In this document: positions 1-49,032 of the stretch, one piece after another
Position numbering within the stretch: the first letter of the stretch is position 1
Layout of the letters: every line of letters begins with the position of its first letter
Assembly: GCA_003559855.1 (NCBI GenBank)
Contig: PWJZ01000048.1
Span: 1 to 49,032, forward strand
DNA length: 49,032 nt
Source of the DNA: Bacteroidales bacterium
GTDB lineage: Bacteria; Bacteroidota; Bacteroidia; Bacteroidales; UBA7960
Direction: 5' to 3'
Notes under the pieces: generated by a model
What the model was told of the DNA's origin: nothing
Database searches by the model: none
What the model saw: only the letters and a program-made list of their open reading frames with translations
Translations under genes and position numbers: made by a program

Positions 1-127
1 ATTTTTAGTTGTAAATATTAAAATAATTTTTGTATTTTCGCTTATGATTACTGAAAAATGATAAACTGGTTCTGCATTTTTCTTTAATCAAATTAAAAAA
101 ATGAATTTTTAGAACCCACCTAAGATT

Positions 128-168
128 AAACAAAAATGATTTTAAAATAGTTTATTTAACGGGGTTCA
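128..168 (+). repeat. 41-bp direct repeat, copy 1
   Basis: Identical over 41 bases to 231-271, with copy starts 103 bp apart. The end of this copy runs into a short palindrome (CGGGGTTCACCCCG, 160-173) that the second copy lacks, so the two diverge abruptly at the repeat edge. Confidence 0.9.
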
Positions 169-230
169 CCCCGTGAAATAATGTAGTGATATATTATGTA
201 AAGCCGGATCACAGGTTTGATGTTGATAAA

Positions 231-271
231 AAACAAAAATGATTTTAAAATAGTTTATTTAACGGGGTTCA
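231..271 (+). repeat. 41-bp direct repeat, copy 2
   Basis: Second perfect copy of the 41-bp repeat at 128-168. It is followed by a sequence rich in CTATGTG units, which resembles AT-rich intergenic repeats seen again around 8.4 kb. Confidence 0.9.
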
Positions 272-862
272 ACTATGTGAAAATCTATGTGTTCTATGTG
301 TCTCCTATATAACTATTTCTAAGTTTTTATGTGCTTTTCTTTCCACTTTCCTTTTTTCCATTACCATTTTTTCCATACTATTTTCCATTTTCACATAACT
401 TATTTATTTCGACGATAACATAATGCTAAGTTTCATAAATTAGCGTATGTATTATCTCCTATTATATAGCTCTTTTTATTAAAGTTATCTGTTTTTGAGG
501 TTTGAGGATCAACCCTCCCGAACACTATGTGGTAAAAGAGTTATTTTTGACTTTTTGCAGTGGATTCAAAATTAATCACAAATTTTTTGTCAGAAGTGAA
601 ACGATTTCCGAAAAATCCCACAAAGAATTATCCGGATCAAAAAGCAGATATTTGTATTTTTCCCGTTTTGTAAATGAAGTTATTGCTGTTTTATTAGAAG
701 GCTGATTTTCTATTGTTTACTTTGTAAAATAGCAGGATTTTGGGTGTTGCAATATACAAAAAAAGGAAGTTTTGTTGTACTGACATGTTTATAACGAAAA
801 ACAATTGCAAGACAACTCCGGAGTGTCCTGTTTGTAATGGTAGAATTATTATTGACAACCCA

Positions 863-886
863 AAAGCCACGTAGTGGCGTCCTGTT
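863..886 (+). repeat. Inverted repeat arm with GCCACGTAGTGGC palindrome
   Basis: This 24-bp arm matches the reverse complement of 994-1017 with one mismatch. Each arm contains its own palindrome, CCACGTAGTGG, so each can fold alone or pair with the other arm 107 bases away. Looks like a REP-type intergenic element. Confidence 0.85.
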
Positions 887-993
887 ATAGCTATAGCGCA
901 AAGACCGCTAAGAATAAATAAACAAATTAAATGTCATAAAATAAAAATCATTTTAAAAATTTCGCTTCATAAATTAAGTTGTTGATACCATAA

Positions 994-1017
994 AACAGGT
1001 CGCCACTACGTGGCTTT
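994..1017 (-). repeat. Inverted repeat arm, partner of 863-886
   Basis: Reverse-complement copy (23 of 24 bases) of 863-886, containing the palindrome CCACTACGTGG. The pair brackets 107 bp of AT-rich sequence with no gene. Confidence 0.85.
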
Positions 1018-1092
1018 CGCTACTTATTGTAACCGATTTACTACTGATTATTGTTATTCAAAAATTTAAAATTCTAACTAAAACCATTATGT

Positions 1093-1139
1093 CAAAAAAA
1101 AGCGGGTAAAGCCTCTGAAAACAGGACCTTCCCGCTTTT
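1093..1139 (-). terminator. Rho-independent terminator of the 1205-1792 gene
   Basis: On the minus strand the sequence reads AAAAGCGGGA, a ~20-base loop region, then TACCCGCTTTTTTTT: a stem AAAAGCGGG/CCCGCTTTT followed by a T run. It lies about 65 bases downstream of the minus-strand membrane-protein gene. Confidence 0.75.
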
Positions 1140-1204
1140 AAAAAATTTCTTTTTTATTATTAAAAAAACCAGGTTTATTACAAATAGTATCTTATCAAAA
1201 AGAT

Positions 1205-1792
1205 CTAACCTTCTTCAACTACTGCTTCTTTATCAGGCTTAATAGAAAAATAGGCTACAATATGAATTATCCAACTGACAAATGCCACAATGGAACCAAG
1301 GAAAAACACAATTACCCCTATAGCTCCAATAAAGTACAACAAGCCTGCTGTTTTGAAATAATTAATTCCGCTTTTTTCAGCAAGGGCTTTAAGTGACTGA
1401 AAAATTAAATAAGCACCTATAATTGAAGCAGCAAGAATTATAATGGCTGCAAAAATTGACAGACCGCTTTGGAAAAGCACGTCCGTAAGTTGAGATAATC
1501 CCATAGTTTCAGGATCATGAGCTGACATTGTAAGTGCCGCTGTGCTCACTGCAATAGCCAAAATAATACCACCTATTATGGCACCCACAACAAACACAAT
1601 TACACCTGTCAGCATCTTCTTAAAAATAACAGGGTTTTCATAAACTTTTGAAAACTTGTGATGAGAAATTAACAACAAAACTATTGGTACAATGCCCAGT
1701 AGCTGACCTATGACAGGTACCCAGAATAACAGAATTGCAGCGATTGGTATTAAAATACCTATTCGCCCTAATGTAATGGCTTGATTTTTCAT
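1205..1792 (-). CDS. DUF996-like integral membrane protein
   Basis: A 195-residue protein dominated by hydrophobic segments at roughly residues 8-42, 60-90, 108-132 and 144-182, with a short charged C-terminus. The N-terminal pattern (a short polar start, then a Gly-Arg-Ile-Gly segment leading into a hydrophobic stretch) and the overall four- to five-helix layout resemble the DUF996 family of small membrane proteins, whose function is unknown. It stands alone between gene-free regions, with a terminator directly downstream. A near-consensus -7 element (TATATTTC) lies upstream around 1850-1860. The family label is by resemblance and moderately sure; that it is a membrane protein is very sure. 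Confidence 0.75.
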   Translation of the reverse strand: MKNQAITLGRIGILIPIAAILLFWVPVIGQLLGIVPIVLLLISHHKFSKVYENPVIFKKMLTGVIVFVVGAIIGGIILAIAVSTAALTMSAHDPETMGLSQLTDVLFQSGLSIFAAIIILAASIIGAYLIFQSLKALAEKSGINYFKTAGLLYFIGAIGVIVFFLGSIVAFVSWIIHIVAYFSIKPDKEAVVEEG

Positions 1793-2289
1793 AATGTATA
1801 CTTTTTAATTATTCCTACTCGTAAGGCTTTTCGGATTCCGCCCCCGGTCTGAAATATACGGGAAAAATTAATATCCTCAGGTTTCAGTGTGCTTGATCAG
1901 TTTACTAAATGATATTCTCTGTTTCATGATCAATTTTCAGCAAATATTCAAATATCATTCAAAAAAAAATCATATTTTTCATTCAGCCTGTCATGTAATT
2001 ATAATGACCGCATTAAAACTTCCAGCCATGATATTATGCCGTTGTTTATATTTTATACAACAAAATTAGTATATTTTGTTTATTCTAAAAAAATTAACAT
2101 GAAAAAAAATATTTTATTAACAATTTATTGCAAACCGCTTTTACCGAACTTAAAAAAAAAACCTTTCCGTCTGTAATAAGCCGGTTAAATATCAGTAATG
2201 ATAATAAATACTATTATCAAATGGAAATATTGCAAGATTGTTTATATTAATGTAGTTTTGTTCTGAACAATTTTTCACGATCAGGTTTT
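1793..2289. other. Divergent intergenic region
   Basis: About 500 bp between the minus-strand membrane-protein gene and the plus-strand operon starting at 2290. It is AT-rich with several A-runs. The only support for function is the candidate promoter at 2229-2260. A 60-codon frame at 1887-2069 has no coding character and is not called. Confidence 0.5.
2229..2260 (+). promoter_or_regulatory. Candidate Bacteroidetes promoter of the 2290 operon
   Basis: A TAGTTTTG element at 2253-2260 fits the Bacteroidetes -7 consensus TAnnTTTG, and a TTG at 2230-2232 sits 20 bp upstream as the -33 element. Transcription would start about 25 bases before the ATG at 2290. Confidence 0.45.
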
Positions 2290-3618
2290 ATGGCTTTATT
2301 TAACAGATTAAAAACCATTGAAAGGGGAAAAACCCCGGGGACAGGGAATTATCATTCCTTTGGCAGGTATGATATCACTTCCGATACCAGGAGGGATACC
2401 GGTCTCTGTTCTGTAGCCAAAACATTTTTCAGCGACGGAAATATACATGAAAGTATAGAATCGATCTTGAAATATTTTGGTTTGGATAATGTCGAAATAA
2501 TAAAAGATCCGGATAATAAGATTATCAGAAGCTTCGGGTTGCTGCACGGCACAAGGAAGTTAACAGGTTTCATTGAGAATAACCGTTTTGAAGTAATTTG
2601 CCGCACAGGCACTATCGGAAAAGACAGCTCAGGGCTCTACAGATTGCTGCTTCAAAACAATTCATTGCACCAATACAGTACATATGCCATAGATGATAAT
2701 AAAATTCTACTGCGGTTTTGTTCTCCCCTGCAAAACCTTTCACCTGAAAAGTTTTATAACGGACTAATAGAACTGTCATTAAAAGGTGATAAGATGGCAC
2801 AGTTTTTACCCTGCGAATTTTCTGCCGTCAGCTATGAAAATGATTATGACATTGAACCGGAAAACATGAAGACAAAAAAAATAAAAACAGAATATTTGTT
2901 GAAATGGACCGGAGATATGCTCGATTTTCTTCAGAAACATGAGTTTCAAAAAGACGGCGGAATAATTTCCTGCAACCTTCTGAATTATATATACCGTGTT
3001 GATTTCTTATTGGTTCCATGGTACAGGCTTCTGGTCATGATCGATAAAATGATGTCAGCCTATCATAGTAAAGACCGTCCATCTGAAAAAAAATTTGAGG
3101 AAATCACCCTGTTATTGAAAGAAATAAATCGAACAGACCATAACGAGCTGTGTTCATATTTTATCAGGCCTGTTACCTTGTTTGATATGCCACGCCCTGC
3201 AACAAACAAAGAGATAAAGGGTTTTTTGCGGATGCAGATCAACGATGGTGTCAATATTGCACGTATTTACGGTAAAGACAAGGGTGTGATTGTTTTTGAA
3301 CATGCTGCCGGATATTGCTTCTATAACTACCTGATGAATTCCGCTATTAAGAGATTGCTTTTTTTGTTTATCCAGGTTCTCCATCCCGGCTTTTTCAGAA
3401 AACTGGGTTTTAAAGATCTTATGGCAGATCCAAATACCGGAAAGCCCGACCGGCAAAATATCGAAGAGGCAATTCGCATAATCATTACTGAAGAAAAGGC
3501 TGTATATCCTTATCTCGGGTTTTTTTCAAATATGCTGAAATATCATACATTATACGATTTTGCACATAGCTTTTTCAGTGAATTAATATGGTTGAACTTC
3601 AAAGATCCTGATGGATAA
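2290..3618 (+). CDS. Unknown protein with N-terminal YbjN / T3SS-chaperone-like domain
   Basis: A 442-residue soluble protein with no signal peptide. Residues about 51-175 follow the pattern of the YbjN family, which shares the fold of type III secretion chaperones: an N-terminal helix, several strands, a LLLQNN...YSTYAIDDNKILL hairpin, then an LSPEKF helix. YbjN-like proteins are small cytoplasmic adaptors or regulators. Residues 180-442 are a mostly helical region I do not recognise. The last codons overlap the next gene by 8 bases, and that gene, a protease, ends in a second YbjN-like domain, so the two products probably work together. The specific function is unknown. The YbjN call is by pattern and should be tested by profile or structure comparison. 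Confidence 0.7.
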   Translation: MALFNRLKTIERGKTPGTGNYHSFGRYDITSDTRRDTGLCSVAKTFFSDGNIHESIESILKYFGLDNVEIIKDPDNKIIRSFGLLHGTRKLTGFIENNRFEVICRTGTIGKDSSGLYRLLLQNNSLHQYSTYAIDDNKILLRFCSPLQNLSPEKFYNGLIELSLKGDKMAQFLPCEFSAVSYENDYDIEPENMKTKKIKTEYLLKWTGDMLDFLQKHEFQKDGGIISCNLLNYIYRVDFLLVPWYRLLVMIDKMMSAYHSKDRPSEKKFEEITLLLKEINRTDHNELCSYFIRPVTLFDMPRPATNKEIKGFLRMQINDGVNIARIYGKDKGVIVFEHAAGYCFYNYLMNSAIKRLLFLFIQVLHPGFFRKLGFKDLMADPNTGKPDRQNIEEAIRIIITEEKAVYPYLGFFSNMLKYHTLYDFAHSFFSELIWLNFKDPDG

Positions 3619-4684
3619 TATTTACAAATTCATACGCAGCAGTGTTGTTCAGATTTCAACTCCCTACAGCAGCGGTTCAGGATTTTATCTTGGCACATAC
3701 CGCCTGTTTGTAACAAATTACCATATTGTACTAGGATGCAGAGAAGTGGTTATGAAAAGCAGCAATTTAAAACGGTCGGTTGCAAGGGTTGTATTCGCCG
3801 ATCCTGTTTATGACATAGCTTTTTTAACGTCAGCGGATGTTTTAGAATTCCGTTCAAATGCCAAGCTTTCGGTTAAAAAAGTAAGCGAAGGTGAAGAAGT
3901 TATTGTGGCAGGACATCCACTGGGTTTTGACTTTTCATTTACAAAAGGAATAATATCTCACAGTGCAAGAAATTTTAACCGGATGACATATTACCAGATT
4001 GATGCTGCAATAAACCCTGGCAATAGTGGAGGTCCGTTGATCAGTAAATCGGGTGAAATAATAGGAATGAACACTTTTTTAATAAAACAGGCACAAAGCA
4101 TGGCTCTTTCAATACCTGCAGGATATATAAAAGAAAGTGCCGATAAATTTCACAATTCAGGCAGAAAACCTGCATTGCGCTGTACAGGTTGTCGCAAATT
4201 GGTATTATTGGAAAGAATTAAAAATGGGTTTTGCAATTATTGCGGATATAAATTTCATGAAAAAGATTATAACCCGTCCGATTTTAAACCCGCCGGCATA
4301 GCCGCGCTAATAGAACAAACTATTGAAAAAGCAGGCTTTAACGTAATTTTGAGCAGAGCAGGAAATATGAGATGGGAACTGGAAAAGAACAACACCAAAA
4401 CAATTGTTTTTTACAATCAAAAACCGGGCTTTGTAATTGTTGATACTTTTATATGCTTTATCCCCCAGGAAAACATCCATTCATTATTTAAACATCTGCT
4501 CGAAGAAAACAACCTTATCCTGCCGCTATTTTTTTATATCAGAAAAAATGAAATATATCTGAGTTTTGTGAATCATAAAGATGATCTGTCGGCAGATATC
4601 ACCCCGGGTATGATAAACACTCTTATGAACAAGGCAATTGAATACCGGCAAACGTTAAAGGATACATTCAGAGTTGAATTATAA
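3611..4684 (+). CDS. Cytoplasmic trypsin-like serine protease with zinc ribbon and YbjN-like C-terminus
   Basis: A 357-residue protein with three parts. Residues 1-180 are a chymotrypsin/HtrA-type (S1C) protease with a full triad visible: His38 in TNYHIV, Asp68 in YDIAF and Ser139 in NPGNSGGP. Residues 191-211 form a zinc ribbon with Cys191-x2-Cys194 and Cys208-x2-Cys211. Residues 230-350 have the helix-strand-helix pattern of YbjN/T3SS-chaperone-like domains, as in the upstream gene. Unlike DegP/DegS it lacks a signal peptide, membrane anchor and PDZ domain, so it should act in the cytoplasm. Its ATG lies inside the upstream gene, suggesting translational coupling. Substrate unknown. The protease call is secure; the C-terminal domain is inferred. 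Confidence 0.85.
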   Translation: MDNIYKFIRSSVVQISTPYSSGSGFYLGTYRLFVTNYHIVLGCREVVMKSSNLKRSVARVVFADPVYDIAFLTSADVLEFRSNAKLSVKKVSEGEEVIVAGHPLGFDFSFTKGIISHSARNFNRMTYYQIDAAINPGNSGGPLISKSGEIIGMNTFLIKQAQSMALSIPAGYIKESADKFHNSGRKPALRCTGCRKLVLLERIKNGFCNYCGYKFHEKDYNPSDFKPAGIAALIEQTIEKAGFNVILSRAGNMRWELEKNNTKTIVFYNQKPGFVIVDTFICFIPQENIHSLFKHLLEENNLILPLFFYIRKNEIYLSFVNHKDDLSADITPGMINTLMNKAIEYRQTLKDTFRVEL

Positions 4685-4706
4685 AAATATTTAAAACAAT
4701 AATTCT

Positions 4707-6239
4707 ATGCTAAAACAAAACGATCTGGAACAGATAAAGGAAAAAGGCATAACCGAAGATGACATAAAACATCAGATTGAAATATTCAAACGCTGTTTCC
4801 GTTTGGTTGATCTTGTTGCACCGGCAACTACCGGAAACGGTATATTTGTTCCGGATAAAGAACAATTTGACGATTATGAAAAAAAGTATCAACAAAAAAC
4901 AGAGAAATTTTCCGTATTGAAGTTTGTTCCTGCCAGCGGTGCTGCCACCCGAATGTTCAAAAACATTTATGAGTGGAGGGAAAAACTCTGCAACTATCGA
5001 AACCCCGACGACCTGTTAAAAGAAGACAACAGAGCAAAAATATTTTTTGACAGGATGACGGAATTTGCTTTCTGGAATGATCTGTCGGAAGTGATGAAAA
5101 GAAATGGAAATGACGCATACGATTGTCTTAAAAAGAAAAATTATCTCTCCCTGATTGAGTTTTTACTTGATGATAAAGGGCTGGGCTACGGAAAGCTTCC
5201 AAAAGGGTTATTGAAGTTTCACAAATATGATAAGTTCAGCCGCACTGCTTTTGAAGAGCAACTTGTTGAGGGAGCACTTTATGGTAAAAATGCCAACGGC
5301 ACAGTAAACATTCATTTCACGGTATCACCCGAACATATTGAACTATTTCAAGAACATCTGAACAAAGTGGTGAGATCATACGAAAAGCAGTTTGATGTAA
5401 GGTATAATATAGAGTTTTCCCTGCAGGATCCGTCTACCGATACAATTGCCGTTGATATGGACAACTGTCCGTTTCGTAATTCCGACGGCAAACTGGTTTT
5501 TAGACCTGGCGGTCATGGCGCTTTAATTAACAATCTCAATAAAATTGATGATGATATTGTATTCATCAAAAATATTGATAACGTGATTCCCGACAGGTTA
5601 AAAAATCCGACCGTACGGTACAAAAAAATACTTTGCAATATTTTGCTTGATCTGCAAAAAGAAGTGCATCGATTTCAAAAACATATAGCCAAAAACGAAT
5701 TTACCAACAGGTTATATGAGCAGGCAGTCGATTTTGCCTGCAACCGCCTGAACTTTGACAGATCACTGTTCCGGTGTCAGGCAGAAAAAGGTAAAGAGAT
5801 CCTTGCCACAATGCTTTATGCCCCAATAAGGGTTTGTGGAATGGTTAAAAATGAAGGTGAACCGGGAGGTGGCCCTTTCTGGGTTCAAGCTGAAGAAAAC
5901 ATAAAAAGTCTGCAGATAATCGAGTCATCACAAATAGACCTTGAGAATCCCGGCCAAAAGGAAATTTTTAACAATTCTACTCATTTTAATCCCGTTGATA
6001 TTGTTTGCGGAATAAAAGCATGGAATGGGAAAAAATATGATCTGAAAAAATATATTGACCCCGACACCGGCTTTATAAGCCATAAATCAATAGAGGGATA
6101 TCCGATTAAAGCTCTGGAATTGCCCGGCTTATGGAATGGCGCTATGGCAAAATGGATAACCGTATTCGTTGAAGTTCCTATTATAACCTTTAACCCGGTC
6201 AAAACCATTAATGACCTTTTGCGTGAAGAACATCAGTAG
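4707..6239 (+). CDS. DUF4301 family protein
   Basis: A 510-residue protein matching the Bacteroidetes DUF4301 family in length and in its hallmark motif FVPASGAATRMFK near residue 75; the N-terminal helix LEQIKEKGI also fits. A second conserved stretch, RPGGHGALINNLN, is near residue 268. The Gly-rich motif followed by an Arg-Met and the later GGHGAL resemble nucleotide-sugar pyrophosphorylase folds, so a nucleotidyltransferase-like activity is possible but unproven. It begins 22 bases after the protease gene on the same strand and is probably the third gene of that operon. No signal peptide or membrane segment; cytoplasmic. Confidence 0.85.
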   Translation: MLKQNDLEQIKEKGITEDDIKHQIEIFKRCFRLVDLVAPATTGNGIFVPDKEQFDDYEKKYQQKTEKFSVLKFVPASGAATRMFKNIYEWREKLCNYRNPDDLLKEDNRAKIFFDRMTEFAFWNDLSEVMKRNGNDAYDCLKKKNYLSLIEFLLDDKGLGYGKLPKGLLKFHKYDKFSRTAFEEQLVEGALYGKNANGTVNIHFTVSPEHIELFQEHLNKVVRSYEKQFDVRYNIEFSLQDPSTDTIAVDMDNCPFRNSDGKLVFRPGGHGALINNLNKIDDDIVFIKNIDNVIPDRLKNPTVRYKKILCNILLDLQKEVHRFQKHIAKNEFTNRLYEQAVDFACNRLNFDRSLFRCQAEKGKEILATMLYAPIRVCGMVKNEGEPGGGPFWVQAEENIKSLQIIESSQIDLENPGQKEIFNNSTHFNPVDIVCGIKAWNGKKYDLKKYIDPDTGFISHKSIEGYPIKALELPGLWNGAMAKWITVFVEVPIITFNPVKTINDLLREEHQ

Positions 6240-6366
6240 TTAAAAAACCCATTGTAAGAAATATTGTTTTTTTTATTAATTTTAACTTATAAAACATAAA
6301 TATTAAAGGTGTATATACAACTGTACCGTTAAATACGGGAAGAGGGTTATTATGAGGGGTATTCGA

Positions 6367-6405
6367 TAATCCCGAAGGGTCGGGATTTCACTAGCGTTCA
6401 ATCGG
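6367..6405 (+). repeat. Dispersed 39-bp repeat, copy 1
   Basis: Contains the hairpin ATCCCGAAGGGTCGGGAT. The 39 bases match the reverse complement of 34746-34784 at 37 positions. Both copies lie in gene-free DNA, which suggests a REP-type family. Confidence 0.85.
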
Positions 6406-6509
6406 TGATCGGTAACCGGTATTCAGTAACACGTATGACCATGCCTGAATAACGTTGACCGTTTTTCAAGCTAAAGCGAAGGGTTTTTTATAAATCAAAA
6501 CCATAAGCC

Positions 6510-7634
6510 ATGAAAAAATTCTTCCAAACAACCGCGTATGTTTTAGTTTTAAGCCTGATGTTTCCGGCTGTTGGTTTTTCACAGTTCCAGTTTGAAAAAA
6601 CTGTATCACACGGAGGTATTTCTCCTGTATTTCACACTTATGATGGGAGCGGCGAATGGCTCAGATGGGATGAAGGAATCAATGAAAGTGCAATTGGTAT
6701 AACCGGTCCGGGTTGGTGAACTTCCGCTATCGGTTTTTATACCGATGATCTTGCTCCCTACGATGGATGGTGGGTCGCTAAATTCTTGATTTATCAACAG
6801 AACTTGGCAGCTGATGTTATTATGAAGCTTTGGCAAGGACCTGATATTAATAACCATACAGAGCATGTCGGCCAATCATTTGAGCAACAGGAAGAATCAT
6901 GGACAGAGGTTGAACTTTATGAGCCTTATATTATTGATGCCGGCAAGGAACTAGTTTTCGGTATTGAGTGGAATAACTTTGGCAGCGGCTATTTCCCGGC
7001 AGGACGTTGGTTTGAGTTATAACATCCGTGTAAAGCTGATTTGGTCATATTAGGAACATATCCTCACGACCCGTGGTTTTGCTTACATGAAATGACACTG
7101 TATACATGGAATAAAGCTATATGGGTTGCAGATGATCCCCCACCACCTGAATATTACCTCCTTGAACTTTTCGCTAATCCCGAAAAAGTTGGTACTGTTG
7201 ACGGTGCGGGTGAATACACGGAAGGCAAAGAAGCGGAAATTTCTGCCGAAGCTAATAAAGGATGGGAGTTCATCAACTGGACAGGTGATACGGAACATGT
7301 TGATGACCCCGGGCAAGCAACCACAACTGTAACTATGCCGGCTAAGGATGTTGCACTTACAGCCGAATTCGATGAAAAGGTGGCTGTAAAAGACATAATT
7401 GATGCTGAAGTAAAAATTTTCCCCAACCCTGCACGTGATAAGTTTTAAGTTGAGTCAAGTGAAATTATCAACCAAATCCGCCTTATAAACATCAGCGGAC
7501 AAGTGATCACAGATATTACTGTGGATGAATTAAGCACGGAAATAAACGTAAGCAATTTGCGTCCGTGAGTTTATTTCATTCAAATACATGCTTCGGAAAG
7601 CGTTATAACCGAAAGAGTGCAGATAGTGCAGTAA
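6510..7634 (+). pseudogene. Degraded T9SS-exported protein (four in-frame stops)
   Basis: A single reading frame of 374 codons encodes, in order, a signal peptide (residues 1-24), the ~165-residue module shared with the two giant proteases at 41-49 kb, one InlB-type repeat (about residues 222-288) and a T9SS type A sorting domain with the motif FPNPARDKF. It is interrupted by stops at 6717 (TGA), 7020 (TAA), 7446 (TAA) and 7566 (TGA). Comparison with the 44501 gene shows stop 1 replaces the second Trp of a GWW motif (TGG to TGA), stop 3 a Tyr after DKF (TAC to TAA), and stop 4 a Gly in TGVYF. There is no frameshift. It is most simply a recently inactivated paralogue. Confidence 0.9.
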
Positions 7635-7766
7635 GCTATTAAGCTTCTGCAAGTCTTGCGTCATTTCATACTCCTGAAAATACTTTTAATACATATATGG
7701 TACCTTTTAAGTTGCATTTACCGTGAAAATCCGAGTAGTATAAAATAACCTGTTTTAAAAAGGTTG

Positions 7767-7953
7767 CCGGTTATACAACGAGGTTCCTCATTCCGTTTCA
7801 CTCCATTCGGAATGACGGGTTACTTTTAAAAGAAGGGGTGGGGGAAAGAAAGCGGGCGCCGCCCACTTTCTTTCCCCCACCTCCCCTATCACACGATTGA
7901 CCGGTCATTCCGAACGGAACGGAGTGGAGTGAGGAATCTCGTTGTATGACCGG
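7767..7953. repeat. Long imperfect inverted repeat (hairpin element)
   Basis: The outer arms (CCGGTTATACAACGAGGTTC on the left, the complementary CTCGTTGTATGACCGG end on the right) and the inner arms (GGGGGAAAGAAAGCGGGC against GCCCACTTTCTTTCCCCC) together fold into one ~187-base hairpin. The phrases ACGAGNTTCCTCA and TCGGAATGAC are of a kind I have met in Bacteroidetes intergenic repeats. It may be a REP-type or non-autonomous mobile element, or it may block transcription. Confidence 0.85.
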
Positions 7954-7989
7954 AATCCTCAATCAAAAAACTAATTTCTATATTTAGAT

Positions 7990-8187
7990 ATAGGGTTTCA
8001 CAAAACTCATAACTAACTCATATACAATAGTTTTAAAGCCTTCAAAAATTGACATTTCCTAACTTTTTGTAACGTATTGGTTTTTAAAGTTATACAGCTG
8101 TCGTTTTTATCAAATTTAGCCATTTTTTACCCGTTTTTAGCCTTAAAATTGACTGGGTTAGGAAGACAGAGTTTTGTGAAACCCTAT
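7990..8187. mobile_element. MITE-like element with 19-bp perfect terminal inverted repeats
   Basis: ATAGGGTTTCACAAAACTC at 7990-8008 is the exact reverse complement of 8169-8187. The 160 bp between them have no gene and are AT-rich, with a further short subterminal pair (TTCCTAAC near 8055 and GTTAGGAA near 8157). Size and structure fit a miniature inverted-repeat transposable element. No target-site duplication is obvious. A structured non-mobile repeat is the alternative. Confidence 0.6.
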
Positions 8188-8712
8188 TATTATAAAACAT
8201 AAAAAAATTAAGAGATTATAAGTTTTTATTAAGTGTGGCCACAAAGTGTTCGCAATCTAAATAAATTGAACCTCAATCCGGATAACTTTAAAAAGAGTTA
8301 TATAGGAGTTTGTAAAGATGTTATGGTTTCAGTATCTGACAAGAGAAATCTTGCTATATTATCAAAACCCTTTGTGATCTTTGTGTTAACCTTTGTGCTG
8401 CTTTGTGGTAAAAAATTTAACCGCGAGAACACAAAGTACGTTCACTAAGGTAATTTAAATTAGTACTTCTCTACGGCATAAATTATTTATTAACCACATA
8501 GATAATTTAAAAATAAGTTATATAGGAAACTCAAAGACACCAGAAAAAACAAAGAATTGATAATCTTGACTTTATTCTTAGAATTATTTCACTTTGCTCA
8601 ATACAAGCTTTGAATTTTATTCTTATTTCGACTTCGCTAAATAAATATTTTGCGACAAGATTAATTCTTAACCGGCCACCATTGATATTATGTAAACTTC
8701 ATAAAGATTCGA

Positions 8713-9330
8713 TCAAAAAAGCACTTTAGGGTCAAAAAGCTTGCCACATTCATATATATATTCAAGTATTTCATTTCTGCCTTCTGCGGTTATTCCGGAA
8801 GAGACAAATACTGGCGGCAACGACTCCCAGGTTTCTGAAAGTGTATTTTCATAATTATTGATATTTTCTTTGACTTTGGTTTTATTTATCTTGTCGGCTT
8901 TTGTAAATGTTATGGCAAAAGGCAGCCTTTTTTCACCCATCCACTGCATAAAGTTCATATCTATTGGTTGGGGTTTAAGACGAATATCTATCAGAAAAAA
9001 CGTGCACATTAGTTGTTTTCGTTGCAAAAGGTATTGTTTTATCATTTCGTCCCATTTTTTCTTTTCTTTTAAAGGAACTTTGGCAAAGCCGAAGCCCGGC
9101 AGGTCGGTCAGATACCAGGAATTATTTACCAGGAAATGATTTATAAGTTGTGTTTTACCGGGTGCAGATGAAGTTTTGGCGAGTTTTTTTCTGTTGACAA
9201 GCATATTTATTAATGTCGATTTACCAACATTCGACCGTCCTATAAAGGCAAATTCAGGAAATGGCGCCTTTGGACAATCATTTACACTTGCTGAGCTTTT
9301 TATAAATCCGGCACTCTTTATTATAAACAT
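8713..9330 (-). CDS. engB: Ribosome biogenesis GTP-binding protein EngB (YihA/YsxC)
   Basis: A 205-residue GTPase with all motifs of the family: G1 GRSNVGKST (about residues 31-39), switch I with GKTQLINHF, G3 DLPGFGFAKV, and G4 TKADK. EngB acts in the cytoplasm and is needed for large ribosomal subunit assembly in the bacteria studied. The length is typical. The gene begins 19 bases after the glsB-like gene on the same strand, so it is probably the last gene of a three-gene transcript. Confidence 0.96.
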   Translation of the reverse strand: MFIIKSAGFIKSSASVNDCPKAPFPEFAFIGRSNVGKSTLINMLVNRKKLAKTSSAPGKTQLINHFLVNNSWYLTDLPGFGFAKVPLKEKKKWDEMIKQYLLQRKQLMCTFFLIDIRLKPQPIDMNFMQWMGEKRLPFAITFTKADKINKTKVKENINNYENTLSETWESLPPVFVSSGITAEGRNEILEYIYECGKLFDPKVLF

Positions 9331-9349
9331 TTTTTACAAATGGAAAGTA

Positions 9350-10279
9350 TTATTTCTTGTATGTGTCAATATGCCGCTTTTTCTTTGATGCGTATATATC
9401 ATCAATCGTAACAAGAATAGCGGTTTCCTCAACACCGCCGAAATGTTCGTTGACAACCGTACCGAAAGTCTTCATTGTCGGGCTTAACCCCATGTAAGAG
9501 TTTATCAGCGGAGGGATATTTTCGTTACATTTCCTGACTTCCTGGAATAAACCCTTATGATTTTCTTCAAAGCTATCACCCTCAAACAAAGCATCAAACT
9601 CTTCGCAAGGCATCTCAACATGTATAGGTTCGATAGGTCTTACCAGTTTTTCATTATCAGGAAAAAACCTGTGTAAAAAACAGAGGATCATATCCCTTGC
9701 CCGCTTATTGAAATGCTTGTACATTGTTACTTTACCAAAAAAATATTTTTTATCGGGATTGTCAACCACCAACGCTCCAAGTCCATCCCATAGGTTATCA
9801 AGCGAAAACAAGCCTTTACGGCTATCGCCGCGCGACGGCTGATAGTTGGGTTGTACAAATGAACGGCCCAACTCTATCGTATATGGTAAGTATTCATCAA
9901 TAAATTTTTGTGAAAACTTAAAATAATTGGAAGTGGAAATTAACGGCTTGCCTTCACTGTCTAATTTTACTTCGTTGCAATGAAAAAACCTGTAACCTCC
10001 TACTATTTCCCTTTCCCCCGGATTCCAAACTATTAACTGTTTATAAGGATTAGAGTTTGTATCATAATCATCCACATCTACAGATTTGCCGGTACCACCA
10101 CCTGCTTCACGAAATGATATTTCTCGCAAACGGCCAATTTCCCTTACCACATTAGGAGCATCATGATGAGTAAACACATAGATCAAATTATCGCCATTAT
10201 TGGTCTTGCGGAGAATCTTATTCCTTGATAACTCCTCTTCAATTACGTCCCTTTCAACAGGCGGAATAATTGGTTCCAT
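9350..10279 (-). CDS. glsB: GNAT-type N-acyltransferase, GlsB-like (glycine lipid synthesis)
   Basis: A 309-residue protein of the OlsB/hemolysin-type acyltransferase family. The landmark is ELGRSFVQPNYQPSRG (about residues 136-151), with GGYRFF upstream and a LWDGLGALV segment downstream. In Bacteroides thetaiotaomicron, GlsB N-acylates glycine with a 3-hydroxy fatty acid and the adjacent GlsA adds the second acyl chain by O-acylation, giving glycine lipids of the envelope. Here the PlsC-like partner sits directly upstream on the same strand, the same pairing. Cytoplasmic or membrane-associated. The acyltransferase family is near certain; glycine as substrate is inferred from the pairing. 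Confidence 0.85.
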   Translation of the reverse strand: MEPIIPPVERDVIEEELSRNKILRKTNNGDNLIYVFTHHDAPNVVREIGRLREISFREAGGGTGKSVDVDDYDTNSNPYKQLIVWNPGEREIVGGYRFFHCNEVKLDSEGKPLISTSNYFKFSQKFIDEYLPYTIELGRSFVQPNYQPSRGDSRKGLFSLDNLWDGLGALVVDNPDKKYFFGKVTMYKHFNKRARDMILCFLHRFFPDNEKLVRPIEPIHVEMPCEEFDALFEGDSFEENHKGLFQEVRKCNENIPPLINSYMGLSPTMKTFGTVVNEHFGGVEETAILVTIDDIYASKKKRHIDTYKK

Positions 10280-10335
10280 ATTCGTTCTATTTTATCTTTA
10301 AATATATTGTATTTTTCAAAAAAAAATACGCCGTA

Positions 10336-11208
10336 CTACTTTTTAAATTCCAACTCATTTTCCGGCAAACGATAAACCTGTTCCTTTACTTTTTGTGCCC
10401 ATTCACGATGCGTTTTATCATTTATAAATATTGTATATGGTATAGGCTTACCAAATGTTATTGTAATGTTTTTTTCCCTTTGTTTTAACATCTCGTCAGG
10501 CAAATAAAGCATCTCAATATTTAACCTAATACCGATCTTTTTCCTTAAGCTAGCTAAATTATAGAAAAAATTTGAATTTCTGCCCTGAATGTGTACGGGA
10601 ATAATATCTCTCTTATGACGTATAGCCTTGGTAATAAAACTCTTCTTCCATTCCAGGTCGCATATCCTGCCCTTTTGACGACGTGATACCAAACCGGCAG
10701 GAAATATCAAAACCATCTGGTCCGACTTATATAGATCATCTATCAGCCTTACCGATTCATGACTTTTTTGTCCGTACTTGTTTACCGGAACAAAAAGCTC
10801 TTTCAAATTGCGAAGCTCAAAAAGAATATCGTTAACAATAAATTTTATGTCCTTTCTCTTCTTACCTATAGCGTACATTAAGGCTAAGCCATCCAGCCCG
10901 CCCAACGGGTGATTCGACGCAATGATATACCTGCCCTTGACGGGAATGTTCTCCGGGTTAACAACATGTATATCAATGCCAAATTCATTCTCGATCAACT
11001 CTTCAATAAACTCTAACCCCATATGATCATACAAACGATCAAGTGTCATATTGATCTCATCCTGACGCGTAATATGCTTAATGTATCTTATTAAAATCTT
11101 CGGAATAAATGGGTAAAGCTTCCCTCCCTTATCCCTGAAAATTTTATCGATATCTATAAAATATTCCCGCTGATCCTCTTTACTCTTTTGTGTTTTTGAT
11201 CGTTCCAT
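10336..11208 (-). CDS. glsA: PlsC-like O-acyltransferase, GlsA-like (glycine lipid synthesis)
   Basis: Shows the acyltransferase signature ASNHPLGGLDG and a later FPAGLVSRR block typical of PlsC/LPLAT enzymes. Partnered with the GlsB-like gene 56 bases downstream, it would O-acylate N-acyl-glycine to the di-acyl glycine lipid at the inner membrane. I take the ATG at 11208 (MERSKT), giving 290 residues. The frame stays open to an upstream ATG at 11265, but the extra 19 residues look unlike a conserved N-terminus. A TAnnTTTG element at 11288-11295 would allow either start. The acyltransferase call is firm; the exact substrate is inferred. Confidence 0.83.
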   Translation of the reverse strand: MERSKTQKSKEDQREYFIDIDKIFRDKGGKLYPFIPKILIRYIKHITRQDEINMTLDRLYDHMGLEFIEELIENEFGIDIHVVNPENIPVKGRYIIASNHPLGGLDGLALMYAIGKKRKDIKFIVNDILFELRNLKELFVPVNKYGQKSHESVRLIDDLYKSDQMVLIFPAGLVSRRQKGRICDLEWKKSFITKAIRHKRDIIPVHIQGRNSNFFYNLASLRKKIGIRLNIEMLYLPDEMLKQREKNITITFGKPIPYTIFINDKTHREWAQKVKEQVYRLPENELEFKK

Positions 11209-11287
11209 CAAATAAATATAACTGTTCAGATTCTGTTCGACTAAAATGACCCTGTAACACGTCAAAAATTATTACACAAACAATACT

Positions 11288-11295
11288 CAAATATA
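11288..11295 (-). promoter_or_regulatory. Candidate -7 promoter element upstream of glsA-like gene
   Basis: On the minus strand the sequence is TATATTTG, an exact TAnnTTTG match. No clean TTTG -33 element is seen at the expected distance. A start near 11282 would leave a leader of about 75 bases to the ATG at 11208. Confidence 0.4.
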
Positions 11296-11655
11296 AAAAT
11301 TTAACCTGATTTAACTAAAAAGTTACACTTCTCTTTTATCGCCAAAATTCAAATTATATCCGTTATTATCAAGTATTGCCGCCAATAAACAGCCAATTCG
11401 TGAAAGGTCAACTACAAAAATAAACAATTATTTTGTTTTTTGACTATAATGACAGGTTAATTGTCTCTCATGACTATTCAATAATTTTATTTTTCTGATT
11501 ACTTTTTTTCTTCCGGTAAAAAAATATTCAATGCCGGTCATAATTATTTATAAACAATATCAAAATTTCTGTTTTTATAAAAATCTGATAAGCAATATTT
11601 TACCTTTTTTCGCTGTTGGGTTTCTCAATGTTACGGTAAAAAAGTTATCAACAAT

Positions 11656-11685
11656 GTGGTAAATTGTGGTAAATTGTGGTAAATT
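11656..11685 (+). promoter_or_regulatory. Three tandem MraZ boxes (operator of the dcw cluster)
   Basis: GTGGTAAATT occurs three times in a row with exact 10-bp periodicity, ending 39 bases before the mraZ ATG. MraZ proteins are known to bind direct repeats with a GTG core at about 10-bp spacing in front of their own gene (TGGGN boxes in E. coli, AAAGTG boxes in mycoplasmas). The boxes precede a weak -7 element (TATATTTA, 11692-11699), so binding would plausibly repress the operon. Confidence 0.8.
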
Positions 11686-11724
11686 TGTTATTATATTTAC
11701 ACTCAAATTATAAAAAGTGTGGGG

Positions 11725-12201
11725 ATGTCATACCTTTTAGGTGAATATAAATGCAGGCTTGATTCCAAAGGCAGATTTGTTTTGCCTGCCGGCATCAAGA
11801 GACAGCTTTCCGCTAAGGACCGCGAGAATTTCGTGGTTAACCGCGGTTTTGAAAAAAATCTTACACTTTATCCCGACAGTGAATGGAAGCAAATAACAAA
11901 TGAGATTAATTCGCTGAATTTGTACAATAAGAAAAACCGTGAATTTGCCAGGTATTTTTTTCGCGGGGCGACTGAACTGACCACAGACTCATCGAACAGG
12001 CTTTTACTTCCAAAATCACTAATTGATTACGCAGATATTGAAAAGGAAATAGTGCTCTTTGCTTACGGACAAAGAATTGAAATATGGGCTAAAAATGTTT
12101 ATGAAGAGATGATGGGCAGCGAACCTGATGATTTTGCATCACTGGCAGAGGATGTAATGGATAAATCTAAAACAAACAAAGGCCATGATACATTATCATG
12201 A
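11725..12201 (+). CDS. mraZ: Transcriptional regulator MraZ
   Basis: A 158-residue double AbrB-like protein and the first gene of the dcw cluster. The first half carries GEYKCRLDSKGRFVLPAG and the second TTDSSNRLLLP, the two repeated DNA-binding folds of MraZ. I start at ATG 11725, giving MSYLLGEY, which matches the family's usual beginning; a GTG two codons upstream is possible but unneeded. MraZ forms ring-like oligomers that bind repeated boxes upstream of itself, as seen at 11656-11685. The gene overlaps rsmH by 17 bases. Confidence 0.96.
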   Translation: MSYLLGEYKCRLDSKGRFVLPAGIKRQLSAKDRENFVVNRGFEKNLTLYPDSEWKQITNEINSLNLYNKKNREFARYFFRGATELTTDSSNRLLLPKSLIDYADIEKEIVLFAYGQRIEIWAKNVYEEMMGSEPDDFASLAEDVMDKSKTNKGHDTLS

Positions 12202-13081
12202 ACCGGTCTTGTTGAATGAAGTCATTGAGGGTTTGAACATTAAACACAGTGGTATTTACGTTGATGCTACTTTTGGTGGTGGCGGTCATGCCAGGGCTAT
12301 TCTCGGAAAGCTTAAAAAAGGAAAGCTTATTGCTTTTGATCATGATGAGGATGCAACAGCAAACATACCCGATGACGAAAGGTTATTATTTATCAATCAA
12401 AATTTCCGGTTCACAAAGAATTTTTTACAGCTCCATAAGCTTTTACCTGTAGACAGCCTTTTTGCCGACCTGGGGGTTTCATCACATCAGATTGACTCAT
12501 CGCAAAGGGGATTCTCTGCCAGGTTTTCAGGGCCGCTTGATATGAGAATGAACAGATCGGCTGTTAAAACTGCCGCCGATATAGTAAACAATTATGATGA
12601 AAAAAAGCTCTTTAAAATATTGAAGTTGTATGGCGAATTAAAAAACGCTGCAATAGTTTCAAAAGCCATTGTTGAAGAAAGGAAATCAAAGAAAATTGAA
12701 AATACACGTGATTTGGCACTGATATTAGAACGTTTTGCACCCAAACGAAGAAGAAATCAATTTTTAGCCCGGGTATTCCAGGCTTTCAGAATAGAGGTTA
12801 ATGATGAGCTTAATGCACTAAAAGAATTACTTGAACAATCTGTGGAAGTGCTCAAAACAAGAGGAAGGCTGGCAATAATATCATATCATTCACTTGAAGA
12901 CCGACTTGTGAAGAACTTCATGAAGTCTGGAAATTTTGAAGGGATCATAAAAAAAGATTTTTACGGCAACAAAATAGTTCCTTTTAAAGTGATAAAAAAA
13001 TTAATAGTGCCATCGGAAGATGAAATAAAAAGAAATAAGAGGGCTCGCAGTGCAAAATTACGAATAGCCGAAAAAAAATAA
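12185..13081 (+). CDS. rsmH: 16S rRNA m4C1402 methyltransferase RsmH
   Basis: A 298-residue SAM-dependent enzyme (formerly MraW). The SAM site is DATFGGGGHA at residues 27-36, with FADLGVSSHQ and a DMRMN block further in, and ISYHSLEDRLVK near the C-terminus. It N4-methylates cytidine 1402 in the decoding centre of 16S rRNA. Its ATG lies within the 3' end of mraZ, the normal arrangement in dcw clusters, so translation is probably coupled. Confidence 0.97.
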   Translation: MIHYHEPVLLNEVIEGLNIKHSGIYVDATFGGGGHARAILGKLKKGKLIAFDHDEDATANIPDDERLLFINQNFRFTKNFLQLHKLLPVDSLFADLGVSSHQIDSSQRGFSARFSGPLDMRMNRSAVKTAADIVNNYDEKKLFKILKLYGELKNAAIVSKAIVEERKSKKIENTRDLALILERFAPKRRRNQFLARVFQAFRIEVNDELNALKELLEQSVEVLKTRGRLAIISYHSLEDRLVKNFMKSGNFEGIIKKDFYGNKIVPFKVIKKLIVPSEDEIKRNKRARSAKLRIAEKK

Positions 13082-13084
13082 AAT

Positions 13085-13507
13085 ATGAGCAAAAACATCT
13101 ATAAAAATATTGATGAAAAAAATAAAAAAAAGGAAAGTAAGCTATCCGGAAGATTATATTCGGTTATGGACGGCTCTTTCCTTACAAAATCCCGAATAAT
13201 TGAGTTACTGCCATTTTTCTTTTATCTTATGGCTTTGGCTTTATTATTAATATTCAACTCTTATTATGCAGAAAAAAAAATGAGGGAAAAAGAAGAGTTG
13301 CGCAAGGAATTGACAGAGCTTAGAATACGTTATATCAATACCAAATCGGAGTTGATGTACATAACAAATCAATCGGAAATTGCCAATAAACTGAAAGACA
13401 AAGGTTTGACAGAATCAACTGTTCCGCCAAGAGTTATTGAAAAACCAAAAAAGCAACGCAGTTTTCTGTTGAATATACTGGAAAGGAGTTTCAGACAAAC
13501 AGATTAG
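13085..13507 (+). CDS. ftsL: FtsL-like cell division protein
   Basis: A 140-residue bitopic membrane protein: a basic cytoplasmic N-terminus (1-41), one transmembrane segment (about 42-60), then a charged heptad-rich stretch (62-100) fit for a coiled coil, and a basic tail. Sequence is poorly conserved in FtsL, but size, topology and position between rsmH and the FtsI gene identify it as the Bacteroidetes FtsL-type protein. It would join the FtsQLB-like complex that activates FtsW/FtsI at the septum. It starts 3 bases after the rsmH stop. Confidence 0.85.
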   Translation: MSKNIYKNIDEKNKKKESKLSGRLYSVMDGSFLTKSRIIELLPFFFYLMALALLLIFNSYYAEKKMREKEELRKELTELRIRYINTKSELMYITNQSEIANKLKDKGLTESTVPPRVIEKPKKQRSFLLNILERSFRQTD

Positions 13508-13532
13508 TACATTTAATAAAAACGGGAATATT

Positions 13533-15638
13533 TTGGACGATTTTAAGAATGACATATTATGGCGTGTTTATCTCATTTATTTTGTTGTAGCATTATTTGC
13601 ATTGCTTATTATTGGCAAGGTGGTATATATTCAGGTTGTTGAGGGGGATAAATGGAAGGAGGTTGCTCGCAACACCACATTGCGTTATGCTGAAATTGAT
13701 GCTGCAAGGGGCGATGTTTATGCCGATGATGGCCGTTTGCTGGCAACCAGCTTGCCGGTCTATGAGATTAGAATGGATCTAAGCTCACAAGTTACTTCCG
13801 ATGAAATATTTTATTCAAAAGTTGATTCTCTGGCTTCTAATTTATCCCGGCTTTTTGGTGACAGGTCATCCCAACAATATCGCAATGTATTGATTGAAGG
13901 CAGAAAAAATCAGGAGCGTTATCTTTTGATAAAGCGTAATGTTGCATACAATGAATTGAACAAGCTGCGTGAATTCCCTTTATTTCGCAGGGGGCGCTTT
14001 CGCGGTGGTTTAATAGTCGTAAAAAACACAAGGAGGGAAATGCCTTTCAAAAGCCTTGCTGCACGCACTATCGGTTATGAAAGAGGTGGTTATTATGTCG
14101 GGCTCGAAGGTGCATACAGAGACTATCTTGAAGGTATTAAAGGCAAACGTTTAATGCGAAAAACCAGCGGCAACAGGTGGATACCAATAAATGATGAAAA
14201 TGAGATCAAGCCGGAAAACGGAAAAGATATTCTGACTACAATAAACATCAACATACAGGACATTGTTGAAAGCAGCCTTAGAAAACAATTACACGAGTTT
14301 GATGCCGACTATGGAACAGCTGTGGTTATGGAAGTAGCTACCGGCAAGATTAAAGCTATTTCAAACCTGACTGTCACCGAAGCCGGCAGTTATGAAGAGT
14401 TGTTTAATTACGCCGTAGGTGAAAGCACAGAGCCGGGTTCTACATTCAAGCTCGCTTCTTTAATGGTTGCGCTTGAAGACGGTGTAGTATCTCCCGGCGA
14501 TCATATCAATACGGGCAAGGGAATTATAACATATGCCGACCGCACTATGCACGACTCCGAAGCTGAAGGGTTTGGAAAGATCACCGTAAAAAACGCCCTG
14601 GAAGTTTCCTCAAATGTTGGTGTCTCAAAAATCATATATGACAATTACAGGGAAAACCCCCAGAAATACATTGACAGGATAAGAGCTATGGGGCTGGGCG
14701 AAAAACTTGAAATCGAGATCAGTGGCGAAGGCAACCCCGTGGTAAAAGATATTACAAGCTCCGAATGGTCAGGAGTGTCATTACCCTGGATGTCGATAGG
14801 TTATGGCGTCTCTTTTACGCCTCTGCAAATGCTGGCTTTCTATAACGCGGTAGCTAATGATGGTATAATGGTTAAACCTATGTTTATAAAAGAGATAAGG
14901 CAAGCCGGGGAAACTATTAAGACATTTCATCCACAGGTGATAAATGAAAGCATTGCTTCCGGGCATACCATTAAACATTCTAAAGAGATGCTTTTAGGCG
15001 TCGTTGAAAACGGTACTGCCAAAAATATTTATACGCCGGTATATCAGATAGCAGGTAAAACAGGCACAGCACAGGTTGCCAACACCAAATTCGGCTATAT
15101 TGGCGAATCAGGCGGTGTTAGCTACAGGGCTTCGTTTGTAGGCTACTTCCCTGCGGATTACCCGGAATTCTCAATGATCATTGTCATTCACAACCCTAAA
15201 GGCAGAGCATTCACCGGCCGCCAGGTCGCAGCACCGGTATTCAGGGAAATAGCCGATAAAATTTTTACCACCCACATCAACCTGCCGCAAAAAAGTATCG
15301 AAACACCTTTAATGGCAAATCTTCCCGTTTTCAGAGCCGGTAATTATCACGATATCCTCAAAATATACGAACATTTTAACGGTCATCCATCTAACGTACC
15401 CGAAACACAATGGGTCTCAGCACACATTAATAAAGATACGGTTACTTTTCGCGACAGGGAATTTATCCAGAACCTCGTACCCAATGTCGTAGGAATGAGC
15501 CTTAAAGATGCATTGTATATACTTGAAAATGCCGGAATGAAAGTAGAATTTACAGGTAAGGGAATTGTACGAAAACAAAGCATAAGACCCGGGTTAAGAA
15601 TTAAACCCGGGCAAACTATAGTTTTAGATCTGTCTTGA
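13533..15638 (+). CDS. ftsI: Penicillin-binding protein FtsI (PBP3), septal transpeptidase
   Basis: A 701-residue class B PBP: membrane anchor (residues 13-33), dimerisation/pedestal domain (about 50-230), transpeptidase domain (235-600) and a C-terminal PASTA domain (about 642-701). The catalytic motifs are S303-T-F-K306, S359-S-N361 and K509-T-G511. It crosslinks septal peptidoglycan with FtsW. No in-frame ATG lies near the start, so I use TTG at 13533, which gives the short cytoplasmic stretch MDDFKNDILW before the anchor. The C-terminal PASTA domain is common in Bacteroidetes and Gram-positive PBPs but absent from E. coli FtsI. It overlaps murE by 4 bases. Confidence 0.95.
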   Translation: MDDFKNDILWRVYLIYFVVALFALLIIGKVVYIQVVEGDKWKEVARNTTLRYAEIDAARGDVYADDGRLLATSLPVYEIRMDLSSQVTSDEIFYSKVDSLASNLSRLFGDRSSQQYRNVLIEGRKNQERYLLIKRNVAYNELNKLREFPLFRRGRFRGGLIVVKNTRREMPFKSLAARTIGYERGGYYVGLEGAYRDYLEGIKGKRLMRKTSGNRWIPINDENEIKPENGKDILTTININIQDIVESSLRKQLHEFDADYGTAVVMEVATGKIKAISNLTVTEAGSYEELFNYAVGESTEPGSTFKLASLMVALEDGVVSPGDHINTGKGIITYADRTMHDSEAEGFGKITVKNALEVSSNVGVSKIIYDNYRENPQKYIDRIRAMGLGEKLEIEISGEGNPVVKDITSSEWSGVSLPWMSIGYGVSFTPLQMLAFYNAVANDGIMVKPMFIKEIRQAGETIKTFHPQVINESIASGHTIKHSKEMLLGVVENGTAKNIYTPVYQIAGKTGTAQVANTKFGYIGESGGVSYRASFVGYFPADYPEFSMIIVIHNPKGRAFTGRQVAAPVFREIADKIFTTHINLPQKSIETPLMANLPVFRAGNYHDILKIYEHFNGHPSNVPETQWVSAHINKDTVTFRDREFIQNLVPNVVGMSLKDALYILENAGMKVEFTGKGIVRKQSIRPGLRIKPGQTIVLDLS

Positions 15639-17104
15639 TAAACAACTGGAATTTGAAAAATTTGAGCGACATATTATATAAGAGCTGCCTGAATGAAGTT
15701 ATTGGCAACACTAACGTTCATATCAGCAATATCGCTTTTGATTCCCGTAAGGTAAAGCAAGACAACCTTTTTGTTGCTGTGCGTGGCATTAATACCGACG
15801 GTCACTTATTTATTGATCAGGCAATAAAAAAGGGAGCTATAGCTGTTGTATGTGAAAAAATGCCTGAAAAACGCCCTGAAAACATCACCTGGATAAAAGT
15901 AAAAGACAGTTCCAAAGCACTGGGCAATATAGCATCCAATTTTTATGACGAGCCATCTGCCAGACTTAAGATCATTGGTATTACAGGAACCAATGGCAAG
16001 ACCACCATTGCATCACTGCTGCACAGGCTGATATCAAAAACAGGAGAGAAAGCCGGACTTATTTCCACAATTGCAAACATGATCGCAGACGACAAACAAC
16101 CATCTTCACTTACAACCCCCGACGCATTGGAGCTCAACAGCCTGTTCAGCAAAATGTTACAGCAAAATTGCAGCTACTGCTTTATGGAGGTCAGCTCGCA
16201 TGCCATATCCCAAAACCGTATTGAAGGAACAAGGTTTGAAGGAGGAGTTTTTACAAACATTTCCCTTGATCATCTTGATTATCACAGATCTTTTGACAAA
16301 TATCTCGAAACAAAAAAAGAGTTTTTTGATAACCTGGATAACAAAGCCTTTGCTCTTACAAATATTGATGATAAGAACGGATTGGTGATGCTGCAAAATT
16401 GTGCTGCAAAAAAATACCGTTACAGCCTTAAAAAAATGGCTTACTTTAAAGGCAAAATAATAGAAAACCTGGTTTCAGGCTTACACTTAAAAATTAATGA
16501 CCGTGATTTATGGTGCAGGCTTGTTGGCGAACATAATGCATATAACCTTTTGGCTATTTATGCAACAGCCGTTTTGCTGGGCTTTGACAAAGAAAACATC
16601 CTGAAATTGCTAAGCAACCTTGAAGCGGTTGAAGGACGTTTCGATTACTTTGTCAACGAAAAAAAAGTTATGGCAATCGTTGATTATGCCCATACCCCCG
16701 ATGCCCTCCAAAACGTGCTCAATACTATAGCCAAAATGCGTACACGGAATGAAAAAGTGATAACTGTTGTAGGTTGTGGTGGAGACCGCGATAAAGAAAA
16801 AAGACCACTGATGGCTAATATAGCAGCCAAACACAGCGACTGCCTGATTCTGACTTCTGATAACCCGCGGTTTGAAAACCCTGATGAAATAATCAGGCAA
16901 ATGGAATCCGGACTTAACCCCGTTGAAAAGAAAAAAACAATAAACATCACAGACAGATATCAGGCTATCAAAACTGCCTGCTCAATGTCTGATAGTGGCG
17001 ATATTATACTCGTAGCAGGTAAAGGACACGAAAAATTCCAGGAAATAAAAGGTGAAAAAAAACCATTTGATGATAAGAAAATACTGAAAAAAATATTATT
17101 ATGA
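15635..17104 (+). CDS. murE: UDP-MurNAc-tripeptide ligase MurE
   Basis: A 489-residue Mur ligase with the ATP-binding loop GITGTNGKTT at residues 115-124 and the substrate signature DNPRFENP near the C-terminus. DNPR marks enzymes that add meso-diaminopimelate, so the wall should be of the mDAP type. It catalyses addition of the third stem-peptide residue in the cytoplasm. The start is a TTG within TTGA, overlapping the ftsI stop by 4 bases; no early ATG exists. A 364-base gap follows, unusual inside this cluster. Confidence 0.96.
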   Translation: MINNWNLKNLSDILYKSCLNEVIGNTNVHISNIAFDSRKVKQDNLFVAVRGINTDGHLFIDQAIKKGAIAVVCEKMPEKRPENITWIKVKDSSKALGNIASNFYDEPSARLKIIGITGTNGKTTIASLLHRLISKTGEKAGLISTIANMIADDKQPSSLTTPDALELNSLFSKMLQQNCSYCFMEVSSHAISQNRIEGTRFEGGVFTNISLDHLDYHRSFDKYLETKKEFFDNLDNKAFALTNIDDKNGLVMLQNCAAKKYRYSLKKMAYFKGKIIENLVSGLHLKINDRDLWCRLVGEHNAYNLLAIYATAVLLGFDKENILKLLSNLEAVEGRFDYFVNEKKVMAIVDYAHTPDALQNVLNTIAKMRTRNEKVITVVGCGGDRDKEKRPLMANIAAKHSDCLILTSDNPRFENPDEIIRQMESGLNPVEKKKTINITDRYQAIKTACSMSDSGDIILVAGKGHEKFQEIKGEKKPFDDKKILKKILL

Positions 17105-17468
17105 TGATCAAACCCTTAGTCAACTAACGTTCACGATAGCAGATAAACTCAGTATAATTAGCCGGGTGATCTGACAAGCAATGTGGGTAAACGATCATAC
17201 GATGGAAGAGAATGATAAAGCATAAGGGTTATATTGATTAAGAACCGATAATGCAAATATTAAACAATATATATAATTAAATATCAGCAGTTTAACTATA
17301 TCTTGTACAAATAAAAGTATTTAAAACAGAAATAAGTAACGTGTAACGAAAAAAATAGTTGCAGACTTATAATAACGTGATTTTGCGCGTTACACAAAAT
17401 AAACAGACAAACGTTTTATTGTAAACTTAATATCAGAAAACAATATAATCATAAACAGATAAACAAAG
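17105..17468. other. 364-bp gap inside the dcw cluster (murE-mraY)
   Basis: The only large gap in an otherwise tightly packed cluster. It has no frame longer than about 60 codons. The only structure seen is an inverted pair GTGTAACG (17341-17348) and CGTTACAC (17388-17395), about 74 bases before mraY. An internal promoter for mraY and downstream genes is plausible, but no clean TAnnTTTG element was found. Confidence 0.5.
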
Positions 17469-18728
17469 ATGTTTTATTACATTTTCGACTTTCTGGATAA
17501 AAACTTTGATATACCGGGAACAGGCTTGTTTCAGTATATCTCATTCAGGGCGGGTATGGCAGTGATATTATCATTGCTGATATCATTATTTATCGGAAAA
17601 TGGATCATTGATTATCTGAAAAAACAGCAGATTGGCGAAAGAGTTCGTGATCTGGGTTTAAAAGGGCAAGACCGGAAGCAAGGAATACCCACTATGGGCG
17701 GAGTGATCATTATTGCCGCCATCCTTATCCCAACCTTGTTTTTTGCCAAGCTAAACAACGTATATATTGTTCTTATGATAGTTACAACAATCTGGCTGGC
17801 AATCATTGGTGTGGCTGATGACTATATTAAGGTTTTTAAAAAAGATAAAAAGGGATTACACGGAAAATTCAAGATCATAGGACAGGTTCTGCTGGGAGTA
17901 ATAGTTGGCACAACTCTCTATTTTAACGAATCGGTTGTTATCAGGGAAAAAGTCAAGAGTGAGTTTGAATTTGTAACACCTACCGGAATACTGCAGATTG
18001 ACCAGCCCGAACAACCCGCTTCACCTTTTGCAAAAGAATCGGTAAAATCAACCAAAACAACTATCCCTTTTGTAAAAGATAATGAATTGGATTATTCCGT
18101 ATTGATTACGTGGATTTTTGGCGAAGAATACAAAAAATATGCTTACCTTGTTTATATTCCTATTGTTATTCTGATTATAACAGCCGTTTCAAACAGCACC
18201 AATCTTACCGACGGGCTTGACGGACTTGCTACGGGCACATCAGCCATAATCGGTGCTACATTGGCTGTACTTGCATATGTGTCGGGCAATATACTTTTTG
18301 CCGATTATCTTAACATTATGTATATCCCTAAAACAGGTGAGCTTGTAATATTTATGGCCGCATTTATAGGTGCCTGTATCGGGTTTTTATGGTACAATTC
18401 ATACCCGGCACAGGTTTTTATGGGTGATACCGGCAGCTTATCCCTTGGTGGAATTATTGCCGTATTTGCCATAGTTATAAGAAAAGAGCTGCTGATACCA
18501 CTCTTATGCGGTATATTTTTTATTGAAAGCCTGTCGGTGCTCATACAGGTAACGTGGTTTAAAATTACTAAACGTATATATGGGAAAGGTAGAAGAGTTT
18601 TTAAAATGGCGCCTTTACATCATCATTATCAAATGAAAGAACTTCATGAAACAAAAATAGTACAGAGGTTTTTCATTATTGGTATTCTGTTAGCTGTTTT
18701 TTCGGTCATAACACTTAAAATAAGATGA
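17469..18728 (+). CDS. mraY: Phospho-MurNAc-pentapeptide transferase MraY
   Basis: A 419-residue multi-pass inner-membrane enzyme that moves phospho-MurNAc-pentapeptide onto undecaprenyl phosphate to form lipid I. Key motifs are [18 protein letters not shown] (catalytic Asp pair region), [27 protein letters not shown] and MAPLHHHYQ. It is longer than E. coli MraY (360) because of a ~60-residue insertion after residue 155, which contains a Pro/Glu-rich loop; an insertion of this kind is usual in Bacteroidetes. It overlaps murD by 4 bases (ATGA). Confidence 0.97.
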
Positions 18729-20068
18729 AAGCCGGCACAAAAATAGTCATTCTGGGAGGTGGTGAAAGCGGAACCGGCGCCGCAGTTCTGGCAAAGAAAA
18801 AAGGTTATAATGTTTTCGTATCAGACGCAGGAAAAATAAATGATAAATATAAAAACGTTCTTTCAAATTTTGATATCAACTGGGAAGAGTCAAGTCACAG
18901 CATTAATAAAATCCTTGCCGGCAAGGAAATTATTAAAAGCCCCGGCATTAGCGAAGATGTGGAAATAATCAAATCGGCAAGGAACAATAAAATACCGGTA
19001 ATCAGCGATATCGAATTTGCAGGCAGGTATACCGGTGCAAAAAAGATATGTATTACAGGCAGCAACGGCAAAACAACCACCGCAAAAATAATCTTCCACA
19101 TTTTGAAAAAAGCCGGAATGGATGTTTGCCTTGCCGGAAATGTAGGCGAAAGCTTTGCATGGAAGTTGGCTGAACGCGATTATGACTACTTTGTACTGGA
19201 AATCAGCAGCTTTCAGCTTGACAACATGTACAAATTTAAGGCAGAGGTGGCAGTTTTGCTCAATATCACAACCGACCACCTCGACAGATATGACGATGAT
19301 TTTGAAAAATATTGCAACTCCAAGTTCAGGATCATTCAAAATCAGGAATATGGCGATTATTTCATTTTTAATGCTGATGACAAGGTGATTACAGAAAAAA
19401 TGAAAAAAATAAATACCAATTCATTATGCCTGCCCTTTTCACAAAAAAACTTTTATGAAAGGGGGGCATGCATTGTTAATGATAAAATCAGATTTAAAAC
19501 CAACAATGAGGAGTTTAATATGAACATAGCCGATTTATCACTTAAGGGAAAACACAATATTTACAATTCAATGGCATCGGGAATAACTGCCCGGTTATTT
19601 GATATTCGTAAAGTAATAATCAAAGAGAGCTTAAGCGATTTCAAAAATGTGGAACACAGGCTTGAACTGGTTGGAACTGCCAGGGGCATAGAGTTTTTTA
19701 ATGACAGCAAAGCCACCAATATCAATTCTACATGGTTTGCCCTGGAGAGCATGACCAAGCCTGTAATATGGATAGTAGGAGGAATAGATAAGGGCAACGA
19801 TTATTCCGAATTGCTGGAACTGGTCAGGAAAAAGGTTAAAGCCATCATTTGCCTTGGGAAAGATAACAGGCGGATTGTCGAAGCTTTCGAAGAAGAAGTA
19901 TCAACGATTATTGAAACGAAGAGCGCCATGGATGCTGTTAAATCAGCTTATTACCTTGGCAACCCCGGCGATGCGGTATTGCTGTCGCCCGCATGCGCAA
20001 GCTTCGACCTGTTCGAAAATTATGAAGACCGCGGAAACCAATTTAAACAAGCAGTCTATGACCTGTGA
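18725..20068 (+). CDS. murD: UDP-MurNAc-L-alanine:D-glutamate ligase MurD
   Basis: A 447-residue cytoplasmic Mur ligase that adds D-glutamate to UDP-MurNAc-L-Ala. Visible motifs are the N-terminal nucleotide-binding [10 protein letters not shown], the ATP loop [10 protein letters not shown] (about residues 109-118), LEISSFQLD, the [12 protein letters not shown] block and FFNDSKATN. Length is typical. The ATG overlaps the mraY stop. About 53 bases separate it from ftsW. Confidence 0.97.
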
Positions 20069-20121
20069 TAATTGAAACATTTATCAGTCATAAGATGCAG
20101 TAGTAAACAAAGTAAAACAAC

Positions 20122-21288
20122 ATGAACGGATTTTATAATAAAATAAAGGGAGATAAAACCATCTGGATGGTTGTTATCTTTTTATCGGCAATCTCTGTTC
20201 TTGCTGTTTACAGTGCCACGGGAACATTAGCTTATCGCTTCAGAGCCGGCAATACCGAATATTATCTTCTAAAACACTTCATCATCCTGATTTTTGGATT
20301 GGGTTTGATGTATCTTGCACACCGGATCAAATATACTTACTACTCACGCCTTTCACAAATAATGTTGTACATGGCAATACCATTGCTTATTATTACATTA
20401 TTTCGCGGCACAACAATTCACGAGGCTAACAGGTGGCTGACACTTCCCATTATTAACATAAGTTTCCAAAGCTCGGATTTTGCAAGGCTGGCATTGATAA
20501 TGTACCTTGCAAGGCTTCTGACAAAAAAGCAGGACCAGATAAAAGACTTCAAATCGGCTTTTCTGCCGGTTATAGTTCCCGTTTTTATCATATGCGGGCT
20601 TATATTACCTGCAAACCTGTCTACAGCTATAGTAATATTCCTGACATGTGTGGTGCTTATGTTTGTCGGAAGGGTTAATTTCAAATATATTTTGGCAATG
20701 TGTTTTATCGGGCTGATCTTGTTTTCAATATTTGTTGTCATATTACTGGGGTTGCCCGACCAGGGGAGGCTGTTTACATGGCAGAGCAGGATAGAAAACT
20801 ATGTAAATAAGGAACACAGCGACACATATCAGAGCGACCAGGCTAAAATAGCAATAGCTACGGGAGGTGTATTAGGCAAGTTGCCCGGCAACAGTACCCA
20901 GCGCAATTTTCTGCCACAGGCATTTTCAGATTTTATCTATGCAATTATCATTGAAGAATATGGTATGATCGGTGCAGCAGTAGTGTTATTGCTTTATATG
21001 ATACTGCTTTTCAGGGGAATAAAAGTGGCGCATAACAGTCCGGGGGCTTTCGGAATGCTGCTTGCCACCGGGCTGACATTCAGCCTTGTATTTCAGGCAA
21101 TGATAAATATGGCGGTAACCGTCGACCTGATCCCGGTCACAGGTCAGCCACTGCCGCTTATCAGCATGGGAGGTACATCATTATGGTTTACAAGTATCGC
21201 AATCGGAATTATACTTAGCGTCAGCCGTAAAATTGAAGAAAACAGAAATGAGATCAAACCCGAAGGAGGTGTTTATGCATCAGCGTGA
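20122..21288 (+). CDS. ftsW: Septal peptidoglycan glycosyltransferase FtsW
   Basis: A 388-residue SEDS-family polytopic membrane protein with about ten hydrophobic segments. Family signatures are present: NRWLTLP in the first half, the periplasmic loop region around QSDQAKIAIATGG, DFIYAIIIEEYG, and the C-terminal LPLISMGGTSLW. It polymerises glycan strands from lipid II at the septum with FtsI. RodA is the main alternative, but the position between murD and murG favours FtsW. The gene overlaps the chosen murG start by 14 bases. Confidence 0.96.
   Translation: MNGFYNKIKGDKTIWMVVIFLSAISVLAVYSATGTLAYRFRAGNTEYYLLKHFIILIFGLGLMYLAHRIKYTYYSRLSQIMLYMAIPLLIITLFRGTTIHEANRWLTLPIINISFQSSDFARLALIMYLARLLTKKQDQIKDFKSAFLPVIVPVFIICGLILPANLSTAIVIFLTCVVLMFVGRVNFKYILAMCFIGLILFSIFVVILLGLPDQGRLFTWQSRIENYVNKEHSDTYQSDQAKIAIATGGVLGKLPGNSTQRNFLPQAFSDFIYAIIIEEYGMIGAAVVLLLYMILLFRGIKVAHNSPGAFGMLLATGLTFSLVFQAMINMAVTVDLIPVTGQPLPLISMGGTSLWFTSIAIGIILSVSRKIEENRNEIKPEGGVYASA
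21263..21270 (+). promoter_or_regulatory. Strong Shine-Dalgarno site deciding the murG start
   Basis: AAGGAGGT lies with its AGGAGG core 5 bases before ATG 21275. Such a complete site is rare in this window and in Bacteroidetes, and it supports the 21275 start over the ATG at 21233. It lies within the ftsW reading frame. Confidence 0.8.
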
Positions 21289-22384
21289 ACATTTAAAGAT
21301 CATTATCAGCGGCGGAGGAACAGGAGGACACGTTTTTCCTGCTATCGCTATTGCCGACGCCCTTAAAAAGAAAATAAAGCATCCTGACATCCTTTTTGTC
21401 GGAGCTAAAGGAAAAATAGAAATGGAAAAAGTACCCAAAGCCGGATATAATATAGTTGGATTGAACATATCGGGGCTGCAACGAAGGTTCACATACAAAA
21501 ATCTGCTGATAATATTCAGGCTTTTATCAAGCATTATAAAGGCAGGAAAAATAATAAAAAGATTTGATCCCGATGCAGTTATAGGAGTGGGCGGATACGC
21601 CAGCGGTCCGGTTCTTTATGTGGCAGCAAAACGACGCATTCCGACAATAATACAGGAACAGAACTCCTATCCGGGACTGACCAACAGGCTGCTGGCAAAA
21701 AAAGTCGACAAAATATGTGTCGCATACGATAGTATGGATAAATATTTTCCGGCATCAAAAATATATTTAACCGGAAACCCCGTAAGGCATGATATTACTA
21801 ACATTGAAAAAAAATATAATGAAGCACTTGTATACTTCGGGCTTTCATCAAAAAAGAAAACCCTGCTCGTTCTGGGAGGAAGCCAGGGTGCCCGAACTAT
21901 CAATCAAAGCGTTGAAGCAAACATGAAATTGCTTTTGGATAATGATATACAATTAATATGGCAAACAGGAAAATTATATTATAAAAAAGCTTCGGACTTC
22001 ATTAAAAATATCGATAGAAGAGATATTACGGCTGTTTCGTTTATTGACCGGATGGATCTGGCATACAGCGTGTGCGATATGGTAGTTTCAAGAGCCGGTG
22101 CAATAACTGTCAGTGAATTATGTATTGTGCAAAAACCGGTTGTTTTTATTCCGTCGCCTAATGTTGCCGACGACCATCAAACCAAAAATGCACAAGCTTT
22201 AACCAATCATAACGCTGCGCTGATGCTGGAAGATCACAATGCCATTGAAAAGCTTGGCAAGGTAATACTTGAGGTGATTTTTGATGAAGAAAAAAAGCAT
22301 CGTTTGAAGGAAAAAATGGCGGGATTCTCTATAAAAGATGCTACCGACAAGATAGCAAGTGTAATAATGAGTTCAATAAACTGA
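21275..22384 (+). CDS. murG: Lipid II synthase MurG (UDP-GlcNAc transferase)
   Basis: A 369-residue GT28 glycosyltransferase at the cytoplasmic face of the membrane that adds GlcNAc to lipid I. Motifs: the N-terminal GGGTGGHVFPA, GVGGYASGP, the IQEQNSYPGLTNR block, LGGSQGA, and SRAGAITVSEL for UDP-GlcNAc binding. I choose ATG 21275 because an AGGAGG site precedes it and the protein then begins a few residues before the first strand; the upstream ATG at 21233 would add 14 residues with no such site. Confidence 0.97.
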   Translation: MHQREHLKIIISGGGTGGHVFPAIAIADALKKKIKHPDILFVGAKGKIEMEKVPKAGYNIVGLNISGLQRRFTYKNLLIIFRLLSSIIKAGKIIKRFDPDAVIGVGGYASGPVLYVAAKRRIPTIIQEQNSYPGLTNRLLAKKVDKICVAYDSMDKYFPASKIYLTGNPVRHDITNIEKKYNEALVYFGLSSKKKTLLVLGGSQGARTINQSVEANMKLLLDNDIQLIWQTGKLYYKKASDFIKNIDRRDITAVSFIDRMDLAYSVCDMVVSRAGAITVSELCIVQKPVVFIPSPNVADDHQTKNAQALTNHNAALMLEDHNAIEKLGKVILEVIFDEEKKHRLKEKMAGFSIKDATDKIASVIMSSIN

Positions 22385-22391
22385 TATTATA

Positions 22392-23777
22392 GTGGATTTA
22401 AAATCATTAAATAGTGTTTTTTTCATAGGTATCGGAGGTATCGGCATGAGTGGTCTGGCACGTTATTTCACCGAATACGGCGTTAACGTTGCCGGCTATG
22501 ACCGCACCCGGTCTCCTGTTACTGCAGATCTCCGGAAAATGGGTATCCCGGTTATTTTTGACGATAACCCCGCAAAACTGCCAGACAACATTGAACTAGT
22601 TATTTACACACCGGCCGTAAAAGATGAGCTTAATATTATCAAAACCCTGAAAAAACGTAATCTGCCGTTTGCAAAAAGAGCCCAGGTGCTTGGCCATATC
22701 TCAGAAAAAATCCCCACAATTGCCGTCGCAGGAACTCACGGAAAAACAACGGTAAGTTCAATGATTGCACATATTCTGAAAACCGCAGGTATCAAAATAA
22801 AGGGATTTATCGGTGGTATAACTAAAAACTATTCCTCCAACTATATTGGAGATAAAAACCCGCAATGGATGGTAGCAGAAGCCGACGAGTTCGACAAATC
22901 ATTCCTGAATCTGAAACCCCGCCTCGGAATAGTTACGTCTATGGATGCCGACCATCTTGATGTGTACAAAGACCACCGGTCTTTGAAAAAAGCCTATTTT
23001 CAGTTTATTGAAAAAATTGACAAAAACGGCCATCTTGTGCTTAAAGAAGGTCTGAAATATCCCGGCAAGTGTAATGTTTCGCTGACTACCTACAGCACTG
23101 ACAATAAAGCCGACATTTTCGCCAAAAACATCGAACAGTCAGGGCCTGTCAACTACTTTGAAGTTGACGGTATAATAAGTACCGGTAAGATAACTCTTAA
23201 GCTACCCGGAAAACATAATATCGAAAACAGCCTTGCGGCAATTGCCGCAGCTCATTTAACCGGTATCAGCCCGGGCATGATAGTAAAAGCTTTTGACACC
23301 TACGAAGGTATTCATCGCAGGTTTGATATAATATTTTATGACAAAAATATCTGTTATATTGATGATTATGCCCATCATCCGGAAGAGATAAAAGCACTCG
23401 TTTCGTCAGTAAGAGCCATGTTGCCCGGCAGGAAGATAACCGGAATCTTTCAGCCGCATCTTTTCTCGAGAACAAAAAAATTTGCCGATGAATTTGCCGA
23501 AAGCCTGCAATTGCTTGACGAACTGTTGCTGCTCGATATATATCCGGCACGTGAAAAACCAATAGCAGGTGTTTCAAGCAAACTTCTGCTTGAAAAAACA
23601 AATTTGAAAAAAAAATACCTGTTAAAAAAAGAACAGGTGATTGATTTATTGAAAAAAAATGATTTTGAAGTTCTCCTTACAATAGGAGCAGGCGATATCG
23701 ACAGGCTGGTTGAGCCTTTAACAAGTATGATAATGCAAAAAACCAAAAATTATCACGATGATAAGGAAAGTATTTAA
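22392..23777 (+). CDS. murC: UDP-MurNAc:L-alanine ligase MurC
   Basis: A 461-residue Mur ligase that attaches the first stem residue, L-alanine. It has the N-terminal FIGIGGIGMSGLAR dinucleotide-type fold, the ATP loop AGTHGKTT, AEADEFDKSFL, and the DDYAHHPEEI motif. The start is GTG at 22392, 7 bases after the murG stop; no ATG fits as well. The 3' end overlaps ftsQ by 20 bases. Confidence 0.97.
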   Translation: MDLKSLNSVFFIGIGGIGMSGLARYFTEYGVNVAGYDRTRSPVTADLRKMGIPVIFDDNPAKLPDNIELVIYTPAVKDELNIIKTLKKRNLPFAKRAQVLGHISEKIPTIAVAGTHGKTTVSSMIAHILKTAGIKIKGFIGGITKNYSSNYIGDKNPQWMVAEADEFDKSFLNLKPRLGIVTSMDADHLDVYKDHRSLKKAYFQFIEKIDKNGHLVLKEGLKYPGKCNVSLTTYSTDNKADIFAKNIEQSGPVNYFEVDGIISTGKITLKLPGKHNIENSLAAIAAAHLTGISPGMIVKAFDTYEGIHRRFDIIFYDKNICYIDDYAHHPEEIKALVSSVRAMLPGRKITGIFQPHLFSRTKKFADEFAESLQLLDELLLLDIYPAREKPIAGVSSKLLLEKTNLKKKYLLKKEQVIDLLKKNDFEVLLTIGAGDIDRLVEPLTSMIMQKTKNYHDDKESI

Positions 23778-24552
23778 AGCTTTTTATTATTTGCTGTTGA
23801 CAGTAATTATATTTCTATTGCTCGGTTTAGCGATAGAAGCCAACAAATCGCAGGTTTGCTCATCATTTAGCGTTCATGTTGACCATTCATGCGGCAATTT
23901 CTTTGTTGAAGCCGGACAGATAAAAAATGAAGTATACCTGAAGTTTGATACATTGAACGGACAAGACCTGGGGAATATCAATTTAAACAAAATTGAAAAC
24001 CTTATCGATAGGATGACATATGTAAAAAAAGCGGAAGTTTACAGGACCATAGACGGCAAAATAAAAGCCAAAGTAACGCAGCGCAAGCCATTGACAAGGG
24101 TTATTGACAGATACGGACACAGTTTTTATATAGACACCGATGGAAGATTAATGCCGTTGAGCAGCAATTTTACGGCACGTGTTATTATAGTTACGGTGCC
24201 AAATGACATCAGGCTTGCTCCATTTATTGATCAGGGCGGGTATTTGAACGATATTACAGGCGAACGGAATAAAAAGTTGTTGAAAGATGTTTTTGAGTTG
24301 GCAAAATATATTGAAAATCACCGGCTTTTAAGCGCCTACATTGATAAAATTGCTGTTACCCCGACCGGTGATTTCGAATTAATACCAAAAAACGGTTCAC
24401 ATGTTGTTGAACTTGGCAGCACTGACCGGATGGAGCAAAAGTTTTACAAGCTGCTGGTGTTTTACGAACACGGGCTGACAAAGATAGGCTGGAACAAATA
24501 TAATAGAATAAACCTCAAATATAAGAATCAAGTTATTTGTGCAAATCAATAA
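23758..24552 (+). CDS. ftsQ: Cell division protein FtsQ
   Basis: A 264-residue bitopic protein: a short basic N-terminus, one transmembrane segment (about residues 7-27) and a periplasmic domain. The stretch VKKAEVYRTIDGKIKAKVTQ followed by PLTRV is the typical FtsQ segment leading into the beta domain, and YIDTDGRLMPLS matches its next block. It scaffolds FtsL and the septal synthase. The ATG lies inside the end of murC, suggesting coupled translation. The identification rests on topology, these blocks and position. Confidence 0.93.
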   Translation: MIRKVFKAFYYLLLTVIIFLLLGLAIEANKSQVCSSFSVHVDHSCGNFFVEAGQIKNEVYLKFDTLNGQDLGNINLNKIENLIDRMTYVKKAEVYRTIDGKIKAKVTQRKPLTRVIDRYGHSFYIDTDGRLMPLSSNFTARVIIVTVPNDIRLAPFIDQGGYLNDITGERNKKLLKDVFELAKYIENHRLLSAYIDKIAVTPTGDFELIPKNGSHVVELGSTDRMEQKFYKLLVFYEHGLTKIGWNKYNRINLKYKNQVICANQ

Positions 24553-24564
24553 AAACTCAGAAAT

Positions 24565-25827
24565 ATGACAACATCAGAACTAATTGCCGGACTTGATATT
24601 GGTTCAACAAAAATAGCCTGTATAGTCGGGCGTAAGAATGAGTATGACAAAATAGAAATACTTGGAATGGGCAAAAGCGATTCTTTAGGTGTTAATCGCG
24701 GTGTGGTGTCCAATATTCAACACACCGTCGATTCGATGCGCAACGCCGTCAACGAGGCAGAAAAGAGCTCGGGTGTTGAAATAAGGGTGGTAAATGCCGG
24801 CATAGCGGGTCAACATATTCGCAGTCTTCAACACAGGGGAAATATAATCCGCAACAGCGTGGAAGATGAGATCAACCAGAAAGACATAGATACGCTTGTG
24901 GAAAACATGTATAAACTTGTTTTGCCGCCCGGTGAAGAGATCATTCACGTCATACCTCAGGAATACATTATAGACAATGAGCAGGGTATACGCAAACCTA
25001 TCGGCATGTCGGGAATTTGTCTTGAAGCGAATTTTCATATCATTACGGGTCAGATCGCTGCTGCAAAAAATATTGAAAAATGTGCCGGCAAGGCGGGTCT
25101 TGAAATAACCGAGATGATCCTCGAGCCACTGGCATCAGCCGAGGCAGTACTCAGCAGGGAGGAAAAAGAAGCCGGTGTTGTGCTGGTTGACATAGGTGGA
25201 GGAACAACCGACCTGGCGGTTTTTCAGGATGATATTATCCGCCATACGGCTGTTATTCCGCTTGGAGGAAACGTGATCACCGAAGACATAAAAGAAGGTT
25301 GCTCAATTATCCGCAGCCAGGCAGAAGCCCTGAAAGTCAGCTTCGGCTCAGCCCTGGCAAGAGAAAACAAAGATGAAGAGATAGTTTCTATACCGGGGCT
25401 TAAAGGACGTGAACCAAAGGAAATATCGCTTCGAAACCTTGCACATATTATCCAGGCAAGAATGGAAGAAATTATAGAACATGTCTATTATGAGATAAAA
25501 ACATCGGGATATGAGAAAAAGCTCATAGCAGGTATTGTCCTTACCGGTGGCGGAAGCCAGCTGAAACATGTGGCCCAGCTTGCAGAATTCATAACGGGTA
25601 TAGATACGCGTATCGGATACCCCAACGAACACCTTGCAAAAACCCCGACAGGAGAAGCAGGAAGCCCAATGCATGCCACAGGAGTAGGTTTGGTAATTCA
25701 GGGATTTCAAAATATCGAAAATAAAAAGAAAAAAAAGTTTGGAATTGTCACACAAGGGCGCATACTGAAAAACGGATTTTTAACGCGGATAAAACAATTT
25801 TTTGAGGATGAAGACACCGGCGCTTGA
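24565..25827 (+). CDS. ftsA: Cell division protein FtsA
   Basis: A 420-residue actin-fold ATPase that tethers FtsZ to the membrane. Motifs: phosphate-1 AGLDIGSTKIACIVGR near the N-terminus, VDIGGGTTDLAVF for phosphate-2, and VLTGGGSQL for adenosine binding. The last ~20 residues (NGFLTRIKQFFED) can form the amphipathic membrane-targeting helix. Directly upstream of ftsZ, as in most bacteria. Confidence 0.97.
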   Translation: MTTSELIAGLDIGSTKIACIVGRKNEYDKIEILGMGKSDSLGVNRGVVSNIQHTVDSMRNAVNEAEKSSGVEIRVVNAGIAGQHIRSLQHRGNIIRNSVEDEINQKDIDTLVENMYKLVLPPGEEIIHVIPQEYIIDNEQGIRKPIGMSGICLEANFHIITGQIAAAKNIEKCAGKAGLEITEMILEPLASAEAVLSREEKEAGVVLVDIGGGTTDLAVFQDDIIRHTAVIPLGGNVITEDIKEGCSIIRSQAEALKVSFGSALARENKDEEIVSIPGLKGREPKEISLRNLAHIIQARMEEIIEHVYYEIKTSGYEKKLIAGIVLTGGGSQLKHVAQLAEFITGIDTRIGYPNEHLAKTPTGEAGSPMHATGVGLVIQGFQNIENKKKKKFGIVTQGRILKNGFLTRIKQFFEDEDTGA

Positions 25828-25874
25828 TTTGAAAAAAATATAAACGAAAAAACAAACAAATAAAAAACGATACT

Positions 25875-27398
25875 ATGATAAAATTTGATTTACCAAAGAA
25901 CCAATCCTCAATAATCAAGGTATTAGGGGTTGGCGGTGGTGGCAGCAATGCCGTAAACCATATGATCAGGCAGGGAATTGAAGGTGTTGATTTCATTGTA
26001 TGCAATACCGATTCCCAGGCTTTACAACAAAGCCCTGTTCCGAATAAGATTCAGCTCGGGGCAAGTCTCACTGAAGGCAGGGGGGCAGGGAGCCTCCCTG
26101 AGGTAGGAAGGAATGCGGCTCTTGAAGATATTGACACTGTCAGGGAAGTTTTGGAAAAGAACACAAAAATGATATTTATCACTGCGGGTATGGGCGGAGG
26201 CACGGGAACCGGAGCCACGCCGGTAATAGCTGAAGCAGCTAAAGAGCTTGATGTCCTGACGGTAGGTATAGTAACAATCCCGTTTGCCTTCGAAGGAAGA
26301 AAACGGAAAATGCAAGCCGATGAAGGAATAAAAAAATTAAAAGAAAACGTTGATACGCTGCTTATTATTTGTAATGACAAGTTGCGCGAACTCTACGGCA
26401 ACCTGTCTGTTTCGGAAGCTTTTGCAAAAGCCGACAATGTGCTGACAACGGCAGCCAAAGGCATTGCAGAGATCATTACACGTACCGGGTATATTAATGT
26501 TGATTTTGCCGATGTAAAAACCGTTATGCTTAAAAGCGGCGTGGCTATTATGGGTAATGGCACGGCTGAAGGCGAAAACAGGGCAGTGAAAGCAGTAGAA
26601 ACAGCTCTCGCTTCACCACTGCTTAACGATAACGATATAAGAGGAGCAAGTAACGTGCTGCTTAACATCACAAGCGGCAAAGAAGAAGCTCTAATGGATG
26701 AAATCACCGAAATAACAGATTATATCCAGTCTGAAGCAGGCTCAAATGCAGAAATAATATGGGGCTTGGGTAAAGACGAAAACCTGGGTAATAATATAAG
26801 CGTTACACTCGTAGCTACAGGATTTGATGCTAGTACAAAATTCGGATATGACTTTGAAAACGAAGAAAAAGAAAAAAGAGTAGTTATTCTTGAACCCGAA
26901 AAAACACCCGCAAACAAAAATCATGAACTGCAGCCACAATCAACCGATGATATCAGAATGATCAACAAAGGCGAACAACAGGAAAAACAAAAAAATCAGA
27001 ATGCCGATCAATATATTAAAAAAAATAAAAACCTGACAATTGAATTTGACCTTAACAAACAGGATGATGATGAACAAAAAGATCATAATGATAATAAGAC
27101 ATTCGCAGAAAATTACGATGGCAAAATAACCGGAAAGAAAACTTACAGCGAAAAAGAGTTGCAGCAAAGAACCCACGAACGTGAAAAAAGACTCAGAGAA
27201 CTGAGCCTTAAGCTTAAAACCCCGGAAGGACTGAAAGATGTGGAAAATGAACCGGCTTTTGTCCGAAAGAATGTTGTACTTAACAAAGTGCCTTCCAGCT
27301 CCGAATCCCAGCTTTCGCACTATACACTTGATGTGGATAAGGAAGATAAGGTGAAGATCAAATCCAACAATTCATTTTTACACGATAATGTCGATTAA
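25875..27398 (+). CDS. ftsZ: Cell division protein FtsZ
   Basis: A 507-residue tubulin homologue that polymerises into the division ring. The GTPase core covers about residues 1-320, with GVGGGGSNAVNHM and the tubulin signature GGGTGTGATPVIAEAAKEL, and NVDFADVKTVM later on. Residues about 325-475 form a long, highly charged, probably disordered linker. The C-terminal end (KSNNSFLHDNVD) is likely the tail peptide that binds partners such as FtsA; it does not resemble the proteobacterial DIPAFLRKQ type. Longer than the ~380 of E. coli because of the linker. Confidence 0.97.
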   Translation: MIKFDLPKNQSSIIKVLGVGGGGSNAVNHMIRQGIEGVDFIVCNTDSQALQQSPVPNKIQLGASLTEGRGAGSLPEVGRNAALEDIDTVREVLEKNTKMIFITAGMGGGTGTGATPVIAEAAKELDVLTVGIVTIPFAFEGRKRKMQADEGIKKLKENVDTLLIICNDKLRELYGNLSVSEAFAKADNVLTTAAKGIAEIITRTGYINVDFADVKTVMLKSGVAIMGNGTAEGENRAVKAVETALASPLLNDNDIRGASNVLLNITSGKEEALMDEITEITDYIQSEAGSNAEIIWGLGKDENLGNNISVTLVATGFDASTKFGYDFENEEKEKRVVILEPEKTPANKNHELQPQSTDDIRMINKGEQQEKQKNQNADQYIKKNKNLTIEFDLNKQDDDEQKDHNDNKTFAENYDGKITGKKTYSEKELQQRTHEREKRLRELSLKLKTPEGLKDVENEPAFVRKNVVLNKVPSSSESQLSHYTLDVDKEDKVKIKSNNSFLHDNVD

Positions 27399-27413
27399 TA
27401 AAATAAAACAACA

Positions 27414-27710
27414 ATGAAAATGTCAAGCATAAGAGAACTGAAAAAAGAGATAAATTATCTTATTGACGAGATAATAGGCAATTGTTTTCTGCAATATTAT
27501 TTTGTTGAGGAAAGCCAGCGGATAAAGATCGAAAAATTAATTGAAGAAATAGTTGCCTTCCGTAATGACTTGATAAACAGGGTTAATAATCCTTCTGCAA
27601 ATTTCGAAAACAAATCAAAAAGATCATATTATCGTAATATACGCAAAGAACTTTTCGAAAAAGCAAACACTGCTTTTGAAAAAATAGACCGGCTAAATAA
27701 GCCTGAATAG
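27414..27710 (+). CDS. Small helical protein of unknown function downstream of ftsZ
   Basis: A 98-residue charged protein predicted to be almost wholly alpha-helical (SIRELKKEINYLIDEIIGNC; KIEKLIEEIVAFRNDLINRV), with no signal peptide or membrane segment. Similar small proteins with a RELKK-INYLI start occur in Bacteroidales genomes as I recall them, but no function is known to me. It begins 15 bases after the ftsZ stop and is likely the last gene of the cluster transcript. A second ATG two codons in is an alternative start. Confidence 0.75.
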   Translation: MKMSSIRELKKEINYLIDEIIGNCFLQYYFVEESQRIKIEKLIEEIVAFRNDLINRVNNPSANFENKSKRSYYRNIRKELFEKANTAFEKIDRLNKPE

Positions 27711-27771
27711 AATTTTATTTACTTTATCTGCCAAACCGGTAAAATTTTCAGTGCTGTTTGAAAGACCCGGT

Positions 27772-28536
27772 TCATTGTCCTTTCGATCTTATTATAGCCA
27801 TTAATATTGCTGCTGCAACTGAAACATTCAACGAATCAGGTTTAAAACCTCTTCCGTCATTGAAATTCCGAATGGTTATTTTATGCGTTACAAATTTTTC
27901 GGTTTCAGCTGAAATACCCTGCGATTCATTACCTAAAACAATAATTGCATTTTGCTTAAAATCGAATCTGAAAGCATTATTTCCTTTGAGAAAAGAACCA
28001 TATACCGGCACTTTATTTCTATGCAACCGAAGGTAATCGATAATATCAGCATAAAAAACGCTTACCCTGCAAAATGAGCCCATAGTAGCCTGGATGACTT
28101 TTGGATTATACAGGTCAACGGTATCTTCCGAGCATATCATATTCTTTATTCCAAACCATTCAGCGGTTCTGATAATTGTACCAAAATTGCCGGGGTCCTG
28201 TATATTTTCTGTTATAAGTATCAACTGATTACCGGGCTTGGGAAGTTCCCGTTTTTCAGGCATCTTAATTACGGCAATAACACGGTTGGGTGTTGTTTGA
28301 CGGCTAAGCCCCTTTAATTCATGTTCAGTTATTTGTTTTACGAAACAACCTTCAGGAACTTTGTCCCTGTTTTCATCCAGCCATGAAAAAGTGGCATAAA
28401 TACCGGTTATTTGAAAAGCGCTTCCTATTACCTCTTTTACGAGCTTATCCCCTTCTGCAACGAACTCCCCGTAACGGTCACGATATTTTTTTTGACCCAG
28501 TGCACGGATTTTTTTTGATTCGTTTTTTGTCAGCAT
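27772..28536 (-). CDS. TrmH/SpoU family RNA 2'-O-methyltransferase
   Basis: A 254-residue SPOUT methyltransferase. An N-terminal substrate-binding part (KYRDRYGEFVAEGDKLVKE) is followed by the knotted catalytic domain with motif 1 NIQDPGNFGTIIRTAEWFG, motif 2 IIVLGNESQGIS and motif 3 LNVSVAAAILM. It would methylate a ribose in rRNA or tRNA; which base cannot be told from sequence. The frame is open to 28689, but the extra 51 residues overlap rplI and look non-coding, so I start at ATG 28536. It follows rplI on the same strand after a 133-base gap. Confidence 0.93.
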   Translation of the reverse strand: MLTKNESKKIRALGQKKYRDRYGEFVAEGDKLVKEVIGSAFQITGIYATFSWLDENRDKVPEGCFVKQITEHELKGLSRQTTPNRVIAVIKMPEKRELPKPGNQLILITENIQDPGNFGTIIRTAEWFGIKNMICSEDTVDLYNPKVIQATMGSFCRVSVFYADIIDYLRLHRNKVPVYGSFLKGNNAFRFDFKQNAIIVLGNESQGISAETEKFVTHKITIRNFNDGRGFKPDSLNVSVAAAILMAIIRSKGQ

Positions 28537-28669
28537 ACCTATAGAAAAACAGGAAGAATTAGCCCATATAAACCGGCGATCGAGCAAAACTGCAATATGT
28601 GGATATCTTTCACTCCAAACATGATACGATAAATGCAAAAAACACAAAGGATATGTACAATTACATGAT

Positions 28670-29119
28670 CTATTCGGCAAAAACCTCAAATTTCACATCA
28701 ACTCTAACATCCTTGTGCAGGTTGATTTTCGCTTTGTATTCGCCCAGCTGCTTTATTGAGTCACCATCGAGAAGGATCTTTTTGCGGTCAATATCAACAT
28801 CAAACTGTTCCTTCAGCGCCTCGGAAATTTGCAGAGGATTTACAGATCCGAATATTTTGCCCGAAGTTCCGGCCTTTGCACCAATCTTTAAATGAGCACC
28901 TTTGATCTTTTCGGCGATCTTTTCAGCCTCCTTTTTGATATTCTCTTCCTTGTAAGCCCTTTGCTTCAGAGTTTCAGCCAACATTTTCTTTTCAGCACCT
29001 ATTGCCATTACCGCGTAACCCTTTGGAATAAGGTAATTTATAGCATAACCGTCTTTTACCGTAACAATATCATCCTTAAAGCCAAGATTGGGAATATCTT
29101 GTTTTAAAATAACTTCCAT
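28670..29119 (-). CDS. rplI: 50S ribosomal protein L9
   Basis: A 149-residue L9 with the standard N-terminal domain (MEVILKQDIPNLGFKDDIV, KDGYAINYLIPKGYA), a long charged connecting helix and the C-terminal domain with GKIFGSVNPLQISEAL. It binds 23S rRNA at the base of the L1 stalk. Third gene of the rpsF-rpsR-rplI operon, 15 bases after rpsR. Confidence 0.98.
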   Translation of the reverse strand: MEVILKQDIPNLGFKDDIVTVKDGYAINYLIPKGYAVMAIGAEKKMLAETLKQRAYKEENIKKEAEKIAEKIKGAHLKIGAKAGTSGKIFGSVNPLQISEALKEQFDVDIDRKKILLDGDSIKQLGEYKAKINLHKDVRVDVKFEVFAE

Positions 29120-29134
29120 CTTTTAACCTCCTTA

Positions 29135-29407
29135 TTATTTTAATAAATCCGCTACATATGGTAATAACGCAAGATACCTTGCCCGCTTAATTGCTTTTGA
29201 AACTTTTTTCTGGTATTTTACCGACGTTCCGGTAATCCGGCGAGGTAAAATTTTACCCTGATCGTTTACAAACTTCATAAGAAAGTTGGCATCTTTATAA
29301 TCAATATACTTTATTCCGGACTTTTTAAAACGGCAATATTTTTTCCTCTTTATATCAACCGCTATCGGAGCCAAATATCTGATTTCTGAATTCTGTTGTT
29401 GTGCCAT
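29135..29407 (-). CDS. rpsR: 30S ribosomal protein S18
   Basis: A 90-residue S18. The core [32 protein letters not shown] and [13 protein letters not shown] motifs are all present. It forms a heterodimer with S6 on the 30S platform. It sits between rpsF and rplI with 15-base gaps. No ssb or priB gene intervenes, as is usual in this phylum. Confidence 0.98.
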
Positions 29408-29422
29408 AATATTAATTATTTT

Positions 29423-30226
29423 TTATTTGTTTTTTTCCTTTTCTGAAGCCTGTTTTTCATCCTCTTTGTCTGCTTTTTCCTCATCCTCTTTATCAGCCTT
29501 CTGCTCAGCATCCTTGTCTTCCTTTACTTCAGACTCTTTGTCAGCCTTCTCCTCAGCATCCTTGTCTGCTTTTACTTCAGCCTCTTTGGCAGCCTTCTCC
29601 TCAGCATCCTTGTCTGCTTTTACTTCAGACTCTTTATCAGCCTTCTCCTCGGCATCCTTGTCTGCCTTTACTTCAGACTCTTTATCAGCCTTCTCCTCAG
29701 CATCCTTGTCTGCTTTTACTTCAGCCTCTTTGGCAGCCTTCTCCTCAGCATCCTTGTCTGCTTTTACTTCAGCCTTTTTATCAGCTTCTTCCCTGACCTC
29801 TTTTTCGACTTTTTCTTCCGACACTTTCTCAGCTTGTTCTTTTACCTTTTTATCGCTTTTTTCTTCAGTCTTTTCATCACTTTTTTCCACTGCTTTTTCC
29901 TTTTCCATTCTCTTTTTCTTATTATAAGCAATAGCATGTTTGTCAAGAGCCACCGTAAGAAAACGTATTACCCTCTCATCACGCCTTAACTCAAGCTCAA
30001 ATTTAGCTATCAATTCCGGTTCAGCCTTGAATTCTATCAAATGATAAAAACCTGTGGACTTTTTTTTAATTGGATATGTAAGCTTGCGAAGCCCCCAGTG
30101 ATCCTCATAAACAATCTCCGCCCCATTTTTTTTCAAATACCCCTGAAATTTACTTACCGCTTCCTTCATCTGTTCATCAGATAAAACGGGAGTCATAATG
30201 AAAACGGTTTCGTATTGTTTTTGCAT
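29423..30226 (-). CDS. rpsF: 30S ribosomal protein S6 with long repetitive charged C-terminal extension
   Basis: The first ~100 residues are ordinary S6 ([45 protein letters not shown]), which pairs with S18 on the 30S platform. Normal S6 is 95-130 residues; this one is 267. Residues about 105-267 are almost entirely Lys, Glu, Asp and Ala, with six consecutive 16-residue units of the form [16 protein letters not shown] at residues 152-247. The tail should be disordered or a long single helix. The frame stays open and the stop lies before the normal rpsR start, so this is not an obvious frameshift. The core call is certain. Confidence 0.97.
29486..29773 (-). repeat. Six-copy 48-bp tandem repeat inside rpsF
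   Basis: 288 bp made of six 48-bp units, each coding for 16 residues. Copies differ at a few positions (Ala/Ser at the first residue, Ala/Asp at the 14th), and the unit nearest the 3' end of the gene is the most diverged. Unit length is a multiple of three, so copy-number change keeps the frame. Confidence 0.95.
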
Positions 30227-30843
30227 CTTAAAATTATTATTTAAAATTAATACTCATTGAATAAAAATTGCCCTGTCTACATGTGTAAAACGGAGGGCAA
30301 AAATAGTAAAAAATAAATTAACAGGGATAATAAAATAAAGAAAAATTACAGCATCTGTATCCGAAATTGAAAACTATTACGATTATACCAATAAAACAAG
30401 AAACTTCTTAACTTTAAATAAGATATTTTCGATTAAAAAATATCGTTTCCGCAAATCGAAAATAAAGTAACCTTAACCCGAAAAATCAAATCTTGTAAAT
30501 TATATAATCGGCTGATAAAATATTCTTTATTATCTTTAACTGATAATATCAATATTTTTTACATGTAAATAATTATTGGGCATTGCCGCTGATTTCTTTT
30601 GATCTGTATTCAACTTTTTCGCCTGTGGATAATAAGACTATATTAAATTAAATCTTTCGGCTTTTATAATTAATTTTATAACCCGATACCGGTCACTAAA
30701 AAACAGATTAATGCAACCCTCATCTGCTACAGTTTACAGGAGAATATGAATAAAGCATCAGGGTTGCATGTGTTAAGCACTAATAACGCAAAAATTATCA
30801 ATATATTTATCAGAAATCAGAACTTTAAAAACATTTTATACTA
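30227..30843. other. Divergent intergenic region (rpsF / lipoprotein)
   Basis: About 600 bp of very AT-rich DNA. It contains the rpsF leader hairpin (30268-30300) and an inverted pair ATGCAACCCT (30711-30720) / AGGGTTGCAT (30760-30769) that could form a 10-bp stem with a 39-base loop, about 75 bases before the lipoprotein gene. I see no gene in it. Confidence 0.5.
30268..30300 (-). ncRNA. Candidate S6:S18-binding leader RNA of rpsF
   Basis: On the minus strand, 41 bases before the rpsF ATG, a 7-bp stem TTGCCCT/AGGGCAA encloses a CCG-containing asymmetric loop and an inner 5-bp stem (TTTAC/GTAGA) with an ACAT loop. The S6:S18 autoregulatory leader described in many bacteria has a hairpin with a conserved CCG in a bulge or internal loop, which this matches. 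A TATTTTTG promoter-like element at 30298-30305 overlaps its edge; if that were the true -7 box, transcription would begin inside the stem, so the two readings compete. Confidence 0.55.
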
Positions 30844-31797
30844 ATGAAAAATTACATACTGCTTCTTTTGTTGACGGCTTTTCTGGTTTTTGGCTGCGAG
30901 CCTGCGGAAAAGCACAATTTGACACTTAGTCTTGATGTTGGCAAGACCTATACTATAGAGCAAGAGACCAGCCAGTTTTTCAGGCAAAAATTCATGGGGA
31001 TGGATTATGAGATGAAGCATCGTTTCAACGTGATTTACAACCTTTATGTGAAGGAATATGATAATGAGCAATATTTGCTTGAATTTGAATACGATGATCT
31101 GACCATGGATGTTGAAGGCTCGGGTATAAGCATGTCTGCGGGTTCGGGTAAAAATTATAATACTGAAGACACCCTAAACCTGATATTCAGGGCTTTTACC
31201 AAAAAGCCTTTTATGGTTGGAATGACTGTTAACGGCGAAATTACCTTTCTGGAGGGCATTGAAGAGTTTTTCGATCTGGTTATTGCGGACCTTGAATTTG
31301 ATGTTGATGAAGACGGGCGCACCGCCCTGGACGCTTTTGACCAATTTATAGGTAAAGGAGGTTTTAAAGACAACTTGAGTCAACTTACCGGTTACCTGCC
31401 CGGCAAACCCGTTGCTGTCAGACAAAAATGGGAAAACGAATATATACAAACAAATCTGGCAAATCTGGGCTTTTCAGGAAAATGGAAAAATAAATGGCAA
31501 CTTGTAGAAATTGATGATGATATTGCAAATATTACAGGTACCTCAAATTTTACTATTCTTAAAACCGATGATACTGATCAGGAAACAGGTTTAATGACGC
31601 TATCACAATTAGGAATGGATATTGAAATGGAAGGCGAACAAAATATGGATCATATTATTGACAGAACTACCGGATTAATTAAAGACGGAACGGTGGAGGC
31701 TAAAATGGACGGATATTTTAAAATGGGTCAAATTGATAAAAGTATGAACATTCCTGTCAGCTTCGAGATCATTTCAAAGATCAGACATATAGAATAA
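30844..31797 (+). CDS. Lipoprotein, DUF6263-like
   Basis: A 317-residue protein with a lipoprotein signal: basic start, hydrophobic core and lipobox LVFGC with Cys18. The mature part begins with LSLDVGKTYTIEQET and continues as alternating strands and acidic turns, with a GFSGKWKNKWQL block and a C-terminal DGTVEAKMDGYFKM strand pair. This pattern resembles the DUF6263 family of Bacteroidetes lipoproteins, whose role is unknown. It would be anchored in an envelope membrane. The recQ gene starts 15 bases downstream, so the two are probably co-transcribed, though no functional link is apparent. Lipoprotein call firm, family call moderate. Confidence 0.8.
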   Translation: MKNYILLLLLTAFLVFGCEPAEKHNLTLSLDVGKTYTIEQETSQFFRQKFMGMDYEMKHRFNVIYNLYVKEYDNEQYLLEFEYDDLTMDVEGSGISMSAGSGKNYNTEDTLNLIFRAFTKKPFMVGMTVNGEITFLEGIEEFFDLVIADLEFDVDEDGRTALDAFDQFIGKGGFKDNLSQLTGYLPGKPVAVRQKWENEYIQTNLANLGFSGKWKNKWQLVEIDDDIANITGTSNFTILKTDDTDQETGLMTLSQLGMDIEMEGEQNMDHIIDRTTGLIKDGTVEAKMDGYFKMGQIDKSMNIPVSFEIISKIRHIE

Positions 31798-31812
31798 ATT
31801 GGTTTATCATTA

Positions 31813-33729
31813 ATGGATTTAAAGCAGATTCTGTTAAAATACTGGGGTTATTCATCTTTCAGACCTTTACAGGAAGACATTATCAAGTCGGTTCTTGATG
31901 GCAGTGATACGCTGGCATTGATGCCAACCGGTGGCGGCAAATCAATATGTTTCCAGGTGCCGGCATTAGCAAGGGAAGGTATTTGCCTGGTAGTAAGCCC
32001 TTTGATAGCACTTATGAAGGATCAGGTTGCCAATCTTCATATAAAAGGCATTAATGCTGTTGCCGTTTATTCGGGGATGTCATCCGGAGAGATAGATATT
32101 ACGCTTGATAATTGTATTTACGGGTCGGTAAAGTTTTTGTATGTTTCACCCGAACGCTTGACTACCGACTTGATGCGCAGCAGATTACAAAAAATGAATG
32201 TAAACCTGGTCGCAATTGATGAAGCGCATTGCATCTCGCAATGGGGCTATGATTTCAGACCACCATACCTGCGAATAGCCGAAATACGCGAATATACCGG
32301 TAAAGCACCATTTTTGGCTCTGACAGCTACAGCTACCAAACAGGTTATGAACGACATTTGTGAAAAACTAGATTTCAAAAAACAAAATGTCTTTATAAAA
32401 AGTTTCGAACGGAAAAACCTCGTTTATGCCGCCGTTAAAGAAGAAGATAAATTGAAAAGACTTAAGGTGATGTGCAGCAAAGTAAAGGGAACAGGTATAG
32501 TGTATGTCAGAAGCAGGCGTAAAACCAGGGAGATATCTGATTTTCTGAACAAAAACTCCATATCAGCCGATTATTATCATGCAGGGCTTGATAATATCAC
32601 CAGGGAAAAGAAACAGATCGGATGGATGTCGGAAAGAATCAGGGTCATTGTTGCCACTAATGCTTTTGGCATGGGTATAGATAAGCCAAATGTACGCTTT
32701 GTAGCACACATGGATATGCCCGATTGCCCCGAATCATATTTCCAGGAAGCAGGCAGGGCAGGAAGAGACCTTAAAAATGCCTATGCTGTCTTGTTGTTCA
32801 ATGAAGCTGATATACTTGATGCACGTAACTTTTTCGAATTATCATATCCGACGCTGAAATTTATCAGGCAAGTCTATAGCACCATAGGAAACTATCTGCA
32901 AATTCCTATTGGCAGCGGTAAGGATATAAACTACGACTTTGAACTGCGTTCTTTTTGTGAAAATTACCAATTGAATCCGGTCTTAACTTTTAATGCGATA
33001 AAATTCCTGGAAAAAGAAGGTTATATTGCCGTTTCCGAAGCTCTCAGAAATCCGTCGCGAATGATATTCCTCCAAAATAAAGAGAACTTATACCGTTTCC
33101 AGGTGGCCAACCCGAAATACGATACTATCATAAAAACCATGCTCCGTTCATATACCGGCCTTTTTACGGAATACAGTAAAATTGACGAAAATGAGATAGC
33201 AAAACGTTTGAATGTCACTAAAGAAAATTTTATCAATCAATTGCTGAAATTAAAAGAATTTGGCATCGTTGATTATCAGCCTCAAAACAAAAAACCGCAA
33301 ATAACTTTCCTTACGGGCAGGCTTAATGAAAAGGATATTATTATTGCAAGGGAAAATTATCATATTCTAAAAGAATGTGCCCATAAACGGATGGATGCGA
33401 TGATCAATTATACTAAAAATGAGAATAAATGCCGCAGCCTGATGCTGCTTGATTATTTTGGAGAGAAAAGCGAAAACCGTTGCGGCAAGTGCGATGTTTG
33501 CCTTGAACGTAACAAGCTGAAATTAAGTAAGCTGGAATTTGACAAAGTAGTCGAACTCATTAAGCCTATACTGCGTGAAAATCCTCAATCGTTAGAAGAG
33601 CTTCTCTCAAAAACAAAAACAAACATACCTGAAAAAAAGATCATCAAGGTTATACGGTGGCTGAGAGACCAGGGCAAAATTGTTTTCGACAATGATGAAA
33701 ACCGGTTGCAATGGAAAAACGGCAAATAA
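31813..33729 (+). CDS. recQ: ATP-dependent DNA helicase RecQ
   Basis: A 638-residue superfamily 2 helicase. Motif 0 FRPLQEDII, Walker A PTGGGKS, DEAH box DEAHCISQWGYDFRP, the LTATAT motif, and the QEAGRAGRD motif VI are all visible in the first 330 residues. The RecQ zinc site follows (CRSLMLLDYFGE, then CGKCDVC), then a winged-helix region. I see no clear HRDC domain at the end. RecQ unwinds DNA 3' to 5' in recombination and repair. Shorter RecQ-like helicases of this layout are common in Bacteroidetes alongside a longer copy, so the exact paralogue is open. Confidence 0.95.
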   Translation: MDLKQILLKYWGYSSFRPLQEDIIKSVLDGSDTLALMPTGGGKSICFQVPALAREGICLVVSPLIALMKDQVANLHIKGINAVAVYSGMSSGEIDITLDNCIYGSVKFLYVSPERLTTDLMRSRLQKMNVNLVAIDEAHCISQWGYDFRPPYLRIAEIREYTGKAPFLALTATATKQVMNDICEKLDFKKQNVFIKSFERKNLVYAAVKEEDKLKRLKVMCSKVKGTGIVYVRSRRKTREISDFLNKNSISADYYHAGLDNITREKKQIGWMSERIRVIVATNAFGMGIDKPNVRFVAHMDMPDCPESYFQEAGRAGRDLKNAYAVLLFNEADILDARNFFELSYPTLKFIRQVYSTIGNYLQIPIGSGKDINYDFELRSFCENYQLNPVLTFNAIKFLEKEGYIAVSEALRNPSRMIFLQNKENLYRFQVANPKYDTIIKTMLRSYTGLFTEYSKIDENEIAKRLNVTKENFINQLLKLKEFGIVDYQPQNKKPQITFLTGRLNEKDIIIARENYHILKECAHKRMDAMINYTKNENKCRSLMLLDYFGEKSENRCGKCDVCLERNKLKLSKLEFDKVVELIKPILRENPQSLEELLSKTKTNIPEKKIIKVIRWLRDQGKIVFDNDENRLQWKNGK

Positions 33730-33766
33730 TAATGTCTCTTCTAAAACGGTTTACTTCTGTATGCAA

Positions 33767-34573
33767 TCACCTGATTGTAAAAACCTGGTAATCCATTCTT
33801 CTGATATCCGGCTCCATAGAATATATCCATTTAAAAACCTCTTCCTGAGTAGTAAGCTGATATTCTCCCTTGTAATTCAAAAATTCAACCGGTTGTTTTG
33901 TAAATACAAATATCAGCCTGTTGACTTCAGGGTCCCTGCCGCTTTTTTCCAGGTAATAGTCGACATATCCGAAAGGAAATTCCACCTTTTCCCTTGCCGG
34001 CATAATCATTTGATCTTCCCATGGATTCGGATACATCAGCACTGTTTCAGCGTCGGTGATATTAAATATATTAAGATAACTGTTAATGCTTGAATAAACC
34101 GAAAATGAGAGTGTTTCACCGCTTTCATAAACGCCTTTAATTCCTTCAACGCTAACGTTAAAAGCCGGGTCGGGGCGTGAGGAATATAAAATAACCGTGG
34201 CATCTAACGCAACTTCAACAGTAAAAAGGTTTGAATGAGGACATATTTTCCTTTGTTCATCAACAATTTCATATTCCAAAACCTGCCCCTGTAATTCGGC
34301 GTGTATATCGGTACTGAAAAACTCGCTGTAATCCCTGTCGGTTTCACTTCTGAATAACAGTTCATATGATGAAAGATGTTCGCTAACTCCTGCTTTTCTT
34401 AAGGCTTCGACTTTTGCATCGTTGACAGCTTCACGGCGGGCATCGCGTTCGCTTAAACCGCCGGCAATAATGCCAACTCCTGTAGCGCCGCTAACTTGCA
34501 GGGTTTCCTGGCTGAACAAACTACTGCTAATAAGCAAACCTATAATTGTTAAATAAATAAATGTTTTTCTCAT
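33767..34573 (-). CDS. Exported DUF4384 protein
   Basis: A 268-residue protein with a signal peptide (residues 1-21, ending LFSQ). The N-terminal half has a DARREAVNDAKVEALRKAGV helix like those of LPP20/FlgO-type proteins. The second half fits DUF4384: a YESGETLSFSVYSS strand, SYLNIFNI, MYPNPWEDQ and a later LIFVFTKQPVEF. DUF4384 domains are often found with caspase-like or kinase domains, here supplied in trans by the WD40-caspase gene two genes upstream. Probably periplasmic. The 3' end faces recQ with only 37 bases between stops and no terminator seen. Confidence 0.85.
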   Translation of the reverse strand: MRKTFIYLTIIGLLISSSLFSQETLQVSGATGVGIIAGGLSERDARREAVNDAKVEALRKAGVSEHLSSYELLFRSETDRDYSEFFSTDIHAELQGQVLEYEIVDEQRKICPHSNLFTVEVALDATVILYSSRPDPAFNVSVEGIKGVYESGETLSFSVYSSINSYLNIFNITDAETVLMYPNPWEDQMIMPAREKVEFPFGYVDYYLEKSGRDPEVNRLIFVFTKQPVEFLNYKGEYQLTTQEEVFKWIYSMEPDIRRMDYQVFTIR

Positions 34574-34745
34574 TTGTATAAAATGTATTTAAAATAACTT
34601 CTATATTGTTGAATGACGAATTAATACAAATTTACGAATTACTAATAATAGTCATTGGTCATTTGTTTATTCGTTTATTCGTTGAGCGTTTAATGTTGTT
34701 ATAGGCATTGACAACTATCAAGTGTCAACTATGTTTTGCCGGCTG

Positions 34746-34784
34746 CCGATTGAGCGTTAGTGAAATCCCGACCCTTCGGGATTA
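34746..34784 (-). repeat. Dispersed 39-bp repeat, copy 2
   Basis: Reverse-complement match (37 of 39) to 6367-6405, again with the hairpin ATCCCGACCCTTCGGGAT. It lies in the 291-bp gap between the DUF4384 and LPP20-like genes. Confidence 0.85.
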
Positions 34785-34864
34785 CCACCCACGCTCCCAC
34801 TCTCCCGCAATTTATTTTCGTTCAGTGACTGAGGGTTTTATCGAGCTTTAACCTATCTTGTTAT

Positions 34865-35446
34865 CTAATTACTCCTTTCTTTTTCCAGCTTTTCCATTTC
34901 TTCATCAAAAATTTGCTCAAATTTTTTCTTATCAAACAACAAATCGGATGTTTTTTCTTTGCCGATATCTTTTTCTATATTGTTAATAATATCGCCGCGG
35001 GGTGTTTCAACGGCAATATATACGGTATATCTTCCATTATCAAAATCAGTTTCACTGCATATAATTTCAACATTGCTAAGCTCCTGTTCTGCAACCGAAC
35101 TTGTTATGTCTTCAAACCGTTCGCTTGATACTAAATCATCCCCGACTCTCACCTCGGTAATGTATCTTTCCGTTACCGATTGCACTGTTACACTTATTGA
35201 TGCAGCTAAATTCGCATTGGCGTCAAGCCTTGCCATTCGTTGTGCTGTTCTCAGATTTGGGTTTGCAGCTGTGCCCGTAGCCCTGAAATAATACCTGTCA
35301 GAAGAATACTGAACTCCATGGCATGGCAAAACAATCATGTCAGACCTTGGATCTTGCAATTCATTTTTGAAGTTAAATATTGAACCTCGTAAAGTAATGC
35401 TGATTGCTATTAAACTTACAAATACAACAAAGTGTAGCTTTTTCAT
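34865..35446 (-). CDS. Exported LPP20-like protein
   Basis: A 193-residue protein with a signal peptide-like N-terminus (hydrophobic to about residue 20) but no lipobox cysteine. The core (RATGTAANPNLRTAQRMARL, followed by ANANLAASI and SVTVQSVTERY, then later strands around NVEIICSETDFDNGRYTVYIAVE) matches the LPP20 pattern: a helix rich in Ala and Arg followed by strands. The last 50 residues are charged and helical. It begins 26 bases after the WD40-caspase gene and shares the helix type with the DUF4384 protein, supporting a three-gene functional unit in the periplasm. Function unknown. Confidence 0.8.
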   Translation of the reverse strand: MKKLHFVVFVSLIAISITLRGSIFNFKNELQDPRSDMIVLPCHGVQYSSDRYYFRATGTAANPNLRTAQRMARLDANANLAASISVTVQSVTERYITEVRVGDDLVSSERFEDITSSVAEQELSNVEIICSETDFDNGRYTVYIAVETPRGDIINNIEKDIGKEKTSDLLFDKKKFEQIFDEEMEKLEKERSN

Positions 35447-35472
35447 CTGTATAAAGTATTTTTACTGTTTTC

Positions 35473-37884
35473 TCACCTTATTTTCCAGTTCAGCCATTGA
35501 TCTTCAACAGCCGGGCTTACGTTAGTTTGTGGTGTTTGTTCAGTATTGTTGATAATAGCCGATCTTACACCAATGGTTGTTGAAATATAATCAGACAGGT
35601 CTTTATATAAAATATTGCCTTCTGTTTCCCTAAGCTTGTCAAGCAGAAAGTATGTAAATATTCCATGTTGCTTGTCGCGGTAGGGATGAGCCGACTGGTT
35701 ATCACTGCTTGCTGAAAACACTACAAGGTTTCCATGCAGAAGGTGATCCTGGGGCCTCACTCTCACTCCGCGTGCTGAAACCAGCCCTACATTACGTGCC
35801 CCACCGCTGAAGCAGGCATCCAGAAATACGGTGATGCGTTCTGAAGGATACTCGGTAAGCTCCCTGTAAAGGTCATTGATCCTAACTGCAAAACGCAGGT
35901 TTGTTCCGGTAACATCAACCGGCATCAGGTGGGGCTCACGTGTCTGCTCATCAGGAAAACCATGACCTGCAAAATAGAAAATAATCTCGGCTCTGCCGTT
36001 AAGTGCTCTGATAATATGTTTTATCTTGTCTATTTCGTTATACATTTCAATAGCCCTGGCATTGGTAAGAAACAGAATGTTATCCTCGGGTACTCCAAAA
36101 ACTTTAATGGCATATTCACGAAACACATTTGCATCACGTATGGCATAGTCAACATTCGATTCCGATTGCAAACCAACCTGGTAAGAGCTATAATCCTCAT
36201 TACCTATTATCAGTGCAAAGCGGTACGGATTGGGTGGGTTAACAAAAGGTATGTCAAGCAGCTCCGAGTCAACAGTTACCGGTTGAGGAATGAGTGTTAA
36301 TTCTTCAGGATCAGGTTTCTTTTCAGTTACCGCCAGCTCTTTTGCAACTACAGCCGTCTCATCTTCTTCAGGCAATTCGACAACTTCCTCTGAAATTTCC
36401 GCCGCTTCCTCCTCTTCAGGAAATAATTCAGCTATTTCCACCGGTTTTATATCTTCAACTTCTTCAGTTACAAGGGGTTCTTCAGCCTCCTTCAATAATG
36501 CTTTTTCAATTTCAGCCACCTCTTTCTCGATCATTTCCTCATCAATATGCACCACCAGCTCTACCCTTACTTTTTCCTCGACAACCTCAGCAACTTCAGG
36601 CTTGTATTTAATATTCAATATATCGGAAGTGACAACCCCACCACGGTAATAAAGCTCTAATTTTGCGGTATTGTTCCCTTCATCCAGGTAAAGAACGCTT
36701 TCATCTTCAAACCATTCGCCGGGAAGGAACAGAACGTGTTCTTTACTTGAATATCTCTGTCCGTTTAAATATAGCACAATATGATCAGCCGGATATCCCG
36801 ATCTTATCCTGTAATTTGCCCTGAAAGTAAGGTTTGATGTTGTAATATCGTCTTGAGTTATCCATTCAACAACGGGTTTAGGTCTGGATTTTAAAATATC
36901 CTCGGCAATTACATCTTCAGAAGGCGGTTTAATACCAAGTGCTTCGGTATTCCATACCATAACATCTTTTGAGTATAGTGTGGAAGAGACAAACTCCTTA
37001 CCGTTAGGATTAAATGAGACCGACAGCACATAATAAGACTGTTTTTCCGAGTTAAAAACTATTCTTCCTGAATTTACCTCAATCATAATAAGGTAATTGT
37101 CGTGACCACCGCTTACCAGATACCTTCCATCGGGGCTAAAGTCAAGCGTTTCCACCCAACCTTCATGAGCAATTATTGAGTTTTGAAGCTCAAGGTTGTG
37201 AGCATTCCATATATTTATTTTATAATCATCGCCTCCGGTGGCAATAAAGTTGCCATTGGGGCTATAAGCAACAGCTCTCACCCAGCCCTCATGAGCATTT
37301 ACAGACCTTATCAGTGAACCGTTTGCAACATCCCATTCCTTAAGGTTTCCATCAGCACTGCCGGATATTACTTTATTTCCATCCGGATTAAAAGCAGCCG
37401 ACATTACTTCGCCTCTGTGTCCGGACAGTGTATGTATTAAACGGCTGTCGGAACGCCTCCATATTCTTACTGTTCTATCATGGCTTGCTGAGACAATATA
37501 ATTATTATCGGGGCTGAATGCAACGGATGTTACATCGCCTCTGTGACCTCTGAGTGACATAAGTTCATTGCCGGCATGAAAATCCCATACAGTAACCCTG
37601 TTATCCTTGCCGCCCGACACAATATAATTGCCGTCATTGGAAAATCGTACAGAAAGCGGAAACCCGCGTAGCCTTCCCAGCTCTTTGTACATTGTACCAC
37701 TCTCTGCATACCATATATAAATCCTGTTGTCTAAACCGCCGGTAACTATATATTTGCCATCGTGGCTGTAATCGGCACATACTACCTGATGCCTCCGCTG
37801 ACTTAATGTATTTTTCAGGCCTACCTGACTGTATATGGAGGCGAAACCTAAGCAGAAAATTGATAAAAATATTAGTTTTTTCAT
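35473..37884 (-). CDS. Exported WD40-propeller / caspase-like (C14) fusion protein
   Basis: An 803-residue protein in four parts: signal peptide (1-19, ending IYSQ); seven WD40 repeats (about 25-315, each with D-G-x-Y-I-V-S-G-G and ending in I/V-W), enough for one closed propeller; a beta region then a Glu-rich linker (about 425-550); and a caspase-like peptidase domain (about 555-803). In the latter, RFALIIGNEDY opens the fold, and His641 (AGHG) and Cys691 (DACFSGG) form the dyad. Caspase-type enzymes cleave after specific residues; here a sensor propeller and the protease share one chain, apparently in the periplasm. There is no T9SS tail. Substrate unknown. Confidence 0.92.
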   Translation of the reverse strand: MKKLIFLSIFCLGFASIYSQVGLKNTLSQRRHQVVCADYSHDGKYIVTGGLDNRIYIWYAESGTMYKELGRLRGFPLSVRFSNDGNYIVSGGKDNRVTVWDFHAGNELMSLRGHRGDVTSVAFSPDNNYIVSASHDRTVRIWRRSDSRLIHTLSGHRGEVMSAAFNPDGNKVISGSADGNLKEWDVANGSLIRSVNAHEGWVRAVAYSPNGNFIATGGDDYKINIWNAHNLELQNSIIAHEGWVETLDFSPDGRYLVSGGHDNYLIMIEVNSGRIVFNSEKQSYYVLSVSFNPNGKEFVSSTLYSKDVMVWNTEALGIKPPSEDVIAEDILKSRPKPVVEWITQDDITTSNLTFRANYRIRSGYPADHIVLYLNGQRYSSKEHVLFLPGEWFEDESVLYLDEGNNTAKLELYYRGGVVTSDILNIKYKPEVAEVVEEKVRVELVVHIDEEMIEKEVAEIEKALLKEAEEPLVTEEVEDIKPVEIAELFPEEEEAAEISEEVVELPEEDETAVVAKELAVTEKKPDPEELTLIPQPVTVDSELLDIPFVNPPNPYRFALIIGNEDYSSYQVGLQSESNVDYAIRDANVFREYAIKVFGVPEDNILFLTNARAIEMYNEIDKIKHIIRALNGRAEIIFYFAGHGFPDEQTREPHLMPVDVTGTNLRFAVRINDLYRELTEYPSERITVFLDACFSGGARNVGLVSARGVRVRPQDHLLHGNLVVFSASSDNQSAHPYRDKQHGIFTYFLLDKLRETEGNILYKDLSDYISTTIGVRSAIINNTEQTPQTNVSPAVEDQWLNWKIR

Positions 37885-38043
37885 CCTATTTAGACTTTAA
37901 TTATTTATGAACGGAATGTTATTGTTTAGTTCATGATTTATCATAAAGAAATAATTTAAATTAAACCGGACTTGTCATTGGTTAACAGTTATTTTTTCAT
38001 TTCACTTTTGACCTTTCGGCTTTGTTCAGGGCATGCTTTTAGT

Positions 38044-38634
38044 TTATAAAGTTCTGGCTTTAAACATGCTTATGTTTATTCCTGCCTGAAAATACCAGCT
38101 CATAAGCATATCTTCCGTATGATTAACTCCCTTGATACCACCTTGTAAAAACAAAGCGAAATTGTCGGTTAATGCAAAATCACTACCCAGGCCGGCTGTA
38201 AAGCCAATTTGAGTTTCCCAATCCATCATTGGTATATTTCCGCCAGTCATACGATAATAATTCAAACTTGCACCCCCATATACATAGGGATTGACACTTG
38301 TATGAGTCAAAAATCTGTATTTTGGACATAAACTTATTCCCATGAGATTATAATTGGCATCCGGAGCAAAAAACTCATCATGAGAAATAAAAGTAGAATA
38401 CTTGACAAGCATCACCATACCGAAAGACCGGCTGAAATTATACTGAGCGCCGGCATCTAAAGAGAACCCGTTATGAAAAACTTGTGAAAAAAATTCCGGC
38501 TGCATAGCTTGTACGTAACCGCCGGCTGCCTGAAAAGTAAATTTTTGCTCAAATTGTGCCTTTGAGCCTGTGTGATTCGATAAAAACAAAAGTATTGTAA
38601 ATACCGTTAATAAAGTTGGTTTGAAAACTTTCAT
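38044..38634 (-). CDS. Outer-membrane beta-barrel-like protein, paralogue A
   Basis: A 196-residue exported protein with a signal peptide (about 1-26) and alternating amphipathic strands typical of an eight-stranded outer-membrane barrel: DAGAQYNFSRSFGMVMLVKYSTF, GISLCPKYRFL, YVYGGASLNYY and a closing FQAGINISMFKARTL. It is closely similar to the gene directly upstream (38661-39269), including the terminal residues FKARTL. No enzymatic motif. It lies 159 bases ahead of the WD40-caspase gene on the same strand. Confidence 0.85.
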   Translation of the reverse strand: MKVFKPTLLTVFTILLFLSNHTGSKAQFEQKFTFQAAGGYVQAMQPEFFSQVFHNGFSLDAGAQYNFSRSFGMVMLVKYSTFISHDEFFAPDANYNLMGISLCPKYRFLTHTSVNPYVYGGASLNYYRMTGGNIPMMDWETQIGFTAGLGSDFALTDNFALFLQGGIKGVNHTEDMLMSWYFQAGINISMFKARTL

Positions 38635-38660
38635 GTTAATTATGGTTTGGCAATTATTTA

Positions 38661-39269
38661 TTATAAAGTTCTGGCTTTAAACATATTTAAATTAACCCCC
38701 ATCTGGAAAAAGAAAGAGTCAATATATACTTTGCCCTGGTCAACGCTGTTAAAGCCTCCCTGGGCAAACAAGGCAATGTTATCGTTTAATCTGAGATCAC
38801 CACCTGCGCCTGCTATAAACCCGAGACATAACGGTGAAACGTTAGAAACGGATTCTTCACCGGCAAACCCATGGGTTATGCTTATATAATTTACACTTGC
38901 TCCACCATAAATATAGGGGTTAAATCTGCTGTGAGGTAAAAAGCGAAGCTTTGGGCATAAATTTATTCCCAGCAAATTAAATTGCAACACATCGAGAATT
39001 GCATGAGGGTCTGACATATCAAGGAATGTGGAGTATTTAGCCATTGCAACAATAGCGGTTCTGCGGCTGAAGTTATACTGGATACCCGCGTCAATTGAGT
39101 ATCCGAGATTGTGAAAAATATCAAGCAAAGATTCCGGTCCTTGCGCAATTGTCATGCCGGCAGATGCCTGCAGGGTTATCTTTTGCTCAAATTGTGCAGA
39201 CAGTTTCCCCGGGCATATAATAGCCAGTATTATCAGGATCATTGAAAGTTTTAACAATATATTCTTCAT
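38661..39269 (-). CDS. Outer-membrane beta-barrel-like protein, paralogue B
   Basis: A 202-residue paralogue of the next gene, sharing QFEQKITLQAS, the DAGIQYNFSR strand, YIYGGASVNYI, ALFAQGG and the end FKARTL. I start at ATG 39269, which gives a clean signal peptide (MKNILLKL, hydrophobic to about residue 25); the frame is open further upstream, but that part overlaps the FISUMP gene and looks non-coding. Tandem duplication is the likely origin. The gap to paralogue A is 26 bases. Confidence 0.85.
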   Translation of the reverse strand: MKNILLKLSMILIILAIICPGKLSAQFEQKITLQASAGMTIAQGPESLLDIFHNLGYSIDAGIQYNFSRRTAIVAMAKYSTFLDMSDPHAILDVLQFNLLGINLCPKLRFLPHSRFNPYIYGGASVNYISITHGFAGEESVSNVSPLCLGFIAGAGGDLRLNDNIALFAQGGFNSVDQGKVYIDSFFFQMGVNLNMFKARTL

Positions 39270-39294
39270 TTTTTGATAATTTAATGTTGCCAAT

Positions 39295-40050
39295 TTATTT
39301 GTCTTTAATACATCTGACCGAGAATCCGTGTAAAGGATGAAAACGGCTATAGCCGGCGTATGCTCGATCATGGTGCGCTCCAAAGCCATAATAATGAGTG
39401 GCATCATGAACTGATGATGTCCACCAAAAAGCATGCGTACCAAGGTCACGTGATATTCCATGCGGATCAATTCTTCCGGCAGGCAGAGCGGAGAATCCAC
39501 TTACATTGCTTGCACCTGTGTTTGGGCTATCCCATCTGGGATGGTCATCGTGTGGTGCCTTCCTGGTGCTTTTCAATTTTCCGCCTGCATTGGTTCGTGT
39601 ACCAAGATAAACGGTCAGTATTTCCCACTCTTCCCTGGTTGGCACACGCCAACCAGCCGGGCAAAGACCCAAAGGATTGTCAATTACATATCCGTTATAC
39701 AAAGCCCCATAATGAACACCATAATCTTCGTAACTAAATTCATACCATGAATATAATCCTTCAGATGCATGGTGCCAGTCATTACTGTTCGAGACAAATT
39801 TGATCAGGGTGCCATCATTGTAGCGCGTTACCCTTAAATCTTCAGCCATCCATTCCTGCTCACCCATATCAAGCCATGGATGTCCTAAAATTACTGTTTC
39901 ATAAACATTCCCGTCAATGTCGGTGACCTCGCCCGTGGCTTTTAGATAATCATGAAGAACATCTTTCTCACATCCGTTGACGATCATTAAAACAAGAGCA
40001 ACAAAACTCAAGCAATAAATCCGGTATAGTATTTTTATCTTCATGTTCAT
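39295..40050 (-). CDS. FISUMP-domain lipoprotein
   Basis: A protein of about 250 residues with a lipoprotein signal (lipobox IVNGC) followed by a Fibrobacter succinogenes major paralogous (FISUMP) domain. Signatures: DIDGNVYETVILG, the QEWMAEDLRVTRYNDG block, GLCPAGWRVPTREEWE, SGFSALPAGR, WWTSS and the end FSVRCIKD. Such proteins are surface lipoproteins of Fibrobacter and Bacteroidetes with unknown role. The frame opens with TTG at 40062; I take ATG 40050, and ATG 40044 is equally possible. It heads the gene group running to 33767. Confidence 0.9.
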   Translation of the reverse strand: MNMKIKILYRIYCLSFVALVLMIVNGCEKDVLHDYLKATGEVTDIDGNVYETVILGHPWLDMGEQEWMAEDLRVTRYNDGTLIKFVSNSNDWHHASEGLYSWYEFSYEDYGVHYGALYNGYVIDNPLGLCPAGWRVPTREEWEILTVYLGTRTNAGGKLKSTRKAPHDDHPRWDSPNTGASNVSGFSALPAGRIDPHGISRDLGTHAFWWTSSVHDATHYYGFGAHHDRAYAGYSRFHPLHGFSVRCIKDK

Positions 40051-40062
40051 TAATTTAATCAA

Positions 40063-40397
40063 AAATTGTATTAATTAATCATAATATTCAAAAACATAAA
40101 AACTGACAGGCAGCCAAAATACAAATTATTTTATTTTAAAATTTCAGTAAAAAACGAAAAAGGTGTATTTATACTGAAAATAATAGAATAAAATGAACCA
40201 TTTTATTTATTAACACAAATTGATTATGTAGTAAAACTTTTGATTTTTTATAATATATTTTGTTATTTTTGGTGTATTATTTCTTGATTTATACAATTCT
40301 AATGGTTTTTGCATCTATTTTTGCAAATTCTGGTGGATAAGGGTTTCATTTTCTCAACACAAATTCAATTATTTATAAACAATAAATAAGATCGTCT
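40063..40397. other. AT-rich divergent intergenic region
   Basis: 335 bp, mostly A and T, between the FISUMP lipoprotein gene (-) and the TPR-like gene (+). It holds the candidate promoter at 40239-40271. No gene is seen. Confidence 0.6.
40239..40271 (+). promoter_or_regulatory. Candidate Bacteroidetes promoter of the 40398 gene
   Basis: TTTG at 40239-40242, a 21-bp spacer and TATTTTTG at 40264-40271 match the Bacteroidetes TTTG / TAnnTTTG consensus with correct spacing. This is the best-formed promoter in the window. The leader would be about 120 bases. Confidence 0.6.
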
Positions 40398-40883
40398 ATG
40401 AAAAAATCATTTTCACTTTTAATGATATCCTTGTTTATAATTCCTGTGATGGTATATTCACAGGATGGCAGGGCTTTAAGAGCTTCAAGGAACAGTTTCA
40501 GCTCTGCACAGGATAATTACAATAAGGGCAACTACCAGCAGGCTATCCGGGAATACAAAATTGTTGTCAACACTGTCCCTGCGAATATTGATTCGCGGAG
40601 AGATTTAACTAACAGGCTTGAATCTCTTATTGACCTTATAGATATTTATTTTTACAAGCATGTAAATATCAGCAAGGCTTGTGAATATGTGCATATCTAC
40701 AATAGAGATATGAATACCATAAGGGGTTCGGGTGTGCTTAGAGCCTACCGGCTACTGGAATTTCAGAAAAAAGAACAGGAATATGTTGACAAATATATGC
40801 CCAAATGTAAAACCTATGAACATATCGATGATGATATGGACAAATTCAGAAGAAAGTTTGATGAAGAAATGAAAGATAATTAG
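40398..40883 (+). CDS. Small exported TPR-like protein
   Basis: A 161-residue protein with a signal peptide (1-21, ending VYSQ). Residues 33-60 (SSAQDNYNKGNYQQAIREYK) form one recognisable TPR helix pair, and the remaining helices (SLIDLIDIYFYKH, KACEYVHIYN) continue the same style. The C-terminal tail is highly charged. It would serve as a periplasmic protein-protein interaction module. It is transcribed alone, ending at the terminator at 40966-41007. Partner unknown. Confidence 0.8.
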   Translation: MKKSFSLLMISLFIIPVMVYSQDGRALRASRNSFSSAQDNYNKGNYQQAIREYKIVVNTVPANIDSRRDLTNRLESLIDLIDIYFYKHVNISKACEYVHIYNRDMNTIRGSGVLRAYRLLEFQKKEQEYVDKYMPKCKTYEHIDDDMDKFRRKFDEEMKDN

Positions 40884-40965
40884 ATGGGCAACTCGTTTTT
40901 GCACAGCTTACAACAAAAACATCAAAAACTCCTGTAAATAAGAGATACTTTTTTTACTAAAACTC

Positions 40966-41007
40966 AAAAAGCCCTGCAGGCAGATTTCAAAAACCGCAGG
41001 GCTTTTT
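40966..41007. terminator. Bidirectional rho-independent terminator
   Basis: A perfect 12-bp stem AAAAAGCCCTGC/GCAGGGCTTTTT with an 18-base loop lies between the convergent genes ending at 40883 and 41072. The A and T runs at the stem ends serve both strands. Confidence 0.9.
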
Positions 41008-41071
41008 ACCGTCATAAAATATGTAAAAAAGAATAATGTTTCCTGTATATCAAAAATTCATAAGCCTTTTA

Positions 41072-44000
41072 TTACCGTACTATCTGAACACGTTCTGTTA
41101 TGACACTCCCGGCAGTATGTATCTGCATGACGTAAATGCCTGCAGGCAAGTGCTGTACGTTGATTTCTAAGCGTAATTGATCGACGGCAACATTTTTTAT
41201 TACCTGTCCGCTGACATCTATAAGCCTTAAATTACCGATCATTTCACTTGATTCAATGTAAAATTTATTACGTGCAGGGTTAGGAAATATTTTTACTTCT
41301 GCATCAGTAATATCTTTCACAGATACATCATCTTCGAAATTGGCTGTAAGCATGGCATCTTTAGCTGTCATAGTATATACAAAGCTTTTATTGTCACTTA
41401 CCACATTTCCTGTTGTATCAGTCCAGTTGATAAACTTCCAGCCTTCATTAACAGTAGTACTGACATTTACTTCTTCACCAGCGGGATATTCGCCTTCACC
41501 GCTGACAACACCTCCTTGTTCAGGAAAAGCTTTTAATGTCAGGGTATATGTTTCGTGATCCAAAGCAACATTCACATTAACATTCTCCTTATCCACAACA
41601 AGTAAATCCTCCACGTACTTGTATCCCTTTTTTGTTACAGAATAATAGTAAAAACCAACTTCAACATCCTCTATAACCACTTTACCCTCACCGCAGGTTG
41701 TATAGGTTTTCTCATCGAAAGTAACTTTTGCATCTTCAACAGGATTTTCATCAACATCAGTAACGATAAATGTAACAACACATTGCGGGTCATCACCTTC
41801 ATTTAGTGTTGCCTCTATGGTAATATCCGAGTCAACCACCTCAAATGTTCCCAGTTCGTTCTTATAGCCATCCTTGCAGATTATATACTTATACTCACCT
41901 TTCAGTGCCTGAAAGCTCACATAACCGTTGGTATCCGTATATAGAACAATATCTTCCACAAATGCCTGCAGGTTCCAGTTAAAATCAAGGTCATATTCCT
42001 CATACATTGAAACCCATTCCTGCCCGATCCTGATCATATCACCCTTGCCTGCCACAGCGGGGCCTCCATCACATCCGGCAGGAAATCCATCTTGTGTATT
42101 AAGGATCAATCCAAACCATAAAATATAAGAACTATCGATTATAAAAGGAGTATCAAGTTCAACGGTATTCCATTCTCCAACCACAACATTCTCAACTTCC
42201 CGGGAATAGGCTTCTTCAGCATCCTCTCCTACCCATATTACTATTGTGTAATCACAGTTTTCGTAATTGGGGAAAAAGCTGACCTTTGTGATCAGCTTTG
42301 AGTGATGTTCAGCTATATCCGGAGGTTCCCAACGGCTTGCTATTTCAAAAACTGCTGCACCTCCCATACCTATGGCCGTTACGTTTTCCCCGCTGTCCCA
42401 GTGGATCCAATCCCCTTGGCTCTCCGTTCTTGAAACAAAAGGCGACGGATATGCCCTGTTAAGTGAAGAAGGCATTTTATAGACCGCCTGAGAAGAACCC
42501 GCAACGGAAAAATGGTGTTTCAGAGATTCACCGTAGACCCCTTTCAATGACCTGCAATCTCTTTTGACAGTTGATACGCTTATTTTGGCATCTTGCACGG
42601 GATCATTCATAACATCAACAACACTGAATGTAACTATCAATGCTTCAGAAGAAAAATTGGCAGTAAGTGTTATATCATCACCGGGCATTTCGTAATGAAA
42701 ATTGGGTTTATTACTTATTACCATTCCTTTTTCATCTGTCCAGGTTTCGAATCTAAATTCGTAACTCGCACTTGCTGCAATATTTACCAATGCGCCTTCT
42801 GCAAAACTGCCTTCTCCGATAACGGTTCCTCCCTTTTCGGGATCAGCTGTAAGATGAAGAGTATAGAGTTCGGGGTCGGTTTCCTCCTTATAAGCCGCTA
42901 TAACATGCTTTATTTCCCTTAAAGTACGGGCATTATCGCCATGTTCAGGATGCCCCGCATAATCGCCCATATATTCGATGTCGGGATTGGAAAAATATGG
43001 AACAGTTTCAGCATCAATACCGTCTTCAAAAAACTGCCCGCCTGAATAAGTCATAACGTTACAATACATCTGATTATCATCTCCCATCCATCTCCAGCCT
43101 GCCGACCAAATATTTTCCTCCCAGTCATTCCATTGCGTTGGTCCGGGACTTGTATTTTGTTCTTTATGATGATGGCATCCCATATTGTGACCCATTTCGT
43201 GAATATGAGTATATGCTATACTTGCTTGTTGTACACGTGTAAGTGAAAATCCAAGCTCAGGCATCCCTGTTTTCCATGTAAGCAGCCAGGCAAGTCCTCC
43301 GACATCAGAGACGTTTGCAAAAATTGCCACCAGATCCGCTCCATAAATTTCCCGCCAGTCATGTACCTCTTCCATGTAACCCGAAATCTTATAGCCATTC
43401 CAATAATCACCCCATGGATTGTAATCAGGCGATGCCGTTAATCTTATCAGATCCACTGCTGAATTATCCCCAAATTCTTCATAATTGACCAATGCCGAAT
43501 TTACAAGTGTAACAGTAATACCTGTTTCACTATTATCCAGTACCAGTTGAGCTTTTGCCATAGACTGTGCAATGGTATTAAAAATAGATCCCTCATTTTT
43601 GTTGGCCCATAATGCGGCAGCAGGTGTATATACGATCATCACATCAATATTGGCAGTGTCTTCCCCGGTTTTTGCGGCAGCTGTCTTTAATCTTTCCAAT
43701 TGACTTTCATCCGGCTGCGGATATATGCCGGGAATTAACGGCGGACCTGACTCAATAACTACGTTTCGCAAATCATCAATATGCTTCAGGTAAGTATAAC
43801 CACTCCCGGCATCAGTCTTGATAACATACTTTGCATCCTTTTCAGGAATCCTTATTGTAGCAGTAATCAGATCGCCGGTAGCAGATAAAATCAAATATCC
43901 CAGCTGATGATCATCAAACCTGGCACGAATCGTCAAAGTACCGTTAATATTACGGCTGATGTAATCAATTGTAGCCAGATAAGAATGATCATCAAACAGG

Positions 44001-44218
44001 TCTATTAACAACTTATCGCCAACATCGTATGACTCCTCATCCAATATTCGATTATTAAGCTCGATAACACCTGTTTTTTTATAAGGCAAATGCAGGTCAA
44101 CATCTCCTAAATCACTCGAATCACCTAAACTTTCGAACATTCGAACAGTTTCCTGACCGGCAAGAAATAAAACCGGAAAAAATTGTAACAGCAATAAAAA
44201 TAAAAAAATGCGCCTCAT
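41072..44218 (-). CDS. T9SS-secreted reprolysin-like zinc metalloprotease with InlB-type repeats
   Basis: A 1048-residue secreted protease. In order: signal peptide (1-21), a propeptide-like region, a metzincin catalytic domain with the zinc motif H340-E-M-G-H344-N-M-G-C-H-H350 and a VMTYSGG Met-turn region, an InlB-type repeat (about 443-530), two carboxypeptidase-regulatory-like beta domains separated by a ~165-residue module shared with the neighbouring giant gene, a second InlB-type repeat (about 890-960), and a T9SS type A sorting domain (about 966-1048; IFPNPARNKFYIESSEM, ITERVQIVR). It should be exported by Sec, cross the outer membrane through T9SS, and be surface-anchored or released. 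Substrate unknown. Confidence 0.93.
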   Translation of the reverse strand: MRRIFLFLLLLQFFPVLFLAGQETVRMFESLGDSSDLGDVDLHLPYKKTGVIELNNRILDEESYDVGDKLLIDLFDDHSYLATIDYISRNINGTLTIRARFDDHQLGYLILSATGDLITATIRIPEKDAKYVIKTDAGSGYTYLKHIDDLRNVVIESGPPLIPGIYPQPDESQLERLKTAAAKTGEDTANIDVMIVYTPAAALWANKNEGSIFNTIAQSMAKAQLVLDNSETGITVTLVNSALVNYEEFGDNSAVDLIRLTASPDYNPWGDYWNGYKISGYMEEVHDWREIYGADLVAIFANVSDVGGLAWLLTWKTGMPELGFSLTRVQQASIAYTHIHEMGHNMGCHHHKEQNTSPGPTQWNDWEENIWSAGWRWMGDDNQMYCNVMTYSGGQFFEDGIDAETVPYFSNPDIEYMGDYAGHPEHGDNARTLREIKHVIAAYKEETDPELYTLHLTADPEKGGTVIGEGSFAEGALVNIAASASYEFRFETWTDEKGMVISNKPNFHYEMPGDDITLTANFSSEALIVTFSVVDVMNDPVQDAKISVSTVKRDCRSLKGVYGESLKHHFSVAGSSQAVYKMPSSLNRAYPSPFVSRTESQGDWIHWDSGENVTAIGMGGAAVFEIASRWEPPDIAEHHSKLITKVSFFPNYENCDYTIVIWVGEDAEEAYSREVENVVVGEWNTVELDTPFIIDSSYILWFGLILNTQDGFPAGCDGGPAVAGKGDMIRIGQEWVSMYEEYDLDFNWNLQAFVEDIVLYTDTNGYVSFQALKGEYKYIICKDGYKNELGTFEVVDSDITIEATLNEGDDPQCVVTFIVTDVDENPVEDAKVTFDEKTYTTCGEGKVVIEDVEVGFYYYSVTKKGYKYVEDLLVVDKENVNVNVALDHETYTLTLKAFPEQGGVVSGEGEYPAGEEVNVSTTVNEGWKFINWTDTTGNVVSDNKSFVYTMTAKDAMLTANFEDDVSVKDITDAEVKIFPNPARNKFYIESSEMIGNLRLIDVSGQVIKNVAVDQLRLEINVQHLPAGIYVMQIHTAGSVITERVQIVR

Positions 44219-44371
44219 AATATGTAACGATTATACATTAAGCACTGATTTGCCAGAATCAAATCCTGACTTGATTTCTACCCCGGAAAAAACATGATCG
44301 ATTCCTGAATACACCAACATATATGGCTAGCCTGCGAATTATCACAAGCACAGCTTAAGGTTTCAGAGCAA

Positions 44372-44404
44372 AAACTTTGGAGGTTTTGAAAACCTCCAAA
44401 GTTT
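44372..44404. terminator. Strong hairpin between the two giant protease genes
   Basis: AAACTTTGGAGGTTTT and its reverse complement form a 16-bp stem around a single central base, followed by T-rich sequence on either side. It lies about 100 bases downstream of the 44501 gene on the minus strand and fits a bidirectional terminator or a REP-like palindrome. Confidence 0.7.
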
Positions 44405-44500
44405 ATTATCACTATTTCTAAAGGTTTGGCAGAAACGTAAAAGCGTTTCATTTATCCCAATGCTTATTTGAGCAAGGATCGCTTAATTTTGGGTTAAAGC

Positions 44501-47500
44501 TTACCTTGCAACCTGTACACGTTTGGTTATCACGGTTTCTCCTGTGTGTATCTGCATAAAATAGACCCCTGTCTTGAGGTTGTTTACGCTGATTTCTGTA
44601 TTTAATGCATCCACGTGGATATCTTTGACCACTTGCCCGCTGATGTCTATCAGGCGGATATGCTTGATCATTTCGCTTGATTCTACGTAAAACTTATCAC
44701 GTGCAGGGTTGGGGAATACCGACAATTCAACACCTGCAAGGTCTTCGACGGATACAAACTTAAAGTTTGCTGTCAGCGTAATATCCTTGTCAGGCATAAC
44801 AACTATTGTTGTTGCTGATTCCGGGTCATCAACATAGTCAATATCACCTGACCAGTTTTCGAATTCCCAGTCAACATCAACGGGTGTTGCTTTAATATCC
44901 ACTTTTTCGCCGGTAATATACTCGCCTTCACCTTCCACGGTACCTGCTTCTTCGGGTTCTGCTTTAATTGCAAGTGTGTATGTTTGTGGCGGTTCGGTGT
45001 CGAAGTTGGCAATCAGTGTGATATCGTCGGTGGGCATTGTTACTGTTGTTTCAGCCTTTTCCGGGTCGGCTACATAGTGTGTATCTCCTGTCCATTCGAC
45101 AAACAACCATCCTTCGTTAGGTTCTGCCGAAATTTCGACTGTTTCACCTTCCTCGTATTCACCATCACCGTGAACGTTGCCGCCTTCCACGGGGTCGGCA
45201 TTAAGTGCAAGGGTATAAAGTATTTGATAAAAGTTAGCTGTAAGAGTGACATCATCATCCGGCATAGTTACTGACGTGGCAGCCGAATTGGGGTTTTCAA
45301 CATGTTCCGTATCGCCTGTCCATTTAACAAATTCCCAGCCTTCATTGGCTTGTGCAGAAATTGCCACTTCCTCTCCCACATAGTATTCACCCTCACCGTC
45401 TACCGTTCCGCCTTCTTCAGGGTCAGCATTAAGTGCAAGGTTGTAAGGTGTTTGGGAAAAGACAGCTGTCAGGTTGACATCATCATCCGGCATAGTTACA
45501 GTTGCTACTGCAGATCCCGGCTCATCAACATGCTCAATGTCGCCTGTCCATTCGACAAACAACCATCCTTTGTTGGGTTCTGCCGAGATTTCTACTGTTT
45601 CCCCTTCCATGTATTCACCATCACCGTGAACGTTGCCACCTTCCACAGGGTCGGCATTAAGTTCAAGGGTATAAAGTATTTGAGAAAAGTTGGCTGTAAG
45701 AGTGACATCATCAGCCGGCATAGTTACTGACGTGGTAGCCGAATTGGGGTTTTCAACATGTTCAGTATCTCCTGTCCATTCAATAAATTCCCAGCCTTCG
45801 TTGGCTTCAGCAGAAATTTCCACTTCCTCTCCCACATAGTATTCACCCTCACCGTCTACCGTTCCGCCTTCTTCAGGGTCAGCATTAAGTGCAAGGTTGT
45901 AAGGTGTTTGGATAAAATTAGCTGTGAGAGTGACATCATCATCCGGCATAGTTACTGTTGCTATGGCAGATCCCGGATCATCAACATGCTCTATATCACC
46001 TGTCCATTCAACAAACTCCCAGCCCTCGTTAGCTTCAGCAGAAATTTCCACTTCCTCTCCCATATAGTATTCACCCTCACCGTCTACCGTTCCGCCTTCT
46101 TCAGGATCAGCATTAAGTGTGAGAGTGTGCTCCACATATTTATAAAGCGTCACGTGAATGTCCTTATCTTCATTTTCAACTGTGAAGTTACCCTCAAAGG
46201 TTTCATGTTCTTCTTTTTCCACATTGAAAACGTAATCGCCGGGTTCTGCTTCAAAAGAGGCAATACCGTCGCTATCTGTATAAAGTATAATAGAATAAGC
46301 ATCTTCTTCAACATATAAAGCCATATTCCAGTCACCTAAAATACCATAAACATTAAGATAATCCCAGGGTTCAGGATATACGCCAAGGATCACTGCATCA
46401 CCCTTATTCGGATAATTCCCTACGTCATCCAATCCATGAGGGAAAAACCCATCGCCAATGTCGTTCCATTCAATACCAAAGATAAGCCATTGGCTGGCAT
46501 CAATATTGAAAGGATCCTCCAATTCAATCTCATGCCATTGATTCAACTGATCCGAGAACATTTGGCTCACTTTTTCTGTCAGGTTGTTTATGTCAGGACC
46601 CTGCCATATCTTAATTATCGGTTCACCATCCATGGTGGGGTCTTGTTGATACACTGTGACTTCCGTGACCAGCCATCCGTCATAATCTGTGATATCGGAA
46701 GGTTCAAAGTGTATAGCACCTGTCCACCAACCCGGAGAAGTTAAACCAACTGCATTACCCTGGTTAATTCCGTCATCCCATCTGAGCCATTCGCCATCTC
46801 TGTCACTAATGTGATACACAGGAGAGATAATTTCGTCTGTTTCAGATTTTTCCAATACTAAAGCAGTGCTTTCGGATGTATAAGCTTTAGAATCTGTTTT
46901 TATAAGAGGTTCGTTAGATAATACGTTGTGGTTTTCTTCTCTTTCGTGATTTATGGATATTTTAGCATTTTCCACGGGATCTCCAAACTGGTCACTAACT
47001 ATAAAGGTTATTAAAGGTTCTTTTTCGTCAGTAACATATATATAATCTTCTTTTGTTTCGGTATACTGTCCATCTACAGTAAGGCTTACTGTTTTGTATC
47101 CCAATGTATTATATATCACTTCATGGGGTCCCTGACCTGTTGCTGTGGCAGGTTCGGCGTCTTCGCCAAAGTTCCACTCCCAGGTTGAGAATTCGCCCCC
47201 TCCGGAAGCATCGGTAAAGGTTACCGTTTCACCGGGAGCCACGGTAGTTGGTTCACCGACAAAATCGGCATATGGTTCGGTTTCGGTATAATAATAAACC
47301 GTTATTTTCCATGTGTTGTTGTCAACTTTATTATACGTTGTATTACATCCGCTGCCACCCCATGTTCTTCCGGCATGCAGTTCAAATACGATATCTCCTC
47401 CTCCCGTAACGCCATTAGCTATGTCGAGCCCGGTACGGCTATAAGAGTAAGTTCCTCCGGTAGTTCCTGTACCAGTTACAACCGATGGTTCATCTGCACC

Positions 47501-49032
47501 ACCGGGAGATACACATCTGAGTTGTGATACCTGGTCAGCCATCCATCCACCAGCCTGGGCAGTCATATCGTACTCAACATCAACACCGGTTATTGTTGCA
47601 TCAGGAGGTATAGAAACTGTAAGAGTGCCAGGACAGCCTGAAGATCCGGGCAGTCCGGTGAAATTTCTGTCAGTATCTATATCTCCATATGTATAGGTTG
47701 CATCAGAGGCTTCGGTAAAGTTGGCGGTTACGGTTTTATCCCCATCCATTACCAGGTTTTTGGGATTATCTGTTCCGGAAAGGTCGCCGGTCCATTCATG
47801 GAATGCCCAGTACGTGGCAGGAATAGCCTCAAGGCTGACCGTTGAGTTTTCCGGCAAAGACATAGGCTCTGTATATTGCGTACCGTCTACTTCTACATGA
47901 CCTTCACCATTTATTTCAACTGTCAGGGTAACAATATCATGTACAGTGATATAATCCTCTTTGACCATTTCATATTGATTATCAACAAGCAGGCTGACGG
48001 TTTTTTTGCCCGGGGTATGATAAATAACCTCATGAGGTCCTTGACCTGTTGTTGTTGAAGGTTCAGCACCTTCGCCAAAGTCCCATTCCCATGTTGAAAA
48101 TTCGCCTCCACCCGAAGCATCGGTAAAAGTTACTGTTTCACCGATAACAACAGTAGTTGGCTCGGCGGTAAAATTAGCATAGGGTCCGTCAACAATAACA
48201 GTAATATCATCATTGATATAGGTTACTTTATTAAAACCGGTAATAGCAAGGGTCAGTATTTCACCTACTTCGAGCTCTTTTTCAATAGGTACTTCAGCAA
48301 TACCACCCTGGGCTATTGCAGTGCCTATTATTTCCACCTCACCTTCAGTATCAATCCTTGTGAGGGCTACTGTGGCACCATCGTCAACGGATGTAACGGT
48401 AAAATAGTTCCATCCAAACATAACCTGCTCCGGGTAATCTGCTGTAAAAGGTGTAGGCACGTCAGTTCTTACCATCAGTGTCGGGTCGCCGAACAATATC
48501 CATGTTTCGTGTGTGTTAATTCCTGTACCGCCGTATTGGGGTATCATAAACATGCTTCCGTTTGCGGATACGCCGCCGTATGTTCTTTTTATTGTGCTGC
48601 CATGTACGATACTTTCCTCTGTTTTAATGCTTACCATTTCATCCTGGCCGCACATGGGAGGCTGCCATGGCTGGTTGATGGTAGCTGCCATCATTCCTAT
48701 AGCTCCTGTGGGTTCGCCATTGTGAGTGGCACGCAGCCAGGCTTCTGCAAAACAAAATTGATCAACAAAAGCGCCGTTTACACAGGCTACCGATGTAATA
48801 TATGGTAGTCTGCCGACATTGGTAAGCTGGTTTACATGAGTGATATTGTAATTGGCAACACTCCACCCCGTAACCGAACCGTGGTTACAGAAATTGATGG
48901 CAGAAACACCGTCATTGATATGTCCTGTAATTATGGCGGCGGAAGTGCTGTATCCGGTTCCGTCATAACAGCTGTGAACTTCATCATAAGTGAAGTTAAG
49001 CAACGTATCTTTGATAAAATTCATGTGCTGAA
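44501..49032 (-). CDS. Gingipain-like C25 cysteine protease, T9SS cargo (5' end outside window)
   Basis: At least 1509 codons; the frame is open to the window edge, so the N-terminus with signal and propeptide is missing. From the visible start: C25 catalytic domain with the dyad His in NFCNHGSVTGW and Cys in SVACVNGAF, as in gingipains; an Ig-like domain; two PKD domains (TFTDASGGGEFSTWEWDFGE type) flanking an InlB-like repeat and a propeptide-convertase-like beta region; a carboxypeptidase-regulatory-like domain split around the ~165-residue shared module; six tandem InlB-type repeats; and a T9SS type A sorting domain (SVFPNPARDKFYVESSEM, ITKRVQVAR). A secreted, probably surface-bound protease of unknown substrate. 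Confidence 0.93.
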   Translation of the reverse strand, partial: QHMNFIKDTLLNFTYDEVHSCYDGTGYSTSAAIITGHINDGVSAINFCNHGSVTGWSVANYNITHVNQLTNVGRLPYITSVACVNGAFVDQFCFAEAWLRATHNGEPTGAIGMMAATINQPWQPPMCGQDEMVSIKTEESIVHGSTIKRTYGGVSANGSMFMIPQYGGTGINTHETWILFGDPTLMVRTDVPTPFTADYPEQVMFGWNYFTVTSVDDGATVALTRIDTEGEVEIIGTAIAQGGIAEVPIEKELEVGEILTLAITGFNKVTYINDDITVIVDGPYANFTAEPTTVVIGETVTFTDASGGGEFSTWEWDFGEGAEPSTTTGQGPHEVIYHTPGKKTVSLLVDNQYEMVKEDYITVHDIVTLTVEINGEGHVEVDGTQYTEPMSLPENSTVSLEAIPATYWAFHEWTGDLSGTDNPKNLVMDGDKTVTANFTEASDATYTYGDIDTDRNFTGLPGSSGCPGTLTVSIPPDATITGVDVEYDMTAQAGGWMADQVSQLRCVSPGGADEPSVVTGTGTTGGTYSYSRTGLDIANGVTGGGDIVFELHAGRTWGGSGCNTTYNKVDNNTWKITVYYYTETEPYADFVGEPTTVAPGETVTFTDASGGGEFSTWEWNFGEDAEPATATGQGPHEVIYNTLGYKTVSLTVDGQYTETKEDYIYVTDEKEPLITFIVSDQFGDPVENAKISINHEREENHNVLSNEPLIKTDSKAYTSESTALVLEKSETDEIISPVYHISDRDGEWLRWDDGINQGNAVGLTSPGWWTGAIHFEPSDITDYDGWLVTEVTVYQQDPTMDGEPIIKIWQGPDINNLTEKVSQMFSDQLNQWHEIELEDPFNIDASQWLIFGIEWNDIGDGFFPHGLDDVGNYPNKGDAVILGVYPEPWDYLNVYGILGDWNMALYVEEDAYSIILYTDSDGIASFEAEPGDYVFNVEKEEHETFEGNFTVENEDKDIHVTLYKYVEHTLTLNADPEEGGTVDGEGEYYMGEEVEISAEANEGWEFVEWTGDIEHVDDPGSAIATVTMPDDDVTLTANFIQTPYNLALNADPEEGGTVDGEGEYYVGEEVEISAEANEGWEFIEWTGDTEHVENPNSATTSVTMPADDVTLTANFSQILYTLELNADPVEGGNVHGDGEYMEGETVEISAEPNKGWLFVEWTGDIEHVDEPGSAVATVTMPDDDVNLTAVFSQTPYNLALNADPEEGGTVDGEGEYYVGEEVAISAQANEGWEFVKWTGDTEHVENPNSAATSVTMPDDDVTLTANFYQILYTLALNADPVEGGNVHGDGEYEEGETVEISAEPNEGWLFVEWTGDTHYVADPEKAETTVTMPTDDITLIANFDTEPPQTYTLAIKAEPEEAGTVEGEGEYITGEKVDIKATPVDVDWEFENWSGDIDYVDDPESATTIVVMPDKDITLTANFKFVSVEDLAGVELSVFPNPARDKFYVESSEMIKHIRLIDISGQVVKDIHVDALNTEISVNNLKTGVYFMQIHTGETVITKRVQVAR
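44762..46129 (-). repeat. Six tandem InlB-type repeats with 456-bp dimeric duplication
   Basis: Six units of about 73-79 codons (the first four exactly 76), each with LNADP.EGG, GEGEY, ISAE, GW.F..WTGD and TVTMP...TLTANF. Units 2 and 3 (45446-45901) resemble units 4 and 5 (starting at 45445 and reading down to about 44981) more than they resemble each other, so a two-repeat block was duplicated with a period of 456 bp. Confidence 0.93.

Follow-up and report, generated by a model that had tools for sequence, protein, structure and literature searches.

A Predicted Exported WD40 Propeller-Caspase of Bacteroidales Encoded Next to an Outer-Membrane Beta-Barrel

Introduction

Bacterial caspase homologues, whose functions are largely open, have mostly been considered in the light of programmed cell death. 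In the cited part of a 2012 survey of prokaryotic metacaspases, WD40 is the most frequent partner domain (73/671), many N-terminal "transmembrane helices" of the bacterial proteins are suspected to be signal peptides, and OmpA domains are counted in 14 bacterial metacaspase operons (PMC3501461). If a WD40-caspase is exported, what does its propeller recognize, and what is cut in a compartment without ATP? This question is raised by one gene in a 49,032-nt stretch of Bacteroidales DNA (GenBank contig PWJZ01000048.1, positions 1 to 49,032; hereafter the window). The original prediction, made from the sequence alone, placed a signal peptide, seven WD40 repeats, a Glu-rich linker and a caspase fold with an intact His641/Cys691 dyad in one exported chain, regarded such export as unusual, and took the propeller for a sensor.

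Domain Organization

The gene is a single open reading frame whose coordinates and strand match the original prediction exactly (Table 1), and the reading frame and the domain searches agree that all of these parts lie in one chain. Pfam finds WD40 (PF00400) in six stretches with an E value of 2e-64, and a model built on the repeats of the window chain and of its relative in genome G020 counts the seven repeats that had been predicted. Averaged by block, pLDDT mostly exceeds 80 in the AlphaFold2 model of this part, which was built without relatives and gives a WD40 propeller that matches solved structures (TM by target 0.95 for 5yzv_B and 0.93 for 7big_A, a seven-bladed designer protein). Between the propeller and the linker we noticed by eye a region at about residues 330-430 that had not been described before; its low-confidence model suggests an Ig-like beta domain, and the region is variable among relatives. 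The linker is indeed acidic, with 40 Asp/Glu vs. 9 Lys/Arg in residues 431-548. It was rejected as a conserved functional part since its length and composition vary among the aligned relatives.

Table 1. Coordinates of the propeller-caspase gene, its parts and its neighbors in the window.
Feature	Position	Strand	Basis
Exported WD40 propeller-caspase, 803 aa	35473..37884	(-)	ORF, residues checked
Signal peptide, residues 1-19, predicted cleavage before Gln20	37828..37884	(-)	Sequence; Gln20 conservation; shuffle control
Seven-bladed WD40 propeller, residues 20-315	36940..37827	(-)	Pfam, repeat model, AlphaFold2, clade support 99/95
Probable Ig-like beta domain, residues 330-430	36595..36897	(-)	By eye, low-confidence model
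Acidic linker, residues 431-548, not conserved	36241..36594	(-)	Residue count; alignment of relatives
Caspase (Peptidase C14) domain, residues 549-803	35476..36240	(-)	PF00656; family profile; fold comparison
Catalytic His641 codon	35962..35964	(-)	Sequence; His in 126/129 homologous domains
Catalytic Cys691 codon, Asp689 two residues earlier	35812..35814	(-)	Cys 123/129, Asp689 128/129
Outer-membrane beta-barrel partner, 196 aa, C-terminal tail KARTL	38044..38634	(-)	PF13505; conserved neighbor
Second barrel paralogue, listed ORF runs to 39500	38661..39269	(-)	Start by homology
FISUMP-domain surface lipoprotein, lipobox VNGC by eye	39295..40062	(-)	PF09603 E 4.5e-34
LPP20-family exported protein, 26 bp downstream of caspase gene	34865..35446	(-)	PF02169
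DUF4384 exported protein, 291 bp beyond LPP20 gene	33767..34573	(-)	PF14326

Export of the Chain

The N-terminus, MKKLIFLSIFCLGFASIYS followed by Q, has the n/h/c layout of a signal peptide with Gln at +1. As MKKLIFLSIFCLGFASIYSQ it fits the Bacteroidetes Q-rule: in this group Gln at +1 is exposed by most substrates of signal peptidase I, according to the cited part of the source (PMC5837995). Gln20 is invariant in eight aligned WD40-caspases and present in 9/10 members of the propeller clade described below. The wider caspase family was collected from 393 genomes of the window's order, 143 of which contain a match to the caspase domain; 120 regions taken from the best-ranked of these matches, together with the window and a few small loci, gave 134 distinct ORFs after identical ones were merged, and 128 remained when six ORFs cut at the 5' end were dropped. 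By a simple rule, 93 of the 128 carry a signal peptide with Q; the others divide into 16 with a lipobox, nine with a signal-peptide-like start, and ten with no export signal. Some of these ten look like fragments or frame-broken genes. When the N-termini of the family are shuffled, 0.8% of them pass as a signal peptide with Q, and the same rule applied to 568 neighbor genes finds 141 with signal peptide and Q, 62 with a lipobox and 60 signal-peptide-like. Starts were moved from the first ATG in 5/128 family members, a more lenient choice than for the neighbors; with the first ATG only and a simpler rule, 113/128 family members pass vs. 271/568 neighbors. A signal peptide with Q is found in 13/13 chains, the window included, that combine this subfamily's caspase domain with seven or more WD40 repeats, a count that leaves out L119 (five repeats) and L053 (two repeats). 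The L195 protein also has a signal peptide with Q.

Export of the propeller-caspase chain is thus well supported by its N-terminal sequence, and the signal peptide that had been predicted holds, as does its conservation together with the His/Cys dyad in all 13 WD40-caspases. The chain is not an exception, though: a large caspase subfamily of the order is, as a rule, exported. It might be argued that a cytoplasmic protein has had its N-terminal hydrophobic stretch misread, since the signal peptide was called from sequence layout and a simple rule. This is extremely unlikely given the Gln at +1 in 13/13 chains and the outer-membrane proteins encoded next door, and a cytoplasmic location was rejected because of the conservation of the signal peptide. 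No lipobox was seen by eye in the window chain, and its two NCBIfam matches at E 0.01 do not include a type IX C-terminal sorting domain (the caspase domain itself is C-terminal). Because both are absent, the mature chain would be expected to remain in the periplasm. NCBIfam also gives no OmpA match, so that the chain does not have the PorE/CHU_0125 layout of a propeller followed by OmpA.

Catalytic Domain and Distribution of the Family

The C-terminal domain scores 55.5 bits against PF00656 (cut-off 21.4) and, with its His/Cys dyad, belongs to Peptidase C14. Both dyad residues lie at the predicted numbers, His641 within FYFAGHGF and Cys691 within FLDACFSG. The NCBIfam model caspase_w_EACC1 (NF047832) gives 57.9 bits, below its cut-off of 140. 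As a single sequence the domain found no solved relatives; a 17-row family profile finds human MALT1 as the best solved structure (E 1.4e-6) and metacaspase-1 next, which agrees with the predicted caspase fold. The model of the catalytic domain is weak (mean pLDDT 56.6); by fold, MALT1 and metacaspases rank first for this low-confidence model.

In an alignment of 129 family domains, which left out two pieces of L119 (in-frame stop) and the subfamily-B relatives L004, L005, and L007, the dyad and Asp689 are kept at the frequencies in Table 1, the six domains without Cys carry Ser, and Asp584 is found in 129/129. His, Cys, Asp584, and Asp689 are all kept in the 13 WD40 chains, and Ser replaces Cys in none of them. 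In the 17-row profile alignment Asp584 and Asp689 correspond to MALT1 Asp365 and Asp462, the match to Asp365 being counted along the alignment from what we take to be MALT1 His415. By alignment, the acidic S1 residues that receive a basic P1 in metacaspases and orthocaspases are thus present. According to the cited part of the source, MALT1 Asp365 and Asp462 bind P1-Arg (PMC4626109), and because the two Asp residues of the window domain align with them, the catalytic domain is probably specific for Arg/Lys. A basic residue at position 705, in the presumed p20-p10 loop, is present in 120/129 domains and would suit self-cleavage.

The same catalytic domain occurs with many N-terminal parts, an arrangement that resembles the swapping of sensors or adaptors around one output domain. 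WD40 propellers and lipoprotein domains are among these parts, as are several without a name. MORN-like repeats were seen by eye in L042 and L044. The subfamily looks restricted to the order, the best match outside it, among 345 genomes drawn from the phylum, being 36% identical. In the window's family any caspase match is found in 5/47 genomes and a close match in two (G000 and G020 only); the three other genomes of the window's genus have no close match. A scan of genome contigs gave one distant locus, and two viral-contig scans gave one and the same contig, an IMG/VR contig on which an exported caspase of this subfamily and a FISUMP gene lie beside type I restriction-modification genes. This contig and the patchy distribution would fit an envelope-side suicide or defense protease triggered by phage or damage at the barrel, and caspase-fold proteases act in other defense systems. 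We consider that reading distinctly unlikely: only one viral contig was found, no defense gene was seen in the window between 30844 and 44218, where ten proteins were annotated, and PADLOC, run on three genes (33767-37884), reports a general "caspase" hit (E 8.9e-10) together with a HEAT-ARM hit (1.1e-20, residues 79-190) which lies inside the WD40 part and was read as a repeat match.

Genomic Association of the Propeller With an Outer-Membrane Barrel

The original prediction was silent on the gene neighborhood, the barrel partner included. Upstream of the caspase gene lie two barrel genes and the FISUMP gene, with gaps of 159 bp (caspase-barrel), 26 bp (barrel-barrel), and 25 bp (barrel-FISUMP). 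The second barrel is 47-48% identical to the first and has no Pfam match at 0.01. The same barrel family was found directly upstream of a WD40-caspase gene, on the same strand, at seven loci in six genomes with gaps of 2-159 bp: the window, G020 (2 bp), G183 (twice, 2 and 52 bp), G386 (123 bp), G087 (22 bp), and G337 (2 bp). In a tree of 34 propellers all seven barrel-linked propellers fall in one ten-member clade (bootstrap 99, SH-aLRT 95), and no barrel was seen beside the other 24 (0/24, flanks mostly about 1.5 kb). The other three clade propellers (L038, L040, and L041) have no barrel in the stretch that was fetched. An AU test rejected a clade made up of the seven barrel-linked propellers alone (p 0.009), a result that implies that the barrel was lost or gained.

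In the reverse direction, a search of the 393 genomes with the barrel gave nine strong matches (E 1e-30 or better). The window, G183, and G386 have two each, and G087, G418, and G337 one each. Six of the nine adjoin a WD40-caspase, and a further one, the second window barrel, is separated from the caspase by a single gene; no caspase was found near one of the G386 barrels or the G418 barrel, and upstream of the latter lies a FISUMP lipoprotein gene, the arrangement seen in the window. At cut-offs of 1e-30 and 1e-60, which were chosen after the lists had been viewed, and with at most six or seven candidates scored per genome, the barrel occurs in six genomes, the propeller clade in eight, and both in five (p 4e-9); when the window's genome is left out the numbers are five, seven, and four (p 2e-7). 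G083, G142, and G242, the genomes that contain L038, L040, and L041, gave no barrel match among the candidates scored (at most seven per genome). In the window's family the barrel is found only in G000 and G020 (46 genomes), the same two that have the close caspase (47 genomes), and in a draw of 178 genomes from the phylum the best barrel match besides the window's own is 4e-13. Three clade propellers without a barrel and two strong barrels without a caspase indicate that the pair is not obligatory.

The catalytic domain can differ under this pair. G337 combines a propeller of the same clade and a barrel of the same family with a catalytic domain from another caspase subfamily, 50% identical to subfamily B and 23% to the window domain; this swap is seen in that one genome only. 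Subfamily B includes an exported paralogue on contig 97 of the window's own genome. In G083, the clade propeller is a separate exported gene with a C-terminal OmpA domain and no caspase fusion, and the caspase that it adjoins shares 70% identity with the window chain in the catalytic domain. Judged from these sequences, the propeller is the part that stays with the barrel. On the caspase tree the WD40 label needs nine changes, and WD40-caspase fusions overall may have several origins, of which the barrel-linked propeller clade would be one.

The OmpA part of the G083 propeller gene resembles that of PorE/CHU_0125, below the cut-offs of those models, and in the cited part of the source PorE (PG1058) is a propeller with an OmpA domain on the periplasmic side of the outer membrane (PMC5053529). 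By this analogy the window chain could be a structural scaffold at the outer membrane in which proteolysis is of little importance, as the loss of the catalytic Cys in 6/129 family members might also suggest. It is unlikely to be so, since the 13/13 WD40 chains that keep His and Cys also keep both S1 Asp residues.

All ten barrels examined end, beyond the last strand, in a basic tail of the form [KR][SA][KR]x[LI] (10/10). The motif is absent from 25 distant barrel-like matches (0/25), three of which end in other basic stretches; these controls are weak matches and a non-random sample, in which a few proteins may be something other than barrels. The tail is also kept in the two barrels that have no caspase neighbor and is thus not explained by the protease alone.

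Other Neighboring Genes

The lipoprotein upstream of the barrel is a FISUMP protein in the window, L039, and L193 and a PKD protein in L051 and L056; L195 has a GH114-like gene at this place, L048 a PKD gene on the other strand, L194 none that was seen, and in L158 the contig ends. Since its type changes with the locus (FISUMP, PKD, or GH114-like), the lipoprotein was rejected as a fixed member. LPP20 was rejected as an obligatory partner; it recurs in caspase loci and is not enriched as the immediate neighbor (4/19, p 0.56). The DUF4384 gene of the window may be on a separate transcript. DUF4384 genes adjoin exported caspases on the same strand in 21/32 cases (p 1.6e-8), but the reverse test is weak, since only 3/30 DUF4384 loci have a second ORF with a caspase motif in flanks of about 1.5 kb (at one of the 30 no host ORF was obtained, and the flanks fell short of at least one caspase, known from L047, whose place L269 shares); DUF4384 was therefore not accepted as a dedicated partner. 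In the cited part of one paper, 23 cyanobacterial orthocaspases contain a DUF4384 domain (PMC8283722). The enrichment of neighbor cluster C0 was set aside because the cluster is a single-linkage mixture (six FISUMP and six FGE-sulfatase among 43 scanned).

Surface lipoproteins and barrels as neighbors, and a conserved basic barrel tail (10/10 vs. 0/25) that an Arg/Lys protease could cleave, would also suit a constitutive maturation protease that trims the products of its own operon or surface proteins, with the propeller used for docking only and no sensing. PorU, the caspase-fold sortase of type IX secretion, is a precedent for such a role. The two barrels that keep the tail with no adjacent caspase gene speak against it, and many N-terminal modules on one catalytic domain suit regulation better than a single housekeeping task; we therefore regard a maturation protease as rather unlikely.

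Proposed Mechanism

The reading that we prefer is that of an outer-membrane-coupled periplasmic caspase-fold protease which is docked to the barrel, cleaves after Arg/Lys, and is triggered at the outer membrane. From the sequence evidence we hold this to be a real possibility, somewhat short of an even chance. The chain would be exported by Sec and cut before Gln20 by signal peptidase I, a step strongly supported by the sequence, and would then stay in the periplasm. The conserved gene pairing and the co-occurrence suggest that the propeller binds the periplasmic side of the operon-encoded barrel, perhaps at the invariant basic C-terminal tail of the latter. The catalytic domain, held on the variable linker, would cleave after Arg or Lys. 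A ligand, damage, or mis-assembly at the barrel or at the surface lipoprotein may join or free the catalytic domains, and the activated protease would then cut envelope proteins, the neighboring lipoproteins and the barrel tails being candidate substrates. The propeller may be a sensor, as predicted; the evidence links it to the neighboring barrel, and a docking part fits this at least equally well. Caspase-fold proteases need no ATP for catalysis, so the ATP-free periplasm, raised as a difficulty in the original prediction, is no obstacle.

In a broader reading, which is more doubtful, the propeller-barrel pair would be a reusable outer-membrane receptor platform with caspase subfamilies as interchangeable output, so that the propeller would read the KSKxL-like tail which the barrel has in the periplasm, and surface events would thereby lead to Arg/Lys-specific periplasmic cleavage. 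If true, such a platform would be an extracytoplasmic, ATP-free counterpart of receptor-driven caspase activation. Because an exported caspase recurs beside one outer-membrane protein, the cassette has a defined location, offers a candidate for the upstream partner, and is small enough to be tested, and the catalytic swap under a constant propeller and barrel points to the contact that is worth examining first.

Comparison With Known Systems

WD40-caspase fusions and bacterial caspases that probably carry signal peptides belong to a known class, as the cited part of the metacaspase survey indicates (PMC3501461). What appears to be new is the barrel-propeller platform with an exchangeable catalytic module, which is undescribed as far as our literature search goes: no description of the cassette was found in the titles and abstract beginnings of the open-licence matches listed. 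The window chain shares the caspase fold, the His/Cys dyad, and WD40 as a partner with the bacterial metacaspases and orthocaspases of that survey, and differs from what its cited part describes in the exported N-terminal seven-bladed propeller, the conserved barrel partner, and the swapped catalytic module (PMC3501461). With PorE/PG1058 and CHU_0125 it has in common a periplasmic propeller at the Bacteroidota outer membrane; a caspase domain is not described in the cited part of the PorE source (PMC5053529), and the window chain is without an OmpA match.

The MALT1 paracaspase is the closest solved relative of the family profile, with matching P1-Arg-binding Asp residues. It is a cytoplasmic human signaling protease with other regulatory domains, and in both respects it differs from the window chain. 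PorU and the gingipains (C25) are exported Bacteroidota caspase-fold proteases that serve as type IX cargo or sortase; the window chain is likewise an exported caspase-fold protein, without a type IX sorting domain. DegS, a periplasmic serine protease of outer-membrane stress with a PDZ domain, reads the C-termini of outer-membrane proteins; it is unrelated to the window chain and offers a functional analogy only.

Additional caspase and WD40 relatives

The genome that holds the window encodes a second exported caspase, which belongs to subfamily B, a second caspase subfamily, and also occurs in two other members of the genus. Its N-terminal part is of unknown family. An exported caspase of the window's own subfamily, with 49% identity, is present in an IMG/VR viral contig (L162:2957-8941), where it is accompanied by a FISUMP gene; a repressor of phage type and genes for type I restriction-modification lie beside these two genes.

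Six members of the family of the window caspase (L127, L132, L134, L140, L143, and L157) have Ser at the position of the catalytic Cys, and in three of the six the His is altered as well. As judged from these sequences, the six proteins are likely pseudo-caspases.

WD40-bearing chains at three loci (L251, L253, and L255) carry a third caspase-like type with a GHG motif; DACQSG is found in L251 and L255, while the L253 sequence ends ahead of that position. By eye, L251 and L253 begin with a signal peptide. The order of the window also has several WD40 propellers that lack a caspase motif but begin with a signal-peptide-like stretch (L234, L235, L244, and L248), two of them being arranged in tandem at L235.

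Neighboring genes and repeats

At L105, a 434-aa ORF adjoining the caspase matches both the iterated LPP20 model and the iterated DUF4384 model, and may represent a fusion of these two neighbors of the window gene. The S6-like ORF of the window has a long C-terminal extension rich in Lys, Glu, and Ala. This ORF and other features are listed in the table.

Features of the window and of the second caspase locus (L159)
Feature	Position	Strand	Description
S6-like ORF	29423-30226	-	Resembles ribosomal protein S6 by eye
48-bp tandem repeat	29466-29789		6.8 copies; encodes the C-terminal extension of the S6-like ORF
Large ORF	41072-44218	-	M12-type metalloprotease domain and type IX sorting domain
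Large ORF	44501-49024	-	228-bp tandem repeat at 45082-46119
Second exported caspase	L159:5652-7544		Subfamily B, 631 aa; window genome, contig 97
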